A stretch of DNA of 64,000 bases, from the NCBI GenBank assembly GCA_947379895.1, contig CANCPA010000004.1, forward strand, positions 1 to 64,000. Direction: 5' to 3'. The DNA comes from Chitinophagaceae bacterium (GTDB taxonomy: Bacteria > Bacteroidota > Bacteroidia > Chitinophagales > Chitinophagaceae). How positions within the stretch are numbered: position 1 is the first letter of the stretch; the number at the start of each line of letters is the position of its first letter. The notes beneath the pieces are model-generated. The model did not search any database. It worked only from the letters and a program-made list of their open reading frames with translations, and was not told the DNA's origin. The position numbers and the translations under genes were made by a program. Below are positions 1 to 64,000 of the stretch, in pieces.

Positions 1-1480
1 AAACCTCTTTTAGTTTCAAAGCACCTTCTAATGCCACGGGGAAGTTGTATCCACGACCTAAGAAAAGGAAATCGGTTGCACCCTTATATTTTTCTGCGAT
101 ACGTTGAATATTAGTCGTATCCTTCAATATCTCTCTTACTTTTTCTGGAGTCGCCTCTAACTCTTTAATCAATTCCATATAACGGGATTCAGTAATTGTT
201 CCTTTTGCGTATGCAATTTTCAAGGCAATCATGCTTAAAACAGCTAATTGCCCCGTGAAAGCCTTTGTACTTGCGACCCCAATTTCTGGACCACTATGTG
301 TATAGGCACCTGCATTACTCAAACGGGCAATACTACTTCCCACTGAATTTACCACACCAAATATAAAAGCTCCTTTTTCCTTCGCATTTTCCAAGGCAAC
401 CAACGTGTCTGCTGTTTCACCACTTTGAGAAATTGCAATAATCACATCTCCCTTGTTAATTACAGGATTACGATACCTAAATTCACTCGCATATTCTACC
501 TCTACAGGAATACGGCAAAGTTCTTCAATCAGATATTCTGCTACCAATCCAGCATGCCAACTAGTACCACATGCCACCATCACAATGCGTTGTGCATTCT
601 TTAATATCTCAATATTGTTTTCGACACCGCTCAGGTTAATTTGACCACTATGCGCTATTAAACGACCACGCAAACAATCGAAAATTGTGTCGGGTTGTTC
701 GTGAATTTCTTTTAGCATGAAATGTTCATAACCACCTTTTTCAATAGCAGCTAATTCCATATCAAGTTTTGTGATGAAGGGAGTTTGCTTTTCATTACCC
801 AAATTCTTCAATATCAATTCGTCGGCCTTTACAATCGCAATCTCATAATCATTTACATACACCACTTCCTTGGTATATTCAATAATAGGAGAGGCGTCAC
901 TTGCTAAAAAGTGTTCCCCTTTTCCAATTCCTATTACAAGAGGACTACCCTTACGTGCTGCTATAATAGTTTCAGGGTCTTCTTGATCAATCAATAATAT
1001 ACAGTAGGCACCTACTATACGTTTCAGCGCTATTCGAAGAGCTGCCTCGAGAGTACAATTATTGTTTTTTTTGATGTCTTCAATGAAATTCAACAATACT
1101 TCCGTGTCAGTATCACTTTTAAAGGTGTAACCTTTCTTCAATAAATCATTCTTAATCGGCACATAATTTTCAATAATACCATTATGAATCATCGCAAATT
1201 CGCCACTATTACTTACGTGAGGATGCGCATTTCTGTCGCTAGGTTCTCCGTGTGTAGCCCATCTTGTATGACCGATTCCAATATGAGCGTTAAGGTTTTT
1301 ATCCACTACTTCATCTTCAAGTTCCGATACCTTACCTTTCTTTTTATATACTTTTAGTTTATTATCGTCTATCAATGCCACCCCACTACTATCGTAACCA
1401 CGATATTCTAACCTTTTCAAACCTTTAATGATAACCGGATATGCCTGTCTGTGACCAATGTAACCTACTATTCCACACAT
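1..1480 (-). CDS. glmS: Glutamine--fructose-6-phosphate aminotransferase (isomerizing), 3' end outside the window
   Basis: Reverse complement from 1480 reads MCGIVGYIGHRQAYPV... followed by GIGHTRWATHGEPSDRNAHPH, the class II glutamine amidotransferase N-terminus of GlmS. The frame runs off the window start, so it is absent from the ORF list. Confidence 0.95.
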   Translation of the reverse strand, partial: MCGIVGYIGHRQAYPVIIKGLKRLEYRGYDSSGVALIDDNKLKVYKKKGKVSELEDEVVDKNLNAHIGIGHTRWATHGEPSDRNAHPHVSNSGEFAMIHNGIIENYVPIKNDLLKKGYTFKSDTDTEVLLNFIEDIKKNNNCTLEAALRIALKRIVGAYCILLIDQEDPETIIAARKGSPLVIGIGKGEHFLASDASPIIEYTKEVVYVNDYEIAIVKADELILKNLGNEKQTPFITKLDMELAAIEKGGYEHFMLKEIHEQPDTIFDCLRGRLIAHSGQINLSGVENNIEILKNAQRIVMVACGTSWHAGLVAEYLIEELCRIPVEVEYASEFRYRNPVINKGDVIIAISQSGETADTLVALENAKEKGAFIFGVVNSVGSSIARLSNAGAYTHSGPEIGVASTKAFTGQLAVLSMIALKIAYAKGTITESRYMELIKELEATPEKVREILKDTTNIQRIAEKYKGATDFLFLGRGYNFPVALEGALKLKEV

Positions 1481-1558
1481 AGAATTTATTATTTTATTTA
1501 TTGTATATTAAAAATTCATCAAAATCAGTATTTTGCGGCTACAAAAATAAGAAACGAC

Positions 1559-2167
1559 ATGCTTTCGCCCTTCGATTGTAACTATAATTATGTACTCGAA
1601 AATGAACGAGTCCGTTTGGAACCGCTAAATGGCAATAATAGTACCCAATTATTACATTTCGCAATAAATGAACCAAATATTTGGACTTTTAGCCTAATTC
1701 CCATGTCGGGAGAAAGAAATTTTAAGAAATATATTGCAGATGCAATCTTTTGTAAGGAACATGGTACATGTTATCCTTTTCTGGTTTTTGATAAAAAATC
1801 ACAGGAATATGCAGGAAGTACTCGTTTTTATGATATTCAGCTAAATAATAAATCCCTATTGATTGGCTCAACATGGTATGGGGCAAAATTTCAGGGAACT
1901 GGACTCAATAAAAATTGTAAATTCCTGTTGTTAGACTTTGCCTTTGAATTGATGGGGATTGAGCGGGTAGAATTTAGGGCAGATAAAAATAATGAACGGA
2001 GTATTGCTGCGATGAAGAGTATTGGCTGTACAGTAGAGGGAATACTTCGGAGCAATGTGCCAAATTCTACAGGCGGAAGGAGGGATAGTATTGTGTTGTC
2101 AATCATCAAGGGGGAGTGGGAAACGCATGTAAAAGAAGAGTTGAAAAGTAAAATAGCCCATTTGTAA
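1559..2167 (+). CDS. GNAT family N-acetyltransferase (RimJ/RimL-like)
   Basis: Listed ORF starts at 1451 inside glmS; the internal ATG at 1559 (MLSPFDCNYNYVLENERVRLEPL) is more plausible. Contains GSTWYGAKFQGTGLNKNCKFLLLDFAFE...VEFRADKNNERSIAAMKSIG, typical of RimL-type GNATs. Confidence 0.85.
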   Translation: MLSPFDCNYNYVLENERVRLEPLNGNNSTQLLHFAINEPNIWTFSLIPMSGERNFKKYIADAIFCKEHGTCYPFLVFDKKSQEYAGSTRFYDIQLNNKSLLIGSTWYGAKFQGTGLNKNCKFLLLDFAFELMGIERVEFRADKNNERSIAAMKSIGCTVEGILRSNVPNSTGGRRDSIVLSIIKGEWETHVKEELKSKIAHL

Positions 2168-2319
2168 ATTTTTGACTGGTCAAAACTGAGAAAAGGTTTT
2201 TAGCTAGTATTGATAAATCAAGAATTTATTTGGGTGATTAAAATTGAAAAGCTGAATGTTATTTGATATCAAATACATACTTTTCGCTAACTAATTGATA
2301 TTCTTTATTATTTTATTTG

Positions 2320-2327
2320 TATATTTG
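2320..2327 (+). promoter_or_regulatory. Candidate Bacteroidota -7 element (TATATTTG) upstream of plsY
   Basis: TATATTTG at 2320-2327 with TTG at 2295-2297 about 22 bp upstream, 27 bp before the plsY ATG. Confidence 0.45.
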
Positions 2328-2353
2328 TATTTAACTCATAACTGACTTAAATA

Positions 2354-3013
2354 ATGACGGAGGTATTATTGACTATTTTTTCTTACCTAATTGGTTCTGT
2401 TCCCACTTCAGTTTGGGTTAGCAGATACTTTTTCGATATCGATATTCGCGAATACGGAAGTGGGAATGCTGGTGCAACAAATACTTATAGGGTACTTGGT
2501 AAGAAATGGGGAACATTCGTGATGATTGTTGATATGTTAAAAGGAATTATTGGGACATCATTATACATTTTCATCCCTTATTATGTTACTCACGAAGCTG
2601 CTAGAACAAATTTTATGATTGGTTTAGGGCTTTCGGCTGTTGCAGGACATATCTTTCCAATTTGGGCAAATTTTAGAGGCGGTAAAGGGGTGGCAACTCT
2701 TTTTGGAATGGCTGTTGCTATACAACCTATTGTTGCATTGTGTTGTGTAGGTGTTTTTTTGGCGGTTCTCTATTTGACTCGATTTGTTTCGTTGAGTTCT
2801 ATTTTGGCGGGTGTTTCATTTATGGTCTTTATTTTGTTTATTTTTAATGAACATGAACAATTATACAGAATATTCGCTGTTCTCGTTGCCGCAATGATAG
2901 TATTAACTCACCAAAAAAATATTTCAAGGATATTGAAAGGTACAGAGAGTAAGGTTCCAATATTTAAATATAGAGACAAGCGTAAACAGCGGCGAATTGA
3001 TGAAAACAATTAA
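2354..3013 (+). CDS. plsY: Glycerol-3-phosphate 1-O-acyltransferase PlsY
   Basis: SYLIGSVPTSVWVSRYFFDIDIREYGSGNAGATNTYRVLG and GHIFPIWANFRGGKGVATLFG are PlsY signatures. Confidence 0.95.
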   Translation: MTEVLLTIFSYLIGSVPTSVWVSRYFFDIDIREYGSGNAGATNTYRVLGKKWGTFVMIVDMLKGIIGTSLYIFIPYYVTHEAARTNFMIGLGLSAVAGHIFPIWANFRGGKGVATLFGMAVAIQPIVALCCVGVFLAVLYLTRFVSLSSILAGVSFMVFILFIFNEHEQLYRIFAVLVAAMIVLTHQKNISRILKGTESKVPIFKYRDKRKQRRIDENN

Positions 3014-3237
3014 ACATTTTCATTTATCATAATACAAGAACGTTTCGTTTTATTGTTATTTTTTTACTTCAATTACCTTAGAAAATCAATATTTCGTAGC
3101 ATAAGTGACCTAAAAGATAGACTGTAAGCCAAAATTGTTGTTAAAATTAAAGTTTATTTAATTTTAATTCATATTTACAATTACATTTTTTATCTTTGCG
3201 CCTTATTTTACATCACCTAATACAAAAATATTTAGGC

Positions 3238-3921
3238 ATGTCAACCAGTTTATTTGAAAGTTTAGAGTTAAAAGATGAACGCTCACTGTTAATTCAGGGC
3301 ATTCCATCTTCGATTGAAAAGCAGTTTGTCAAGCTGTCTTACGCTAAGAACGTAACCCCACTCCTTAAGTCTAAAAAAATTGATTTCGCGTTAATCTTCG
3401 CTGTCAATCAGAATCAGCTTAATAACATTTTAAGGGAAGTCTTTTCGGCAATTCATGTTAATACTAAGTTATGGATCGCTTATCCAAAACAAACAAGTAA
3501 AATTGTAAGTGATTTAAATAGGCAATGCAGTTGGGACATGTTGATACAGAGTGGTTTTGAGAACGTTAACCTAGTCTCTATTGATAATGTGTGGAATGCA
3601 ATTCGTTTCCAAAAAACGGGTGATCAGGAATTGCCTGTTCCTGAAAAGAAAAAAGCGATTGTAGTAGAAACAAAAGAGGCAACTCATGTTGCACCGACTG
3701 TAGAATTTGACAAGAATTTAGTTGTTCCCCCTGTAGAACTTGAGAAGATTTTCAAGAAGCATAAAGAGGCAAAGGAATTTTTTACCTCACTTTCTGTGAC
3801 AAATCAAAACGAGTATGTAACTTGGATTCAGGGCGCAAAAAGGGAAGAAACGAAGCAAAGAAGATTGGATTCTGTATTAGAGAAATTAACAGCAGGAAAG
3901 AAATCTCCTTCGGAAAAATAA
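3238..3921 (+). CDS. YdeI/OmpD-associated family protein with an extra N-terminal domain
   Basis: C-terminal FDKNLVVPPVELEKIFKKHKEAKEFFTSLSVTNQNEYVTWIQGAKREETKQRRLDSVLEKLTAGKK matches the YdeI/OmdA-type domain. Start MSTSLFESL chosen over the upstream extension. Confidence 0.65.
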   Translation: MSTSLFESLELKDERSLLIQGIPSSIEKQFVKLSYAKNVTPLLKSKKIDFALIFAVNQNQLNNILREVFSAIHVNTKLWIAYPKQTSKIVSDLNRQCSWDMLIQSGFENVNLVSIDNVWNAIRFQKTGDQELPVPEKKKAIVVETKEATHVAPTVEFDKNLVVPPVELEKIFKKHKEAKEFFTSLSVTNQNEYVTWIQGAKREETKQRRLDSVLEKLTAGKKSPSEK

Positions 3922-3936
3922 TAATTTAGATAAAAT

Positions 3937-3980
3937 AAAAAGAAAAGACATCAGGATTAACCTGATGTCTTTTCTTTTTT
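3937..3980 (+). terminator. Rho-independent terminator-like hairpin
   Basis: aaaaagaaaagacatcagg-attaa-cctgatgtcttttctttttt, perfect stem and T-tract. Confidence 0.85.
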
Positions 3981-4059
3981 ATACCATTCTCTTTAAGTTT
4001 TGCTTTCAAGCAGTTGGCAAAAGTTTATAAAACATTCAGCAAACACAATTTCATTACTC

Positions 4060-4391
4060 TTATACAAAGTTTACCGTACTCACCTTGCGATTTGTAGTTT
4101 GAACCCTAAAATGATAAACACCCTTTATAAAATCACCTACTGAATGTGTAAGATTTGTAGCATTTTTAGGCTCATCACATTTACTACTTTACCCATGTTG
4201 TCTACTACCTACACAATATTAATATTTCTTTCTTTTACTATTAATCGTTTACTTACTGTGTATGGGTAAATTTTCAGGTTGTCTGATACGGATGTGGTAA
4301 TTGGATTACCCAGCTTGACTCTTCCAATAGTATTAAAATTGCCATCAAAAGCAAGAATACTAGTAATATCGGGAGACTGTTTTGCTAACAC
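4060..4391 (-). pseudogene. Remnant of a type IX secretion system C-terminal sorting (type A-like) domain, disrupted by a stop and a frameshift
   Basis: Minus strand reads ...VKLGNPITTSVSDNLKIYPYTVSKRLIVKERNINIV*VVDNMGKVVNVM, then in another frame PKNATNLTHSVGDFIKGVYHFRVQTTNRKVSTVNFV*. Compare the family pattern (L.IYPNPVS..L.I... G.Y...V.T....V.KFV). Confidence 0.7.
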
Positions 4392-4641
4392 TAATAAAGT
4401 ATTGAAAATCTAAAATATAAATTTTTCTATCCAAGAGATTTCGCCTTCGTTCAAATGATGGGAAAGGCTTTAACTAAGGAGATATTATGTTTTGTAAGTA
4501 TGAATGTGTGAAAGAGGATTAGATTACGACGATTCATTGTATTAATAGGTGAAGAGTTCGTTATAATTTGTACAATCATGATTAATCACTACTAATCACA
4601 AATCAAGCATTATCTCTTACATTTGTAAAAACACAAATAAC

Positions 4642-4872
4642 ATGTACACTACAGTAAGAGGCATATACGAAAACGGACAAATTTCACTTTATGAACAACC
4701 GCCTATCGAATCGCCCACAGAAGTATTAGTTACTTTCACAACAGAAATTCCAGCAACTACTGAGATTAAACCCAAAAAAGAAAGAAAGGGTGGGTGGGGT
4801 AAAGATTATATTCTTTATGTTGCCCCCGACTTTGACGACCCTATTGATGACCATTTTGATGTATTCAAATAA
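4642..4872 (+). CDS. DUF2281-like antitoxin candidate
   Basis: 76 aa small ORF (MYTTVRGIYENGQISLYEQPPIESPTEVLVTF...) overlapping (TAATG) the start of a PIN-domain reading frame, a VapBC-type arrangement. Confidence 0.6.
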   Translation: MYTTVRGIYENGQISLYEQPPIESPTEVLVTFTTEIPATTEIKPKKERKGGWGKDYILYVAPDFDDPIDDHFDVFK

Positions 4873-5266
4873 TGAAACTGCTACTTGACACCCACGTTCT
4901 TTTATGGCTTGGCAAAAGCATGGATTTACTTCCATTAGCCACTGTTGCAATGATAAAGAACCCTAAAAATGACATCTTTGTAAGTTTGTGTCATTTTATG
5001 AAATAGCTATCAAACAAAACATTGACAAATTGATTATTGATAAATCAGTGTTACAATTTTACATGGACACTCTTGCCGACAATATTAAATTACTACCTAT
5101 TGCAACAACTTATCTTGCATCATTAAGTAGTTTACCAATCATGCCTAACCACAAAGACCCTTTTGATAGATTGATTATTGCTACTGCCATAACAGACAAC
5201 TTGATTATCGTAAGTATTGATAGTAAATTTGAATTATACAAGGAACTTGTAACAATAATTTGGTAA
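4872..5266 (+). pseudogene. PIN domain VapC-like toxin split by a single-nucleotide frameshift
   Basis: Frame A: MKLLLDTHVLLWLGKSMDLLPLATVAMIKNPKNDIFVSLCHFMK*. Frame B (ORF 4988-5266): SFYEIAIKQNIDKLIIDKS...LPIMPNHKDPFDRLIIATAITDNLIIVSIDSKFELY. Together they cover a PIN domain, with the shift near 4985-4995. Confidence 0.75.
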
Positions 5267-5629
5267 ATTTTTACTTCTACTTCCTCCACCGTCTTCCCAT
5301 AGTTTCGACGAAAGGAGACGCCTTATCAAAAAAGAGCTTACTTGACTTGTCCTAAAATAAATTAGCGCTTCAAAAAATAAATCAAGCATATTAAAAATAA
5401 ATGATTGCCATTCCAATAGAATCGCTAATATTTGCCTCGAAAAGCAGGATAGTTACAAAAAAACTACCTCTTTTAGCTTGCGACATACGATTAGCACAAT
5501 CATTTTTACCTACAGCTTAAAATATCAGGGCTGCGGTGACAAACTTTCTTCTTACTATTTATTGTTTCAAACGGCATCTTAGTGCTTTGGAAACTGTTTC
5601 CAGAGAAATCTCACTAATTAAATTGCTTT

Positions 5630-5866
5630 TGTATCTAGAAATTTTATAATTACATCAAAAAATTATGTATTTATATCTAGAGTTGATGCAGTTGCCACTA
5701 GAGTTAATTAGTATAACTCTAGTGTTTGTTCTCGTACCTCTAGTGTTAGTTCTTGCACCTCTAGTGTTATCTAACCTAACACTAGAGGTTACTCACTTAA
5801 CTCTAGTGTTAACTCTCCTGACTCTAGTGTTTATACGATTAACTCTAGAGTTAATTCAAATATTCC
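5630..5866. repeat. 21-bp-period palindromic repeat array 1 (core AACTCTAG(A/T)GTT)
   Basis: CTAG at 5635, then 5677, 5698, 5719, 5740, 5761, 5782, 5803, 5824, 5845: exact 21-bp steps, with one degenerate slot at 5656. 18-bp perfect palindrome ATTAACTCTAGAGTTAAT at 5838-5855. Confidence 0.95.
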
Positions 5867-5973
5867 CTCTTGAGTACTGGGAAATTAGGTTGTAATTGGT
5901 GTGTAAATGGATACACTTTTTACATTTTTGACTATTATTAGAAAAAATATTTATTAAAAAAAATGAAATTATC

Positions 5974-6642
5974 ATGTCAAAGAAAAAAAGTTGGGTTCCA
6001 CTAGGAATCTTAGTGTTTTTTGGTTTTAGCAACATTTTTGTTGCAAATGCAGTTGCAAATCAATTGGATTGGAAATTAGTCACAGGTAATGTCACTACGT
6101 TAGTGGCCTTGCAAAAGATTTATCTTGACTTTTACAAGATATCTTCCGACATTAAAAATTGTTCACCTTTAGACGCTCAAAATACAAGGGTGGCGCGAAA
6201 AAATTTCATGAAAGCCCTAAGGACTATGGGTATTCAAGAAATGAAGTTTAATGATAACATGAACGATGCAGAACGCACCTCATGTGGAGTAGTCAACAAT
6301 AGTAGTTCAAGAACTCAAGCAGTTATTGCGAATGTGGGTCCGGGTGTAAATGAAAAGGCATTAGGAGATTTGAATTTGAAGATTACATTCATTGCTCCAC
6401 AAGCCGCAACAGTACCTGAGAGTCAGGAAGCGATAAGCACTAAGTTTGGCTTTTATGCTGTAGGAGACCCAATTCCTACAGAAGCTGATTGTTTGTTGAA
6501 TGTGGTGTTGAACACAAAGTCTGGTGTTGTTGTTTTTGACGCTTCAAAAAAAGGAAAACTATTTGTAGGATATGCCCGGTATATAAACACGCGTAAGCAA
6601 TTAGGCACTGCTGCAACTACATTTTATGGTGTTGTTGCATAG
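5974..6642 (+). CDS. Hypothetical secreted protein
   Basis: 222 aa ORF with N-terminal signal-like hydrophobic segment (MSKKKSWVPLGILVFFGFSNIFVANAVA). No family recognised. Confidence 0.7.
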   Translation: MSKKKSWVPLGILVFFGFSNIFVANAVANQLDWKLVTGNVTTLVALQKIYLDFYKISSDIKNCSPLDAQNTRVARKNFMKALRTMGIQEMKFNDNMNDAERTSCGVVNNSSSRTQAVIANVGPGVNEKALGDLNLKITFIAPQAATVPESQEAISTKFGFYAVGDPIPTEADCLLNVVLNTKSGVVVFDASKKGKLFVGYARYINTRKQLGTAATTFYGVVA

Positions 6643-6694
6643 AGTAATGAGTTTTGAAGTATGAAAAATGAGTTATGAGTCCAGTTGCGTCATT

Positions 6695-6728
6695 AAAAGC
6701 CCTTGAAGTAAATTCTTCAAGGGCTTTT
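6695..6728. terminator. Rho-independent terminator-like hairpin
   Basis: aaaagcccttgaag-taaatt-cttcaagggctttt. Confidence 0.85.
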
Positions 6729-6870
6729 ATTTTCTATCAAAACCAAATCTTTTCCTCTTTCCCTATTTAAACTCCATACCCAATCTCAATATTCATCACT
6801 CATATTTCATCACTCTTAACTAATAACTAACCACTAAACTAATATATTTGCACCTCAAGAATAGAAAAGA

Positions 6871-9291
6871 ATGACTATTAGTTACAATTGGCTGCAAGAG
6901 TATTTACCCGAAGTGATAGAACCTGAGAAACTTTCGAAGATATTGACAAGTATTGGTTTGGAAGTGGAAAGCATGGAACCCTTTCAAAGTGTGAAGGGCG
7001 GGCTTGAAAGTTTGGTTATTGGCGAAGTACTCACTTGTATCCCACATCCGAATGCCGATAAATTGAAGGTAACCACTGTTAATGTGGGTCAGACAGAACC
7101 ATTGAAAATTGTTTGTGGTGCATCAAATGTTGCAGTTGGACAAAAAGTGGTGGTAGCAACGGTGGGCACCACAATATATCCTGCTACGGGCGAACCTCTC
7201 ACTATGCGTATTGCTAAGATTAGAGGCGAAGAAAGCTTTGGGATGATTTGTGCGGAAGATGAAATTGGTTTGGGAACGAGTCATGAAGGAATTATCGTAC
7301 TTCCTTTCGAAACTCATGCAGGAATCTTAGCAGCTGATTACTTTAAGCCTTACAATGATATCGTTTATGAGATAGGGTTAACGCCAAATAGGATGGATGC
7401 AATGAGTCATTTAGGCGTTGCAAAAGATGTTTGCGCTTACCTGACACATCATTATAATAAGGATGCAAGGGTAAAAAGCCCTTTCAGTAATGGTTTTAAA
7501 TCTGAAAACACCAACTTACCAATAACTGTTTCTGTTGAGGATGAACAAGCATGTCCCCGTTATGCAGGAGTGAGTATTAGTGGTGTAACGGTAAAGGAAT
7601 CACCTGATTGGTTGAAGAATAAATTGAAGGCAATAGGGGTACGTAGCATTAATAATGTGGTAGATATTACCAATTTTATCTTGAATGAAACGGGTCAACC
7701 TCTACACGCTTTTGATGCAGATAAAATTGAAGGCAAGGCAATTGTGGTAAAGAAAGCCGAACCCGATGAACCCTTTACGACTCTTGATGAAAAGGAAAGG
7801 AAGTTGTTTGCCGATGACTTATTGATTTGTGATGGCAATAAGAAACCGATGTGTATTGCAGGGGTTTTTGGAGGTTTGCATAGCGGTGTTTCTGATGCTA
7901 CAACCAATATATTTTTGGAGAGTGCCTGCTTTGCCTCGTCAAGTATCAGAAAGACATCGTTGAAACATGGTTTACGAACTGATGCTGCTACAAGATTTGA
8001 GAAAGGGGTAGATATTTCTAATACACTGAACGTGCTTAAACGTGCTGCTTTATTGATTAAAGAAGTGGCAGGTGGAGCGATTAGCAGTGATATTGTAGAT
8101 GTTTATCCTACTCCAAAGGAAAAGGCGCATGTGTCGTTGAAATATCAGTACCTCAAGAAATTGAGTGGTAAGAATTATCATCCCGATACGGTGAAGAAGA
8201 TTTTGGTGGCACTTGGATTTGAAATTAATCGGGAAGGTATTGATGAATTATCTGTATCAGTACCCTTTAGTAAGCCCGATATTAGTCTGCCTGCCGACCT
8301 AGTAGAAGAAGTGATTCGTATTGATGGATTGGATAATATTGGCATCCCGAGTACTATCACTATTTCGCCTTCGGTTAATTCACTAGGTGCAAAGGAGGCG
8401 TTGAAGGATAAGATAGCTACCTATTTGATTGGTCAAGGATTCAATGAAATTGTGACTAACTCTATAACTAACAGTAAGTATTTCAGCGAAGCGGTTTTAG
8501 AAACCACTGTTAAGATGATGAATAACTTGAGTGCCGATTTAGATGTACTTCGTCCGTCGATGTTAGAAACAGGTTTGGAATGTATTGCCTACAACAGTAA
8601 TCGAAAAAATAATAACCTGCAATTGTTCGAGTATGGTAAAACCTATCATACGAAAGGAGTGGGTTCATATTGGGAAGACGAACACTTAGCCCTTTATATT
8701 ACCGGGGATAATCATGAGGATACTTGGCAAGAAAAGGCGAAACCGAATGATTTTTTTAGGGCAAAGGGAATTACTCAATCGGTATTGGCATTGTGTGGGT
8801 TGGATAAATTGAAATTCAACAAAGAAGAAGGTAGCGATGTTATTACGATTAGTAATGCTAAACAAACCGTTGCCACTATTACTACAGTTAGTAATAATAC
8901 GCTGAAGGCATTTAGCATCAAACAGGCTGTCTATTTTATTGATATCAATTATTCGGCATTATTGCAACAGGTTGTAAAGAATAAGATTGTCTATAAGGAA
9001 GTATCTAAATTTCCTGCTGTACAAAGAGATTTAGCCTTAGTGGTTGATAAAGGAACGACTTATAACACTATCGAAACAATTGTTAAGAAGTCAAACCTAA
9101 ATAAGTTGCAATCGATGCGTTTGTTTGATGTGTTTGAGAGCGATAAATTGGGAGTTGGTAAGAAGTCGATGGCAGTGAATTTTACTTTCTTAGATGAAGA
9201 AAAGACACTGACAGACAAGGAGACTGACGCGATGATGGGCAAAATCATTCAGTCGTTTGAAAAAGAATTAAATGCTGAAATAAGGAAGTAA
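6871..9291 (+). CDS. pheT: Phenylalanine--tRNA ligase beta subunit
   Basis: 806 aa; MTISYNWLQEYLP, tRNA-binding domain (VIGEVLTCIPHPNADKLKVTTVNVG), B3/B4 and FDX-ACB C-terminal (KFPAVQRDLALVVDK). Confidence 0.97.
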   Translation: MTISYNWLQEYLPEVIEPEKLSKILTSIGLEVESMEPFQSVKGGLESLVIGEVLTCIPHPNADKLKVTTVNVGQTEPLKIVCGASNVAVGQKVVVATVGTTIYPATGEPLTMRIAKIRGEESFGMICAEDEIGLGTSHEGIIVLPFETHAGILAADYFKPYNDIVYEIGLTPNRMDAMSHLGVAKDVCAYLTHHYNKDARVKSPFSNGFKSENTNLPITVSVEDEQACPRYAGVSISGVTVKESPDWLKNKLKAIGVRSINNVVDITNFILNETGQPLHAFDADKIEGKAIVVKKAEPDEPFTTLDEKERKLFADDLLICDGNKKPMCIAGVFGGLHSGVSDATTNIFLESACFASSSIRKTSLKHGLRTDAATRFEKGVDISNTLNVLKRAALLIKEVAGGAISSDIVDVYPTPKEKAHVSLKYQYLKKLSGKNYHPDTVKKILVALGFEINREGIDELSVSVPFSKPDISLPADLVEEVIRIDGLDNIGIPSTITISPSVNSLGAKEALKDKIATYLIGQGFNEIVTNSITNSKYFSEAVLETTVKMMNNLSADLDVLRPSMLETGLECIAYNSNRKNNNLQLFEYGKTYHTKGVGSYWEDEHLALYITGDNHEDTWQEKAKPNDFFRAKGITQSVLALCGLDKLKFNKEEGSDVITISNAKQTVATITTVSNNTLKAFSIKQAVYFIDINYSALLQQVVKNKIVYKEVSKFPAVQRDLALVVDKGTTYNTIETIVKKSNLNKLQSMRLFDVFESDKLGVGKKSMAVNFTFLDEEKTLTDKETDAMMGKIIQSFEKELNAEIRK

Positions 9292-9392
9292 TTATTAATG
9301 GTTAATTGATTGATAAAGTAAGATTTCAATTAGAAATATTAGTATTGTACTATAATCGTAATTTGTAATTGATAATTCGTAATTGAAAAAGA

Positions 9393-9680
9393 ATGAGCAC
9401 ATTAAACAGTCAGATTATACAGATGCAACAACGGCTAAAGCTGTTGATTAGTAATTATATGGTGTTGAAACGTGAGAATGTGCAATTGAAAAAGGAGATT
9501 GCGAAAAAACAGACACTACTCACTGAAAGAGAACAACTCCTGCAGACATTACAGCAACAATTAGACGTGCTGAAATTAAGTAAGGATAGTTTTTCGGAAG
9601 ATGAGAAGTCCGAGCTAAATAAACGCATCGAAACATATATCAAGGATATTGATCGTTGCTTATCGCTTTTGAATACTTAA
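9393..9680 (+). CDS. Small coiled-coil protein (hypothetical; possibly cell-division associated)
   Basis: 95 aa, heptad-rich Q/L/K/E sequence, between pheT and a ZapA-like gene. Confidence 0.65.
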   Translation: MSTLNSQIIQMQQRLKLLISNYMVLKRENVQLKKEIAKKQTLLTEREQLLQTLQQQLDVLKLSKDSFSEDEKSELNKRIETYIKDIDRCLSLLNT

Positions 9681-9848
9681 AGAGTAATAAGTTGTAAGTC
9701 ATAGGTTATAAGTAATAACGAAGTTAGAGGAGGAGTTTTTATTTGCCTTGGTCTCTTCTAAAAAACAAAATGAACTCTTAATGTAAAACTTATAACTACA
9801 AAGTAATACTCACTTACTACTTATTAACTAGTACTTAATACTTAATAA

Positions 9849-10151
9849 ATGTCAGACGAATTAATACCCGTAAATATTGCAATTGCCGATAGAAGCTATC
9901 GACTTAAAGTACAAGTTTCAGATGAAGCGGTTCTTCGCACAACTGTCAAGATGATTAATGAAAAGATAGTTGAATACAAGACCTTGTTTTCTGGAAAAGA
10001 TATGCAGGACTATATCAGTATGGTGCTTATTTGGTTGGCAACCGAACAGACAAGGTCGGCAGAACATATTGTAGAAATTCAAAGTGCTGTAGATAAATTG
10101 ACTATTTTGGAAAATCAGATAGAGAGAGCGTTAGGGAGTGATGAGATATGA
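9849..10151 (+). CDS. zapA: Cell division protein ZapA-like
   Basis: MSDELIPVNIAIADRSYRLKVQVSDEAVLRTTVKMINEKIVEYKTLFSGKDMQDYISMVLIWLATE. Confidence 0.8.
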   Translation: MSDELIPVNIAIADRSYRLKVQVSDEAVLRTTVKMINEKIVEYKTLFSGKDMQDYISMVLIWLATEQTRSAEHIVEIQSAVDKLTILENQIERALGSDEI

Positions 10152-10317
10152 GTTATGAGTTGCAAGATGCAGGTTGCAAGTTTCAGGTTGCAAGTTACAG
10201 GATACAGGTTGCTAGTACTTTAACCCTGAAACTAGTAACTTGCAACTAGTAATCTGAAACCAGTAACTAGTAACTTGAAACCACAAAATTTAACATTTTA
10301 CATTTAAAATAATAACA

Positions 10318-11520
10318 ATGCCAGGATATGAATTATTTGGGGAAGAAGAAAGAAAGCAGGTGAATGATGTGATGGAAACAGGTATCATCATGCGGTATGG
10401 TTTTGATGGACCTAGAAAAGGAATATTTAAATCTTTAGAACTCGAAAAGAAGATTACTGAAGTATTTGGTTGCAAATATGCACAACTGACTAGTAGTGGT
10501 ACCTCTGCCTTGACAACTGCTATGGTAGTATTAGGTATCGGTGCTGATGATGAGGTGATTATGCCAAGTTTTACCTTCGTAGCAAGTTTCGAGGCTATAC
10601 TAAGTGTAGGTGCAATACCTGTTTTGGTAGATGTGGATGACACCTTAACTTTAAATCCTACAGCAGTTAAGGCCGCTATTACATCTAAAACAAAATGTGT
10701 GATGCCCGTTCACATGTGTGGCAGCATGGCCGACTTAGATGCATTAAAGGCTATTTGTACTGAACATGATTTGATATTATTGGAAGATGCTTGTCAGAGT
10801 ATTGGAGCAACTTATAAAGGAAAAGCTGTAGGTACAATTGGTGATGCAGGAACATTTAGTTTCGACTTTGTAAAGACAATTACTTGTGGAGAAGGTGGTG
10901 TGGTGATGACAAATAGTGAAGATGTCTTTATCAAATCTGATGGCTATACGGATCATGGACACGACCACAAGGGCGTAGATAGAGGGGCTGACTTGCATCC
11001 TTTTATCGGCTATAATTATCGTATCAGCGAATTGCATGCAGCAGTAGGATTGGGGCAAATAAGTAAGTTGCCATTGATCTTATCAACACAAAAGAAGAAT
11101 AATCTTATCCTTAAAAGCTATTTTGAACAGATACCTGAAATTACTTTCCGAACAATACCTGAAGGCGGTGTAGATAGTTATTCGTTTATTAGTTGGTTTT
11201 TACCTTCAGAAACTGCTATGCGCAATGTAATTGCTGAGTTGAGGGAACAAGGGATAATAGCAGGAAACTTCTATTGGTTTGATAATAACTGGCATTATAT
11301 TAAAAAGTGGCATCACCTAAAGAATGTAGAGACGTTGAACAACCTAAGTGTCGCTCAAAAGTCATCATTAATTAAGTTACAAACACAAGACTTTAGTGCA
11401 AGCGATGCTATCATCAGCCGTTGCGTATCAACATTAATTTCTTTATCTTGGACAGATGAGCAGATTCATGATAAGGGAACGAAGTTGATTGCTGCAATTA
11501 AGAAGGCATTGGCAAAGTAG
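10318..11520 (+). CDS. DegT/DnrJ/EryC1/StrS family PLP-dependent aminotransferase
   Basis: ITEVFGCKYAQLTSSGTSALTTAMVVLGIGADDEVIMPSFTFVASFEAILSVGAIPVLVD... and EDACQSIGATYKGKAVGTIGDAGTFSFDFVKTITCGEGG. Confidence 0.9.
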   Translation: MPGYELFGEEERKQVNDVMETGIIMRYGFDGPRKGIFKSLELEKKITEVFGCKYAQLTSSGTSALTTAMVVLGIGADDEVIMPSFTFVASFEAILSVGAIPVLVDVDDTLTLNPTAVKAAITSKTKCVMPVHMCGSMADLDALKAICTEHDLILLEDACQSIGATYKGKAVGTIGDAGTFSFDFVKTITCGEGGVVMTNSEDVFIKSDGYTDHGHDHKGVDRGADLHPFIGYNYRISELHAAVGLGQISKLPLILSTQKKNNLILKSYFEQIPEITFRTIPEGGVDSYSFISWFLPSETAMRNVIAELREQGIIAGNFYWFDNNWHYIKKWHHLKNVETLNNLSVAQKSSLIKLQTQDFSASDAIISRCVSTLISLSWTDEQIHDKGTKLIAAIKKALAK

Positions 11521-11555
11521 GAGAGGAGAGGGCTGTTGTAATAAAACAATAAATA

Positions 11556-11617
11556 AAAAGGGAAATAGGTAAATAGGTAAATAGGTAATGATTTAACAAT
11601 GTCTATTTCCCTTTTTA
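11556..11617. terminator. Terminator-like hairpin with GTAAATAG tandem repeats in the loop
   Basis: aaaaagggaaatag (gtaaatag x2-3 in loop) ctatttcccttttt. Confidence 0.65.
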
Positions 11618-11640
11618 TATTGTGTATAATTGGCTAGTTA

Positions 11641-12066
11641 CTAACTAGTAATAGTAAGAATGTTTCCATTAATACTTGTTTTGTATTGAGTAAGAGACGA
11701 ACCTGCAGGTCCACTCACATAGGCACCTGTAGACGTAAATCTTGAGCTATGAGATGGACAAAAGAAATCATCCTTTGATGCTTCGTAATGAACAGGCAGT
11801 TGTTCATGAGGACAGGCTCTAGAAACAGCAAGGTATTTTCCGCCTGTTTGGGTTTGAGCAACTACAATTGCGCCATTGCTAATAACAATTGAACCGCCCG
11901 GAGTGGCAAGAGCAATGTTTTCTGAATGTGTTAAATCGATTGCGATATTAACGTTTGAGGGTGCTGAAGGGGTATCTCCATTTTTTTTACAACTACTCAT
12001 ACACCCAAATAGTACGATTCCCGCAGTGCCAAAACCAATCTGAGAAAGAAATTCTTTACGATCCAT
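11641..12066 (-). CDS. Rieske (2Fe-2S) domain lipoprotein
   Basis: Lipoprotein-like N-terminus (MDRKEFLSQIGFGTAGIVLFGCMSSC) and CPH...CPSH Rieske cluster ligands. Confidence 0.85.
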   Translation of the reverse strand: MDRKEFLSQIGFGTAGIVLFGCMSSCKKNGDTPSAPSNVNIAIDLTHSENIALATPGGSIVISNGAIVVAQTQTGGKYLAVSRACPHEQLPVHYEASKDDFFCPSHSSRFTSTGAYVSGPAGSSLTQYKTSINGNILTITS

Positions 12067-12275
12067 AATAAATTTGTTTTTAATTGTTTAATACCAACTT
12101 GCTGTTAAGATATTTGCAATTTGTAAATTGTTGCCTATTAAGTTGCCATTAAAATGTTAATCCTTTTTTTGTCGGAAACGTTTTCGAATTTAAATGTGCT
12201 AATGAACTGTTTGTTTTAATAAAGATTTCTTTTTTCGTTAAATGTTTCAAAAACAATCCTGCATCTTCGCTGCCT

Positions 12276-12977
12276 ATGGCACTAATTTTATGTATAGACA
12301 CTTCCATCAATATCGCAAGTATTTCTCTTGCAAACGATGGTTTTGTGATTGCCAAGGAAATAAATACTGATTCCAAAAGTCATGGTTCGTTTATTCAAAA
12401 TGCCATTGCTAAAGTTTTTGCAGATGCAGAGAAGAAGCTACAAGAAGTAGATGTTATTGCTGTTGTAAACGGCCCCGGAAGCTACACTGGATTAAGAGTG
12501 GGGCTTTCGACAGCAAAAGGATTGTGTTTCGCACTCAATAAGCCACTTGTTTTATTAAATACATTAGAATTACTTGCTCAAACAGTTATAAATCAATCAA
12601 AGTCTATTGAAACTGTCGGAGAGTTTGAAAATGTCCTATTTTGTCCTATGATTGATGCACGCAGAATGGAGGTGTTTTCTGCCATTTATGATGTTGATTT
12701 AAATGTAGTAATTCCTCCCGCAGCAGTGATATTAACTCCGAGCATGTTCGATCATTTATTAGATAAGTTTAAGATGGTGGTTATGGGAAATGGTCATCAA
12801 AAACTAAAGGAAATATTGACACATTCGAAAATATTATATATAGAAGAAACAAACATAATTAATACTATTCCTTTAATGGCAGAAAAATTTATTTGTGAAA
12901 ATAGAATGGCAGACCTAGCTTATTGTGAGCCATTTTATATAAAAGATGTATATTTTGCCGAAAAGAGCAAAATATAA
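12276..12977 (+). CDS. tsaB: tRNA threonylcarbamoyladenosine biosynthesis protein TsaB
   Basis: MALILCIDTSINIASISLANDG...VVNGPGSYTGLRVGLSTAKGLCFALNKPL. Confidence 0.95.
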   Translation: MALILCIDTSINIASISLANDGFVIAKEINTDSKSHGSFIQNAIAKVFADAEKKLQEVDVIAVVNGPGSYTGLRVGLSTAKGLCFALNKPLVLLNTLELLAQTVINQSKSIETVGEFENVLFCPMIDARRMEVFSAIYDVDLNVVIPPAAVILTPSMFDHLLDKFKMVVMGNGHQKLKEILTHSKILYIEETNIINTIPLMAEKFICENRMADLAYCEPFYIKDVYFAEKSKI

Positions 12978-13068
12978 TCATCAAAATAGAAATATTTGAA
13001 TGTTTTATTGCTTTAGTTTATATAAATAATATACTTTTATCAAAAGTATTTTTTAACCCCTTTTATTT

Positions 13069-13404
13069 ATGACACAATCACTTTCCTCACTTTCACTTTC
13101 AAACGGCGAAATAACCGTTAAAATTGATTTGATTCAAACAAAAAAGAGCGCAGCAATTCTTCGTGCCCTCAACCATAAGTTGAGGCAGCAAATGATTAAA
13201 TTGATTAATGACTCTAAAAAAATGACAGTTACAGAAATGTATGTCAAATTAAGAATCGAACAATCTGTAGCATCTCAGCATCTTGCAATTTTGCGTCGTG
13301 CTAATATTGTAACAACTAAGCGTGATGGCAAGTTTATTTTTTATTCTGTTAACTATTCTAGACTTGAAGAAGTAAATAAATTTGTAAAAGATTTGGTAGG
13401 ATAA
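13069..13404 (+). CDS. ArsR-family winged-helix transcriptional regulator
   Basis: ILRALNHKLRQQMIKLINDSKKMTVTEMYVKLRIEQSVASQHLAILRRANIVTTKRDGKFIFYSVN. Confidence 0.9.
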   Translation: MTQSLSSLSLSNGEITVKIDLIQTKKSAAILRALNHKLRQQMIKLINDSKKMTVTEMYVKLRIEQSVASQHLAILRRANIVTTKRDGKFIFYSVNYSRLEEVNKFVKDLVG

Positions 13405-13568
13405 AGCGTCATTATTTCTTTATAGAAATACTTTTGTCCATCTTAAATAATTCAACCTTGTTGACAAAGCATTTACTTTGGTCTTTAAGGTGAGGCAGTT
13501 TATTTTTCAATTATACTAATCAATTATTATCCTTTTGTGATTGCCTTTATTATTAGATAAATACTTTT

Positions 13569-14984
13569 ATGTTTGTAAAACAATTATTCACTGATTGTCT
13601 AAGTGAATTTTCCTATTATATTGAGAGTGATGGAGTTGCAGCCGTAATTGATCCGTTGAGAGATATTGATGAATATCTTGAAATTGCTAAGGAGCGAAAT
13701 GCGACTATAAAATATATTTTCGAAACACATTTTCATGCCGACTTTATTAGTGGCCATATTGAATTAGCAAATGCTACTAATGCTACGATAGTCTTTGGAC
13801 CTGAGTGCAAAGCCCGATTCAAAGTACTAATTGGTAATGACGAAGAAGTTTTTGAATTAGGAACAGTCAAAATTAAACTCTTACATACGCCGGGTCATAC
13901 ACTTGAAAGTAGTTCTTACTTATTGTTAGATGAGAAGGGAGAAGAAAAGGCGGTATTTACAGGTGATACACTCTTTGTTGGAGAAGTTGGACGCCCTGAT
14001 TTGGCACAACAATCTGACGTTTTGACGACTAATGACTTAGCGGCAATGCTATATGACAGCATTACCACTAAATTAACTACTCTACCCGACAATGTAATTG
14101 TATATCCTGGACACGGCAAGGGAAGTTCCTGTGGAAAGAATATTGGTGTAGAAAAGGAAACTACTATCGGAGAACAAAAAAGTACTAATTATGCCTTACT
14201 TACTCCGACCAAAGAAGATTTTATTAAGGCTGTCATTAATGATTTGCCGGTAACCCCAAAATATTTTCCTGTTAATGCAAAGATTAATAGAGACGGATAT
14301 GAAAGCTTAGAACTCATTTTGTCGAAAGGGCTTCAGCAAGTAACTATTGATGAGGTAAAGAGTAAAATAAAAGAATTAGAGGTAATTGTTCTAGATACAA
14401 GACCTGCCAATTTGTTTATTGATGGTTTCATTCCTACTTCGGTCTTTGTTGGGCTTGAAGGAAGATTTGCAGAATGGGCTGCGAATGTACTTCCTCCTGA
14501 TCTTCCTATTATTATTGTAACTGAGGAAGCAAAAGAGAAAGAAGTAATCACTCGACTAGCAAGGGTTGGAATTGATAAAGTAGTAGGGGTTGTGCAAGGA
14601 GGTTTTGATGCTTGGAGAGATGCTGGAGAAAAGATTGATTTAATAATTGATATTGACTCCGACGAATTGGCGATGGATATTCCTTTTGATGAAAACTTGG
14701 TTGTATTAGATGTAAGAACAGAATCAGAATTTGGAAGTGGTCATTTGAAACAATCTATGAATATCCCACTTGTTAATTTGACAGATCCCGGAACGATGGC
14801 AGATTTTGATGATAATCACAATATTTATGTTCATTGCGGAGGTGGATATAGAAGCGTAATTGCCTGTTCATTATTAAAAAGACAAGGCATTCATAATATT
14901 AGGAATGTCAATGGAGGTTGGAGTGCAATACTCTTGAATAAAGAAAGATTTACTATTGAAAAGGAAGAGGAAGTATTGAATTAG
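13569..14984 (+). CDS. MBL-fold metallo-hydrolase / rhodanese fusion (persulfide dioxygenase-like)
   Basis: MBL motif ETHFHADFISGH, HTPGHTLES, GDTLFVGEVGRPD; C-terminal rhodanese with CGGGYRS active-site loop. Confidence 0.92.
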   Translation: MFVKQLFTDCLSEFSYYIESDGVAAVIDPLRDIDEYLEIAKERNATIKYIFETHFHADFISGHIELANATNATIVFGPECKARFKVLIGNDEEVFELGTVKIKLLHTPGHTLESSSYLLLDEKGEEKAVFTGDTLFVGEVGRPDLAQQSDVLTTNDLAAMLYDSITTKLTTLPDNVIVYPGHGKGSSCGKNIGVEKETTIGEQKSTNYALLTPTKEDFIKAVINDLPVTPKYFPVNAKINRDGYESLELILSKGLQQVTIDEVKSKIKELEVIVLDTRPANLFIDGFIPTSVFVGLEGRFAEWAANVLPPDLPIIIVTEEAKEKEVITRLARVGIDKVVGVVQGGFDAWRDAGEKIDLIIDIDSDELAMDIPFDENLVVLDVRTESEFGSGHLKQSMNIPLVNLTDPGTMADFDDNHNIYVHCGGGYRSVIACSLLKRQGIHNIRNVNGGWSAILLNKERFTIEKEEEVLN

Positions 14985-15093
14985 AGATTGTAACGTAATG
15001 TTTAGGAATGATGTGAAAATTATTAGAACATGTCGACCTGTATTTTTTTTAATATACAGAAGTAAAGCGTATAACTTATTACGTACTACTTCT

Positions 15094-15600
15094 TTATTCC
15101 CTACTTCCTAATTCAATAACTTCACAGTTTTTAATAATATTTCCATCAATTTTAATTCGTACTAAAGTCCTGACAGCATGCCAACCATGTTTTCCTGCTG
15201 CACCTGGATTAATATGCAAACAATTCATAGTTTCATCAAACATGACTTTTAAGATATGTGAATGTCCACTTAAAAATAATTGTGGCTTGTGTTGTTTTAT
15301 CAAAGACTTGCTTGAAGCATTATATTTAGGTGGATAACCTCCGATATGAGTCATTAATACCTGAACATCCTCGCATTTAAATGAATGGATCAGTGGAAAT
15401 TCTTCTCGAATATTAGCCTCATCAATATTGCCATAAACCCCTTTTAACGGTTTAAAAGCCTTGAGTTTGTCGGCAACTTCCTTATTTCCAAAGTCACCGA
15501 TATGCCAAATTTCATCACATTGAGCAAAATGTTTAAAGATATTTTCGTCTAAATAACTGTGAGTGTCCGAAAGAATTCCAATTTGAGTCATTAAATTCAA
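15094..15600 (-). CDS. YfcE/MJ0936-type metallophosphoesterase
   Basis: IGILSDTHSYLDENI, HIGDFGNKE, GNID, LSGHSH...INPGAAG motifs. Confidence 0.92.
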   Translation of the reverse strand: MNLMTQIGILSDTHSYLDENIFKHFAQCDEIWHIGDFGNKEVADKLKAFKPLKGVYGNIDEANIREEFPLIHSFKCEDVQVLMTHIGGYPPKYNASSKSLIKQHKPQLFLSGHSHILKVMFDETMNCLHINPGAAGKHGWHAVRTLVRIKIDGNIIKNCEVIELGSRE

Positions 15601-15896
15601 TTATTAGATTGAAAATTATTTTGGTCAAATATAACTAGTCTCTGATTATCTATACTCAGTCGCTCATAGCCCTTTAAAGAATCATTGATTTTTAATTTTT
15701 GAAATCGAGTACTTCTTTAATTGTTTGGTAATTGTTATAGTTCTTTATTCATTCATTGGCAAAAGCATTTTAAACTAGATCTAGAAATAAGATATTTAAC
15801 TCATTTGTTTAGGTAAAACTGCTCATTTGTGAAAATTATATAAGGGTTTTTTGTCAAAGAAAATAATTTAATCATATATAGATAACTATTACCTTC

Positions 15897-16973
15897 ATGT
15901 CCGAAAAAATTAAGGATATGAGACATTTAAAAGTCTATACAAAACAAGATGTGCTTGCCCACACTTCTGTTCGTCGGTTTGAAACTAAATTAGGAGAACG
16001 AATTCAGGTTCTTCAGGATCCCAAAAAGATTGAAGAGTCTCTTCAAAATTCAAACGCGTTATATGTTTTAATAGGAATTACTGAGAATATAGGGTTAAAG
16101 GCAAATCTCGGAGAGGGAAATCCCACAGGAATATGGTCACCATTTTTGTGGTCAATGCTGAACACGCAAAGCAACGATTTTTTGGGAGGGGATGAAGTAT
16201 TATTATTAGGACACTTCGATTTTAATGATGTTTCTTACATAATTGAACAGTCGGCACAAACATTCGATGAGAAGGTGGATGCCTATCGACATGCAGTTAA
16301 TATAATTGATGATGAAGTAGAACAATTGATTCATATCATCACCCAAAACAAGAAACTTCCAATTGTAATAGGCGGTGGACAGAATAATTCATATCCATGC
16401 ATTAAGGGGGCCGCAAAAGGGTGGTTCAAGAGTGGAGTGATTCCTTTTGCACAGATTAATGCCATCAACGTAGATTCTTGTTCTGATTATAGGCCACTTG
16501 AAGGCAGGCATAATGGAAATGCGTTTCGCTATGCTGAAGAAGATGGTTATCTAGAAAAATATTGTGTTGTAGGCTTGCATGAAAGCAAGATTCAGCAGAA
16601 TGTTTGGCTAGATATGGTTAATAATCCTTTTATTGATTGTATTACTTTTGAAGATATCTTTTTACATGAAAAAAGAACATTTCTTGAAGCTATTGACCAT
16701 GCAACTGAATTCACTGTTGATACACTTTGTGGTATTGAATTAGATTTAGGCAGTATTGAAAATATAGTAACAAATAGCACTTCTCCTACAGGGATTTCTG
16801 TTAATCAAGCAAGGCAATATCTTTACTTTGCTGCCATTGATAGTCAACCCGCTTATTTGCATATCAGTGAGGGAGATGTTAATATGCCCGAGAATAAGAA
16901 TGAAAATGCAACCGCTGTTTTAGTTAGTTATTTAGTATCCGACTTTATTAAGGCATTACAGCAAGGTTATTAA
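15897..16973 (+). CDS. Formimidoylglutamase / arginase-family protein
   Basis: GGGQNNSYPCIKGAAKG..., NVDSCSDYRPLEGRHNGNAFRYA and C-terminal SEGDVNMPENKN...LVSYLVSDFI. Confidence 0.8.
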   Translation: MSEKIKDMRHLKVYTKQDVLAHTSVRRFETKLGERIQVLQDPKKIEESLQNSNALYVLIGITENIGLKANLGEGNPTGIWSPFLWSMLNTQSNDFLGGDEVLLLGHFDFNDVSYIIEQSAQTFDEKVDAYRHAVNIIDDEVEQLIHIITQNKKLPIVIGGGQNNSYPCIKGAAKGWFKSGVIPFAQINAINVDSCSDYRPLEGRHNGNAFRYAEEDGYLEKYCVVGLHESKIQQNVWLDMVNNPFIDCITFEDIFLHEKRTFLEAIDHATEFTVDTLCGIELDLGSIENIVTNSTSPTGISVNQARQYLYFAAIDSQPAYLHISEGDVNMPENKNENATAVLVSYLVSDFIKALQQGY

Positions 16974-16993
16974 TTTTATTTATTGGTATTAAT

Positions 16994-17040
16994 GAAGCAG
17001 CCATTAAGCAAATAGAATGCTTAGGGGCTGCTTTTATTTT
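16994..17040. terminator. Terminator-like hairpin
   Basis: aagcagcc-attaagcaaatagaatgctta-gg(g)gctgctt followed by T-rich tract. Confidence 0.7.
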
Positions 17041-17065
17041 GATTAAAAGTTTAATTGCAAATCAT

Positions 17066-17851
17066 TTACACTTCATTCGCTTTTCCCATTGCAGATAATT
17101 TCATTTTATGTGCAACTGCTTCTCCTAAATAATTAGTCATTAACTTTTCAATTAAATAGATTACGGGGGTTAATAAAACCGCCATAGAGAACTTGTAAAT
17201 ATAATTGACAATACAAATGGCTAAAACCAATTGCCAACTCCAACCTTTACCAATCTTAAAGGCAATAAATAATACTACAAAACTATCTACAAGTTGCGAA
17301 ACAACTGTTGAACCGGTTGAACGAAGCCAAACCCACTTATCTCCTGTTATCTTTTTAATTCGATGAAAAATATATACATCTACAAACTGACTAACTAAGA
17401 ATGCCATCAAACTGCCCACAATAATCCACATGCCCTGTCCGAAAATTCCGCTAAAAGCATCTTGCATATTTGGAATATCACTTTCTTTTCCACTCGTAAA
17501 CCAAAAATCTGCTCCAGGCACATGTATAGCAATATAAAACATCAAAAATGCATAAGATATCAAACCAACTGCAATATAACTGATTGCCCTAACTGCTTTA
17601 GGACCATAGAACTCATTTACAATGTCGGTAATAATAAACTCTAAGGGCCATAGTAAAACACCACAGGTAAGATTGAATGCCATACCACTTTGTCCGAAGA
17701 TGGTAAAATTTAAGGGATGTACTCCTATTAATTTTTCAAAGGAAAATATCTTGCCTCCAATGCATTCTGCAATCAGTGCATTTGCCACAAAGAAAGCGGT
17801 AATGAAAATAAAAAGCTTGGAAGACCTGTCTTTTAAAATGTTTGTTATCAT
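17066..17851 (-). CDS. Queuosine precursor transporter (YhhQ/DUF165 family)
   Basis: FIITDIVNEFYGPKAVRAISYIAVGLI...FLVSQFVDVYIFHRIKKITGDKWVWLRSTGSTVVSQLVDSFVV. Confidence 0.92.
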   Translation of the reverse strand: MITNILKDRSSKLFIFITAFFVANALIAECIGGKIFSFEKLIGVHPLNFTIFGQSGMAFNLTCGVLLWPLEFIITDIVNEFYGPKAVRAISYIAVGLISYAFLMFYIAIHVPGADFWFTSGKESDIPNMQDAFSGIFGQGMWIIVGSLMAFLVSQFVDVYIFHRIKKITGDKWVWLRSTGSTVVSQLVDSFVVLFIAFKIGKGWSWQLVLAICIVNYIYKFSMAVLLTPVIYLIEKLMTNYLGEAVAHKMKLSAMGKANEV

Positions 17852-17967
17852 ATTGTATAATATAATTGAAAAAATTAAATTTAAACTCCAAAACCATCAA
17901 GACATGAACAATGTTCACTTGATTAAATCATTTTTTTCTTTAGTGATAAAATTAGATGGTCTATTAA

Positions 17968-18252
17968 TTAGAATAGCAAAACCATTATTTGTACAGCAAA
18001 GAACAGGCTATTTGAAACTTTTAGCCAAAATGGAACCATTGCTTTCTCTTTCTTATACATCAAATAAAGCCATAAGCCATGAAGTAGAATATTCATAAAG
18101 AATGAAGCTCCCCACCCCAACAAAATAATAATTGAATTAATATCTTGATTCCCCAAAAAGTCCTTTGTGTGCCTGACTAGCCAACAATACAGGAACAAAA
18201 TATTGCAAATAAATGCAACTCTATTAATAAATAAATGTAAATGCGAACGCAT
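17968..18252 (-). CDS. Small hypothetical membrane protein
   Basis: 94 aa ORF with three hydrophobic segments; no family recognised. Confidence 0.5.
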   Translation of the reverse strand: MRSHLHLFINRVAFICNILFLYCWLVRHTKDFLGNQDINSIIILLGWGASFFMNILLHGLWLYLMYKKEKAMVPFWLKVSNSLFFAVQIMVLLF

Positions 18253-18308
18253 AAGTATAATTGAGATTGAAAAATAGCATTAATTTGCCGTCACTTAAAA
18301 CAATAATA

Positions 18309-20894
18309 ATGAAGAATTTTAATTGGAAAGCATTTTTACCACATATTATTGCTATTCTTATCTTTTTAGTACTATCTATATTCTATTGTAAGCCGGCTTT
18401 AGATGGAAAAGTTGTTGAGCAACATGACGTACAACAATGGCATGGGATGTCGCGTCAATCATTTGTATTTAAAGAAAAGACAGGGCATTTTCCATTATGG
18501 ACAAATAGTATGTTTGGTGGTATGCCTGCCTATCAAGTTGCAATGGATAGTAAGGATCCTGCCTATTTATCAGTTTCTTTTTTCCACAAGTTGCTCTCTT
18601 TCGGTCTTCCTGTTCCTGCCTATTATTTATTTTTCTGTTGTTTAGGGCTCTATTTTTTGTGTGTTGTAATGGGTATCAATCCATGGTTAAGCATTGCAGG
18701 TGGTATTGCCTTTGGTTATTGTTCGTATGATCCTATTATCATTACCGCGGGTCATGATACCAAATTATTATCCATCGCTTATGCTCCTGCTGTACTTGCT
18801 TCGATACAATTGTTGTTTAAGAAAAGATATTGGCTTGGTTCAATCGCATTAATTCTAACTACATCAGGCCTGTTTAGTCAAGGACACCAACAAATTGCCT
18901 ACTATACTTTATTGATGGGCATTATAATGTTTATCCCTTTCTTAATTGAAACAATCAAGGCAAAAGATTTTAAGCATTTAGGAGCAACTCTTGCTTTTAC
19001 AATAATATGTTCAACCCTAACATTGCTTACAGTAACAAATTCTTATTTGCCAACTTACGAATATTCGAAGGAAACAATGAGAGGTGGTGGTAGTGGTCTT
19101 ACCTTAGGAACAACCGAAAAAAAGAATAAAACAGAAGGTGGACTTGATAAAGATTATGCTTTTAGATGGAGTTATGGTATTGGTGAAACGATGACTTTAA
19201 TGGTGCCTAATGCATATGGAGGGGGTAGCTCGACAAGATTTGGAGAAGATTCTAAAATTGAGAATTTATTACAGAACTCACCCGAAATTCCACAACAAGC
19301 CATTCAACAACTTTTTCAAGCAGCTTCTGCTTATTGGGGCGATCAACCTGGTACGTCAGGACCTGTTTATTTAGGAGCATTTATTTGCTTGTTTGCATTT
19401 GCAGGTTTTATTCTATCTGAAAATAAAAATAAATGGTGGTTATTGGCTATCACAATATTTGGGATAGTCTTAGCGTGGGGAAAGAACTTTGAAGCGTTTA
19501 ACTACTTCTTGTTTGATCATATGCCTTTCTACAAGAAATTTAGAGCACCGTCTATGTCTCTAATAATGCCGCAAGTGTCTGTTTCTTTGATGGCCATCTT
19601 GTTTATCAATGAGTTTATTGTAAAATTTGATTCGGCTAAAGAAATAGCAAAAGAAGAAAAAGCGAAGTTCCTTAAAGCCTTCTTGATTATTGCGGGTTCA
19701 TTAGCAGGTTTGTTGATAGCCTTTTATCTGTTTGCAGGATATAGTAATTCAAACACACTTGCATTGAGAAAGAATTTGGAAAATGCTTTCAAATCAAATG
19801 ATACATTCATAAAAAGCTATATGTCTGCATGGGTCGAAGATCGGAAGGCTTTGTATTTAAAGGATATGTTGCGGACTTTAGGTATTATGGCAGTGGCAGT
19901 AGCAGCCATATTTGCCTACACTAGAAAAATAGTAAAGGCTCCAATTGTAATTTCTGTTTTTGTTTTATTAGCTATTATTGATTTATTGCCAATAGGAACA
20001 AGGTATTTTAACGAAAATAATTTTGTTGATGCCGATACCTACGAGCAAGCCTATCAGAAATTTAATGCCGACTTACAACTTGACAGAGACACTAGTTTCT
20101 ACAGAGTTTTGAATCTTGCCTATTTTAATGGAAATAGCTTTAGTGTCGATTTAAGTAACTCTTTCAACGATGCTCTTGCATCCTATCATCATAACACAAT
20201 TGGTGGCTATCATCCTGCAAAATTGTCGAGATATAATGATTTAATCGAACATCAGTTATATAAAAATATACAAGCTTGGGGTAGTAATCCAAATACGAAG
20301 GATAGTTTCCCTGTTTTGAATATGTTGAATATGAAATATGTCATTGTTCCCGATCAAAAAGATCCAAAACAAACGATGGCTGTTCCTAATCCTTATGCCT
20401 CAGGAAATTGTTGGTTTGTTAAGGAAGTTAAATTTGTAAAGGATGCTAATGAGGAAATGCTTTCCCTCAATCATTTCAATCCTGCAACTACTGCCTTTGT
20501 TAATGATGAATTTAAGTCAGTAGTAGGCAATCAACCTTCTTTTGATTCAACTGCTTCAATTAAATTTATACAAAATAATAATGACTACATAAAGTATGAA
20601 AGCAATGCGTCTTCTAATCAGTTTGCAGTATTTAGCGAAGTGTATTATAGTCAAGGATGGAAGGCATTCATTGATGGTAAGAAAACCGATTATTGCCGAG
20701 TGAATTATGTACTGAGAGGGTTGCCTCTACCAGCAGGTAAGCATTTGATTGAGTTTAAATTTGAGCCATCCCTTGTAAAATTAGGTGAGCAATTATCTAA
20801 ATACGCCTCTTACATTTTAGTCTTACTTATATTACTATTCGGATTTTTGGAATGGAAAGATTGTAAGTCAGAGAAAAATAAGATTCAAGGGTAG
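18309..20894 (+). CDS. YfhO family membrane protein
   Basis: Large multi-TM protein with KVVEQHDVQQWHGMSRQ, GINPWLSIAGGIAFGYCSYDP, and C-terminal YSQGWKAFIDGKKTDYCRVNYVLRGLPLPAGKHLIEFKFEP. Start set at ATG 18309. Confidence 0.88.
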   Translation: MKNFNWKAFLPHIIAILIFLVLSIFYCKPALDGKVVEQHDVQQWHGMSRQSFVFKEKTGHFPLWTNSMFGGMPAYQVAMDSKDPAYLSVSFFHKLLSFGLPVPAYYLFFCCLGLYFLCVVMGINPWLSIAGGIAFGYCSYDPIIITAGHDTKLLSIAYAPAVLASIQLLFKKRYWLGSIALILTTSGLFSQGHQQIAYYTLLMGIIMFIPFLIETIKAKDFKHLGATLAFTIICSTLTLLTVTNSYLPTYEYSKETMRGGGSGLTLGTTEKKNKTEGGLDKDYAFRWSYGIGETMTLMVPNAYGGGSSTRFGEDSKIENLLQNSPEIPQQAIQQLFQAASAYWGDQPGTSGPVYLGAFICLFAFAGFILSENKNKWWLLAITIFGIVLAWGKNFEAFNYFLFDHMPFYKKFRAPSMSLIMPQVSVSLMAILFINEFIVKFDSAKEIAKEEKAKFLKAFLIIAGSLAGLLIAFYLFAGYSNSNTLALRKNLENAFKSNDTFIKSYMSAWVEDRKALYLKDMLRTLGIMAVAVAAIFAYTRKIVKAPIVISVFVLLAIIDLLPIGTRYFNENNFVDADTYEQAYQKFNADLQLDRDTSFYRVLNLAYFNGNSFSVDLSNSFNDALASYHHNTIGGYHPAKLSRYNDLIEHQLYKNIQAWGSNPNTKDSFPVLNMLNMKYVIVPDQKDPKQTMAVPNPYASGNCWFVKEVKFVKDANEEMLSLNHFNPATTAFVNDEFKSVVGNQPSFDSTASIKFIQNNNDYIKYESNASSNQFAVFSEVYYSQGWKAFIDGKKTDYCRVNYVLRGLPLPAGKHLIEFKFEPSLVKLGEQLSKYASYILVLLILLFGFLEWKDCKSEKNKIQG

Positions 20895-20906
20895 GTTTCT
20901 GATTAA

Positions 20907-21283
20907 ATTCTAGAAAATTAGTAACCACTTATTAAGAATTTTCGAGTACTTATTCGTAATAAGTTAAAGCTTATTGCTAATTAGTAAAAGCTTATTGAAA
21001 AAAAGTATAAGCTTATCGGGAATAAGTGAGGTCTTATTGGGAATAACTGTTCGAATTTGGACAGCTGTGAGTACTTATTTTGAGTTAGAGAATACTTATT
21101 CTGAATTAGTGAGCACTTATTGCTAGTAAGTTAAAGCTTATTGCTAGTAAGTTAAAGCTTATTGCTAATTAGAGAGTTCTTATTGAGAGTTAGTTTCCAC
21201 TTAATTTGAGTTTGAAAGGACTTATCAGTAATTAGAGAGTCCTTATTGTCAGTAAGTACTCTCTAATATCATAAAAGCTTTAA
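20907..21283. repeat. 21-bp-period palindromic repeat array 2 (unit CTTATT-N3-A(A/G)TAAG + 6 bp)
   Basis: CTTATT-like half-site at 20928, 20949, 20970, 20991, 21012, 21033, [degenerate 20-bp slot], 21074, 21095, 21116, 21137, 21158, 21179, 21200, 21221, 21242; 15 recognisable units in 21-bp steps, with degenerate edge units at 20907 and 21263. Confidence 0.96.
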
Positions 21284-21360
21284 CATATTTACTCATAACT
21301 TTCTTTATATTCTTTTATTCAATCACTTCTTAAGGGTTATTTTTTAAAAAATACTACATT

Positions 21361-22401
21361 ATGGAATTGTTTTTACCAGTGAAAAATGAATTAAGCAGGC
21401 ACATACAATCTTGTTGTGAGGAACTGTATCATAAAATGCAACAACTTTCAGTTGCGGATATAGGATTATCTTCTCACGGTCAATTTTATTTTAATTCCCG
21501 CCACATAAAAAGGCTATTTTTTTCTATCGAATCTAGTGCACAGTTATTGTACCATAGTATTGTTTTGACCAATAAAAAGGTGGAAGATGTAGTGGTTATG
21601 GATTATGGTGCAGGGATTGGAAGTTTGTACATTTTGGCAAATATGATTGGTTGTAAACAAGTTATTTATAATGATTTATTTGAAGAGTGGAAGAATAATG
21701 GAAAGCTAATTGCCGAGGCTCTTTCTATAAATATTGATGCGTATATTTTGGGAGATATTGACGATACGCTTTTGTATCTAGAAAAAGAAAAGATTAGTTG
21801 CGATATTATTATATCCCGCAACGTAATTGAACATATTCACAAATTAGAAGATTTTTATTCGTTGATAAATAAGTTTCAACCAAATGCAATCGTTTATTCA
21901 TCTACAAGTGCAAATTTTTATAATCCTGCCGTGAACTTGAAGCATGTTTTAATGCATTTGAAGACGGAGAAAATATTTACACGAGATAGAACAAAAATCA
22001 TTTCAGAGTATACAACAAAGCTGTCTGAAAAAGAAGTATCCTTGCTTTCGCAAAAGACAAGAGGATATAATATTGAAGGGATTAAGCTGGCAGTAGATAA
22101 TTATATCTCAACTAAGACATTACCCAAAAAAGCATATACCTACACAAATGCATTTGAACCAACTTTGAATATTTGGTGTGAGAATTTATTAGTATTTAGT
22201 GTTTATAAGCAAAAATTAATTGCAGGCAACTATGACGCACAATTTAAACCTGGTTTTTGGGATACTCATTATCCCGCTGCTTGGAAAAACTTGCCTGTTA
22301 AAATATTAAATAGTATTATTAATATAGTGGGGGATTTCGGGTTTGTTCTTGCTCCATTCATCTATGTTATTGCTATTCCTAGAAAGCTAAATAATAAATA
22401 A
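21361..22401 (+). CDS. Class I SAM-dependent methyltransferase
   Basis: VVMDYGAGIGSLYILANMIGCKQVIYNDLFEEW...CDIIISRNVIEHIHKLEDF. Confidence 0.8.
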   Translation: MELFLPVKNELSRHIQSCCEELYHKMQQLSVADIGLSSHGQFYFNSRHIKRLFFSIESSAQLLYHSIVLTNKKVEDVVVMDYGAGIGSLYILANMIGCKQVIYNDLFEEWKNNGKLIAEALSINIDAYILGDIDDTLLYLEKEKISCDIIISRNVIEHIHKLEDFYSLINKFQPNAIVYSSTSANFYNPAVNLKHVLMHLKTEKIFTRDRTKIISEYTTKLSEKEVSLLSQKTRGYNIEGIKLAVDNYISTKTLPKKAYTYTNAFEPTLNIWCENLLVFSVYKQKLIAGNYDAQFKPGFWDTHYPAAWKNLPVKILNSIINIVGDFGFVLAPFIYVIAIPRKLNNK

Positions 22402-22404
22402 ATA

Positions 22405-23337
22405 TTGGCACCTGTGAATCAGCAAACTATTTCCATATCAATCATCTCGTATAATAGACCCGACGACTTATTGGCATTATTGCAAAGTCTTTCCTTACAG
22501 AATGGCTTAGATACATGTTTATTTGAAACGTTGATTCTCAATAATGCTTCTACTGTTGATTATAGCACTATTGAGAAATATGCGTTTGAAAATCCTAAAT
22601 TGAAAATTAATTTCATTAATAGTCAGGAGAATTTGGGCGTTGCTAGAGGTAGAAATGAGTTGATGAAAGTAGCAAAAGGTGATTTATTGTTTGAAATTGA
22701 CGATGATATTGTATTTGTTCATCCTGATTCAATTATTAGGCTTTCAAACCTTTTTAATAAGCCCTTATTCATAGAAGCTAACACGGCAATGATTACCACT
22801 AAAGTGCTTTATTTTGATACCAAAGAAGTACAGATGACGGCCTTTCCACACAAGAAACCAGAAAAATATTTAAACCGCAATCAATTTCTGACTAGTTACT
22901 TCATTGGTTGTTCTCATATTTTGAAACGGTCTATCTTAAAGGAAACAGGTCTTTATCCTGAAGACTTTCATTATGGAATGGAAGAATATGATTTAGGTTA
23001 CCGCATTCTGAATGCAGGCTATACAATTGGTTATGATAATGAAGTGATTGTTGAACACAAGGAGTCTCCTTTTGGTAGGCAGGCTAATTATAAGAAATTA
23101 CAAATGCAATGGATTAATAAGAGTAAGGTGGCTTGGAGATACTTGCCTTTTATTTATTTTCTCTCAACATCTCTTGCTTGGGGAGTAGAATATTGTAGAA
23201 AAGCAAAAGGTAATTGGAGCGCTTTTTTCAATTCATTAATTAGTATTGCGATGATTCCTTTTACAGAAAAACGAAAAGTAATCAGTAAAGAGGCTCTGAA
23301 ATTTATGAAAACAGTGGAGGCTAGGCCATGGTTTTAA
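22405..23337 (+). CDS. Glycosyltransferase family 2
   Basis: ISIISYNRPDDLLALLQSLSLQ...NLGVARGRNELMKVAKGDLLFEIDDDIVF. Start codon uncertain (non-ATG in ORF call). Confidence 0.88.
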   Translation: MAPVNQQTISISIISYNRPDDLLALLQSLSLQNGLDTCLFETLILNNASTVDYSTIEKYAFENPKLKINFINSQENLGVARGRNELMKVAKGDLLFEIDDDIVFVHPDSIIRLSNLFNKPLFIEANTAMITTKVLYFDTKEVQMTAFPHKKPEKYLNRNQFLTSYFIGCSHILKRSILKETGLYPEDFHYGMEEYDLGYRILNAGYTIGYDNEVIVEHKESPFGRQANYKKLQMQWINKSKVAWRYLPFIYFLSTSLAWGVEYCRKAKGNWSAFFNSLISIAMIPFTEKRKVISKEALKFMKTVEARPWF

Positions 23338-23399
23338 AAATGTAATACGGTAGATTAAAAGTAAAATTCTACGTTCACTATTCGATTGTAAATAAACTT

Positions 23400-24404
23400 T
23401 TACATAATCTTATAAAAATGAGGTTTATTTCTCAGAATAACAGGTAATAACAGCCCTAGTTTCATAATGTTGATCGTATATCCACTGATTCGTTTCCAAT
23501 CAGAAAATGGATTGTCAAATTTAACTAAGTGATGAATAACGCTTACTATAGCAAAAAAAGGAATTTCTGCTAAATACATTAAGAAATGGAACAGGCACCA
23601 AGCAATTCCAAATTGTTTTCTAATTCTCACCATCTGCGAAACAATTAACTGCCGACCTTTGATGTCAAATAAATTTTTATATCCCTTTTCTTTTGATTTT
23701 ATTTCCTTATTAACCGTTTCTCCTTGTAAATGAGTAGAGTGAAGGTTGCCAAAAACACAAAGGTTTCCAACTTTTCCTAAACGATAGCACCACTCAATTT
23801 CTTCTGAGTATAAGAAAAAGTCCTCATCAAGCATGCCTGCTTTATCAATTGCTTCTTTTTTTGCCATGATAAATGCCCCGTTTATCCAATCGACTTTCTG
23901 TTCAGAAACAATATCTTGAATATTTGTTTTCTTAACTTTCATGCCAAATGCAATCGCCCGAAGTATATCGCCCATATAGGGTAAAGGCAATAAATGATTC
24001 AAGCCACCTGCCATATAAAAACTCCCCGTTATTTGTGGCGTTAAATCAGGATTCAATAGTTGAACACTTGAAGCTATATAGGACGAATTTAATAGCTGAG
24101 AATAGCAAAATGAGATAGCATCTTCCTGAATAATCATGTCAGGATTAAGTAATAAAACTGTTTCACCTTCCGACTGTCTGATTCCTTCATTATTAGCCCT
24201 AGCAAAGCCTGCATTATAGCCCATGTCAATCCATTTGACAAATGGAAATTGAGAAAGAATATGGTCTTTGCTATTGTCGTTTGAAGCATTGTCAACAACA
24301 ATCCACTCAAAATCTTTAGCAGAGTCAAACTGTAAAGCACTCTTGATGCAATTAGAAATGTAATCGCTTGAACGATAATTGACTATGATAACTGAAAGTG
24401 CCAT
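23400..24404 (-). CDS. Glycosyltransferase family 2
   Basis: MALSVIIVNYRSSDYISNCIKSAL...NAGFARANNEGIRQSEGETVLLLNPDMI. Confidence 0.92.
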   Translation of the reverse strand: MALSVIIVNYRSSDYISNCIKSALQFDSAKDFEWIVVDNASNDNSKDHILSQFPFVKWIDMGYNAGFARANNEGIRQSEGETVLLLNPDMIIQEDAISFCYSQLLNSSYIASSVQLLNPDLTPQITGSFYMAGGLNHLLPLPYMGDILRAIAFGMKVKKTNIQDIVSEQKVDWINGAFIMAKKEAIDKAGMLDEDFFLYSEEIEWCYRLGKVGNLCVFGNLHSTHLQGETVNKEIKSKEKGYKNLFDIKGRQLIVSQMVRIRKQFGIAWCLFHFLMYLAEIPFFAIVSVIHHLVKFDNPFSDWKRISGYTINIMKLGLLLPVILRNKPHFYKIM

Positions 24405-24463
24405 AATGCTAAAAATATATAAATTTCTTCAACTTAGATTAACTAAAAAGAACAGTGCTTTAA

Positions 24464-25489
24464 TTAGTCGTAAAGTGGCTTTTTATATATCGATTTAAAT
24501 AATAGGAACAGTGATCGAGTGATTAAGTATTTATCAATGAATATGGCCAATTTTACACTAAATCGTTTTGAAGGATTATATTCTTCATCTGGAATGAGAA
24601 GGATTGCGTTCTTTTTACACATGTCTAAGAAATTTGAGACAGTAGAATTATTTTTTCTCAATCTTTTGGGCGTTCTTAATAATCGATGTGATAATCCTTT
24701 GGCATAAAAATCTATGAACCCTTTACCATAACGCTCAATTGCTTCTGAGTAAATTTTCGATTCTTGTTTTAATTGAAACAGAAAGTCAAGAAAAATTTCG
24801 AAGGCTCTCTGAAATTTATCATCTGCCGACTTTGTTGTTGTGCTTTGATGAATTCGGAAAGAGAAACTACAATTAAAAGCAGTTGCTTTATAACTAATTT
24901 GTGTTAAGCGAATCCATAAATCAAAGTCAGCGAATAGCAAATTTGGATAGTTAAGGGGAATGCCGCCAATTGAATCATAATCGGCCGCCCTCATCATGAA
25001 TCCTGTGCCCATTGTATCGATTTTATTACACAAGAAATGGCATGTAAAATCGATTGGGCTTTGTATTTCATCCATAGGTTGACATTGCTTAATAATTTGC
25101 CCCTCTGAATTTATATAGGTAAAGTGTGTTTGATATAAGCTTGCATTCGGATGTTTGGCAATAAGATTTTCCATCGTCTCTAAATAATCAGGCATCAAGA
25201 TATCATCATGCCCGATTAAAGTAATGAATTCATTTTTAGTAATTTTTAAGGCCCTGCCCCAATTTTCTTCAATAGTCAGCGTCCTATTAGGAGAGTCATG
25301 TACGATAATACGTTCATCTTTCAAACTTTGCAACCACTCCAAAGTGCCATCATTGCTATTATTCTCTAAAATAATAAGATTAAAATCTTGCAATGTTTGA
25401 TTTAAAATACTGCTTACACATTCTTTAATGTAGTTGCCTCCATTGTGAACAGGTAAGATGATACTATACTTATTTTGATTACTTCCCAT
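24464..25489 (-). CDS. Glycosyltransferase family 2
   Basis: YSIILPVHNGGNYIKECVSSILNQTLQDFNLIILENNSNDGT...ALKITKNEFITLIGHDDILMPDYLE. Confidence 0.92.
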   Translation of the reverse strand: MGSNQNKYSIILPVHNGGNYIKECVSSILNQTLQDFNLIILENNSNDGTLEWLQSLKDERIIVHDSPNRTLTIEENWGRALKITKNEFITLIGHDDILMPDYLETMENLIAKHPNASLYQTHFTYINSEGQIIKQCQPMDEIQSPIDFTCHFLCNKIDTMGTGFMMRAADYDSIGGIPLNYPNLLFADFDLWIRLTQISYKATAFNCSFSFRIHQSTTTKSADDKFQRAFEIFLDFLFQLKQESKIYSEAIERYGKGFIDFYAKGLSHRLLRTPKRLRKNNSTVSNFLDMCKKNAILLIPDEEYNPSKRFSVKLAIFIDKYLITRSLFLLFKSIYKKPLYD

Positions 25490-25594
25490 TGTGATGAAAC
25501 ATTGTTTTAATAATCATAGAATACGAATTCAATTGTAAAAATTGAAATCAAGTTGATAATCAAATTAAAGTAATATTTCAAAATTGACTTTAAT

Positions 25595-26539
25595 TTATTT
25601 TGATAAGTAAAAAGCTAAAGTCTTTTTTAAGTTTTTGAAATAAAAAAGAATTAATGCCTTTCTATATTCATTCAAGTGTTTTTTCATAAATTCAAGAGAA
25701 AATATAGACGAACTTAGCTTGTCCAAGAGTTTTAAATCCTCTTTCATTTTGTTCTTCATGTAATATCCCTTGAGTGTTAAAAGGCTCTTAAATGTCCATC
25801 TCTTTACATGAATATCTAGTACGTTGACATCTTTTTGTAATTGGATATTTGAAAATTGTTTGTGCATTAACTCGTAAAACCCTTTACAACCTAAATAATA
25901 AGTGTCTAAATTTCTTTTTGAAAAATTGTTATCGTGCGAATTGATTTTTAGAGATTCATTATTAATAAAAACACCACCATTTTCTCTCCCACACAAAGCA
26001 AGCATTGCGTGATCTGCAAGATGTGGACTCCCATAATTCGGCATTCCTCCAATTGCTTTTACAATACTACTCTTTAAGATGCAATCAGACCATAAAAAAG
26101 CAGCAGTAATATATGGATTCAATAATTCATAAACAAAATTATTTTTGTCACAGTATTGAATTTCACCATTACCTTTTCCTTTTCTTAAACAATTAATATA
26201 AATTGATTGATCTGGTATTTTATCAAAAATTTCATGAAAGAAATTTAATTTTTCAGTGTCTGAAAAAAAATCGTCATCTGTAATCATTATGATATAGTCT
26301 CCAACAGAATTTTTAATACTTCTGTTGAAACTTTCAATCATACCTAGATTTGTTAGATTAGGGTTGTATTTAAATCGGCTATCGAATTTATTGACAACAG
26401 TCTCTGCACTACATTCAGGGTCATTGTCGGAAACAACAACTTCAAAATCTTTAAAAGTCTGAGAACTTATAAAACTTAACTGTTTTTTTAAAAGTTCAGG
26501 GCGTTTATAAGTTGAAATGCAAAAACTAATCCAAGGCAT
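25595..26539 (-). CDS. Glycosyltransferase family 2
   Basis: SFCISTYKRPELLKKQLSFISSQTFKDFEVVVSDND...NSVGDYIIMITDDDFF. Confidence 0.9.
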   Translation of the reverse strand: MPWISFCISTYKRPELLKKQLSFISSQTFKDFEVVVSDNDPECSAETVVNKFDSRFKYNPNLTNLGMIESFNRSIKNSVGDYIIMITDDDFFSDTEKLNFFHEIFDKIPDQSIYINCLRKGKGNGEIQYCDKNNFVYELLNPYITAAFLWSDCILKSSIVKAIGGMPNYGSPHLADHAMLALCGRENGGVFINNESLKINSHDNNFSKRNLDTYYLGCKGFYELMHKQFSNIQLQKDVNVLDIHVKRWTFKSLLTLKGYYMKNKMKEDLKLLDKLSSSIFSLEFMKKHLNEYRKALILFYFKNLKKTLAFYLSK

Positions 26540-26563
26540 TTTAAAATTTTTAATTAATTTTCT

Positions 26564-27301
26564 TTATTTCAATCTTTTTAAATATCCGCTTGGTGCAACA
26601 CTAATCAATACCTTGTTATCAACAGACTCATCTATTGAGAAATCTTTGTTTTTTTCAAGGAATTCGTTCACTGCTGTTTTTGGATTATTTCCAATTCCCC
26701 ATGGTCTTGATTGAGAAAAATAACCCTCAGGTAAATCTTCAACAATAGTATCAAAGACTACTAAGTAAGAGTCTTTTGTTACAAAGGGTGAATACATTTC
26801 TAATTCTGCTAAAACGTGTTCATGTGTATGATTGGAATCTAAACATACGAGTATTCGTTTCTTTCCTTTTGTATATTCAGCCACTTTGTCAATAGTTTCT
26901 TGTTCAATTGCAGAACCCTCAATCATCTTGATTCTCTTGAACATTGGATGCTTTTCAATTTCTGCCTTATTGTGAGCTCTAATATCAATATCGATACCTA
27001 GAACCTCTCCTTCACCAATTAATTCTAATAAAGAGGCATAGTAAATTAATGATCCGCCGTGTGCGATGCCTGTTTCTATGATTAAGTCGGGCTTAATATC
27101 CCAAATCAATTCTTGCATGGCAATCATATCTTGAGGATATTGAATGATTGGTCTTCCCATCCACGAAAAATTGTATGAATATTGTGCTTTGTTAGAGGCA
27201 ATATTAAACTCCTTTGCAGCTTCTAATAATTCTTTGTTTTGCCCGTTTTTATTAACACGCAATTTTCTTTCTTCAATAAATTCCTGAACAGGATTACTCA
27301 T
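26564..27301 (-). CDS. Cephalosporin hydroxylase-like (CmcI) methyltransferase
   Basis: MGRPIIQYPQDMIAMQELIWDIKPDLIIETGIAHGGSLIYYASLLELIG...CLDSNHTHEHVLAELEMYSPFV. Confidence 0.85.
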   Translation of the reverse strand: MSNPVQEFIEERKLRVNKNGQNKELLEAAKEFNIASNKAQYSYNFSWMGRPIIQYPQDMIAMQELIWDIKPDLIIETGIAHGGSLIYYASLLELIGEGEVLGIDIDIRAHNKAEIEKHPMFKRIKMIEGSAIEQETIDKVAEYTKGKKRILVCLDSNHTHEHVLAELEMYSPFVTKDSYLVVFDTIVEDLPEGYFSQSRPWGIGNNPKTAVNEFLEKNKDFSIDESVDNKVLISVAPSGYLKRLK

Positions 27302-28151
27302 TACTTTTTATTTTATTTAATTTATCAATATTTCCCCAAAAACTCATTGGTTCATAATCCGGGTAGGGATAATAACCTAAATTAAGTTTAATAGATGCAT
27401 TAGCTTTATCAATATATTTTACAACAAGCGATTTGACAGTAGTTGGTAAACCACTTGCACAATTTATAATACCCTCTATTTTATTTTGCAGTGCAATAAT
27501 AACTACATTTTGGGCAACCACTTCAACAGGTAAAAAATCTCTAATTTGCTCTCCTCCACTCATGTTAAACTCTGCCTCTTTATTTAAAATTGCTTTGTCA
27601 AGTTGCGAAAATAAGGATTTAGGGTTCTGACCCTTCCCATACATATAAAAAAGACGTGGCCATTTTAGCGAAAATGAATATTGTTTTTGTAATTCTACCA
27701 AAAACTTTCTTAAGCAGTCTTTTGCTAGAGCGTACGGGTTATCCGGCATTGATGGCAAAGATTCTAATAGTTCGCCATTTTGCATTCCATATTCAAAACA
27801 AGTGCCTGAGATAGTTATGTTGGTAGCACCGTTCACAATTAAGTTCTTTAAAAAATGATAGTGCTGTGGTAGATTATCTTCAAAATGAAAGAGTGCTTTA
27901 TAATTTGGTAATCCTTCCCAGGCAAGGTGTATAATAATATCAGGATTTTTAAAGTACTCAAAGTAATTTATCTCGCTTTTGAATGACTTGATATCAAAAG
28001 GAATATAATTTACATTTGGAAACCATTCCATTTTTATCGCATTATCAATGGTTCTAGAAGATGCAATAACCTGATGCCCTCTTGAAAGAAGTGAATTCAC
28101 TACATAATTTCCAATAAATCCTGTTGCACCGGTTACTAAAACCTTCTTCAT
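27294..28151 (-). CDS. NAD-dependent epimerase/dehydratase
   Basis: MKKVLVTGATGFIGNYVVNSLLSRGHQV; SGTCFEYG...NPYALAKDCLRKFL. Confidence 0.85.
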   Translation of the reverse strand: MKKVLVTGATGFIGNYVVNSLLSRGHQVIASSRTIDNAIKMEWFPNVNYIPFDIKSFKSEINYFEYFKNPDIIIHLAWEGLPNYKALFHFEDNLPQHYHFLKNLIVNGATNITISGTCFEYGMQNGELLESLPSMPDNPYALAKDCLRKFLVELQKQYSFSLKWPRLFYMYGKGQNPKSLFSQLDKAILNKEAEFNMSGGEQIRDFLPVEVVAQNVVIIALQNKIEGIINCASGLPTTVKSLVVKYIDKANASIKLNLGYYPYPDYEPMSFWGNIDKLNKIKSNE

Positions 28152-28247
28152 GTTACTACGATAATTTTTGAGTTATTTGCTATTAGTTGCTGTTTTCTGT
28201 TTTCAAATTATAAGCAAGCCCATTGTCATTATTTCTATACACATTAA

Positions 28248-29474
28248 TTAAAGTACTTCAATTGAAGGAATTGGTATTACAAATTTGCCACCCCAATCAT
28301 TAATGTAGTTTAGTTGTTTCGTAATTTCTTCTTTCAAATTCCAGGGAAGTATTATGACGAAATCTGGTTTATTTTCCTTTAAATGAGTTTCGTTAACAAC
28401 AGGAATATGACTTGCAGGTAAAAACTTATGCTGCTTATGTGGGTTTGCATCAACCACGTAGTCGATTAAATCGGACTTAATGCCACAATAATTTAATAAA
28501 GTATTTCCTTTAGCAGCAGCACCGTAAGCAGCAACTTTCTTTCCTAATCGTTTTTGAGTAATTAAAAAATCAATTAAGTCCAATTTTACCCTGAGTGCCT
28601 TTTGTTGAAAGTTATCATAATAGCTAAGAGTTGTCAATCCTTTTTGTCTTTCTTTTTCCAACAACAACTCAACATTTTCCTCAATTTTCTTCGACTTATC
28701 CTCTTTATGTTTTGCATAAATACGTAAAGAGCCTCCATGTGTTGGAATCTCTTCTACGTCAAACATCTCTAATCCCTGAGATTCAAAAATTCTTTTTACT
28801 GAATAAAAAGATAAATAAGAGAAATGCTCGTGATAAATTGTGTCAAATTGATTCTTATCTACTAATTGCATTAAATGAGGAAATTCCATTGTAATTACTC
28901 CATCATTTTTCAAGATATACTTCATCCCTCCTACAAAATCTAAAATATCAGGCACATGTGCTAGTACATTGTTCCCTAATAATAGATCAGCTTGTATTCC
29001 TTTTGTAACTAATTCCTTGGCAAGTCTAACCCCAAAAAAATCCACAACCGATTCAATTCCCTTCTCCTTAGCAGCTTCTGCAGTATTAGCAGTAGGTTCA
29101 ATTCCTAAAACGGGTATTGACTTTTCTTTAAAGTATTGCAACAAGTAGCCATCATTAGAAGCTACTTCAATCACTTGTGAGTTAGATGAATAGCCAAATC
29201 GAGCAGTCATCTTATCTACATACTGTTTGGCATGAGCCAACCAACTTGTAGAATAGGATGAAAAGTACACATAGTTGCTATCAAAAATAGCATCCGACTT
29301 TTTATATTCATCCACTTGTACTAAAAAGCATTCAGGACAGGTGTATACTTTTAGTGGGAAAAAAGTTTCAGGCTCATTCAATTGTTCTTTCGTTATAAAA
29401 GAATTTGAAGCTGGAGAATTAAATAAATCAATAAAAACATCGGAAAGCTCCGTTTTACAAAATCTGCATTGCAT
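28248..29474 (-). CDS. Sugar C-methyltransferase (class I SAM, N-terminal Zn-finger)
   Basis: MQCRFCKTELSDVFIDLFNSPASNSF...CPECFLVQVDE; VIEVASNDGYLLQYFKEKSIPVLGIEPTANTA; NNVLAHVPDILDFVGGMKYILKNDGVITMEFPHL...IYHEHFSYLS. Confidence 0.88.
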   Translation of the reverse strand: MQCRFCKTELSDVFIDLFNSPASNSFITKEQLNEPETFFPLKVYTCPECFLVQVDEYKKSDAIFDSNYVYFSSYSTSWLAHAKQYVDKMTARFGYSSNSQVIEVASNDGYLLQYFKEKSIPVLGIEPTANTAEAAKEKGIESVVDFFGVRLAKELVTKGIQADLLLGNNVLAHVPDILDFVGGMKYILKNDGVITMEFPHLMQLVDKNQFDTIYHEHFSYLSFYSVKRIFESQGLEMFDVEEIPTHGGSLRIYAKHKEDKSKKIEENVELLLEKERQKGLTTLSYYDNFQQKALRVKLDLIDFLITQKRLGKKVAAYGAAAKGNTLLNYCGIKSDLIDYVVDANPHKQHKFLPASHIPVVNETHLKENKPDFVIILPWNLKEEITKQLNYINDWGGKFVIPIPSIEVL

Positions 29475-29475
29475 T

Positions 29476-30024
29476 TTAAATTCCTTTAAAAGTTTCTTTA
29501 TTAAGTTGTGAATGTGTAGAATCCCTATCAGATATTTCAGTAACCGCTAAAGGCCAATGAATAGAAAGTAGAGTTTCATTGTATAATAATCCTGCTTCTG
29601 CATGAGGAGTATAAAATGCTGAATGGTGATAAATTAATTCTGCATCATTACTTAAAGTTTGAAATCCATGTGCAAATCCAGCAGGGATATAAATCATTTT
29701 TTTATTCGCAGCCGACAATTCAACTCCAATATGCTGTAAAAATGTGGGTGAATCTTTTCTAATGTCAACAATTACGTCATATACTGAACCTGCAATACAA
29801 CGTACCATTTTAATCTCTTGATAAGGTGGATGTTGAAAGTGCATACCTCTAATTGTACCTTTTTTTGATGAGAATGAATGATTCATTTGCACCCATTCTT
29901 GTTCTAATCCTACTGCCTTGAATTCATCTTTACAGTAAGTTCTCCCAAACCATCCTCTTTCGTCCGAAAATATTTTCAAGTCGATAATAAATGCACCTTT
30001 CAAATTTATTTCTGTAAATATCAT
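29476..30024 (-). CDS. rfbC: dTDP-4-dehydrorhamnose 3,5-epimerase-like
   Basis: DERGWFGRTYCKDEFKAVGLEQEWVQMNHSFSSKKGTIRGMHFQHPPYQEIKMVRCIAGSVYDVIVDIRKDSPTF. Confidence 0.92.
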   Translation of the reverse strand: MIFTEINLKGAFIIDLKIFSDERGWFGRTYCKDEFKAVGLEQEWVQMNHSFSSKKGTIRGMHFQHPPYQEIKMVRCIAGSVYDVIVDIRKDSPTFLQHIGVELSAANKKMIYIPAGFAHGFQTLSNDAELIYHHSAFYTPHAEAGLLYNETLLSIHWPLAVTEISDRDSTHSQLNKETFKGI

Positions 30025-31106
30025 AAGGATTGAAAGTTGTTTATTTGAGAAATACTAAAATCCAACCTCTCTGAACTACTTTTTTTATACCATTCAATAG
30101 TCCATTTTATCGCTTCTTGTGCATTTAATTTGGGCTGCCACTGCAATTCTTTATTCGCTTTTGAAATATCAAGTTTCAATAAATTAGCTTCATGAACTTC
30201 CTCATTGTTTGAGGTGTCCATCCAATCTCCTTCTCCCCAAACATCAATTGCCAATTTTGCTAAATCTTTCACCTGAAGATGATCTGAAGGCAAAGGACCA
30301 AAATTGTAAGCAGAAGAGTACTTTTCAGGGGTATCTTTTAATAAGGCCCCTAATAAAAGATACCCACCTAAGGGTTCTAAAACATGTTGCCAAGGTCGAA
30401 CTGATAAAGGATTACGAACATTAATCGTCTCCTTTTTTTCTAAAGCTCTTACAATATCAGGAATAATTCTGTCTTTACTCCAATCTCCACCACCAATCAC
30501 ATTCCCTGCACGTACACTTGCAATTGCCTTTGAGTGTTGTGTGATTTTATTTAGATTGAAAAAAGAATTTCTAAAACTATTTACTACAATTTCAGCGCAA
30601 GCTTTACTAGCACTGTAAGGATCATAACCACCTAATTGATCACCTTCATTATACAATACATCTATTTCCTTATTCTCATAAACCTTGTCAGTAGTTATAA
30701 TAATAACGGTACAGGAGCCTTCCAATTTTGAAACAGCTTCTAATACATTTGCAGTGCCTGTAACATTAACATCAAAAGTTTCGGAAGGAACTTCGTAAGA
30801 TCGTCTAACTAAGGGTTGTGCAGCAAGATGGAAAACGAAATCAGGGTTAAATTCAACTATTTCATTTTGCAATTTTTTAATGTCCCGAATATCTCCAATA
30901 ATGCTTTGAAGTAGATTTATAGGTTGTATTAATCCAAAAAGACCATTGTCGTATTCAGGTTCTAAGGCATATCCTTTCACTTCTGCACCTAATAAATACA
31001 ACCATGTAGCCAACCAAGAACCTTTAAAACCAGTATGACCAGTAATAAATATTTTTTTCCCTTGATAAGCCTTTTTAAAAATTGAATGATTTACCATTTT
31101 TTCCAT
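30021..31106 (-). CDS. rfbG: CDP-glucose 4,6-dehydratase
   Basis: KIFITGHTGFKGSWLATWLYLLGAEVKGYALEP...YDPYSASKACAEIV...VRAGNVIGGGDWSKDRIIPDIVRAL. Confidence 0.95.
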   Translation of the reverse strand: MEKMVNHSIFKKAYQGKKIFITGHTGFKGSWLATWLYLLGAEVKGYALEPEYDNGLFGLIQPINLLQSIIGDIRDIKKLQNEIVEFNPDFVFHLAAQPLVRRSYEVPSETFDVNVTGTANVLEAVSKLEGSCTVIIITTDKVYENKEIDVLYNEGDQLGGYDPYSASKACAEIVVNSFRNSFFNLNKITQHSKAIASVRAGNVIGGGDWSKDRIIPDIVRALEKKETINVRNPLSVRPWQHVLEPLGGYLLLGALLKDTPEKYSSAYNFGPLPSDHLQVKDLAKLAIDVWGEGDWMDTSNNEEVHEANLLKLDISKANKELQWQPKLNAQEAIKWTIEWYKKSSSERLDFSISQINNFQSL

Positions 31107-31867
31107 ACAGCTTTATCTTGTTGCCAAAGTCCCTCTAATTCAATTTTATCCCTTAGGGCATCCATGCACTTCCAAAAGCCAAAGTGCTTATAAGCTACTA
31201 ATTGATTGTCATCAGTCATTTTTTCAAGCGGTGCATCTTCCCACATCATTTCTTCCATATCTCCTTCAAAATAGTTGAAAATTTCAGGATTTAAAACAAA
31301 AAAACCAGCATTTATCCACTTACTTTCATCTTTAGCTTTTTCTCTGAATGCGGCAACCTTTCCGCTCTCTTCAAGTTCCATTCCACCAAATCGGGCCTCC
31401 AAACTTACTGCAGTTACAGTTGCTGCCTTACCATGTGCATTATGAAAATCAACCAATTTCTTAATGTCAATATCAGAAACACCATCCCCATAAGTTAACA
31501 TGAAGGGCTCATTTCCTATATATTTCCTTACTTTATTTAGTCTGCCAGCTGTTTTTGTGGTAGCCCCTGTTTCTACAAGGGTTACTTTGAAGTTTTCTGA
31601 ATTATTGCCATGAACTTCTACATTATTACTTGCCACATCTATTGTAATATCTGAATTATGTAAAAAATAATTCATAAAATATTCTTTTATCAGATAACCC
31701 TTATATCCAAGACAAACAATAAATTCATTGTAACCGTAAGAAGCATAAATTTTCATTATATGCCACAACATAGGTTTTCCTCCTATTTCGACCATAGGTT
31801 TAGGTCTTGTATCTGTTTCTTCAGCAAGCCTTGTCCCTAATCCACCAGCAAAAATTACGACTTTCAT
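31091..31867 (-). CDS. rfbF: Glucose-1-phosphate cytidylyltransferase
   Basis: MKVVIFAGGLGTRLAEETDTRPKPMVEIGGKPMLWHIMKIYASYGYNEFIVCLGYKGYLIKEYF. Confidence 0.95.
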   Translation of the reverse strand: MKVVIFAGGLGTRLAEETDTRPKPMVEIGGKPMLWHIMKIYASYGYNEFIVCLGYKGYLIKEYFMNYFLHNSDITIDVASNNVEVHGNNSENFKVTLVETGATTKTAGRLNKVRKYIGNEPFMLTYGDGVSDIDIKKLVDFHNAHGKAATVTAVSLEARFGGMELEESGKVAAFREKAKDESKWINAGFFVLNPEIFNYFEGDMEEMMWEDAPLEKMTDDNQLVAYKHFGFWKCMDALRDKIELEGLWQQDKAVWKKW

Positions 31868-32043
31868 AACAGTTTATATAAAGCCGCAAATCTAAAGGCT
31901 TTTGCGTAACGTTTAAGTGCAAGTGATAAAATAAATACATCTTTCTGTTTGGGTTTTTAAAATATGCTAAAAACTTACTATAAGTACCTGGAATCTTGAA
32001 TTAAAGAAAGAATATTTTAATTTGAGTCATCTCAAGTGGGTTA

Positions 32044-32220
32044 AACCCAGATAACGCAATAGACACGTTATGAAATTCAGAAATACAAAAAAGACAAGTT
32101 TTTATACAGATTTTTTGACTGAAGACATAATAAATTACGTTGAAGTCAAATAAATCAAGTAAAAGCTTGTGTTTAAAGTAGTTGTGAATTGTAATAGTGT
32201 CCTATTGCGTAATCTGGGTT
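32044..32220. mobile_element. MITE-like element, copy 1 (~177 bp, terminal inverted repeats)
   Basis: Begins AACCCAGATAACGCAATAGACACGTTATGAAAT, ends GTGTCCTATTGCGTAATCTGGGTT (inverted). Near-identical second copy at 45176-45351. Confidence 0.88.
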
Positions 32221-32716
32221 AAACATTAATAAAAAAGATTTTTACGCCTGTTTTAGCTTTGAAATGCCATGTTTATATCTTGACAATGTTTTTTTAACTC
32301 GTTATTTTTGTTGTTATTTTTCAGACTACTATTTACGATCAATATAAATTTGTATCCGGAAGTAAAAAACATGCGAGTGAGTGTCCTAATGTTTTATGCT
32401 TAGACATTTCTTTCAGAACTAGTGAAATGTTTTTTATTAATTTCAAATTTGCTATAGGTTAGTGAGGTATTACTAGAATAACTTGAAACAGATCTATTAA
32501 GTTGTTCGAATGCATTGTTTAAGTTGTTAATATTACTTGTTTGAATGCCAATAATTATAATACAATACAATTACCTTCAAGACTCCACAAATCAAAAAAG
32601 TTATTGCGTTTCAGATTACTTATTTACACATTAGATAGAAAGTTTACAGTACTTCTGTTTGCTTTTTCAGGACTAAGTATTTATATTGCATTTATTTTCA
32701 TTTTAAAACGAACTTA

Positions 32717-33490
32717 ATGGGCTTTATTGAAAGGCTAAAACACTACAAATTAGTAAGGGCGATTATTTATACTGTTGTTGGTGCGATTACTTTTCCTGGG
32801 CTTGCTATTGTAAATAAAATCAGAATTAGTGGTACAGAACACATAAAGGACCTTCCTAAGCATAATGTATTGTTTGTTAGTAATCATCAAACGTATTTTG
32901 CAGATGTGATGGCATTTATACACATTTTTTGTGCAGTAAAATGGAGAAAGCAAAATAGACTCGGTATTCCTTATTATTTGTTAAGCCCAATTACAAATAT
33001 GTATTTTGTTGCTGCAGAAGAAACAATGAAAGGTAGTTTAATTAGTCGTCTTTTCATTTTAGCAGGTGCATTGACTGTAAAAAGAACTTGGCGTGCAGAA
33101 GGAAAAGAAGTTAGAAGAGGATTAGATCCTTCTGATACCCGAAAAATTAATCAAGCTCTTGACAGTAGTTGGGTAATCACATTTCCACAAGGAACTACAA
33201 AGCCATTTGCACCAGGTAGAAAAGGGACGGCATATATCATTAAAAATAACCGACCAATTGTAGTACCTGTTGTTATAAACGGCTTTTGGCGTGCATTTAC
33301 CAAAAAGGGATTGACTTTTAAAAAGAAGGGCTCTACACTCACTGTTCGCTTTAAAGCACCCTTAGAAATAGATTATGATGCACCAACAGAAGTGATACTT
33401 AGTCAAGTAATGGATGCAATTGAGCAGAGTAGGGAATTTATGATGAAAGGTGCACATCATCATTTGAAAGAGTTGGTTGCTGAAGTGTAG
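32717..33490 (+). CDS. 1-acyl-sn-glycerol-3-phosphate acyltransferase (PlsC-like)
   Basis: VLFVSNHQTYFADVMAFI (NHX4D variant) and TFPQGTTKPFAPGRKGTAYIIKNN. Confidence 0.88.
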   Translation: MGFIERLKHYKLVRAIIYTVVGAITFPGLAIVNKIRISGTEHIKDLPKHNVLFVSNHQTYFADVMAFIHIFCAVKWRKQNRLGIPYYLLSPITNMYFVAAEETMKGSLISRLFILAGALTVKRTWRAEGKEVRRGLDPSDTRKINQALDSSWVITFPQGTTKPFAPGRKGTAYIIKNNRPIVVPVVINGFWRAFTKKGLTFKKKGSTLTVRFKAPLEIDYDAPTEVILSQVMDAIEQSREFMMKGAHHHLKELVAEV

Positions 33491-33548
33491 GGATAAGTAT
33501 CAAGTGATTAATGATATGTAATATGTATCCAGTATCACCTTAAATATC

Positions 33549-35249
33549 TTAATCAAAGCTTAATTTTATATCAATTACTTTTAGTTGAACATTACTTTCA
33601 TTATTCCATTCGTTCAAATCTAAGGTATAAACAATGTCTATGGGTTCATCCATTTGAAGTATGTCAAATTTCTCTGCCATGTTAAATCCAATTCCATTTA
33701 CTATTGTCTCTTCCTGTTTTACAACAAAACGAATATGTTGTTCTTTAACAATTTTACTAAAACCTGTATTCATTACTTTTTTGGTTATAAAAACAGGTCG
33801 CATATTATCAGGGCCAAAGGGTTCAAATTGATTAATAATTTTATAAAATGCTAAATTGATATCTTTTAATTTGATTTCTGTATCTATCAATATTTCTGGT
33901 ATGAGCGCATCAGGCGTTATTGTAGCAGCAACTACCTTTTCAAAGGCTTCAGTAAAAGGCATCACTTGCTCGGGTAACATTGTCATTCCTGCCGCAGCAA
34001 AGTGTCCGCCATATCCCAATAAATATTCTTTACAAGCATGTATCGCTTCGTATAAATTAAATTTTACTACACTTCGAGCACTACCAGATACTAAATCACC
34101 ACTTCTTGTTAGTACAATTGTTGGTCGATAATATGTTTCAATTAATCTACTTGCAACAATACCAACGACTCCTTTGTGCCAATGAGGTTGATATACAACT
34201 GTTGTTTTCTTGTTCTTAAGTGTTTCATCTTGTTCCAACATAGCCAATGCCTCACTTGTGATGCTTGCATCAGCTTCTCTTCTATCCGTATTGTCGCTAT
34301 GTAGTAATCCAGCAATCTCCATTGCTTTAATCACATCTTTTTCTATGAAAAGTTGAACAGCTTTTTTTGCATCATCCATCCTTCCTGCAGCATTTATTCT
34401 TGGCGCAATTACAAAAACTAGGTTTGTAATAAACATTTCCTTTTTTATGCCGGAAAGCGTCATTAAAGCTTTTATACCTGCACAAGGATTCTCGTTTACT
34501 TTTTTAAGGCCATAATAGGCAAGTATTCTATTTTCTCCAATCATAGGTACAATATCAGCTGCTATTGCAGTTGCCACAAGGTCAAGATATTGCATGAAAC
34601 TTTCATCAGGCAAATTTAACTTTTCAGCAAGCGCCTGCATCAATTTGAACCCTACTCCACAACCACATAATTCTTTAAAAGGATAGGCACAATCTATTTG
34701 TTTTGCATTTAATATAGCAATTGCTGCAGGTAAAGATGTATCAGGAAGATGATGATCGCATACAATAAAGTCAATATTCAATACGTTAGCATAATCAATC
34801 AATTCAACACTTTTAATTCCACAATCAAGTGAAATAATAAGTGTAATGCCTTTATCTTTTGCGTAATCAATACCTAACTTACTAACGCCATATCCTTCCT
34901 TATATCTATGTGGAATATAATAATCAACTTCTGAATATATTGAAAATAGAAACTGATACATAGCAGCAACACTTGTTGTGCCATCGACGTCATAATCTCC
35001 AAAAACTAATATCCTTTCTTTATTATTTATTGCATTTAAAATTCGTTCAACAGCCTTAGCCATATCTTTCATCAGCCAAGGACTATGTAATTCTGTAATT
35101 TGGGGTCGGAAAAAAAGTTTTGACTTTTCAAATGTATCAATGCCTCTCTGTGCAAGAATAGAACATAGAGAATAGTTTATTTTCAAAGAATTTTGAAGTG
35201 ATAATGTTTTTTCCGTAAAATCTTCTAGTTTGTGCCACCTTTTTTTCAT
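33549..35249 (-). CDS. recJ: Single-stranded-DNA-specific exonuclease RecJ
   Basis: RILVFGDYDVDGTTSVAAMYQFL, DHHLPD, GCGVGFKLMQAL, APRINAAGRMDDA, SGSARSV...GGHFAAAGMT. Confidence 0.97.
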   Translation of the reverse strand: MKKRWHKLEDFTEKTLSLQNSLKINYSLCSILAQRGIDTFEKSKLFFRPQITELHSPWLMKDMAKAVERILNAINNKERILVFGDYDVDGTTSVAAMYQFLFSIYSEVDYYIPHRYKEGYGVSKLGIDYAKDKGITLIISLDCGIKSVELIDYANVLNIDFIVCDHHLPDTSLPAAIAILNAKQIDCAYPFKELCGCGVGFKLMQALAEKLNLPDESFMQYLDLVATAIAADIVPMIGENRILAYYGLKKVNENPCAGIKALMTLSGIKKEMFITNLVFVIAPRINAAGRMDDAKKAVQLFIEKDVIKAMEIAGLLHSDNTDRREADASITSEALAMLEQDETLKNKKTTVVYQPHWHKGVVGIVASRLIETYYRPTIVLTRSGDLVSGSARSVVKFNLYEAIHACKEYLLGYGGHFAAAGMTMLPEQVMPFTEAFEKVVAATITPDALIPEILIDTEIKLKDINLAFYKIINQFEPFGPDNMRPVFITKKVMNTGFSKIVKEQHIRFVVKQEETIVNGIGFNMAEKFDILQMDEPIDIVYTLDLNEWNNESNVQLKVIDIKLSFD

Positions 35250-35427
35250 TATCGCTTAATTTTATTTTGACTTTGTTTTTTAGGACAACTTCTTTATAGA
35301 AGAGGTAGGTAAAGAAATTTGATGATTTAACAAACCTTACTTTTCAATATTGATATTTTAATTGAGTTATTTTGAATGACTGATCTGGCCATGACTTTAG
35401 AAGTTTTAAAAAAACTTTTAGTCCTAT

Positions 35428-36390
35428 TTAGTATTTCCTATCAGTTGTATATCTAACTAACTCTTCTAAGGCCTGTCTTACCTCCGTGTCATCAAAACAA
35501 TGGAGAATATCAAGTGCTTCATCTCTAAATGTGAACATTTTTTTTTCAGCGTAATCTATTCCTCCAAGTATTTTAACTTGATTTATCACGTAATCAACTT
35601 TATCCTTGTTAGTGTTTTGATTTTTTATAATATAAATAATTTTCTTCTTAATTGATAAGTCACAATTATTTAATGTATAGATTAATGGTAATGTTAGCTT
35701 CTTTTCCTTTATGTCGTTACCTGTAGGTTTGCCAATATCGGAGTTGCCATAATCAAATAAATCATCTTTTATTTGAAAGGCCATTCCAACTTTTTCTCCA
35801 AATAAACGCAATTGTTCAATTTTCTCTTGATCGTTGAATGTGCTACAAGCACCCGCTGCACAGGCAGAGGCAAGTAATGAAGCTGTTTTACCATTGATTA
35901 TTTCATAGTAAACAGATTCATCTAGGTTAAGCTTTCGAGATTTTTCAATTTGTAACAATTCGCCTTCACTCATAAGTTTTACTGCTTCAGAGAGAATTTG
36001 AAGAATTTGATGATCTTGATTATTAAGTGAAAGTAATAATCCCTTTGATAAGAGGTAATCTCCGACTAAAACAGCAATCTTATTTTTCCAAAGTGCATTT
36101 ATGCTGAAAAAGCCGCGACGCTCATCTGCCTCGTCTACAACATCGTCATGTACAAGGGTGGCGGTATGTAATAATTCAACAAGTGAAGCAGCTCTGAAGC
36201 TTGATTCAGATATTGGACCACCAAGTTTTGCGCATAGCAATACAAACATTGGTCGTATTTGCTTCCCTTTCCTTTTTACTATATATTCCATTATCCTGTC
36301 AAGGAGTGCAACTCTACTTCTGACAGCATCTCTGAAATGAATTTCGAATAATTCTAATTCTTTTAATATTACTTTTTTTGCTAGATTCAT
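35428..36390 (-). CDS. Polyprenyl synthetase family protein
   Basis: ELLHTATLVHDDVVDEADERRG and AFQIKDDLFDYG Asp-rich motifs. Start set at MNLAKKVILKEL (36390). Confidence 0.93.
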   Translation of the reverse strand: MNLAKKVILKELELFEIHFRDAVRSRVALLDRIMEYIVKRKGKQIRPMFVLLCAKLGGPISESSFRAASLVELLHTATLVHDDVVDEADERRGFFSINALWKNKIAVLVGDYLLSKGLLLSLNNQDHQILQILSEAVKLMSEGELLQIEKSRKLNLDESVYYEIINGKTASLLASACAAGACSTFNDQEKIEQLRLFGEKVGMAFQIKDDLFDYGNSDIGKPTGNDIKEKKLTLPLIYTLNNCDLSIKKKIIYIIKNQNTNKDKVDYVINQVKILGGIDYAEKKMFTFRDEALDILHCFDDTEVRQALEELVRYTTDRKY

Positions 36391-36489
36391 ATATTTATGG
36401 CTGCAATATAGCTTTGTGAAAACAAATAAAAGCAAAATGCAGCATTTTTAATTGTGTTCTTGTCTAAATTGCTAAATAAGTCATTTTAA

Positions 36490-36520
36490 TTTGGTAGTTT
36501 GACTAATAAATCTATTTTTG
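36490..36520 (+). promoter_or_regulatory. Bacteroidota-type primary promoter TTTG-N19-TATTTTTG
   Basis: TTTG 36490-36493, 19-bp gap, TATTTTTG 36513-36520, upstream of the ORF at 36572. Confidence 0.7.
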
Positions 36521-36571
36521 CAAATTAATTTTATAACAAGCATATATACGTTCATCTTTTAATCAATAATT

Positions 36572-37405
36572 ATGGTAAGCAAAAAGTACACAGTTTTAAT
36601 CGCGCTTTTACTCACGTTTGGAGTATCAGCATTTGCACAAACTTCAGTATGGGATTGGAAAGACTCTTCAGTTGTCCCAGTAAAAAGTATCACTCAGTTT
36701 AATGAGTTTAAACAAAACAAAAATCCGTTTCCTCCAATGCCTCGTAATGCATGGGAAATTGGACTTGGTCTTGGAGCATCAAGTGTAACAGGTGATTTGA
36801 GTGCTAAAACAGGTTTAGGACTTAGTGTTACGCTTAGGAAAGCCCTAAATAACACGTTTTCTTACAGATTAGGTTATTTTTATTCTTACAATGTTGGTGG
36901 AGATGGAACTTTTCACAATTATGATGGAACTGTATACAACCGTGCAACAGGTGTAGGAAATTCTTTTACAAGTGAGTTGCAGAATTACTGGTCAAATCCT
37001 TATAAGAACTACTCACACAATGCTGCAATTGATTTTATAGCATCACTAAATACTGTTAGTAACTACAGAGGTGATCCAATTTCAAATTTGTATGCTTTTG
37101 GAGGTGTAGGTATAACTGCAAGTAGTACTGAAGTATTAGTTAAAGGAACTAGCTCTTATGTATTCCAACGTGGTATTCCTGGATCTCAGCTACTTTCATC
37201 AAGTGGTAAGACTATTGTGTTTACAACATTTGATTTAGGTCTTGGATATGCCTACAAGCTTAATAACAAAATTAATATTGGAATTGAAGAGCGCATTATC
37301 TCTCCTGTTAAGCACGTAAACTATGTTCAAGGATTCAATACACAAACTGGAACAAAGAATATTTATTATTTCACTGCACTTAAGTTAAACTATAACCTAC
37401 TTTAA
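36572..37405 (+). CDS. Outer-membrane beta-barrel protein (hypothetical)
   Basis: Signal peptide MVSKKYTVLIALLLTFGVSAFAQ and alternating-residue barrel-like C-terminus. Confidence 0.7.
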   Translation: MVSKKYTVLIALLLTFGVSAFAQTSVWDWKDSSVVPVKSITQFNEFKQNKNPFPPMPRNAWEIGLGLGASSVTGDLSAKTGLGLSVTLRKALNNTFSYRLGYFYSYNVGGDGTFHNYDGTVYNRATGVGNSFTSELQNYWSNPYKNYSHNAAIDFIASLNTVSNYRGDPISNLYAFGGVGITASSTEVLVKGTSSYVFQRGIPGSQLLSSSGKTIVFTTFDLGLGYAYKLNNKINIGIEERIISPVKHVNYVQGFNTQTGTKNIYYFTALKLNYNLL

Positions 37406-37468
37406 GCAAAGTTTAGGAGGAGAATAATAAATTTAGAATCAAATTTTCAAAAATTTCAATTTAATAAA

Positions 37469-38266
37469 ATGATAAGTAAAAAAATTCTTTTAGTAATAGG
37501 TTTAGTGGCTTCACTTTCTTTAACATCGAAGGCACAATCAACAAGCAAAAACAGAACGGAGCCATTGTGGTGGATTAATCCGAATGATTATATTTATAGT
37601 GAATTAAGTACTCCTCAGCATATGAAATTGCCTAAGGTGTCACTTCCTGATTCTGATGGTGATGGTATTCCTGATCAATTTGATCTAGAACCAAACACTC
37701 CTGCAGGTATTCCTTCTGATTCTCATGGAAGAGCATTAGATACTGATGGTGATGGTGTTCCTGATTTTAAAGACAAGGAATTAATTACACCAACAAGATG
37801 TTTCCCTGTTAATGCTGATGGTATTGGAACATGTCCTGAATCTTCTTCTTCTTGTTGCACTGATTTGAAGAAAAAGTTACAAGATTTAATAGAAACAGGT
37901 CTTATCAGTAAAAAAGCTGAATGTAATATTAACGCTTTACCTAGTATTCAATTCAAGGGTGGTTCTCATTTATCAAAAGAAGCTGAAATTATTTTGGCAT
38001 CTGCTGCAACTAAATTAAAGGCTAGTCCTGAATGTAAAGTTAAAGTTATTGGTTATGGTGCTTCAAGTAAGGCTGCTCAACAACTTAGCTATGACAAGGT
38101 TAGTGCTGTTATTAAGTACTTAGTAGAAAAGAATGGTATCTCTGAAAGTAGAGTAATATTTGTTTACGGTCAAGATGGTGATGTAAACACGGTTGATTTA
38201 CAACCTACTACTGAAGTAGGTCCAAATTCTGTTCCTGCTCCACATCCAAATTTAAAGCGTAAATAA
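37469..38266 (+). CDS. OmpA-family protein with thrombospondin type 3-like Asp-rich repeats
   Basis: DSDGDGIPDQFDLEPNTPAG, DTDGDGVPDFKDKE, then OmpA-like IQFKGGSHLSKEAEIILASAATKLKASPECKVKVIGYGASS. Confidence 0.82.
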   Translation: MISKKILLVIGLVASLSLTSKAQSTSKNRTEPLWWINPNDYIYSELSTPQHMKLPKVSLPDSDGDGIPDQFDLEPNTPAGIPSDSHGRALDTDGDGVPDFKDKELITPTRCFPVNADGIGTCPESSSSCCTDLKKKLQDLIETGLISKKAECNINALPSIQFKGGSHLSKEAEIILASAATKLKASPECKVKVIGYGASSKAAQQLSYDKVSAVIKYLVEKNGISESRVIFVYGQDGDVNTVDLQPTTEVGPNSVPAPHPNLKRK

Positions 38267-38285
38267 TTTTGTAAAATAGATTATT

Positions 38286-38317
38286 GGGCTGCTTCTTTAT
38301 AGAAGCAGCCCTTCTTT
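38286..38317 (+). terminator. Rho-independent terminator-like hairpin
   Basis: gggctgcttc-tttata-gaagcagccc followed by ttcttt. Confidence 0.8.
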
Positions 38318-38427
38318 ATTTATACTATAGCATAGATTTTATTTGTTTTTGGATTATTATTAACCTTCAGAAATAGATTGTATGACATTAAACTTTTATT
38401 TTGCGCTTTTTAGAATATTATTCAAAT

Positions 38428-39225
38428 ATGAATAGGATTTATTTGTTGATTTGTTTTGTTGTTTTATTCGCTGGGTGTGCATCTAAATTTGCTCAAATCC
38501 AAAAGAGTACAGACTATGAGTTCAAGTATAAAATAGCTGATGATTACTATGCACAAAAAAGATATGTTTATGCTCAACAATTATATGAGGACTTGATCCC
38601 TTTTCTTAAAGGGACTTCAAAGTACGAAGACTTGTTTTATAAATTAGCATATAGCTATTATTTACAAGAAGACTATGTAAATGCTGAAAACCTATTTAAG
38701 ACATTTACAGAAACCTTTCCTTCTAGTAATCGTAGTGAAGAGTGTGAATATATGCGTGCATACGTTTATTTTAAGCAATCTCCAAAAATTGATCTCGATC
38801 AGGCGAATACTTCAAAAGCAATTGGGTTATTACAGGCATTTATTAGTACGCATCCTACATCAAAGAGGGTAAAAGACGCTAATGATTTGATTGATCAATG
38901 CAGAGAGAAATTAGAGTTGAAAGAATTAACTGCTGCTGAACTTTATTTTAATCTTGGTTATTATAAAGCTGCTGCAATATCGTATTCGACATTATTGGAA
39001 AATTATCCTGACTCTAAGCATGGCGATGATTACAAGCTGCATATCATCAAGTCTGATTATCAATATGCCTTATTGAGTTATGAATATAAACAAAAAGAAC
39101 GCTTTGAAAAGGTATTATCTGAATACTCAGATTTTAAAGAGAGATATCCTGATAGCAAATTATTAATTACTGCCACAGAATATAAAAACTTGGCATCAAA
39201 CTTTTTAAAAAATAGCATAAAATGA
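38428..39225 (+). CDS. bamD: Outer membrane protein assembly factor BamD
   Basis: Lipobox CFVVLFAGCASKF; TPR-like YAQQLYEDLIPFLKGTSKYEDLFYKLAYSYYLQEDYVNAENLFKTFTETFPSS. Start set at MNRIYLL (38428). Confidence 0.9.
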   Translation: MNRIYLLICFVVLFAGCASKFAQIQKSTDYEFKYKIADDYYAQKRYVYAQQLYEDLIPFLKGTSKYEDLFYKLAYSYYLQEDYVNAENLFKTFTETFPSSNRSEECEYMRAYVYFKQSPKIDLDQANTSKAIGLLQAFISTHPTSKRVKDANDLIDQCREKLELKELTAAELYFNLGYYKAAAISYSTLLENYPDSKHGDDYKLHIIKSDYQYALLSYEYKQKERFEKVLSEYSDFKERYPDSKLLITATEYKNLASNFLKNSIK

Positions 39226-39566
39226 GTAGAATTAAAAAAGGGTTTACAGTAGGTAATATCCCCGCTTCAGTTGAAACGAAAAGTTTAATAGATATTAAAT
39301 CGAAGACAGGCAATCTATATGAATCTATTGCGATTGCGTCAAGACGTGCTAATCAAATTAATATCTCTATTAGGGAAGAATTGCATAATAAGCTTGAGGA
39401 GTTTGCTACTCATACTGATAGTTTAGAAGAAATCCATGAAAATAAGGAGCAAATTGAGATTTCTAAACAATACGAAAGAATTCCTAATCCAGCCGTTCTT
39501 GCAATTCATGAATTTATGGATGACAAAATTTATTATCGTAAGAATGATACTGATTTGTTCAGATAA
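39222..39566 (+). CDS. RNA polymerase Rpb6/omega-like subunit
   Basis: NLYESIAIASRRANQINISIREELHNKLEEF, directly downstream of bamD and upstream of coaBC. Confidence 0.88.
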   Translation: MSRIKKGFTVGNIPASVETKSLIDIKSKTGNLYESIAIASRRANQINISIREELHNKLEEFATHTDSLEEIHENKEQIEISKQYERIPNPAVLAIHEFMDDKIYYRKNDTDLFR

Positions 39567-39587
39567 TAAGTATTAAGATGTTTAAAG

Positions 39588-39616
39588 AACGACAGTAATT
39601 TTACTGTCGTTTTTTG
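39588..39616 (+). terminator. Rho-independent terminator-like hairpin
   Basis: aacgacagtaa-tt-ttactgtcgttttttg. Confidence 0.85.
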
Positions 39617-39632
39617 TTACTTAATTTCAGAA

Positions 39633-40829
39633 ATGTTAGAAAATAAAAAAATATTAATTGGTATTACCGGAAGTATTGCTGCATATAAGATAATATCTCT
39701 TACACGTTTGTTAGTAAGGGAAGGTGCAGAAGTTAGAATCATTCTTTCTAAGGCTGCCACTGATTTTGTTCCTTCGTTAGTGTTAGCAACATTATCTAAA
39801 AATCCTGTTCTTCAAGATTTAACTATACAGGATGAATGGGCTAATCATGTAGAGCTAGGAAGATGGGCTGATGTTTTTTTAATCGCACCACTTACTTGTA
39901 ATACACTTGCGAAGATGGCCTGTGGTATCTGTGATAATTTGTTGTTGGCTAGTTATTTTTCAGCAACATGCCCGGTTGTTTTAGCACCTGCTATGGATGA
40001 AGATATGTGGCATCATCCTGCAACTAAAAATAATATTAAGAAAGTTCAAGAGTTTGGTAATACAATTATTAATGTTAATAGTGGTGAACTTGCTAGTGGA
40101 TTATTTGGAGAAGGTAGGATGGCGGAGCCCGAAGAAATACTCACGTTTCTTCAAGTTAAGCTAGGTAGTTCTCAAGAACTTTCCGGTAAAAATGTATTAG
40201 TAACTGCTGGACCTACTTATGAACCTATTGACCCTGTAAGGTTTATTGGGAATCATTCAAGTGGAAAGATGGGATTCGCAATTGCTGAGCAATGCCAATT
40301 AATGGGTGCGAATGTTACCCTGATTACCGGCCCAACTAGTGAAGTATTGAAACATACAAACATAAATCGTATAGATGTTGTGACTGCAAATGAAATGTTT
40401 CAGCAATCATTGAATCTTGTTGAGGATAGTGATATCATCATTATGAGTGCTGCGGTAGCTGATTATTCTCCTGTAGTTGTTGCTAAAGAAAAAGTAAAAA
40501 AGAGCCAAAAGGAGTGGAGCCTTGAACTTACAAAAACCAAAGATATTTTAGCAAGTATTGGTGCAATTAAAAAGCATCGGCAGTTCTTAGTTGGATTTGC
40601 TTTGGAAACGGAAAATGAACAAGAAAATGCTTTTCAAAAATTAGTTAATAAAAATGCCGATTGCATAATATTGAATTCACTTAAAGATAATAATTCTGGT
40701 TTTGGTTACGACACGAACAAGATTACTATACTTGAAAAGTCTGGGAGTACAATTGAATTTAGTTTGAAATCTAAAAAGGAAGTAGCTAAAGATATCGTTT
40801 CATATATAATATCTAAAGTAAATGTTTAG
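39633..40829 (+). CDS. coaBC: Phosphopantothenoylcysteine decarboxylase / phosphopantothenate--cysteine ligase
   Basis: KKILIGITGSIAAYKIISLTRLL, APAMDEDMWHHPATKNNI, VLVTAGPTYEPIDPVRFIGNHSSGKMGFAIAE. Confidence 0.97.
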   Translation: MLENKKILIGITGSIAAYKIISLTRLLVREGAEVRIILSKAATDFVPSLVLATLSKNPVLQDLTIQDEWANHVELGRWADVFLIAPLTCNTLAKMACGICDNLLLASYFSATCPVVLAPAMDEDMWHHPATKNNIKKVQEFGNTIINVNSGELASGLFGEGRMAEPEEILTFLQVKLGSSQELSGKNVLVTAGPTYEPIDPVRFIGNHSSGKMGFAIAEQCQLMGANVTLITGPTSEVLKHTNINRIDVVTANEMFQQSLNLVEDSDIIIMSAAVADYSPVVVAKEKVKKSQKEWSLELTKTKDILASIGAIKKHRQFLVGFALETENEQENAFQKLVNKNADCIILNSLKDNNSGFGYDTNKITILEKSGSTIEFSLKSKKEVAKDIVSYIISKVNV

Positions 40830-41742
40830 AAGAGTTATTATAATATTTGTTTTCTTAACGTATTCATTTGTTAGTTCTTCTCAGGAATTACAGGGAAAAG
40901 TTACTGTAAATGCGACTAGAATTAATTCAACTGTTGATAAAAAAGTTTTTGTAACATTACAAAATCAGCTGACTAATTTTTTAAACAATCGCAGGTGGAC
41001 TAAAGATGTATTTAAGCCCAATGAAAAAATTGTATGTAGTTTTTTATTGAGCATTGAAAGTATTGTAGAAACTAATGTTTATAAGGGTTCTCTGATAATT
41101 CAAGCTGCAAGACCTGTTTACGGTTCTTCGTATCAATCTCCTTTGATTAATTATAAAGATGCTGATATCTCTTTTAAGTATGTTGAATACCAGCCGATTG
41201 AATTTAATGATAATAATGTACAAGGGACGGATCCTTTGATAGGTAATTTATCTGCAATTTTTGCTTACTATGCGTATACTATTATTGGGTTAGACTATGA
41301 TTCCTTTTCTCCTAAGGGGGGGGACCAAATGTTTCAGAAAGCTTTGAATATTGTTAATAATTCTCCCGAATCGAGCAATATTACAGGATGGAAACTATTT
41401 GATGGTCTAAGGAATCGGTATTGGTTTAACGAGAACTTAGTAAATAATAAGTATAATGCTATTCACGATGTTTTTTATTCCTATTACCGAAATGGTATGG
41501 ATAGCATGTACGTAAAAGAAGCCGTTGCGAGAAATAATGTTTTGAAATCAATAACTAGACTGCAATCATTTAATCAAGAGAATTCTGGTACGGCAATATT
41601 GCAATTCTTTATGCAGAGTAAAACCAATGAATTAATTGGTGTTTTCAAAAATCTTAAAACTGAGGATAAACCCAAAGCTGTTACTATTCTGACAACTTTA
41701 GATGTGTCGAATGCGCCTAGGTATAAAGAAGAAATTAAATAA
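40822..41742 (+). CDS. DUF4835 family protein
   Basis: Secreted; LQGKVTVNATRINSTVDKKVFVTLQNQLTNFLNNRRWTKDVFKPNEKIVCSFLLSIES...YYAYTIIGLDYDSFSPKGGDQMFQKALNIVN, downstream of coaBC. Confidence 0.88.
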   Translation: MFRRVIIIFVFLTYSFVSSSQELQGKVTVNATRINSTVDKKVFVTLQNQLTNFLNNRRWTKDVFKPNEKIVCSFLLSIESIVETNVYKGSLIIQAARPVYGSSYQSPLINYKDADISFKYVEYQPIEFNDNNVQGTDPLIGNLSAIFAYYAYTIIGLDYDSFSPKGGDQMFQKALNIVNNSPESSNITGWKLFDGLRNRYWFNENLVNNKYNAIHDVFYSYYRNGMDSMYVKEAVARNNVLKSITRLQSFNQENSGTAILQFFMQSKTNELIGVFKNLKTEDKPKAVTILTTLDVSNAPRYKEEIK

Positions 41743-42104
41743 TGAGAAAGTATTTAAGTTATTTTTTTGTCGGAATTGTTCTGCTATCCTGCGGTAACAA
41801 GCACAACACCATTCTCACTGTTGCTGAAATGAAGCCAATAATTTGGGAAATGTTGAATGCTGATAATTTGTATTCGCAAAATTCTATTTCTGATACCTCA
41901 TTTAAAAGTAAAAAAGCTAATGTCGTCTATTATGATAAAATATTTAAACAATACGATATCACAAAGGAACAGTTTTATAATAGCTATAAATTTTATGAGC
42001 TTCATCCTCAGAAAATGAAAATTCTTTTGGATTCAGTTGAAGCTTTTGGAATGCGAGAAAAAGCAAATCTTGATAAACCTCTTATTACAAAAAGTAAAAA
42101 GTAG
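41742..42104 (+). CDS. DUF4296-like lipoprotein
   Basis: Lipobox LLSCGNKHN; EMKPIIWEMLNADNLYSQNSISD...NVVYYDKIFKQYDITKEQFYNSYKFYELHPQKMKILLDSV. Confidence 0.82.
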   Translation: MRKYLSYFFVGIVLLSCGNKHNTILTVAEMKPIIWEMLNADNLYSQNSISDTSFKSKKANVVYYDKIFKQYDITKEQFYNSYKFYELHPQKMKILLDSVEAFGMREKANLDKPLITKSKK

Positions 42105-42267
42105 CAATAGTTAAAATGTATTTAGTTTAATAATTATTAAGCTTACAATCAAGACACAGTTTGACAATTTAAATGCAAGGAAGCTATTATTTATTTATAC
42201 TTTCTATTCATAAAAGTACCTACACATAAAAAGTGCTTAATTAATTTTATTCATGTTGTGCTGATTT

Positions 42268-43320
42268 TTATTGTTCATTTTCATAATACAGCTTGTAAAA
42301 TTTACGCCCGTTTTCTTCTACTCCTTTTTCAATTAATTCATTATTGCCGTGAATATAAACGTGAAAATTTTTATCTAGTTTTAAAACACTTTTAAAAACG
42401 CGGGCTTGTTTCTTAACTGCGGCATCTGATATAGCAAAGCTATCGCCAATTTCTGTGTCATATTCTTCTTCGTAATTGGCTTTGTAGGTCTTAAATAACT
42501 CTATAGCTTGGGTATTGTCAATTACTTCGCTTGCAAATTCATCCAAATTGAAATTATCTTTTTCTTTGAAATATTTCATTGAACGGTTTAATAAATCAAT
42601 TTTATCTGTCTTTGATACTTCTAATTCACCCTCCATTCCATCAGTAACAAAGTTTTTATAGATGCTAAGGGCAGTATTAGTTTGATTATAGTTGTCGTTT
42701 CTAACTTTTAGTTTCAAAAATTCGTCTGTCCAATAAACAGCATCGCTACTCTTATTTGTCAAGTCAATTACAGAAACCAAGTACCCCTGATTTTTATAAT
42801 TATTAAAAATCAGGCATCCTTTATCAAGTTTCTTAATGTTAATTGCTTCTTGTTCATAGCTTACTTGGAAATTTGAATTGTCAGGGTATACTTTCAAATA
42901 GGTTTCTTTTGTTTCTGATTTAAAAATTCCAATAGCATCAAACAATTCGCCTTCAATTTGAATCTGTTTGAAATGAGTAATATAAACTTCGCCTGATTTG
43001 ATTTTTGGATGATTTGAAACATCATACAGATGTTTGGCAATTGAAATAGTTAACGCATGAAAATCCTCGCTTTCCTCGAAAATTGATTCGGAAAAGTGGA
43101 ACATTTCGTTTAGTTTTAAATTATCTGATGAATGATAAAACTGATAGAGTTCATTACTTTTTTCAAATGGATTCAAGAAGTATTGCATCAGCAATTGTTT
43201 CAATATTTCATCATTAATAACTACCTCTTTATCCGAGAAATTGCAAGGTTCTAGTTGTGATTTGTTGCCAATTTTGTGAATCGAAATCTTTTCAAGTGAT
43301 GCTTCTACGTATGTAATCAT
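42268..43320 (-). CDS. Nucleoid-associated protein (NdpA/YejK-like)
   Basis: 350 aa; ASLEKISIHKIGNKSQLEPCNFSDKEVVINDEILKQLLMQYFLNPFEKSNELYQF..., KLDKGCLIFNNYKNQGYLVSVIDLTNKSSDAVYWTDEFLKLK. Confidence 0.75.
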   Translation of the reverse strand: MITYVEASLEKISIHKIGNKSQLEPCNFSDKEVVINDEILKQLLMQYFLNPFEKSNELYQFYHSSDNLKLNEMFHFSESIFEESEDFHALTISIAKHLYDVSNHPKIKSGEVYITHFKQIQIEGELFDAIGIFKSETKETYLKVYPDNSNFQVSYEQEAINIKKLDKGCLIFNNYKNQGYLVSVIDLTNKSSDAVYWTDEFLKLKVRNDNYNQTNTALSIYKNFVTDGMEGELEVSKTDKIDLLNRSMKYFKEKDNFNLDEFASEVIDNTQAIELFKTYKANYEEEYDTEIGDSFAISDAAVKKQARVFKSVLKLDKNFHVYIHGNNELIEKGVEENGRKFYKLYYENEQ

Positions 43321-43403
43321 TTTTTAGTATGTCTCTTTTCGCTTTATGGTTAGCCTTAAGTGATAATTTGTTTTTTTGATTGTTAAGTATGAAAATTGCA
43401 TTT

Positions 43404-44405
43404 TCAAAGTAATCCTTCAGCTGTCATATTCTCCCAAAAGGCTTTTGGAATTAGTCTAGTAGCCATTGCAACATTCTGTTTTATTTTCTCAGGTTTTGTA
43501 GTATTAAGTGCCACTGCAACAACTCCAGGTATATTAAAGCCATAGTTAAAACAAGCTTCTGCCGGACTTATATTATATGTTTTACAAAGCGAATAGAATT
43601 TTTCCCGCCATTCGTAGAGGGCTTTCCCGGCTTCTGATTCCTGATCAACTAATTGATAATTATAGTAATCGCTTCCAATCAGAAAGCCTCCATTAAATAC
43701 TGCCGAATTAATTACTTCTATTCCCTTTTTATTTAAGGTTTCTATGAAGCTGAATAATTCTTTTGGATGACTATGTATTGTGAGACTATTAGCTACCATT
43801 ACCCAATCTAAATCAACATCTTTAGAAATTCTTTCTATAACTCTCCAATCCTTCGATCCAATACCAATTGACTCTACTTTACCCTCTTTTTTTAATTGTT
43901 TTAATGCGCTATATGCCTCAAGGATATCCTTGTATCTTTTTTGACGATCACTTTCATTTTCTGCGGCTATAAGGTATTCGTCAGGATCATGAACCGATAC
44001 CATTTGTGCTTCATATTTCCCTAATAAGTCATTTCCTTGATAATAACATTCAAGTATTCCGTCATAACTAATCTTTTGAACAGCATCAAACTTCAAGTCT
44101 TTCCAAACTCCTTTTTCAAAAGTAGGTTCATCCCCAATTAAGGGTGTTCTTATCCATCCCAATTTATTGCTAATGAGTACCTTTTCTTTTGGTATATCTA
44201 ATTCAGTAAGGCAAGTTCCCAACATTTCTAATGCTAAACCAGCACCATATTTTCCTGCTGAATCAAAAGTTACAAAGGTGTTTGGTGCATTTGCCACGCA
44301 TTCCCTAACTATTGCTAATTTTGTATTAAATGTGAGGGCTTCATAAAGATTGCCGAGGCAACTAGTTCCGAATATTACGGAGGGGAGAGTGACTTTTTCT
44401 TTCAT
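43404..44405 (-). CDS. Aldo/keto reductase family protein
   Basis: LPSVIFGTSCLGNLYEALTF...FDSAGKYGAGLALEMLG...ISNKLGW...VSVHDPDEYL. Confidence 0.9.
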   Translation of the reverse strand: MKEKVTLPSVIFGTSCLGNLYEALTFNTKLAIVRECVANAPNTFVTFDSAGKYGAGLALEMLGTCLTELDIPKEKVLISNKLGWIRTPLIGDEPTFEKGVWKDLKFDAVQKISYDGILECYYQGNDLLGKYEAQMVSVHDPDEYLIAAENESDRQKRYKDILEAYSALKQLKKEGKVESIGIGSKDWRVIERISKDVDLDWVMVANSLTIHSHPKELFSFIETLNKKGIEVINSAVFNGGFLIGSDYYNYQLVDQESEAGKALYEWREKFYSLCKTYNISPAEACFNYGFNIPGVVAVALNTTKPEKIKQNVAMATRLIPKAFWENMTAEGLL

Positions 44406-44848
44406 AACTATAACATAAAGACATATAAATTGCTCTTTTTCCCATTTATTTTAGGATAAAACAGTCTGCAAATATAGTTGAATGACTTGGTTTGTCTTGT
44501 ATGGTTTAAACAAAAGGTTGTAAAGTATTTTTTTTAACTGTCGATTAGATTGTGAAATTAAGTTAGCATAGAAGTTGAAATTATTATTAAAGCTATTTTA
44601 GTTTAGAGGATTCAATAATCTTTGCATCACGAATTAGTTATTTGATTCAGTATTCAATCCTTCTTCGTCTCTTGATAGCTTCGCTTTTTTTATAAAAGAG
44701 ACTCTCTAATTGATACCTGAAAGTAGCACATTTTAACTCTCCTTAGGTATCTGATGTTAATCATTATCTTAATTGCATTGCAACCTGACATAATTGAAGT
44801 GAAAAAAACTCTATGTAACCGACTTATTGACAATTTTCAGACACTCAA

Positions 44849-45065
44849 GCACGTGCTTGTGAGACAGCCGCACATACGTGAATGACAGAAGCACGTGCTT
44901 TTGTCACAAAAAGAATCTTTGTAAGGTTCCCGCAGGTGCTTTTGTCGTAGCCGTACTTACGTGAATGGCTGCCGCACGTGCGGGAGTCGTGGAAGTAAGT
45001 GCTTGTGTCATTGCAGCACGTGCTTGGGTGGTTGCAGCACGTACGGGAATGGCAGCCGCATTTGA
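44849..45065. repeat. 21-bp-period palindromic repeat array 3 (core GCACGTGC)
   Basis: GCACGTGC-like core at 44849, 44870, 44891, [degenerate slot, 41-bp step], 44932, 44953, 44974, 44995, 45016, 45037, 45058. Confidence 0.95.
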
Positions 45066-45175
45066 AAAAGTAAGAATTTATATATCTTACAGGTGATAAT
45101 TGAACGAAAAAGTGATAGGGTTTTATATAAATAAATTAGAAATTTTCCCTTCTTATCCTCGAGGTAAGACTATTC

Positions 45176-45351
45176 AACCCAGATTACGCAATAGACACGT
45201 TATGAAATTTAGAAATACAAAAAAGACAAGTTTCTAAATAGATTTTTTGACTGATAACATAATAAATTACGATGAAGTAAAACAAATCAAATAAAAGCCG
45301 TGTTTGAAGTAGTTGTGAATTGTATTAGTGTCCTATTGCGTAATCTTGGTT
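45176..45351. mobile_element. MITE-like element, copy 2
   Basis: AACCCAGATTACGCAATAGACACGTTATGAAATTTAGAAATACAAAAAAGACAAG ... GTGTCCTATTGCGTAATCTTGGTT; same length and interior as 32044-32220. Confidence 0.88.
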
Positions 45352-45925
45352 CAATGCTAAATAGCCGATTCAATTACCTGATATCTGTGTGAGTAATGTA
45401 TAACACAGTCATTGCTTTATTACTAGTCAAGAGGATTTTATCATAAAGGATACTAAGTTTATCACAAAGCTACACAAGGAATTTTAATAAGTTACTACTC
45501 AAGAGGTTACCCCAAAGGCAACGAAGAAAAATCAAGGAAAACAAGGACTTTTTTGTAAATAATTGGAAGGTAAGTACCTAAAAAGTATACTGTTCTTTGT
45601 GTTTCTTGGTTCCTTTGTTCAAAACCTTGTGACCCATGTGGTAAAAATACCTGAATAGTAAAGTAATTTATAATCGATCTCTTTCATCTATTTAATTTGA
45701 AAACTTTTGGTTCCTTGTTGTTGCCTAGTTTACTTTGTTGTAAAACTTCAAGAAGTAGAAATGAGACAACAATAAATAAAAGAAATACCATTGTTTTTAG
45801 TACAAAAAGCCATGCTATAAGCCATTTATTTTACTTTCATTTAATTTTAACCCTTTATATGAACCTAATTCGTTTATTTTGTCACTCTTGTTCAAAAGCA
45901 AGTAACATATATCTAACAAGTACGA

Positions 45926-46723
45926 ATGAAAAAATTATTATTATCGTTTATCGCTTTAATTGCTTTCGAAGCAACAATTCTGGCTCAACAAACTAAAACT
46001 GTTTCAAAAGATTCGTTAAAAGTTAATGCTCCTATCACGAAAAAAGAAAAGGAAGTAGCTCCAAAAAAAGATTGGAGTAGGGTAGATTTGAATAAAAGAC
46101 CTGCAGATCATTTTGTTTTTCAATATGGATTAGATGGATGGGCAGGTGCTCCTGATAGTGTGAAAACTAAGGGGTTTTGCCGTCACTTTAATGTGTATTT
46201 TATGATTGACAAGCCTTTTAAATCAGATCCTCACTATAGTGTTGCATATGGTGTTGGTGTTGGTACAAGTAATATATTTTTTAATAATCAAATTGTTCAT
46301 ATTGAGAGCAATTCAAGTTCATTGCCTTTCTCGGATGTTTCAAATTCAGATCATTTCAATAAATTTAAGTTGACAACTATTTATGCAGAAATTCCTGCTG
46401 AAATTCGGATATACGAAAATCCTGAAAATAAAAATTCTGGTTGGAAGGGTGCTATTGGTGTAAAAGCCGGTATTTTGTTGAAGGCTTATACAAAAGGAAA
46501 GAATCTCTTGAATGCTTCAGGTGCAAGTGTTTATGGCTCTAATTATATTCAAAAGGTAAGCGACACTAGATTTATTAATGGAACTAAGGTTGCTGTAAGC
46601 GGTAGAATTGGTTATGGGTTTATATCATTACATGGCGATTTTAATGTGCTTGGCGTTTTAAAAAATGGTATGGGACCTACAATCAATGCATATTCAATTG
46701 GTTTATCAATTGGTGGACTTTAA
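45926..46723 (+). CDS. Outer-membrane beta-barrel protein
   Basis: Signal peptide MKKLLLSFIALIAFEATILAQQ; FKLTTIYAEIPAEIRIYENPENKNSGWKGAIGVKAG barrel-type segments. Confidence 0.78.
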   Translation: MKKLLLSFIALIAFEATILAQQTKTVSKDSLKVNAPITKKEKEVAPKKDWSRVDLNKRPADHFVFQYGLDGWAGAPDSVKTKGFCRHFNVYFMIDKPFKSDPHYSVAYGVGVGTSNIFFNNQIVHIESNSSSLPFSDVSNSDHFNKFKLTTIYAEIPAEIRIYENPENKNSGWKGAIGVKAGILLKAYTKGKNLLNASGASVYGSNYIQKVSDTRFINGTKVAVSGRIGYGFISLHGDFNVLGVLKNGMGPTINAYSIGLSIGGL

Positions 46724-46749
46724 TACAATAATTAAATAAATTACTAGTG

Positions 46750-46777
46750 AACCCTGATAGTTGTGGCTATCAGGGTT
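46750..46777 (+). terminator. Terminator-like hairpin
   Basis: aaccctgatag-ttgtgg-ctatcagggtt. Confidence 0.65.
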
Positions 46778-46804
46778 TGCTGTTTATAAAATCAATCAAT
46801 TGCT

Positions 46805-47989
46805 TTGATAGAAAAGAAAATAATAAGACAAGAAGAAAGGGCTGTTTTGGTTGGAGTTGTTCAAAAAGATCAGACGCCCGAACAAGTAGAGGAATACTTG
46901 GACGAATTGGCATTTTTAGCCGAAACAGCAGGGGCCGTTACTATTAAAAGGTTTACTCAAAAATTAGAGAGGCCTGATAGTAAGACATTTGTAGGAAAGG
47001 GGAAATTGGAGGAAATTAAAAATTATGTAAAGAGTAAAGGAATTACAATTGTCATATTTGATGATGAATTGACCGGTTCTCAGTTACTTAATATCGAAGA
47101 TGCCATTCAAACAAAGACGGTTGATAGGAGTGATTTGATACTAGATATTTTTGCAAGTCGTGCAAGAACTGCTCAAGCTAAAGTTCAAGTGGAATTAGCT
47201 CAATATCAATACATATTACCTAGGTTAAAGGGGATGTGGAAACACCTTGAGCGACAAGGTGCAGGTATTGGTTCGCGGGGACCAGGAGAAACTGAAATTG
47301 AAACGGATAGGCGTATAGTGAAGGATAAGATTTCATTACTCCGAAAAAGATTGTCAGAAATTGATAAGCAGGCTTTTACACAAAGAAAAGAAAGAGGCGA
47401 ATTTATTAGAGTCGCATTAGTGGGTTATACAAATGTGGGAAAGAGTACAATTATGACATTGTTGAGTAAAAGTGATGTCTTTGCAGAGAATAAATTATTT
47501 GCGACACTCGATACTACAACAAGAAAAGTTGTCTTTGAAAATACCCCATTTCTGTTAAGTGATACCGTAGGATTTATTAGGAAATTACCGCACCATCTTG
47601 TGGAGAGTTTTAAGAGTACGCTTGATGAAGTTAGAGAAGCAGACATTTTGCTGCATGTGGTGGACACTTCTCATGCTCAATATGAGGATCAGATTGGTGT
47701 TGTAAATAAGACATTGCAGGAATTAAAGGCGTATGAAAAGCCTATTCTTACCATCTTTAATAAAATGGATTTATATGAGAAAAAATATTTTGATGAATGG
47801 CTGAGTTATCCTGTTAAGCAGGATATTCTTCGAGAGTTGAAGGAAAGATGGGAGCGAGAATTGAATGGAAATTGTGTATTTGTGTCTGCCACTGAACGTA
47901 ATAATATCGATTTGTTGAGAGATACTATCATTAATAAAGTAAGAGAAATGTACGGTATTCGTTATCCATATAAGACGATGCTTTATTAG
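46805..47989 (+). CDS. hflX: GTPase HflX
   Basis: GRGxxGxGE-like GIGSRGPGETEIETDRR, VALVGYTNVGKSTIMTLLS, LSDTVGFIRKLPHHLVESFKSTLDEVREADILLHVVD. Confidence 0.96.
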   Translation: MIEKKIIRQEERAVLVGVVQKDQTPEQVEEYLDELAFLAETAGAVTIKRFTQKLERPDSKTFVGKGKLEEIKNYVKSKGITIVIFDDELTGSQLLNIEDAIQTKTVDRSDLILDIFASRARTAQAKVQVELAQYQYILPRLKGMWKHLERQGAGIGSRGPGETEIETDRRIVKDKISLLRKRLSEIDKQAFTQRKERGEFIRVALVGYTNVGKSTIMTLLSKSDVFAENKLFATLDTTTRKVVFENTPFLLSDTVGFIRKLPHHLVESFKSTLDEVREADILLHVVDTSHAQYEDQIGVVNKTLQELKAYEKPILTIFNKMDLYEKKYFDEWLSYPVKQDILRELKERWERELNGNCVFVSATERNNIDLLRDTIINKVREMYGIRYPYKTMLY

Positions 47990-48085
47990 ATTGAGATGAA
48001 TCGGAAAATAGTAAAGCAGGTGAGAATACATGGTGGTAAGTTGCAATGAGGGAATGAGATTGGGCTTGTAAAATGAAAGAAAAAC

Positions 48086-48433
48086 GTGGCAAGAGAAATT
48101 GTTTGGCATAAAGTGGTAGAAGATAGGCGCATGTTAGCATTCAAAGATAATAATATGTGTGTGGTTTCTGTAAATGGGAAAAATATTACGGTTGCGGTAC
48201 ACAAGTCTGTTCTTGTTGCTTTTGCCTATAAATGTCCACATGCAAGTGGAATCATGTCTGAAGGATATTTGAATTCGTTAGGAGAGGCTGTTTGTCCTTT
48301 GCATCGATATTCATTTAATACGGTGAATGGAAGAAATACAACTGGAGAAGGATATTATTTGAAGACCTACAAGATTGAAGAACGAGAGGATGGTGTTTAT
48401 ATTGGAATAGAAAAAACAGGAATTTTTGGATAA
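48086..48433 (+). CDS. Rieske 2Fe-2S ferredoxin-like protein
   Basis: YKCPHASGIMSEGYLNSLGEAVCPLHRYSFNTVNG: CPH...CPLH ligands. Confidence 0.85.
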   Translation: MAREIVWHKVVEDRRMLAFKDNNMCVVSVNGKNITVAVHKSVLVAFAYKCPHASGIMSEGYLNSLGEAVCPLHRYSFNTVNGRNTTGEGYYLKTYKIEEREDGVYIGIEKTGIFG

Positions 48434-48446
48434 AATAAAAAATAAT

Positions 48447-48477
48447 TTTGCCATTAAATTCTATCCCCCTATTTTTG
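48447..48477 (+). promoter_or_regulatory. Bacteroidota-type primary promoter TTTG-N19-TATTTTTG for tRNA-Asn
   Basis: TTTG 48447-48450, 19-bp gap, TATTTTTG 48470-48477. Confidence 0.75.
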
Positions 48478-48501
48478 CATCCCCGAAAGGGAAAAAGGTA
48501 A

Positions 48502-48575
48502 TCCCGAATAGCTCAGTTGGTTAGAGCATCTGACTGTTAATCAGAGGGTCGCTGGTTCAAGTCCAGCTTCGGGAG
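48502..48575 (+). tRNA. tRNA-Asn (GTT anticodon)
   Basis: TCCCGAATAGCTCAGTTGGTTAGAGCATCTGACTGTTAATCAGAGGGTCGCTGGTTCAAGTCCAGCTTCGGGAG; cloverleaf with acceptor TCCCGAA/TTCGGGA, anticodon loop CTGTTAA. Confidence 0.97.
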
Positions 48576-48580
48576 CAGGT

Positions 48581-48612
48581 AAAAAAAGAGGTCATTATTG
48601 ACCTCTTTTTTA
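48581..48612 (+). terminator. Rho-independent terminator after tRNA-Asn
   Basis: aaaaaaagaggtca-ttat-tgacctcttttttat. Confidence 0.85.
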
Positions 48613-48784
48613 TTTTCTAAACTTTTGATTATCTCAATTTATAAAAATACTTTCAACTACGACTTGTCTACTTTCTCAATGATTTTAAACACACTTATAC
48701 CTTTACTTTAACTCAATAAAGAATTGCTTTATTTTATTCAACTGTACACTTGATATAACAAGCATTAAAAATTATTTATCAATA

Positions 48785-49645
48785 ATGGAAATTGATGATT
48801 TACAGCTTACGAAGCTCAATTACAAAGAACTAGAAATACTTATAACTTGGGCTAAACAGGAAGGTTGGGATCCCGGATTAAATGATGCTGCCATATTTTG
48901 GGAAACAGACCGTGATGGATTCTATGGATATTTTAACCATGAAGAATTAATAGCAGGTGGTGCTATTATATCCTATAATGGAGAATTTGGATTTATGGGA
49001 TTATTTATTGTTCATCCCAAATACAGGTATTTAGGAATTGGACGTAAACTTTGGTATCAAAGAAGAGATAAATTACTATCAAGAATTAATAAAGATGCTT
49101 CAATTGGGATGGATGGTGTAGTAGCAATGCAAGATTTTTACCACAAAGGTGGATTTAACATTGCATTTAGAGATGAGCGTCACGAACGATTAGGCGCTTT
49201 GTATGTACTAGACAATAGAGTCTCAAAAATTACAGAATTGGATACGGTGGATATTTTAAATTATGATGCTGCATGTTTTGGTTTTAATCGTCCACAGTTT
49301 TTAAAACCTTGGCTAAATCAGCCTTACGGATTTAGTTTTAAGTATGTTGAAAATGGTTTGATAAAGGGATTCGCTGTGATGAGGAAAACAAGTAAAGGCT
49401 ACAAGATTTGTCCACTTTTTGCAGATGACCAAATTGTGGCAGAAGAATTATATAAAGCTTGCCTTAATGTTGTTCCTAATGAACTAGTTTACATAGACAT
49501 TCCTATGATTAATCAGTTAGCAATTGATTTAGTAAACAAGTATGAAACCCGATTTGTTTTTGAATGTGCGAGAATGTATTTGAATAAAAATCCATCTATC
49601 CCTTATGAAAAAATATTTGGAATCACCACATTCGAAATTGGGTAA
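48785..49645 (+). CDS. GNAT family N-acetyltransferase (tandem GNAT-like)
   Basis: GFMGLFIVHPKYRYLGIGRKLWYQRRDKLLSRI...GMDGVVAMQDFYHKGGFNIAFRDERHE. Confidence 0.88.
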   Translation: MEIDDLQLTKLNYKELEILITWAKQEGWDPGLNDAAIFWETDRDGFYGYFNHEELIAGGAIISYNGEFGFMGLFIVHPKYRYLGIGRKLWYQRRDKLLSRINKDASIGMDGVVAMQDFYHKGGFNIAFRDERHERLGALYVLDNRVSKITELDTVDILNYDAACFGFNRPQFLKPWLNQPYGFSFKYVENGLIKGFAVMRKTSKGYKICPLFADDQIVAEELYKACLNVVPNELVYIDIPMINQLAIDLVNKYETRFVFECARMYLNKNPSIPYEKIFGITTFEIG

Positions 49646-49780
49646 AATGAAAAAAAAGTGCAACAGTATGACTGAAAAATATAATATTATTTATAATCCT
49701 ACTGTCAATATTAGTACAGAATAGCAAACACTAATAATTTTGTACAATCACGAAAAGAATATAGTTTTGCAAGAAAAATT

Positions 49781-50428
49781 ATGGATAGGTTAAAATCGTT
49801 AGACCCACCACACAAAGGGCTTAGGAATATTTTGTCGCAGTTTTCTTTATTAGCAGGTAATACGGATTATAAAAGCAATACAGAAATTGAGAGGCTTAAA
49901 TCATTAGGAGAAGATTTATTTCTTTTATTGAAAAATCATACAAAAAATGAAGACTTATTTATATTAGCGCCTCTTAGAGAAAAATATTTGGAAGAAACAA
50001 AATACTTTGAGAATTTACATTCTACACTCGCACAGATGGAATATAAATTAAAAAGCACTCTTGACTCTTTTGATGGTACACAATCAGATGAAATGGGACA
50101 TGATTTTTATTTGTCTTTTACCGAATTTCACGCTGAATTTTTAAATCAAATAGCCAATGAGGATAGAAACCTTGAAAAGGATATGCAAGCTGCTTTTACC
50201 GATGAAGAGTTAGTTCAACATCAAATTGCTATCATGAAAGACATGGATTTTCCTACTTTGCTTTTATGGTTTAAATATATAGTTCCAGCTAGAAGGATTG
50301 AAGAAAATGTGCAAGTGCTAAAAGCATTTAAGAGTTCGGGTACTGAGGCATTTGAAGCTGTGCTTAATGTAATTAGACCACAACTAAGCGAAGAACGCTA
50401 TAATGCAATTGTAAGCCGAGTAAAATAA
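49781..50428 (+). CDS. Hemerythrin-domain containing protein
   Basis: SLDPPHKGLRNILSQFSLLAG...LLKNHTKNEDLFILAPL...FTEFHAEFLNQIANEDRNLEKDMQAAFTDEEL; His/Glu pattern of hemerythrin-like helices. Confidence 0.75.
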   Translation: MDRLKSLDPPHKGLRNILSQFSLLAGNTDYKSNTEIERLKSLGEDLFLLLKNHTKNEDLFILAPLREKYLEETKYFENLHSTLAQMEYKLKSTLDSFDGTQSDEMGHDFYLSFTEFHAEFLNQIANEDRNLEKDMQAAFTDEELVQHQIAIMKDMDFPTLLLWFKYIVPARRIEENVQVLKAFKSSGTEAFEAVLNVIRPQLSEERYNAIVSRVK

Positions 50429-50517
50429 ATAGAGATAATATTTCTGAATAATGAATTTTTTGTTTCAGACTTTACTTCATAATTAGGGGGTAAGTGTATA
50501 TAGTCTAATCGTATATT

Positions 50518-50560
50518 AAAATAACAAATGGTATCAGAAATTGATACCATTTGTTATTTT
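50518..50560. terminator. Strong terminator-like hairpin
   Basis: aaaataacaaatggtatca-gaaat-tgataccatttgttatttt, perfect 19-bp stem. Confidence 0.85.
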
Positions 50561-50967
50561 AATACTTCAGTATAAGACTTTAGTGTTGAAGTTTTTCACC
50601 AAAATACCTATTCCCATTTCATGCATTTAATAAATCAGTTATGGATTATGAGCATAGGATTAAAATATTTAATGGATATTTTGTATAATTATAAGTATGT
50701 ATTTGAGTCGAGGAATTGTAGATACGATATATAACATAAAAATGGTTATATGTAAATATTTACTTCTCTTTTGAAAAATTAATTAAGATTACAAGTTGGT
50801 AATTTACGTTAAGGGTCTATAATCTGTTCTCTATATCAAATTAAAAAACATTAAGTTAACAATGACGTAAGATATTTTATGCTTATTTGAAAAAATGACA
50901 TGAATACTTAATTGTTCTTCCAATTTTCCCCTATTACTAAGAAACATACAATAATTGAAGGTAATAG

Positions 50968-51003
50968 TATAACATAAAGCAGATGTTGCTCCCTCACCTT
51001 TGC
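50968..51003 (+). promoter_or_regulatory. Non-canonical promoter-like signature, TATAACAT-N18-TCACCTTTGC
   Basis: Same two boxes and exactly 18-bp gap as 52613-52648 and 61939-61974. Confidence 0.6.
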
Positions 51004-51037
51004 ATCGTAACAAATCAGTTACAAGAAAAATTAAAAA

Positions 51038-51676
51038 ATGAAAAAGTTATCAGTTATTATTTTTACAATAATGTTTATAGTGAACATCGTTGATGCACAA
51101 AAGACTAAAAGTGATTTTAGTAGTGGGTTACACTTAGGGCTTAAAGTTGGTTTGAACCGTTCAAATGTTTATGACTCGAAAACCCAAGATTTCAGTGACA
51201 ATCCGAAAATTGGTTTTGTTGGTGGAGCCTTTGTATCAATTGCACTAAATGAATTAATTAGTATTCAACCCGAATTTTTGTATTCTCAAAAAGGGTTTAA
51301 GGGCACAGGAATTACATTGGGACAATCGTATAGTTTTAAAAGGACAACAAATTTTATCGACGTGCCAATCTTTCTAGCTATTAGACCAGCTTCTTTTGTT
51401 ACCCTTCTCGTTGGACCCCAGTTTTCTTATTTAGTATCACAAAAAGATGATTTTGATGTAACAATGTTCAGTAGTAGTCAAGAACAGCAATTTCAGAATA
51501 CAGACCTAAGGAAAAATTTGTTATGTTTTGTTGGCGGTCTAGACTTCAATCTAGCTTCCACAGTTATTAGCACTCGATTGGGTTGGGACGTCCAAAGAAA
51601 TAATGGGGATGGAACAACAAGTGTTCCTAATTATAAGAATGCTTGGATTCAACTTACATTGGGTTACAGGTTATAA
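51038..51676 (+). CDS. Outer-membrane beta-barrel (porin-family-like) protein
   Basis: Signal peptide plus GLHLGLKVGLNRSNVYD...IGFVGGAFVSIALNELISIQPEFLYSQKGFKG...FIDVPIFLAIRPASFVTLLVGPQFSYLVS. Confidence 0.88.
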   Translation: MKKLSVIIFTIMFIVNIVDAQKTKSDFSSGLHLGLKVGLNRSNVYDSKTQDFSDNPKIGFVGGAFVSIALNELISIQPEFLYSQKGFKGTGITLGQSYSFKRTTNFIDVPIFLAIRPASFVTLLVGPQFSYLVSQKDDFDVTMFSSSQEQQFQNTDLRKNLLCFVGGLDFNLASTVISTRLGWDVQRNNGDGTTSVPNYKNAWIQLTLGYRL

Positions 51677-51755
51677 TTACAAAATTAAAATAAACATTTC
51701 AGTCAAGTTTTCTTTTAGCACTGAACAATTTAAACTCAAAAAAAATTTAAATAAA

Positions 51756-52286
51756 ATGAAGAATACTCAAATGCCGGTTTCAGTACATACGCAAGCCATA
51801 GTTGATAGAATACAAAATGCAAAACTCACAAAAGCAAATACGATTACTAACAAACAAATCACTGATTTAGTAAGACCATTTTTTATTGGCACCATAATTA
51901 TCTTATCTTTTGTTATCTTTTCATCATGTGCAAGAAAGGCAGTTTTTCAAGTTTCATCAGTTGTTCCTGCTGCACGTGGATATGTAAAAGTAAAAAAGGA
52001 TTATAATAAAAATTATAACATTTATGTGAAACTTGATAATTTGGCCGAACCCAATCGATTAACACCTCCCAAAAAAGCATACATAGTTTGGATTGTAGCA
52101 AATGATAATTCTACAAAGAATATTGGTCAAGTTAAAACATCAACAAGTCTATTTTCTAATGCCCTTAAGGGCTCGTTTGAAAGTGTTTCTTCATCAAAAC
52201 CAGTAAGAGTGTTTATTACAGCAGAAGATGATGAAACAGTCCAATTCCCAAGTAATTTGACTGTTATATCAACAAAAGATTTTTAA
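51756..52286 (+). CDS. Hypothetical membrane-anchored/lipoprotein-like protein
   Basis: One TM segment (FFIGTIIILSFVIFSSCARK) then a soluble domain (GYVKVKKDYNKNYNIYVKLDNLAEPNRLTPPKKAYIVWIVAND). Start at 51756 after trimming overlap with the upstream gene. Confidence 0.7.
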   Translation: MKNTQMPVSVHTQAIVDRIQNAKLTKANTITNKQITDLVRPFFIGTIIILSFVIFSSCARKAVFQVSSVVPAARGYVKVKKDYNKNYNIYVKLDNLAEPNRLTPPKKAYIVWIVANDNSTKNIGQVKTSTSLFSNALKGSFESVSSSKPVRVFITAEDDETVQFPSNLTVISTKDF

Positions 52287-52316
52287 TAAAAAAATCAATG
52301 ATAATATTACAATTAT

Positions 52317-52353
52317 AAAAAAGGCCCTTGAATGAATTTTCGAGGGCTTTTTC
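52317..52353 (+). terminator. Terminator-like hairpin
   Basis: aaaaaaggcccttg-aatgaatttt-cgagggcttttt. Confidence 0.7.
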
Positions 52354-52612
52354 GAATTCTCTGTACAGCCATTTTCAAAAAAATTATAACAATTGAATTG
52401 TTGATTGTATTTAAAGGAAACTTAATCCCTTTTGAGTTAATTAGTCTATATAAATTCTTAAATACATCATTTAATATTTCCGTCAATTTGATTTAATACA
52501 TGCATTATTGGTATTGGTTCAAGTATTATCACATTCCTCGATGTTTAGAATAATTTTAACCTATTTGAAATAACTATGAAACTATGAAAGATATAAGTTT
52601 TTCTTGAAATTC

Positions 52613-52648
52613 TGTAACATTCATCGAATACGCCCCCTTCACCTTTGC
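52613..52648 (+). promoter_or_regulatory. Non-canonical promoter-like signature, TGTAACAT-N18-TCACCTTTGC
   Basis: Upstream of the SDR-PDC-ADH genes; identical geometry to 50968-51003 and 61939-61974. Confidence 0.6.
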
Positions 52649-52665
52649 TCCATCAAAAAAAGTAT

Positions 52666-53427
52666 ATGAAAAAATTGATCAATAAGACGGTATTTATTAC
52701 AGGTGGATTGTCGGGAATTGGAAAAGCATGTGCTATTGAAGCCGCTAAAGAAGGTGCTAATATTGTAATAGCCGATAGAGAAAGAGGCTCGAACATAAAA
52801 GCAATGGATGAAATAAGAGTCATTCAGCGGGATGCAGTATTCATTGAATGCAATGTGGCCATTTATGAACAAGTTAAAAATGCTACAGAGCAGACAATCA
52901 ACATGTTTGGTTCGCTCGACGTAGCATTAAATAATGCAGGCATTGGTGGAAAAACTGGTAGAATTAGTGATTTGGAAGAAAGGGATTGGTTAAGCGTCAT
53001 CAATATTGACTTGACAGGTGTGTTTTACTGTATGAAACAGGAATTGATTCAGATGTTAAAGCAAAATAGTGGAGCGATTGTAAATATTTCCTCTATCTCT
53101 GGCAAAATAGGTTATCCAAAATCTGCACATTATGCAGCAGCAAAACATGGAATTATAGGACTTACCAAAACGGCTGCACTAGAGTATGCTACCGATGGTA
53201 TAAGGGTGAATGTAATTTGTCCCGGATTTATAGATACCCCCTTACTTACAAAATTGGATTTAGGTAATAATCCTGAAAGAAAGAAGGCTATCATCGACAA
53301 GCATCCTATGAACAGATTCGGTACTTCGGAAGAAGTTGCAAATGGATTTATTTTTCTTCCCACAGATGACAGCTCATTTATTACGGGTGCCGCAGTAGAT
53401 ATCGATGGCGGATTCTTAGCCCAATAA
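52666..53427 (+). CDS. SDR family oxidoreductase
   Basis: KTVFITGGLSGIGKACAIEAAKEGANIVIADRE...NNAGIGG...YAAAKHGIIGLTKTAALEYA. Confidence 0.93.
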   Translation: MKKLINKTVFITGGLSGIGKACAIEAAKEGANIVIADRERGSNIKAMDEIRVIQRDAVFIECNVAIYEQVKNATEQTINMFGSLDVALNNAGIGGKTGRISDLEERDWLSVINIDLTGVFYCMKQELIQMLKQNSGAIVNISSISGKIGYPKSAHYAAAKHGIIGLTKTAALEYATDGIRVNVICPGFIDTPLLTKLDLGNNPERKKAIIDKHPMNRFGTSEEVANGFIFLPTDDSSFITGAAVDIDGGFLAQ

Positions 53428-53450
53428 ATACTAATGATTAAATATTTATC

Positions 53451-55118
53451 ATGAATAACACAGAAATTACGGTCGGAGAATACTTACTACTTCGTCTTAA
53501 AGAAATTGGAGTCGATGATTTATTTGGTGTGCCAGGCGATTTTGTGATGGGTTTCTTCAATCAGGTGATAAAAAGTGAGGTGAAATATGTTGGCACTTGT
53601 AATGAACTAAATGCTGCTTATGCGGCCGATGGATATGCACGGATTAAAGGGATAGGTGCATTTGCTACCACATTTGGGGTGGGCGAATTAAGTGCTATAA
53701 ATGGGGTGGCAGGTTCTTTTGCCGAAAGAGTACCTGTGGTGGTCATTACAGGATCACCCTCTACCATTAACTTTCGGAATCGTCCATTATTGCATCATAC
53801 ATTGGGAGATTATCAGATTCCCTTAAAGATGTTTGAAAAAATTACTGTAGCTGCTACACAATTAAATAATGGAGATTCCGCACCTGCTGAAATTGACAGG
53901 ATATTATTGGCTTGTATTCAGCATCAACAGCCGGTATATATCAGTATTCCAGCAGATGTGGTTTTGATGAAATGTAAAAGACCAGACCCATTCCAGTTTC
54001 CTACTCACCCTATAAGTGATGCAGCATCTCTTGCAGAAGCGTTAAATGAGGCGGTGAAAATGTTAGAAAATTCCAAGACTCCAATTATTATTGGCGATGT
54101 GGAATTAATCAGGTATAAACTACAAAATGACTTCTCTGCATTATTAGATAAAACTGGTTTCCCTTATGTAACCATGATGTTGGGTAAGACCATTCTTTCT
54201 GAACATCATCCACAATTTATTGGACTCTTTGAAGGTGATAGGAGTAGGGAATACGTTTCTGAAAGAGTGGAGTCGGCAGATTGTATCTTGAAGCTTGGTG
54301 CATTGATGACTGATTTTAATACGGGTGGATTTACCTCTAACCTCGATGAATCAAAAATGATTAGTGCTAATATTGGTTTCGTAAAAGTAAAGCATCACTA
54401 TTTTGAGAATGTTCATCTGCATGATTTCATTATTGGACTTACAGAAAGGTTATCTCACCGTGATGTGGGGACACTAAATATTCAATGTGCTGCAAATACC
54501 TGTGTACATCGTTATTCCAACCCTTACCAAATGGAGGCTGAAAAAGCACTCACTATAAAAAGATTCTTCGATAGGATGAGTCATTTTATTCCAAATAGTT
54601 CTATTGTGGTTGCAGAAACAGGTGTTTCCCTATTTAGTGCTGCAGAGATGCTGATGCCTGATGGAGCGACATTTATCGGACAGACATTTTATGGTTCAAT
54701 TGGCTATACTGTTGGTGCAACGCTTGGTGCAGGCATTGCAGCTACTGATAGACCAGTCATTCTTTTTGTGGGCGATGGTGCTTTTCAGGTTACCTGTCAG
54801 GACCTTTCCACAATGATTCGGAATAAACTGAAAGCTATCGTCTTTTTATTAAACAATGACGGTTATACAATAGAAAGAGTTATTTGTGACCATCCTTATA
54901 ATGATATTCAACCTTGGCACTATCATAAATTGGTAGAAGTTTATGGGGGAGGTATTGCCTTTGATGTTCGTACAGAAGGAGAGTTAGAAGTTGCGTTGAT
55001 TAAGGCAGAAAAAGCCGAAGAACTGGTATTTATAGAAATTCACACAGATAGAATGGATTGCCCTGAATCTCTTAAGAGTGCAGGAAAATCTATGGCAAAA
55101 ATTAATAAACTCAATTAA
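53451..55118 (+). CDS. Pyruvate/indolepyruvate decarboxylase-family TPP enzyme
   Basis: VDDLFGVPGDFVMGFFNQ, NELNAAYAADGYARIKG, PLLHHTLGD (His-diad), GDGAFQVTCQDLSTMIRNKLKAIVFLLNNDGYTIERVI (TPP motif). Confidence 0.9.
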   Translation: MNNTEITVGEYLLLRLKEIGVDDLFGVPGDFVMGFFNQVIKSEVKYVGTCNELNAAYAADGYARIKGIGAFATTFGVGELSAINGVAGSFAERVPVVVITGSPSTINFRNRPLLHHTLGDYQIPLKMFEKITVAATQLNNGDSAPAEIDRILLACIQHQQPVYISIPADVVLMKCKRPDPFQFPTHPISDAASLAEALNEAVKMLENSKTPIIIGDVELIRYKLQNDFSALLDKTGFPYVTMMLGKTILSEHHPQFIGLFEGDRSREYVSERVESADCILKLGALMTDFNTGGFTSNLDESKMISANIGFVKVKHHYFENVHLHDFIIGLTERLSHRDVGTLNIQCAANTCVHRYSNPYQMEAEKALTIKRFFDRMSHFIPNSSIVVAETGVSLFSAAEMLMPDGATFIGQTFYGSIGYTVGATLGAGIAATDRPVILFVGDGAFQVTCQDLSTMIRNKLKAIVFLLNNDGYTIERVICDHPYNDIQPWHYHKLVEVYGGGIAFDVRTEGELEVALIKAEKAEELVFIEIHTDRMDCPESLKSAGKSMAKINKLN

Positions 55119-55119
55119 T

Positions 55120-56166
55120 ATGAAAGCACTCGTATATCATAGCCCTGATAATATTTCGTTGGAAAATATTCCAATGCCAAAAATAATGTTATCAACAGAT
55201 GCTATTGTGAGAATTTCAACAACAACAATTTGTGGTACAGATTTGCATATCCTCAAGGGGGATGTGCCTACAATTAAAGACGGTCGAGTACTTGGACATG
55301 AAGGGGTAGGAATTGTGGAAGAAGTGGGTAAGGACGTAACTAGTTTTAAGAAAGGAGAAAAAGTTTTAATCTCATTGATTACTTCCTGCGGAAGATGTAG
55401 TTTTTGTAAGAAAGGAATGTACTCTCATTGCAAGAACGGGGGATGGTTACTCGGCAATAGCCTTGACGGCACACAGGCAGAATATGTAAGAATCCCCTTT
55501 GCTGATAATGGATTGTATCTCTTACCTCCCGATGCAGATGAGGAAGCAGCAGTGATGTTGAGCTGTATTCTTCCAACAGGTCTTGAATGTGGTACTATTA
55601 AGGGAGAGGTTCAACCTGGAGATATCATTGCAATTGTGGGTGCTGGACCAGTAGGCTTAGCTACCTTATTGACTTCAAAATTGTTCTCTCCCTCCAAAAT
55701 AATCATGATTGATATTGATGATAACAGGTTGGAAGTAGCCCGCTCTTTTGGTGCAACGAATACTGTAAATAGTGCCGATGGTAAGGCATACGAAAAAGTA
55801 ATGCTCTTGACAGATAATTTAGGTGTTGATGTGGTTATTGAGGCAGTAGGATTATCAGACACTTTCGATATTTGTCAGTCTATAATTGCACCGGGAGGTC
55901 ATATTGCAAATGTGGGAGTGCATGGTAAACCTGTTTCATTGAAATTGGAGAAACTATGGTCAAAGAATATTACCCTCACTACCCGTTTAGTAGATGCAGG
56001 GACTACTTCACTACTGTTGAAAATGGTTCTTTTTGGAAAACTAGATGCCAATAAATTGGTTAGTCATCACTTTGAAATGAAGGACATTTTAAAAGCTTAT
56101 GACACCTTTAAAAATGCGGCACATAACCATGCTGTAAAGGTTATTATTAGAAATAAGGATTTTTAG
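55120..56166 (+). CDS. Zinc-dependent alcohol dehydrogenase
   Basis: TICGTDLHILKGDVPTIKDGRVLGHEGVGIVEEVG, structural Cys cluster CGRCSFCKKGMYSHCKNGG, VGAGPVGLATLL. Confidence 0.94.
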   Translation: MKALVYHSPDNISLENIPMPKIMLSTDAIVRISTTTICGTDLHILKGDVPTIKDGRVLGHEGVGIVEEVGKDVTSFKKGEKVLISLITSCGRCSFCKKGMYSHCKNGGWLLGNSLDGTQAEYVRIPFADNGLYLLPPDADEEAAVMLSCILPTGLECGTIKGEVQPGDIIAIVGAGPVGLATLLTSKLFSPSKIIMIDIDDNRLEVARSFGATNTVNSADGKAYEKVMLLTDNLGVDVVIEAVGLSDTFDICQSIIAPGGHIANVGVHGKPVSLKLEKLWSKNITLTTRLVDAGTTSLLLKMVLFGKLDANKLVSHHFEMKDILKAYDTFKNAAHNHAVKVIIRNKDF

Positions 56167-56378
56167 ATAATGTAAAATAGCTTAGGAAGTTGTACGTCAT
56201 AAGTTATACGTTTTAAGTTATAAGTTATACGTTTTAGGTTATACGTTTTAAGTTTAAAGCAGACTTAATTATGAAATATGCGGTTCAATTCATTATGAAT
56301 TATTACGTTTAACCTATAATCTAATACTTACTACCTAATACTTACAACTTAATTGTCATAACTCATAACTCATCGCTC

Positions 56379-57803
56379 ATGAATACAAATTCCCATACAA
56401 AAATTATCGCAACACTCGGGCCAGCAACTTCCGAAAAAGAGATACTTTGTAGTTTAATTAAAGAAGGGGTGAATGTGTTTCGGCTAAACTTTTCCCATTC
56501 TACCAAAGAAGAGCACTTAAAACATATAAAAAGTATTAAGGAACTCAATACTGAATTGGGAACCAATATTTCTATATTGGCCGATTTGCAAGGACCTAAA
56601 CTCCGAGTAGGAGAAATTGAAAACAATCAAATTGATTTGGTTACTGATGATATCGTCACTTTTGTAACCCATCAATGTTTGGGCAATAAAGCGCAGATTT
56701 ATATGAGTTATCAGGAATTTCCGCAGGATGTAAATATTGGGGAAATCATATTGATAGATGATGGTAAACTAAAACTCGAGATTACAGAAACCAATAAAAA
56801 GGATACTGTAAAGGCAAAAGTTATTTATGGAGGTTCCCTTTCTTCAAACAAGGGAGTTAATCTGCCTCTAACAAAAGTGTCCCTACCCTGCTTGACTGAA
56901 GAAGATATTTCGTATGTAAAGTTCGCCATCAAAAACGGGGTTAATTGGCTTGGCTTATCCTTTGTAAGAACCGCTGCTGATATTCAGGCATTGAAAGATT
57001 TAATCAGAAAAGAAAATGGTAACATCAGTATCATCGCAAAAATTGAAAAGCCAGAGGCACTTCTCGAGTTAGATGAAATTATTGATTTGACTGATGGCAT
57101 CATGGTTGCAAGAGGCGATTTAGGTGTAGAAGTACCTTTTGATGAAGTGCCTGTGTTGCAGAAACAAATCGTCGCAAAATGTATTCATCATTCCAAGCCT
57201 GTTATCATTGCCACACAGATGATGGAGAGTATGATTACCAACTTCAGACCCACAAGGGCAGAAGCAAACGATGTGGCAAATGCGGTACTTGATGGTGCAG
57301 ATGCCTTGATGTTAAGTGCCGAAACAGCAGTTGGAAAGTTTCCTGTTGAAACTATCAGGAGTATGCAACAGATTATTAATTTCACCGAAGAAGAAGGGAA
57401 TCCTTACTTCAAACAACATGAGCCAATTGAGGGCAGTCATACATTTTTGGCTGATTCCATTTGTTTCAATGCCTCTAAAATGGCACAACAAGTAGATGCT
57501 AAAGCAATAGTAGCCTTTACCAATTCGGGCTATACGGCACTAAGGGTATCAAGTCATCGACCTAAATCAAAGATTTATGCTTTTACAAATAATAGACTGT
57601 TGATTAATAAAATCCCCTTGATTTGGGGTGTACAACCCTTCTATATTGAAGATTATGATGATTTTAATAAGGCAATTGCTGAGTCAATTAACCTACTTAA
57701 ATTGAGTAATCTTTTGGAAAAAGGGGACTGTGTAATCCATATTGGTAGCAATCCTTTGAATGTTAATATAAGAACCAATATGATGAGTATTAGTTACATA
57801 TAG
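56379..57803 (+). CDS. pyk: Pyruvate kinase
   Basis: KIIATLGPATSEKEIL, VFRLNFSHS, DGIMVARGDLGVEVPFDEVPVLQKQIV, IIATQMMESMI..PTRAEANDVANAVLDGADALMLSAETA. Confidence 0.97.
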   Translation: MNTNSHTKIIATLGPATSEKEILCSLIKEGVNVFRLNFSHSTKEEHLKHIKSIKELNTELGTNISILADLQGPKLRVGEIENNQIDLVTDDIVTFVTHQCLGNKAQIYMSYQEFPQDVNIGEIILIDDGKLKLEITETNKKDTVKAKVIYGGSLSSNKGVNLPLTKVSLPCLTEEDISYVKFAIKNGVNWLGLSFVRTAADIQALKDLIRKENGNISIIAKIEKPEALLELDEIIDLTDGIMVARGDLGVEVPFDEVPVLQKQIVAKCIHHSKPVIIATQMMESMITNFRPTRAEANDVANAVLDGADALMLSAETAVGKFPVETIRSMQQIINFTEEEGNPYFKQHEPIEGSHTFLADSICFNASKMAQQVDAKAIVAFTNSGYTALRVSSHRPKSKIYAFTNNRLLINKIPLIWGVQPFYIEDYDDFNKAIAESINLLKLSNLLEKGDCVIHIGSNPLNVNIRTNMMSISYI

Positions 57804-57901
57804 TTTCAGGTTGTAAGTTATACCTAGAACCTAGAAAGTTGCAACCTGAAGTTCGAAACACAAAACTTGCAACTTAATACCTAATACTTAACACCACTTA
57901 A

Positions 57902-60619
57902 ATGAACATCTATCAGCAACAAATCGAGGAAGTTGTCAAGCAACTCAATAGCAACATGACCGAAGGGCTTTCCGATGAGGCAATCTTGAAATCGAGGCAT
58001 CAATATGGAAGTAACGTCCTTAAAGCAACAAACAGCGTTCATCCCTTCAAAATCCTTTGTAGGCAGTTCATTAGTCCCCTTGTTTTAATATTAATCTTCG
58101 CAGCAATATTATCCTATTATCTAGGACAAGTTCGTGATGGCTCTATATTATTGGCAATAGTACTTGTGAATGCCCTTATTGGTTTTTATCAAGAATGGAA
58201 ATCAGAGAATATTTTAGCATCCCTCAATAGTTTGGTGGTAGATAAATGCAATGTTTTTCGTAATGGGAAATTGATAGAAATTCTTTCCTCAAGTATAGTT
58301 CTAGGCGATATTGTTCAATTAAATGAAGGGGATGGTATTCCTGCTGATATTCGATTGATAACATCTTCAAACTTTTCTGTCAACGAGTTTATTTTGACAG
58401 GAGAGTCTTTGCCTTCCAATAAGATTTTTTCTTTTAATACTACTGAAAATTGCTCATTGGCTGAAATCAAGAATTGTGTATATATGGGTACAACGGTTGC
58501 AAGAGGACAGGCCACAGGTATTGTTTATGCAATAGGAACACAATCTGAAATAGGAAAAATTAGTACAACTTCCGATACAATCGAAACAGCACAAGCACCT
58601 GTACAAGTCGAAATCGCCGACGTGGCAAAGAAACTTACTTATGCCACTTTAATCATTGCCGCCATTCTTTTTGCCATACGCTTGTTTATGCATGATACTG
58701 TTGCTTTGGCACTTGTTTTCTCCGTAAGTGTAGCCGCAGCAATGGTTCCCGAAGGGTTGCCTGCTCAAATTTCTATGGCACTAGCATTAGCTGTCCGTCG
58801 ATTAGCAAAACGGAATGCCATTGTGAAAAAGATTGCCTCTGCACAAACACTTGGTTCTGCAACTGTGATTGCATCCGATAAAACAGGGACGATTACCAAG
58901 AATGAAATGACTATTACAGGTTGTTATTTTAATGGAGAAACCTATACCGTTTCAGGTCTCGGCTACGAGCCACAAGGAAATATAAAGGATGACAAAGGAT
59001 TGGTATTAAATAAAGATTCAATAGGCAATTTAAAGCCATTTTTCCTTTCGGGATTCCTTTCTTCTAATGGCAAGGTGAGCCCCCCCGATGCTAGTCATAA
59101 ATCATGGTATTCTATCGGCGACCCTACTGAAACTTCCTTTGCAACGCTCGCCTTGAAAGCAGGTTTTACACTAGCAGATGTAGAAAAAGATTATCCTTCC
59201 AAAAAAGTATTTGAGTTCGATTCTTTTCGCATGATGGCAGCTATTATTCGTAGCCATAATCAAAAAGTAATTGCTTATGTAAAAGGCTCAATGGAGGCCA
59301 TCCTAAAAGCCTCCGTTTCCATTGTAATAGATGGGAAAACACAAGTAATGAGCGAGGAGCAAAAGAAGGAAATGCTCTCGATGGCAGCCTCTTTTTCCGA
59401 AAAGGCTTTGAGGGTGATTGCTATTGCTTACCGTGATTTGGAAATTAAGACAGATTATACAATTGATGAGGCAGAAACAGGACTGACTTTCGCAGGATTC
59501 GTTACCATGCTCGATCCTCCTCATGAGGAAATGAAAGCAGCAATTCAATCAGTTTTCAATGCACACATAAAGGTATTTATTATCACAGGCGATAATGAGA
59601 TAACGGCAAAGGCTATTTCCAAAAATGTTGGATTAATGAATCTAGACAATCAATATCCTATCATCATAAAAGGTGCGGAACTTAAAGCACTAACCGACAT
59701 TCAATTAAAAAAAATATTTAAGAATAGGGCTGTTATATTTTCAAGGGTAACACCCGATGATAAATATAGAATTGTAGATTTATTGATGAAATTGGGTGAA
59801 ATCGTAGCAGTAACTGGAGATGGCGTAAATGATACCCTTAGTCTAAAACGTGCCGATATTGGAATTGCAATGGGAAAAAATGGTTCGAAGGTGGCACAGG
59901 AGGCCGCTAATATGATTTTGCTCGATGATAATTTCTCTACAATAGTAGTCGCCATAAAAGAAGGAAGAACCATCTTCAACAACCTCGAAAAAACTATCAA
60001 GACAAATCTCTCTTCTAATATCGCCGAACTCACTTGTGTGCTAATCGGTTTTGTAGGTGTATTCTTTGGTATATCCACGCCTATATTAGCCATGCAAATA
60101 TTGCTGATAGACATAATAGGAGAAATGTTCCCTCTTATCATGCTTACTTACGATCCTCCACAAGCAGGAATGATGCACAGTCCACCACGCAATCCCCATC
60201 AAAAAATCCTCACACCTATGACTATGCGAGGAATCGCCTTTTCGGGCATTGTAATGGGAATTGTGGCTTATAGTGCTTTCCTGTTTTCTTTCAATAGTCA
60301 TCATGCTTATGAACGAGCCATTACCATCACCTTTGTGTCCATTATCTTCGGTCAATATGCCAACCTTCTATCCCGTCGTACCAGTGATTTTGTGATCAGC
60401 AAATATCTATTCTCTAATCGCAATCTGATGATCGCATTTGCCCTGTCGCTTACCTGTATTTTGCTCATCGTATATGTCCCAATTCTAAACCTATGTTTTC
60501 ATACGGCTCCGTTACAGTTCACAGATTGGTGGTTGCCAATAGGGTGCGGTATTATTTGTATGGCAATCTATGAATTTCGTAAATATTGGAGAAGGAGGCA
60601 AGTTGCTTACCATAAATGA
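57902..60619 (+). CDS. Cation-translocating P-type ATPase (PEGLP, Ca2+/Mn2+-type-like)
   Basis: MVPEGLPAQISMALALAVRRLAKRNAIVKKI, SDKTGTITKNEM, TGESLPSNK, TGDGVNDTLSLKRADIGIAMG. Confidence 0.92.
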   Translation: MNIYQQQIEEVVKQLNSNMTEGLSDEAILKSRHQYGSNVLKATNSVHPFKILCRQFISPLVLILIFAAILSYYLGQVRDGSILLAIVLVNALIGFYQEWKSENILASLNSLVVDKCNVFRNGKLIEILSSSIVLGDIVQLNEGDGIPADIRLITSSNFSVNEFILTGESLPSNKIFSFNTTENCSLAEIKNCVYMGTTVARGQATGIVYAIGTQSEIGKISTTSDTIETAQAPVQVEIADVAKKLTYATLIIAAILFAIRLFMHDTVALALVFSVSVAAAMVPEGLPAQISMALALAVRRLAKRNAIVKKIASAQTLGSATVIASDKTGTITKNEMTITGCYFNGETYTVSGLGYEPQGNIKDDKGLVLNKDSIGNLKPFFLSGFLSSNGKVSPPDASHKSWYSIGDPTETSFATLALKAGFTLADVEKDYPSKKVFEFDSFRMMAAIIRSHNQKVIAYVKGSMEAILKASVSIVIDGKTQVMSEEQKKEMLSMAASFSEKALRVIAIAYRDLEIKTDYTIDEAETGLTFAGFVTMLDPPHEEMKAAIQSVFNAHIKVFIITGDNEITAKAISKNVGLMNLDNQYPIIIKGAELKALTDIQLKKIFKNRAVIFSRVTPDDKYRIVDLLMKLGEIVAVTGDGVNDTLSLKRADIGIAMGKNGSKVAQEAANMILLDDNFSTIVVAIKEGRTIFNNLEKTIKTNLSSNIAELTCVLIGFVGVFFGISTPILAMQILLIDIIGEMFPLIMLTYDPPQAGMMHSPPRNPHQKILTPMTMRGIAFSGIVMGIVAYSAFLFSFNSHHAYERAITITFVSIIFGQYANLLSRRTSDFVISKYLFSNRNLMIAFALSLTCILLIVYVPILNLCFHTAPLQFTDWWLPIGCGIICMAIYEFRKYWRRRQVAYHK

Positions 60620-60825
60620 GTATGATGTTTCTGTTTGATAATTTTGAAAAGAAAAGAGATTTTCAAAATTAAGTTAGGTACTAAATATTGTTTTATAACT
60701 AACAATATTTTTATACCTACTGCATTTATCCTAGCTTATTTCAACCCTCATTTCGAATAATATATCAATTTTTTTACAGTATTGGATTAGTCATATTAAC
60801 CAATTTATTTTGATGAGTCATTTGC

Positions 60826-61190
60826 AAAGGAAAGTAAAATCAGAATTAAGTGCAAAATTGATGTATGTCGTTATGAATCTGATCTGTGTGAGATTTGAAT
60901 TGATGTATGTCGTTAAGCATCTAATCCATATCGTTATGAATCTGATGGTATCGATTATTAATCAGAAGGGTGTCGTTATGTATCTAATCCATATTATTAG
61001 AAATCAGAGCCCTGCCTTTAGCCCACAAACACAGGTGAGATTTAAAAAAAGAGGTGTCGTTATGAAAAAAAGGCAACTGAGGCAATTTATTACTGAGGTG
61101 TGATTAGTTATTAATGGTAAGATGTTTAGTAAAAGCGGTACGAGGGTAGGTAAAAGGCATAGAAGATAAAGATTTAGAGGTGTCGTTTGA
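60826..61190. repeat. 21-bp-period repeat array 4 (core CATATCGTTATG / TCGTTATGNATCTGAT)
   Basis: TCGTTA-type core at 60868, 60910, 60931, 60951 (one 20 + one 22 step), 60973, 60994, 61057, 61183; degenerate TGAGATTT-type units at 60889 and 61036. All but 60951 lie on the same 21-bp grid. Confidence 0.85.
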
Positions 61191-61349
61191 GATATAAGTT
61201 ATGAGATATGAGTTTTGAAATATGAGTTATGAGTTCGTGTATTATGTTATAAGTTTTTTTGGTGGCGGATTATTTGTTAGTAACTCACCTTACACATTTT
61301 CAAAAATTACAAAAAGGTTACCACAAAGTGTGAAATAAAGGGGTTCTTG

Positions 61350-61505
61350 TTTCTGTTTATATAACTTTTAGAAAAGTAAAAAGGCTACCACGTAGGTAAA
61401 TAGCCACATAGAAAAGATATAGTTTTTTCTTATGTTTTATTGAAAAGAAGGTCACATAGGAATCCTTCTGCGAAGGATTGGGAACGACTTTTTTGATAGA
61501 AGTTA
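61350..61505. repeat. Flanking direct repeat, copy A (upstream of catalase)
   Basis: TTTCTGTTTATATAACTTTTAGAAAAGTAAAAAGGCTACCACGTAGG...ATAGCCACATAGAAAAGATATAG...GAAGGTCACATAGGAATCCTTCTGCGAAGGATTGGGAACGAC; diverged copy at 63521-63675. Confidence 0.8.
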
Positions 61506-61638
61506 TATATTAGGCACAAATGAAACAAAATCTCAGTTGAAAAAAGCGTTTCACTATAAGTTCACATAGACTCGAGTGTAAAAAAGCTAAACTTTTTCTC
61601 TATGTTTTCTAATCTAAACTAGTATAAAATTCTATGAG

Positions 61639-61658
61639 CCTAATGCGTAATCTGGGTT
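61639..61658. mobile_element. MITE-like element terminal fragment (copy 3, end only)
   Basis: CCTAATGCGTAATCTGGGTT matches the CCTATTGCGTAATCTGGGTT right end of copies 1 and 2; interior not found adjacent. Confidence 0.65.
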
Positions 61659-61938
61659 AAATTACTTGTCATTTCTGGATGGGAGACTTCAAATTGTCTG
61701 AATTAGGATTTATTGGGTTTAAAGATTTTAGGGTTTTCGTTATTGTTATTGTTTGTCATGCCATAGACTGCTAGGTAAGGTCACACAGATAAAAACCTTT
61801 ATGTACCACAGACAAAATAAAAAAATCGAAACATAGAAGATACAAAGATTTTTATATGTATACCAAAGTTAAATAGTGAGAATAATCATTCTAATTCCCC
61901 TCCACACCTGTGAATCATATAACTTTTATTCATTCCTA

Positions 61939-61974
61939 TGTAATAATCACCTACACACTTGCATTCACCTTTGC
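61939..61974 (+). promoter_or_regulatory. Non-canonical promoter-like signature, TGTAATAA-N18-TCACCTTTGC
   Basis: 25 bp before the catalase ATG; same geometry as 50968-51003 and 52613-52648. Confidence 0.6.
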
Positions 61975-61998
61975 CTCTCAAATTCTAAAGTAACAATC

Positions 61999-63489
61999 AT
62001 GGAAGAAAAGAAATTAACAACCGCAAGTGGCAGACCCTATTACGAGTTCGACAACTCAATGACCGTTGGCAACCGAGGTCCCATTTTATTGCAAGATTAT
62101 TTCTTGCACGAAGACCTTGCTCACTTCAACAGAGAGCGTATTCCAGAAAGGGTAGTTCATGCCAAAGGAGCAGGTGCATTTGGCACCTTCACTGTTACCC
62201 ATGACATCAGTGGATATAGCAAGGCTAAAATATTTTCGGAGATTGGCAAACAAACAAAAATGTTTGCTAGATTCTCATTAGTTGCCGGCGAAAAAGGTAG
62301 TGCCGATACAGAAAGAGATCCAAGGGGGTTTGCGCTGAAGTTTTATACCGAAGATGGAAATTGGGATTTAGTAGGTAATAATACGCCTGTATTCTTTATC
62401 AAGGATCCTAAAAAGTTCTCCCATTTCATACATACCCAAAAAAGAGATCCTAGAACTAACTGCAAAAACCCTACGAGTATTTGGGATTTTTGGAGTTTAA
62501 ATCCTGAAAGCCTTCATCAGGTAATCATTTTAATGAGCGATAGAGGTACTCCCTTCTCTTATAGGCACATGAATGGTTTTGGTAGTCATACTTTTTCGAT
62601 GATTGATAAAGACAATCATCGGGTTTGGGTGAAGTTTCATTTAAAAACTTTACAGGGGATAAAAAACTTTACGGCAAAAGAGGCTACTGAGATGAAGGGT
62701 ATTGACCCTGATAATGCACAAAGAGATTTAGTAGATGCTATTGATTTGCATGATTTTCCTAAATGGGCATTATCAATACAGGTGATGACCGAAGAACAGG
62801 CAATCACATTTCCCTTCAATCCTTTTGATATCACCAAAATATGGAATCATAAAGATTTTCCACTGATTGATGTAGGTATCATGGAACTAAATGAAATTCC
62901 TGAAAACTATTTCCGAGATGTAGAACAATCTGCGTTTACGCCTGCTAATGTGGTAGATGGTATTGGCTATTCGCCGGACAAATTGTTACAAGGTCGAATT
63001 CTTTCCTATCCTGATGCTCATAGATATCGTTTAGGGGTAAACTATGAAGAGATACCCGTAAATAAATGTCCTTATGCAATCAATAATTATCAGCGTGATG
63101 GTACCATGCAAGTAGGTGATAATGGTGGTAGTGAGGCAAATTATCGGCCTAATAGTTTCGATTCAATAATTGCGGATAAAAGCTATAAAGAACCTGCCAT
63201 GAAATTAGATGCTGACATAGCAGATTGGTACGATAGAAACGAACATGATGATGACCATTTCTCACAGCCAGGTAATTTGTACAGAAAAGTGATGAATGAT
63301 GCCCAAAAGAAAGAACTCGCAGAAAACATTATTAGCTCTATGTTAGGTATTGCAGGAGATAGGAAAACAGAAATTATCAATCGTCAGCTTTGTCATTTCT
63401 TTAGAATGGATGCAACTTTAGGGATGGCAGTTGCAAAGGGATTAGGGGTAAAGATTGATGAGACTTTTATGAACTATCATACTAAGTAG
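61999..63489 (+). CDS. Catalase (heme monofunctional)
   Basis: MEEKKLTTASGRPYYEFDNSMTVGNRGPILLQDYFLHEDLAHFNRERIPERVVHAKGAGAFGTFTVTHD...RDPRGFALKFYTEDGNWDLVGNNTPVFFI. Start set at ATG 61999. Confidence 0.97.
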   Translation: MEEKKLTTASGRPYYEFDNSMTVGNRGPILLQDYFLHEDLAHFNRERIPERVVHAKGAGAFGTFTVTHDISGYSKAKIFSEIGKQTKMFARFSLVAGEKGSADTERDPRGFALKFYTEDGNWDLVGNNTPVFFIKDPKKFSHFIHTQKRDPRTNCKNPTSIWDFWSLNPESLHQVIILMSDRGTPFSYRHMNGFGSHTFSMIDKDNHRVWVKFHLKTLQGIKNFTAKEATEMKGIDPDNAQRDLVDAIDLHDFPKWALSIQVMTEEQAITFPFNPFDITKIWNHKDFPLIDVGIMELNEIPENYFRDVEQSAFTPANVVDGIGYSPDKLLQGRILSYPDAHRYRLGVNYEEIPVNKCPYAINNYQRDGTMQVGDNGGSEANYRPNSFDSIIADKSYKEPAMKLDADIADWYDRNEHDDDHFSQPGNLYRKVMNDAQKKELAENIISSMLGIAGDRKTEIINRQLCHFFRMDATLGMAVAKGLGVKIDETFMNYHTK

Positions 63490-63520
63490 GCCGTCACATT
63501 TTGTGAGATGATGGGGCATG

Positions 63521-63675
63521 TTTCTGTTTGTATAACTTTTAGAAAAGAAAAAAGGCTACCACATAGTCACATAGCCACATAGAAAGGGCATAGTATTTTT
63601 ATATTTTATAGTAAAAAGAAGGGCACAGAGGAATCCTACTTCGTAGCATTAGGAACGCCTTTTTGAATAGAAAAA
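63521..63675. repeat. Flanking direct repeat, copy B (downstream of catalase)
   Basis: TTTCTGTTTGTATAACTTTTAGAAAAGAAAAAAGGCTACCACATAG...ATAGCCACATAGAAAGGGCATAG...GAAGGGCACAGAGGAATCCTACTTCGTAGCATTAGGAACGCC. Confidence 0.8.
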
Positions 63676-63690
63676 GGAGTGTTTTTTTTC

Positions 63691-63786
63691 AACACAAAGG
63701 CAAAAAGACGCTAAGAAACACAAAGAAAAAAGAGAAAAAAAGAACCTTCAGTTTGACTTTGAGTCTTAGAGTCTTCGTGTTGGAAA
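63691..63786. repeat. Long imperfect inverted repeat of the CACAAAG/CTTTG type
   Basis: caacacaaaggcaaaaagacgctaagaaacacaaag ... ctttgagtcttagagtcttcgtgttgg. Confidence 0.65.
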
Positions 63787-64000
63787 AATAAAAAAGAATA
63801 CAATTTATCAAAGGTTGTAAGATGAAAAATCATCTTTTTTCACAGCATTAAAGAAACGCCTTTTTGAAAAGAAGATATATAGGTATTCATAAAAATAATT
63901 AGTAGCTTAAATATTGAAGATTTAGTAGAGAGAGTGGGATTAAATAACCTCCTATAGTCTTCCTTATTTAAGCTGTTTTTTTATAAATAAATTTTTAAAC

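What the first reader, a model, noticed from the sequence alone, without database searches (positions are those of the whole stretch)
5630..5866. Array 1: CTAG-centred palindromes at exact 21-bp steps upstream of a secreted hypothetical gene
CTAG occurs at 5635, (5656 degenerate), 5677, 5698, 5719, 5740, 5761, 5782, 5803, 5824, 5845. Flanks extend the palindrome (AACTCTAGAGTT), with an 18-bp perfect palindrome ATTAACTCTAGAGTTAAT at 5838-5855. Spacer bases are variable. CTAG is generally under-represented in many bacterial genomes, so ten phased copies are notable. The array ends about 100 bp upstream of the ATG at 5974, so it could be a regulatory array for that gene.
Basis: partly seen in the sequence, partly recalled or inferred. 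Interest (0 to 1): 0.8.

Follow-up and report, generated by a model that had tools for sequence, protein, structure and literature searches.

The report
Phased 21-bp palindrome arrays, genome-wide
The phased CTAG array is real but is one of an estimated 150 or so arrays in this uncultured Chitinophagaceae genome that all repeat every 21 base pairs (two turns of the helix), mostly with unrelated palindromic sequences, and that can be swapped as whole blocks between sites in the genome, so it is probably not a private switch for the neighbouring gene.

Summary
In detail: nine CTAG-centred dyads at exact 21-bp steps (5677-5845), an in-phase outlier at 5635 and an 18-bp perfect palindrome at 5838-5855. 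In 1.93 Mb sampled from the same genome, 57 non-coding arrays have period 21 or 42 bp (about 1 per 34 kb). Sixty-two arrays fall into 42 unrelated sequence families. Most show dyad symmetry (63% at p<0.05; mirror control 6%). They lie between convergent, divergent and tandem genes in background proportions. They are non-coding and show no hairpin covariation; unit identity does not decay with distance. Upstream of the gene family at 5974, a 21/42-bp array is nearly always present (19 of 24 loci, against 5% of other genes), but its sequence differs between most orthologs. In two congeners the flanks are 97-99% identical while the array is entirely replaced by a block found elsewhere in the genus. 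At asnS and pheT, most congeners lack the array. The closest known kind is the bacterial satellites of constant length and variable sequence described by Subirana and Messeguer. New here: dyad symmetry, core/spacer structure, block relocation, and a fixed place before one gene family. Function remains inferred: most likely a two-turn DNA platform for a cooperatively loading dimeric protein.

The parts
5671..5859 (.). Array 1: nine 21-bp units with consensus ttAaCTCTAGtGTTaAttcac; core AAC(T/A)CTAG(A/T)GTT nearly fixed, spacer columns near random
5635..5638 (.). In-phase CTAG two periods before the contiguous array
5838..5855 (.). 18-bp perfect palindrome ATTAACTCTAGAGTTAAT
5399..5670 (+). Leader conserved in the ortholog of G009 (89% identity over 5399-5726); contains a block near 5517 (TTAAAATATCA) related to TGAAATATCA upstream of other family members
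5974..6642 (+). 222-aa protein ('DWIP' family, no Pfam match); homologs found only within this genus among 61 genomes
6695..6729 (+). Inverted repeat plus T-run after the gene (AAAGCCCTTGAAG...CTTCAAGGGCTTT), probable terminator
   Evidence: read
20903..21259 (.). Second 21-bp array of the same kind (CTTATTnnnAATAAG dyads; two sub-arrays about one base out of register), ending about 100 bp before the ATG at 21361
44899..45101 (.). Third 21-bp array (GCACGTGC dyads), one of six related blocks in the sampled genome, between divergent genes
60845..61082 (.). Fourth 21-bp array (TGATgtaTgTcgTTATgaATC); a 513-bp stretch containing it has an 89%-identical copy on contig C59 (L134)

Best explanation
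The array is one member of a genome-wide class of intergenic satellites whose repeat length is fixed at two helical turns (21 bp; 41-42 bp doublets) and whose sequence is free to differ between arrays. SHOWN: each array is a series of dyad-symmetric sites with a fairly fixed core and near-random spacers; arrays exist as discrete blocks of about 200-500 bp that recur at unlinked loci and can replace one another at one site; they are non-coding and indifferent to the orientation of neighbouring genes. INFERRED: the constraint acts on double-stranded DNA, most simply because dimeric proteins load side by side on one face of the helix, in the manner of an architectural or nucleoid protein; at the 5974 gene family the slot has become a fixed part of the upstream region (leader, array slot, gene), where it may insulate or modulate expression whatever the core sequence. 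How blocks move and which protein reads them are not known.
For: 48 of 77 non-coding periodic arrays have period 21, 9 have 42, 9 have 41, 2 have 22 and 9 have 14, in 1.93 Mb. 62 arrays form 42 sequence families, 30 of them singletons. Dyad symmetry: 48% of arrays p<0.05 (21-fold) and 63% (42-fold) against 0% and 6% for mirror symmetry. Core/spacer heterogeneity p<0.05 in 59% of non-alternating arrays; unit identity flat with distance (0.62 at 1 and at 9 units); ts/tv 0.65; open frames 0.63 against 0.61 expected. No preference for gene configuration. No compensatory covariation within or between neighbouring units over 96 arrays (0.0006 +/- 0.0013). Orthologous slot G004/G006: leader 97%, tail 99%, arrays 25% identical, i.e. 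at shuffled level, yet both period 21. The swapped blocks have full-length relatives (81-86% identity) at other loci, with homology ending at the array ends. Family association 19/24 against 31/618.
Against: No binding protein is identified, and 42 families would demand either very many proteins or one with little sequence specificity, which fits poorly with nearly fixed cores. About a third of the arrays show no significant dyad symmetry. Blocks have no proven terminal repeats or target-site duplications. Everything is computed on draft assemblies, where repeats are error-prone.
Confidence: 0.5

Rival explanations
1. Gene-specific operator array: a dedicated dimeric regulator binds the CTAG dyads cooperatively and controls the 5974 gene.
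For: Array upstream of 19 of 24 family members against 5% of other genes; core columns constrained while spacers vary; 21 bp puts sites on one face of the helix.
Against: Palindrome differs in most orthologs and is swapped as a block; same-format arrays lie between convergent genes at background frequency; asnS and pheT orthologs lack arrays.
Confidence: 0.15
2. Neutral satellite: slippage or unequal exchange with a natural step of two helical turns makes arrays, and palindromic seeds favour it; no function.
For: Constant length with free sequence, rapid gain and loss at orthologous sites; a 105-bp higher-order repeat in the L189 array.
Against: Neighbouring units are not more alike than distant ones, ts/tv is near random and cores are more conserved than spacers; a swapped-in array has units about 70% identical to each other although flanks diverged only 1-3%, so it was not amplified on the spot.
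Confidence: 0.2
3. Non-autonomous mobile element: the array is the body of a MITE-like unit and its dyads are binding sites for a transposase or recombinase that moves it.
For: Blocks recur at unlinked loci with 77-90% identity and sharp ends; some block starts share ATCAAAAAG and some have inverted ends, e.g. GGTTCTAATCCAT...ATGGATTAGAACC; phased 22-bp transposase sites are known from Tn7 and Mu (own knowledge).
Against: No shared terminal sequence across the 42 families, no target-site duplication demonstrated, no cognate transposase found; replacement of one array by another at the same site is not ordinary insertion.
Confidence: 0.2
4. RNA or cruciform element: the array is transcribed and folds into long hairpins, or extrudes cruciforms, and structure is what is selected.
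For: RNA fold of 5500-5973 has z = -6.2 and DNA fold of the array z = -6.4, as any palindromic repeat would.
Against: No excess of compensatory changes at any arm distance; no G-U over A-C bias in the gene strand (8 of 19); core dyads have no loop.
Confidence: 0.05
5. Coding repeat: 21 bp = 7 codons; arrays encode heptad-repeat peptides such as the 76-aa ORF 5665-5895.
For: An ATG-started 76-aa leucine-rich ORF spans array 1.
Against: Open frames are no commoner than in column-shuffled arrays and there is no three-base pattern of variability.
Confidence: 0.02

Closest known systems
Bacterial tandem repeats of constant size (20-21 or 52 nt) and variable sequence, Subirana and Messeguer (PMC8161180; J Bacteriol 2020 e00229-20, cited there, not held)
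   Same: Non-coding, fixed repeat length of two helical turns, several unrelated families per genome, patchy taxonomy, function unknown; 20-21 nt class with some 40-41 nt doublets
   Different: Here in a Chitinophagaceae genus at an estimated 150 or so per genome (their richest 21-nt Bacillus genomes list 22-30; detection methods differ); dyad symmetry, core/spacer structure, block relocation and a fixed slot before one gene family are added. The words palindrome, hairpin and symmetry do not occur in PMC8161180
REP/BIME/REPIN palindromic repeats (e.g. PMC3733652, PMC3116915)
   Same: Short intergenic palindromes, sometimes clustered
   Different: REPs share one sequence with a GTAG/CGTC tag per family across the genome; here dozens of unrelated cores and strict 21-bp tandem phasing
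Phased transposase sites at Tn7 and Mu ends (about 22 bp; own knowledge)
   Same: Two-turn phasing of repeated protein sites
   Different: Those are few, in one orientation and of one sequence, at element ends next to transposition genes
CRISPR arrays
   Same: Partly palindromic repeats separated by constant-length variable spacers
   Different: Unit of 21 bp with spacers of about 7-9 bp, no identical long repeats, nothing Cas-like beside array 1

Membership tests
Constant-size, variable-sequence bacterial satellites (20-21 nt class) | Tandem repeats with one repeat size (20-21 nt, doublets 40-42) within a genome | tested here: met
   68 of 77 non-coding arrays have period 21, 22, 41 or 42
Constant-size, variable-sequence bacterial satellites (20-21 nt class) | Sequence differs between arrays; several families per genome | tested here: met
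   42 families among 62 arrays
Constant-size, variable-sequence bacterial satellites (20-21 nt class) | Non-coding | tested here: met
Constant-size, variable-sequence bacterial satellites (20-21 nt class) | Restricted to certain taxa | tested here: met
   one core only: CTAG-N17-CTAG-N17-CTAG 31 and 14 hits in two genomes of the genus, at most 7 in the other Chitinophagaceae searched; one search finds 21-bp arrays in G007 and G012
Transcription-factor operator array | Recognition sequence conserved in orthologs of the controlled gene | tested here: not met
Transcription-factor operator array | Placed at promoters, rare between convergent genes | tested here: not met
   8 of 49 convergent, background 82 of 568 gaps
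MITE / non-autonomous element | Dispersed copies with sharp ends | tested here: met
MITE / non-autonomous element | Terminal inverted repeats common to the family | tested here: inconclusive
   ATCAAAAAG at some starts, GGTTCTAATCC inverted ends in one sub-group; array symmetry confounds the test
MITE / non-autonomous element | Target-site duplication | not tested
REP/REPIN | Common tagged palindrome and RAYT transposase | not tested
   the common-sequence part fails; RAYT was not searched
CRISPR | Repeats of 23 bp or more with unique spacers of 20 bp or more | tested here: not met
   period is 21 bp in all

The most novel reading that the evidence does not exclude
The slot upstream of the 5974 gene family is a cassette-exchange site: a dedicated process replaces the whole array by another array copied from elsewhere in the genome, keeping format (21-bp dyads, about 200 bp) and flanks but changing the sequence, so that cells or species switch which DNA-binding partner reads the slot.
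Probability: 0.12. Interest if true: 0.85.

Novelty: new variant of a known kind. Interest (0 to 1): 0.6.

Why it matters
Satellites with a fixed repeat length and free sequence have been listed in bacteria since 2020 with no known origin or function. This genus gives the question handles: the units are dyads, cores are constrained while spacers are not, whole blocks relocate, and one gene family almost always carries an array slot whose sequence can be exchanged with the flanks intact. That argues against simple in-place slippage and against gene-specific operators, and points to a test of two-turn phasing itself.

Tried and rejected
Promoter/operator reading: rejected as the general explanation by gene-configuration counts and array-free orthologs. 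Coding heptads: rejected. Hairpin/RNA/cruciform selection: no covariation, no G-U bias. Rfam gave only sub-threshold chance matches to microRNAs and RsaF. AlphaFold model of the 5974 protein had mean pLDDT 32.5, so no fold search was run. Pfam, PHROGs and viral contigs gave no relative of the protein. A roughly 190-bp repeat seen beside several arrays first looked like part of the element; it is an independent dispersed palindromic repeat mostly away from arrays.

Full report
Observation. The array is as described: CTAG at 5635 and then nine times at exactly 21 bp from 5677 to 5845, with the 18-bp palindrome at 5838-5855. The supposed degenerate unit at 5656 reads CAAA and is not a unit. In the window, ten CTAG pairs lie 21 bp apart against 0.6 expected, maximum 4 in 200 shuffles. 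In array 1 the CTAG core is nearly invariant while several spacer columns carry no more information than sampling noise. The gene at 5974 was called secreted; its homologs have hydrophilic N-termini beginning MSKN-DWIP or similar, so that label is doubtful.

It is not alone. A pattern for three phased CTAG finds 31 places in the 5.3-Mb genome against 1 for the reversed control. A sequence-blind scan of 1.93 Mb from the same genome finds 77 non-coding periodic arrays: 48 with period 21, 9 with 42, 9 with 41, 2 with 22 and 9 with 14. In a first sample of 1.13 Mb, triplet shuffles gave none (20 of the 55 stretches were shuffled). That is about one 21/42-bp array per 34 kb, or roughly 150-160 per genome by extrapolation. 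The window holds at least four such loci (5.7, 21, 45 and 61 kb). Other genomes of the genus have them too. The CTAG version is nearly absent from the other Chitinophagaceae searched; other cores were not tested outside the genus.

Anatomy. 62 arrays fall into 42 sequence families; 30 are singletons and the largest family has six. Despite unrelated sequences they share dyad symmetry: folded at 42 bp, 63% are significantly inverted-symmetric against 6% for the mirror-symmetry control; folded at 21 bp, 48% against 0%. About a quarter alternate between two half-units, giving a 42-bp period. Conservation is uneven along the unit in 59% of the non-alternating arrays; units 1 apart are no more alike than units 9 apart (0.62 in both cases); transitions are hardly enriched (ts/tv 0.65); open frames are as frequent as in column-shuffled arrays (0.63 against 0.61); and there is no three-base pattern. 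Complementarity between the two arms of a dyad, or of neighbouring units, is what any other pair of units of that array would give (difference 0.0006 +/- 0.0013 over 96 arrays). So the halves vary independently, as half-sites of a DNA-binding dimer would, and not as the arms of a selected hairpin. G-U pairs are not favoured in the gene strand.

Relation to genes. Non-coding 21/42-bp arrays with both neighbours known lie in 32 tandem, 9 divergent and 8 convergent gaps, matching the background of 355, 131 and 82. At asnS the array of this genome is absent in five congeners with the same GNAT-asnS neighbourhood and a similar promoter-like motif (TATATTTGC or close variants) next to the gene. At pheT, G006 and G007 carry 21-bp arrays of other sequences and several others carry none. 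Yet the family of the 5974 protein stands out: 19 of 24 members have a 21/42-bp array within 700 bp upstream against 31 of 618 other genes. The family has no Pfam match, no relative in viral contigs, and was found only in this genus among 61 genomes.

Turnover. The arrays of these homologs mostly have different dyads: AACTCTAGAGTT (window), GGTATACC (L008), CCCGAAA (L009), CAGAAGTTCTG (L016), GTACACGTGTAC (L015, a remote homolog), GCCGCCAATTGGCGGC (L012), GGTGTACC/GGTACACC (L011); L012 and L021, from two species, share a similar core. The sharpest case is G004 against G006: leader 217/224 and tail 68/69 identical, arrays 25% identical, which is the level of shuffled sequence, both with period 21. 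At another locus (rpoC to a TonB-type gene) the array of the same two genomes is about 96-97% identical, so slow drift cannot explain the replacement. The incoming blocks are not new: the G004 array has an 83% full-length counterpart in G006 between a flippase-like and a glycosyltransferase-like gene, and the G006 array has 81-86% counterparts in G003, G004 and G006 between two glycoside-hydrolase-like genes; homology ends at the array ends (gene names are my reading of the translations). Within the window genome, related arrays likewise recur at unlinked loci with 77-90% identity. Units of the swapped-in array are about 70% identical to each other, so it was not amplified on the spot.

Reading. 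Arrays are therefore old, internally diverged blocks that relocate or replace one another, and what stays constant is format: two-turn phasing, dyads and, before one gene family, position. The simplest cause is a DNA-level one: dimeric proteins stacking on one face of the helix. This step is inference; no protein was found. Neutral amplification explains constant length and free sequence but not core constraint, flat identity or block swaps. A mobile-element reading explains blocks but lacks target duplications and common ends. The gene-specific operator reading fails on conservation and on gene configuration, though regulation of the 5974 family by an array of any sequence remains possible.

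Known relatives. Subirana and Messeguer describe tandem repeats of constant size (20-21 or 52 nt) and variable sequence, with several families per genome and no known function, and suggest a protein polymerising on DNA, nucleoid stabilisation, or small RNAs; they note that 20-21 nt is two helical turns (PMC8161180). Their 21-nt-rich Bacillus genomes list 22-30 such repeats. The present arrays meet every feature of that class that I could test, so this is a new variant of a known kind.

Limits. The swap case rests on assemblies that should be checked with long reads.

Noticed in passing
window 45172-45362 and 32041-32223: Dispersed palindromic repeat of about 190 bp with ends AACCCAGATTACGCAATAG...CTATTGCGTAATCTGGGTT, roughly two dozen further copies in 1.93 Mb of the genome at 69-92% identity; MITE-like, sometimes beside an array.
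   Followed up: partly
L061 4236, L068 9556, L080 736, L120 9276, L135 14638, L138 13399, L140 6525, L141 15814, L142 10963: Nine non-coding arrays with period 41 bp, each with its own sequence: a second constant-size class beside 21/42.
   Followed up: partly
window 10159-10283, 56187-56353, 61188-61235; L046 8-259: Heptameric (7/14-bp) intergenic repeats; at asnS several congeners carry heptamer-type inverted repeats where this genome has the 21-bp array.
   Followed up: no
L017, L018, L019, L023, L025 upstream of the second paralog group: The array is enclosed by inverted arms GGTTCTAATCCAT...ATGGATTAGAACC, possibly element ends.
   Followed up: partly
L008, L009, L014, L020, L022 about 290-480 bp before the gene: Conserved leader block around TGAAATATCATGG followed by a short hairpin-like stretch, upstream of the array slot; might be a promoter or RNA leader.
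   Followed up: partly
L128 8760-9449, L046 1160-1855, L028 16447-17112: Further small proteins of about 220-230 aa next to arrays, weakly or not matched by the family profile (L028 E=6.5e-4, L128 E=0.14); the array association may extend to a wider superfamily.
   Followed up: partly
window 4642-5266: Probable degraded toxin-antitoxin-like pair (small ORF followed by PIN-like fragments) upstream of array 1, read by eye only.
   Followed up: no

Follow-up and report, generated by a model that had tools for sequence, protein, structure and literature searches.

What is the strictly periodic array of short inverted repeats that lies between a gene for a YfhO-family membrane protein and a gene for a methyltransferase-like protein? 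The locus is found in a window of 64,000 nucleotides, the whole stretch of DNA analysed here, on contig C4 of a 5.32-Mb assembly of 401 contigs (the host genome). Same-genus relatives were available as Chitinophagaceae MAGs, and the sample contains one genome per species.

Anatomy of the array

The YfhO-family ORF, the left neighbour of the array, occupies positions 18261 to 20894, and the methyltransferase-like ORF on the right occupies positions 21361 to 22401. Both are on the plus strand, and the match of the latter to Methyltransf_23 falls below the curated cut-off. The core array consists of sixteen 21-bp slots at 20928 to 21262 (arrays are given here without strand), each formed by a CTTATT-N3-AATAAG dyad and a 6-bp spacer; 15 are recognisable and one is ruined. 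Units of the first phase start at 20928, 20949, 20970, 20991, 21012, and 21033, and those of the second at 21074, 21095, 21116, 21137, 21158, 21179, 21200, 21221, and 21242. Every step is 21 bp with the sole exception of the 20-bp step from 21033 to 21053, which directly precedes the degenerate slot GAATTTGGACAGCTG at 21053 to 21073. The two units at 21116 to 21157 are identical copies of CTTATTGCTAGTAAGTTAAAG. Half-degenerate edge slots were read from the sequence on the left (20907 to 20927, with the right arm AATTAG retained at 20916) and on the right (CTAATATCATAAAAG at 21263 to 21277).

The original prediction had described at least 15 such units at 21-bp spacing in this gap, one degenerate 20-bp slot at about 21054, and identity of the units at 21116 and 21137 over 21 bp, all of which are borne out by the sequence. 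The recent unit duplication that it proposed is supported by the identical neighbours and by an orthologous array in two relatives (G004 and G006), for which 10 and 9 units are scored. As a check it had named the conservation of each column, with a uniform profile counting against it. The column information is 1.62 bits in the arms, 0.28 bits in the loop, and 0.47 bits in the spacer (Mann-Whitney p = 6e-5). A simple VNTR is ruled out by this concentration of information in the dyad arms.

The self-match of the array is 0.59, 0.54, and 0.54 at lags of 21, 42, and 63, respectively, compared with 0.295 expected. There are no other peaks, and the flat profile at lags 7 and 14 rules out an origin from 7-bp repeats. 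Because of the 20-bp step the array falls into two phases. Eight dyads with two or fewer mismatches share one 21-bp phase, compared with a maximum of one in 2,000 dinucleotide shuffles of the array region. The exact-pair pattern has six matches in the whole 5.3-Mb genome, all of them within this array, and the reversed control pattern has none.

The CTTATT family and the class of period-21 arrays

The paired CTTATT unit, with two mismatches allowed, was found at unrelated loci in 8 of the 13 congeneric genomes; the ~100 other Chitinophagaceae genera in the sample gave no match. Of twenty such places that were retrieved, most contain an array with four or more units. The 147 units pooled from the genus loci carry 0.9 to 1.8 bits in the arms, 0.02 to 0.04 bits in the N3 loop, and a weak NRNNYN preference in the spacer. 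A loop length of 3 and a spacer length of 6 predominate. When the nearest spacing is measured without bias, 58 cases give 21 bp and nearly all of the others two to four times that value. In the orthologous array of G004 and G006, which is a solo (gene-less) array, differences occur at 0 of 96 arm positions and at 7 of 66 loop and spacer positions (p = 0.0015). This is suggestive of constraint on the arms rather than proof, since the right flank is likewise invariant over its first ~60 bp and the constraint is not unique to the arms there.

The genes beside the CTTATT arrays are diverse and include Tgt/TyrRS, KdpA/PurH, GcvT, CcoG/CcoP, PCMT, an M42 peptidase, and an Mrp-type ATPase, among others. 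The 20 flanking proteins that were scanned function in metabolism, transport, tRNA modification, and the like. The gap orthologous to that between the YfhO and methyltransferase genes contains 7-bp repeats (heptads) in loci L038-L042 and L053, and neither heptads nor a CTTATT array in L043 and L050. A link of the array to YfhO or to polysaccharide genes, which the original prediction had raised as a point to check, is rejected in view of these array-free relatives and the unrelated neighbours of the family; on present evidence the YfhO ORF is not functionally linked to the array. What stands of the earlier reading is a phased array conserved in its dyad, with recent unit duplication. A genome-wide class and a home gene family, both described below, had been missed.

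A lag scan was applied to 1.64 Mb of the 5.32-Mb host genome, about a third, and 45 noncoding period-21 arrays without a 7-bp sub-period were detected. Among the other periods between 5 and 45, none yielded more than one such noncoding array, except 42 (43 arrays) and 41 (7 arrays), which are read as double units of the period-21 class, and period 7 and its multiples, which form a separate heptad class. Extrapolation to 5.32 Mb gives roughly 150 period-21 arrays. A coding repeat of 7 amino acids is unlikely, since the arrays of this class lie between genes and, except for the double unit of 42, no further multiples of 3 appear as noncoding periods. The array under study belongs to this class, with exact 21-bp tandem units and no 7-bp sub-period.

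The units mostly differ from array to array. Some recur in the host genome, as in a six-array family (CACTCNNGTACGTGCTGCAAC), a three-array family (AACNTATNAGTT), and others. The window contains three further period-21 arrays. The one at 5680 to 5860 is a solo array of a different family with a AACTCTAGWGTT dyad, that at 44914 to 45081 is a member of the six-array family, and that at 60854 to 60989 is weaker. Solo arrays were found in all gene orientations, including between convergent genes, in proportions that, compared by eye, resemble those of large gaps generally; therefore, solo arrays are not simply promoter elements. Higher-order repeats of several units occur in the period-21 arrays of L135 (17089-17399) and L155 (4621-4828) and point to block duplication.

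Heptads are located in the window at 10140-10285, 56187-56365, and 61188-61235, and downstream of YfhO in L012/L041, L038-L042, and L053. At the 3' ends of genes, a run of forward heptads often precedes a reverse-complement one. Intergenic arrays with a period of 22 were seen in Prevotellaceae and Bacteroidaceae (L098, L099, L101, L105, L106, L108, and L112), with locus-specific and often dyadic units such as GGTAANNNNNTTACC. No Fn3-like match, in the sense of the gene family described below, was obtained in those loci, which speaks against their being part of the same system; they are possibly an independent analogue.

Association with Fn3-like genes and turnover of the arrays

A multi-copy gene family of the genus encodes proteins of ~210 amino acids whose C-terminal half is fibronectin-III-like (Fn3-like). 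Across this half the family profile has weak matches to fibronectin type III chains in the PDB, and for one member there is a match to Pfam fn3 (E = 0.005). The L277-type protein has no match in Pfam or NCBIfam. A single-protein structure prediction gave a pLDDT of 36 and was set aside. The product resembles the ~200-residue "fibronectin type III domain-containing" proteins common in Bacteroidota, a resemblance that we take as a lead. Of the 103 Chitinophagaceae genera in the sample, 18 have the gene; a few of the matches counted are weak ones to longer Fn3 proteins. Heptads also occur immediately past the stop codon of many Fn3-like genes.

Most Fn3-like copies with upstream sequence carry a 21-bp array there, each with a private unit. 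A period-21 array lies upstream within 550 bp in 43 of 64 genes, with four more at period 22, and no array was detected for ~17 of the 64. Downstream arrays were found for only 3 of 64. Among control ORFs of the host genome, 47 of 780 (6%) have a period-21 array; the value of 24% for ORFs adjoining Fn3-like loci is probably due to gaps shared with the Fn3-like genes. The pairing also occurs in two single-contig genomes (G122 and G154), and an assembly artefact is therefore unlikely as its source. In other genera the array lies up to 350 bp from the ORF. The family HMM has no match in the window, and the array under study thus has no Fn3-like gene directly downstream; with the YfhO and methyltransferase-like ORFs as neighbours, it is a solo array.

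Two further observations concern the upstream regions. The arrays of L290, L296, L297, L291, L302, and L304 have different arms but the same ATG-YGR-CAT core around one dyad centre, which suggests that a portion of the unit may be shared by all families. A conserved stretch (...HFNHLILYIPPTR*) is located ~50-200 bp upstream of the array in L290, L283, L291, L296, L297, L302, and L304, and is followed by a GGGAGGCGTATTTGGTATGCCTCCC hairpin immediately ahead of the array. This arrangement recurs at non-orthologous copies and is a possible module boundary.

The CTTATT unit connects the array under study to this gene family. One CTTATT array (C312 in the host genome, C198 in G009) sits inside a dispersed element with termini of the GGTGCATAAAAG type. 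In G009 this array lies immediately upstream of an intact 211-aa ORF of the Fn3-like family (L277/L222), and in the host genome it lies upstream of decayed copies of the L277 gene (C307 and C48). The array under study thus belongs to the CTTATT-N3-AATAAG family whose gene-linked copy adjoins the L277 gene. The element arm that flanks the array is present in nine copies in the host genome (G000; C42, C61, C149, C162, C194, C237, C252, C312, and C386), several of them at contig ends that break within the array. Multiplication inside this element is one dispersal route of the CTTATT array. The GGTGCATAAAAG-type terminus is also found as ~90-bp palindromic elements, with more than 200 matches in G011.

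The location of a CTTATT array in a multi-copy element raises the alternative that the arrays are remnants of mobile DNA, being transposase or replication-initiator sites of a transposon or plasmid end, or an iteron array, the period of which likewise equals two helical turns. This alternative is very unlikely. No rep, par, or transposase gene was found among the 20 scanned neighbours of CTTATT arrays, and the lone ParA-like match is an Mrp/NUBPL-type iron-sulfur ATPase. No family known for mobility or defence was matched by the linked Fn3-like gene, with no hit in PADLOC and no informative PHROG. No GGTGCATAAAAG-type end lies within 3 mismatches near the array under study. Viral contigs gave no match, which speaks against a phage origin as well.

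The turnover of the arrays was followed at L283 (G010), L290 (G001), and L302 (G007), which were taken as one orthologous locus on the basis of matching genes and matching flanks on both sides. G001 and G010 share the unit CTTGGATG-CGA-CATCCAAG; the unit in G007 is different (AACTT...AAGTT). The identity between G001 and G007 is 0.75-0.93 to the left of the array, 0.33-0.39 inside it, and 0.70-0.98 over the gene. The unit has been wholly replaced while the adjacent protein remains ~83% identical. The paralogues L279 and L289 of a single genome encode proteins that are 87% identical, and their arrays are unrelated. Clear sharing of units between genomes is confined to the closest pairs, at 94% and one at 82% identity; other pairs at 80-84% do not share units, and two more distant pairs barely pass the threshold. 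The arrays change faster than the gene, yet the 21-bp period and the dyad symmetry are kept. Because the units switch completely beside a nearly unchanged protein, it may not be the Fn3-like protein that reads the sequence.

Such replacement would also be produced by a selfish or neutral satellite, that is, by a copying process with a 21-bp ruler that makes and spreads functionless arrays in which the dyads are a by-product. A process of this kind is a serious rival, above all for the solo arrays, although we consider it somewhat unlikely as the full explanation. It would account for the strict period across many unrelated units, the large number of solo arrays, the hitch-hiking of a CTTATT array in a multi-copy element, and the host-genome sites that are empty where relatives hold CTTATT arrays at the orthologous positions. 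It does not predict a strong and specific association upstream, and not downstream, of one gene family, the conservation of the arms alone within and between species, or the retention of the CTTATT unit in 8 species.

Symmetry and the proposed DNA lattice

The gene-linked arrays are dyadic at p < 0.05 in 24 of 47 cases, with a median p of 0.04; among arrays of the host genome only 15 of 60 are individually dyadic at this level. The axis opposite the main dyad is also symmetric above chance in the gene-linked arrays (t = 4.55, n = 44) and more weakly so in the solo arrays (t = 1.89). Successive dyads of the lattice are thus 10.5 bp apart, with one at each turn of the helix.

The dyads could also represent RNA, with each unit transcribed as a 6-8-bp hairpin in a leader or a small RNA. 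The 3-nt loops are compatible with this possibility, as are the arms, which are complementary within each family though different between families, and the plus strand of the array region, which folds better than its shuffles (z = -4.5). The z score of the minus strand is only -1.9, and the minimum free energy structure joins distant arms instead of forming unit hairpins. In the CTTATT family the arms vary independently, with pairing at the independence expectation at all six pairs and no compensatory excess; such variation is expected of DNA half-sites rather than of RNA stems. Some families are loopless palindromes, for example AACTTATAAGTT, and arrays are located as far as 350 bp from the ORF or between convergent genes. 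No Rfam family was matched at the gathering threshold, and a match to rhtB at 26.6 bits, where 55 are needed, is treated as chance. An array of RNA hairpins is accordingly improbable, and the dyad axes at each 10.5 bp together with the independent arms favour a protein-bound DNA lattice.

The arrays are read most simply as a DNA lattice to which a dimeric or oligomeric protein would bind cooperatively along one face of the helix, given the fixed geometry, the conservation confined to the arms, the independence of the arms, the loopless palindromes elsewhere, and the dyad at each turn. A putative DNA-binding protein, either the Fn3-like protein itself or another, would occupy the half-sites. 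With axes 10.5 bp apart on one face, a cooperative nucleoprotein stretch could form. At the home locus this stretch may switch the Fn3-like gene in cis, and the solo arrays would be dispersed copies on which the same complex could assemble at other sites. It is doubtful that the solo arrays act as simple operators, because they show no clear preference for promoter sides and also lie between convergent genes. The anatomy of the array, its unit family, the association with home genes, the turnover, and one route of dispersal follow directly from the sequences; binding, regulation, and the role of solo arrays are inferred. The explanation as a whole, in which the array between the YfhO and methyltransferase genes is a solo member of a protein-lattice class with its home upstream of the multi-copy Fn3-like genes, is held only tentatively.

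Plasmid Rep iterons, parC/parS-type arrays, and omega heptads are iteron, centromere, and tandem-operator arrays that likewise place helix-phased tandem sites with a family-specific unit upstream of a gene. The arrays described here differ in being chromosomal, with more than 100 estimated in the host genome, and mostly gene-less. No Rep, Par, or transposase gene was seen beside them, the linked gene is Fn3-like, and the unit is replaced wholesale at a conserved locus. CRISPR arrays also contain dyadic repeats in tandem; here the spacers are 6 bp and not unique cargo, the units are degenerate, and no cas gene was found among the scanned neighbours. The TAACTGA heptanucleotide repeats of Beggiatoaceae, Cyanobacteria, and Bacteroidetes (PMC4679880) are similarly short, intergenic, and tandem, and occur at many loci in Bacteroidetes, but have a period of 7 and no dyad lattice; the array under study has no signal at lag 7, and the period-7 arrays of the host genome are separate. 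REP/BIME sequences are dispersed extragenic palindromes with GTAG/CGTC tags (PMC3733652). In contrast, the 21-bp arrays are strictly tandem with a unit that differs per locus, and no RAYT or Y1 transposase was found among the scanned neighbours. Searches of Rfam, Pfam, NCBIfam, and PADLOC gave no match, and PHROG gave no informative match. In the open-access literature, papers on heptamers, REP sequences, and repeats in general were found and none describing such arrays, so that the array-gene system appears to be undescribed.

It is quite possible, though somewhat short of probable, that Chitinophagaceae possess a module of multi-copy Fn3-like genes, most with a private dyad-lattice array on a 21-bp ruler (22 bp in a few), in which the arrays are replaced wholesale faster than the gene and seed gene-less arrays. 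Such a module would be a recognition or regulatory system that diversifies sequence and conserves geometry. That so many unrelated sequences obey one fixed 21-bp geometry suggests a protein machine able to measure DNA. The pairing of each gene copy with a private array makes specificity, autoregulation, and turnover testable pair by pair. If the arrays are rewritten while the flanks and the gene are kept, this would represent a locus-specific satellite-forming process with private codes in bacteria, and such satellites, if real, would be comparable in logic to fast-evolving centromeres or recombination hotspots.

Follow-up and report, generated by a model that had tools for sequence, protein, structure and literature searches.

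The 64-kb window, by which we mean the whole stretch of 64,000 nucleotides that was analysed, carries the 21-bp arrays 1, 2 and 3, a gene for a 222-aa protein that follows array 1, and a MITE beside array 3. Rfam, run on the whole window, returned tRNA only. The features that matter here are the following:

5633–5862, forward strand: array 1, a 21-bp palindromic array with a AACTCTAGAGTT core, unlike array 3 in sequence; occurs once in the genome, with a family gene starting 111 bp downstream
5974–6642, forward strand: gene for a 222-aa family protein, assigned by profile membership; no Pfam or NCBIfam match
20949–21246, no strand assigned: array 2, an orphan 21-bp array of CTTATTGCTAGTAAG type; no family gene within 1.8 kb
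44659–44839, forward strand: left flank of the repeated element, noncoding; identity 58–68% between the window copy and the others, at most 86% among the others
44840–45062, forward strand: array 3, about 10.5 palindromic units; homologues at C53, C2, C31, C24, C10 and C54 and, in G009, at C122 and C270
44907–44921, no strand assigned: odd-centred palindromic unit CAAAAAGAATCTTTG, 20 bp, source of a 41-bp step; recognisable in all seven aligned homologues
45063–45172, forward strand: right flank of the element as far as the MITE, from copy comparison
45173–45354, no strand assigned: MITE with terminal inverted repeats CCAGATTACGCAATAGACAC / GTGTCCTATTGCGTAATCTTGG; many copies, uninterrupted site in the C53 copy
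45354–45421, forward strand: right flank of the element, resumed past the MITE, from copy comparison

Array 3 and the repeated element around it

Array 3 is composed of ten units resembling GCACGTGC and one further palindromic unit whose centre is odd. Its consensus is [C/A][C/A]GYACGTRC[TT/GG] plus a linker of about 9 bp at a 21-bp period, and its orientation is that of the gene-bearing copy at C53. The initial annotation had placed GCACGTGC or close variants along the block, and with at most two mismatches they were indeed found at 44849, 44870, 44891, 44932, 44974, 44995, 45016 and 45037; the sites claimed at 44953 (GTACTTAC, three mismatches) and 45058 (GCATTTGA) are also there, but as weaker matches. 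The sites with at most two mismatches share one 21-bp register apart from a single 1-bp phase step, and the exact GCACGTGC occurs four times in the 64-kb window, each time within array 3. The contrast in base composition is likewise real, with a GC content of 0.527 in array 3 versus 0.310 in the 1-kb flanks and 0.338 in the window. The repetition of the block at other loci and the palindromy in an array-level test (p=0.004–0.007) put array 3 far beyond chance.

The 41-bp step had been described as a degenerate AT-rich slot. This is not correct: the step consists of two units, one of 20 bp and one of 21 bp, and in the former the odd-centred AAAGAATCTTT (44910–44920) stands in place of the even-centred core, with CAAAAAGAATCTTTTTG as its counterpart at C53. 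Because this palindrome is recognisable in all seven aligned homologues, the slot has not decayed.

Array 3 sits within a noncoding element of about 580 bp, which is interrupted by the MITE and spans roughly 44659 to 45421. A whole-genome search located the array 3 block at six further loci in the same genome at 69–90% identity, and a search of 13 genus members gave two loci in the congener G009 (C122 and C270); among 299 family genomes, no match was detected outside its own genome. The gene-bearing copies are that at C53, with a 229-aa gene of the array-linked protein family, and its G009 orthologue, while the other copies, the window's included, have no gene or gene remnant nearby. At C53 the 229-aa gene, missing from the window copy, has its start codon about 20 bp past the end of the right-flank stretch. 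A RAYT-like ORF (YHIYNRG, GNHFHLLI) lies beside the C53 copy at L029 7380–8012; it is without a Y1_Tnp match in Pfam and is absent from the orthologous locus of G009.

The MITE had been noted about 110 bp downstream of array 3. It does lie there (about 45173–45354), but inside the larger repeated element. It has terminal inverted repeats of about 22 bp and occurs in many copies at 80–92% identity in the genome sample. In the C53 copy its target site is uninterrupted (L029 8666/8670), and the insertion postdates the copying of the element. A second interspersed noncoding repeat, at 45484–45674 of the window, has more than 10 copies in an 862-kb sample.

Between the window copy and that at C53, the array is more strongly conserved (identity 0.90) than the left flank (0.68) or the right flank (0.79). 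Additionally, in the alignment of seven array 3 copies the palindrome cores are less variable than the linkers (23/79 versus 32/54 variable positions). Array 3 had been suspected to be selected or imported; these data speak for selection. A one-off import finds no support, because the element is confined to the species and one congener and because a raised GC content is general among gene-linked arrays. An origin as part of a known mobile element, which the initial annotation had considered, is likewise not borne out, as array 3 matches none.

The 21-bp arrays and the linked protein family

Autocorrelation of the noncoding DNA in 862 kb of the genome gave 30 arrays with a lag of 21; a lag of 42 yielded 26 and one of 63 yielded 19. 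Heptamer arrays account for lags 7 and 14, and nearly all other lags gave 0–2 arrays. Lag-21 arrays without heptamer structure were present in nearly every sampled member of the genus, an uncultured Chitinophagaceae group, and in each one whose sample was adequate, at roughly 0.1–0.3 per noncoding kb, and none was found in 80 other Chitinophagales loci (209 kb noncoding). The genus members G001 and G004, which have no family gene, showed no 21-bp array in samples too small to be informative (39 and 20 kb). Viral contigs matched the unit pattern four times, none with a 21-bp array, and a longer, more specific pattern matched none. Extrapolation from 20 arrays per 782 kb yields an estimate of roughly 130–140 arrays in the 5.3-Mb genome, a draft assembly. 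GTTATAA-type heptamer (7-bp) arrays, which stand apart from the 21-bp class, lie at 56187–56259, 61188–61235 and 10159–10283 of the window; heptamer arrays are common in the genus and are present in other Chitinophagales too.

Within the genus, the 21-bp arrays share their period and are mostly unrelated in sequence. A CACGTG-specific regulator or methylase therefore seems unlikely as the main story, because the sister arrays have only the 21-bp period and frequent palindromy in common with array 3. Of 36 pure arrays, about 29 lack a nearby family gene (about 80% orphans, array 3 among them), and no gene remnants were found next to orphan arrays. A second dispersed orphan family, built of AACYYATRRGTT with a TTGTCGCTT linker (L009 8870–9151, L013 9717–9920), has three copies in the genome; it has weak relatives in three congeners, and no linked family gene was found for it.

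The neighbours of the arrays led to the protein family, since several arrays lie upstream of genes for proteins of about 220 aa. Iterated profile searches defined three related subfamilies, which within the sample are confined to the genus. Whole-genome searches found about 10–25 members of one subfamily and 6–12 of another per genome in most genus members. The proteins have no Pfam, NCBIfam or PADLOC match. In AlphaFold models the N-half is predicted to be helical, including a long helix, and the C-terminal part to form an FN3-like domain; in Foldseek the C-half matched FN3 only, and the N-half gave nothing beyond chance-level matches. The family diverges fast.

The pairing of array and gene is one-sided. 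A 21-bp array lies at most 600 bp upstream of 41/57 family genes and downstream of 5/57, compared with 24/471 comparison genes with an upstream array in the same genome sample (Fisher p=4e-31), counts that are not independent because the 57 genes were the best-scoring members with usable flanks and include orthologues. Besides 21 bp, the only other period enriched upstream of family genes is its double. The window itself holds a complete pair, array 1 at 5633–5862 and the gene at 5974–6642. The median gene-linked array comprises 8.5 units (4.5–12.9); such arrays end a median of 107 bp before the start codon and are raised in GC (0.387 versus 0.319). Some 21-bp arrays are not palindromic; among the gene-linked ones, 26/35 reach p<0.05 for palindromy when compared with column-permuted arrays, with a combined p of 5e-24. 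Neither unit age nor array growth showed polarity in gene-linked arrays.

Above about 80% protein identity an array motif is sometimes shared, and at 74–80% identity the arrays are often no more alike than background (0.37 versus 0.38). The array sequence thus changes rapidly, with period, position and symmetry retained, and it turns over faster than the linked proteins.

A profile search found the family in 7/399 Bacteroidota genomes, and in G576, G481 and G493, which belong to other Bacteroidota families, 21- or 42-bp arrays precede most family genes. Among 40 named Chitinophagales genomes the only match was Deminuibacter soli, where GCAGGTACCTGC units at 21-bp spacing lie upstream of the gene (cultured strain K23C18032701, array L355 1141–1351, gene L355 1501–2208 for a 236-aa protein). 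The family gene had no match in plasmid and phage records. Taken together, we consider it very probable that array 3 belongs to an array-plus-gene module.

Possible modes of action

The explanation that we favour overall, with a confidence that falls slightly short of even, sees in array 3 the cis part of a two-part module, dispersed without its gene, and in the array of the complete module a phased dimer-binding operator. In the complete module about 5–13 units, as a rule palindromic and spaced at exactly 21 bp, would precede a gene encoding a protein of about 205–235 aa, and each unit may be a two-fold-symmetric site for a protein dimer. Twenty-one base pairs are exactly two turns of B-DNA (2 x 10.5), so that dimers would bind one face of the helix and, acting co-operatively over the array, regulate the gene that follows. 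Symmetry, which suggests a dimer, the two-turn period and the upstream position together lead us to favour phased dimer-binding operator arrays. The gene-linked arrays show what such an operator calls for: their palindromic sites keep a constant helical phase and precede a gene. As the actual working mode, phased dimer binding is a tentative and somewhat doubtful proposal.

The likeliest binder would be the product of the linked gene itself, with the diverging N-half providing specificity and the FN3 domains packed between neighbours, while orphan arrays such as array 3 may represent relics, or else titration sites, of paralogues. In protein pairs with differing arrays, conservation is lower in the N-half than in the FN3 half; this contrast is weak, as there are few pairs and they are related. 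The many orphan arrays, the arrays without palindromy and the RNA folding described below count against the operator reading as a whole. Against a protein binder speak the lack of a recognised DNA-binding fold and the near-zero net charge of the family proteins, and unlike arrays at 74–80% protein identity put a strain on protein–DNA co-evolution. We treat the linked protein as a candidate binder, and as an unlikely one.

The arrays could instead be self-amplifying or mobile, generated and dispersed by the gene product or a partner, with the orphans as offspring by the logic of REP/RAYT. Array 3 with seven copies in one genome and the gene at just one of them, the three copies of the second orphan family, the occurrence of arrays in gene-carrying genomes and not in relatives without the gene, and the replacement of sequence with retained position and period all fit this model. 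However, array 1 is single copy despite its linked gene, no defined ends or target duplications were seen for the array 3 element, the family protein shows no similarity to nucleases or transposases, and unit age has no polarity inside arrays. The excess of orphan copies over gene-linked ones also speaks for amplification, which we judge to be improbable.

Control at the RNA level is rather less probable still. Here the array would be transcribed in the leader, and folded units or an RNA–protein complex would control the protein as in type III toxin–antitoxin systems. The array is positioned directly upstream, on the strand of the gene, and array 3 folds with z values of -5.55 and -4.60 on its two strands against dinucleotide shuffles. 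Gene-linked arrays also fold better than column-permuted ones (mean z -2.35). Yet a terminator-like hairpin between array and gene is absent in 34/34 cases, short uninterrupted palindromes make poor intramolecular hairpins, and orphan arrays are common. Compensatory change within units was limited to the array 3 family, so that compensatory pairing is rejected as a general rule.

A functionless neutral minisatellite, arising by lineage-specific slippage with a 21-bp preference, would explain why units of different arrays show no relationship and change rapidly, and why some arrays are homogenised in the middle and decayed at the ends. Such a minisatellite should not be linked to one side of one gene family, conserved above its flanks as array 3 is, palindromic, or almost free of indels though adjacent units differ by 25–40%, and we regard it as very unlikely. 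Finally, a decayed or cryptic coding sequence of 7-residue repeats, an origin also raised in the initial annotation, is rejected for practical purposes by negative coding tests: the minus strand of array 3 is open across several units, but best-frame stops are not below those of column-permuted arrays (36 arrays, mean P 0.85), so that there is no excess of open frame, third-position bias is absent, and the array 3 copies have a stop and a frame change in common.

Significance and relation to known systems

In summary, we are probably dealing with a portable and undescribed two-part module of Bacteroidota, in which each gene of a fast-diverging helical and FN3 family has its own upstream array of 21-bp palindromes; period and symmetry would be kept, the sequence continually replaced, and gene-less arrays would accumulate. 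The text of the open-access literature gave nothing relevant on 21-bp intergenic arrays or on the array–gene pairing, and, judged on this literature, this points to novelty. The GC-rich repeat becomes one instance of a general rule, by which unrelated arrays with a common two-turn period and two-fold symmetry stand before one uncharacterised family. A cis element that is sequence-agnostic, preserves its structure and turns over fast is unusual in bacteria. The module would also give a first handle on a family without a Pfam or NCBIfam model and would account for a large share of the intergenic repeats of the genus. Because the cultured Deminuibacter soli carries a pair, the module is testable, with this organism as a possible experimental host.

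With CRISPR the arrays share regular repeats and a palindromic character; unlike CRISPR, they have no unique spacers of constant length, the linkers being degenerate copies, and no array polarity.

REP elements are by definition palindromes with a GTAG or CGTC tag at one end (PMC3733652). As in REP/REPIN–RAYT systems (REPtrons), we see short intergenic palindromes that are dispersed, with one or few copies beside an associated gene. The differences are that array 3 repeats GYACGTRC without a recurring GTAG or CGTC tag, that the units form exact 21-bp tandem arrays of about 5–13, each paralogue with its own array sequence, and that the associated protein is helical with FN3 and not a Y1/HUH enzyme. 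PF01797 has five matches in the genome, none on contigs with array 3 copies; the RAYT-like ORF beside the C53 copy has an HFH motif. Membership of REP/RAYT is not supported.

Type III toxin–antitoxin systems (ToxIN, CptIN, TenpIN) also place a tandem array directly upstream of a single small gene and resemble the present module in their divergent cognate pairs and patchy distribution. The upstream array is found here at 41/57 genes and at the C53 copy of array 3. Type III loci are recognised, among other criteria, by a terminator hairpin separating the repeats from the gene (PMC8860590), and such a hairpin was found in 0/34 array–gene regions. Moreover, the unit is 21 bp long and palindromic here, many arrays are orphans, and there is no ToxN-like endoribonuclease or toxin family match, the predicted fold being helical with FN3. 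Type III membership is thus not supported.

In plasmid partition or centromere iterons (ParR–parC, StbA, omega heptads) and in multi-operator autoregulators, a small gene is preceded by phased sites that its product binds co-operatively. Unlike in partition iterons, no ParA/ParM partner or known DNA-binding fold was seen here, and the module is chromosomal with 10–25 paralogues per genome. Compared by description only, partition iterons and multi-operator autoregulators share with our module the phased array of sites upstream of a small gene.
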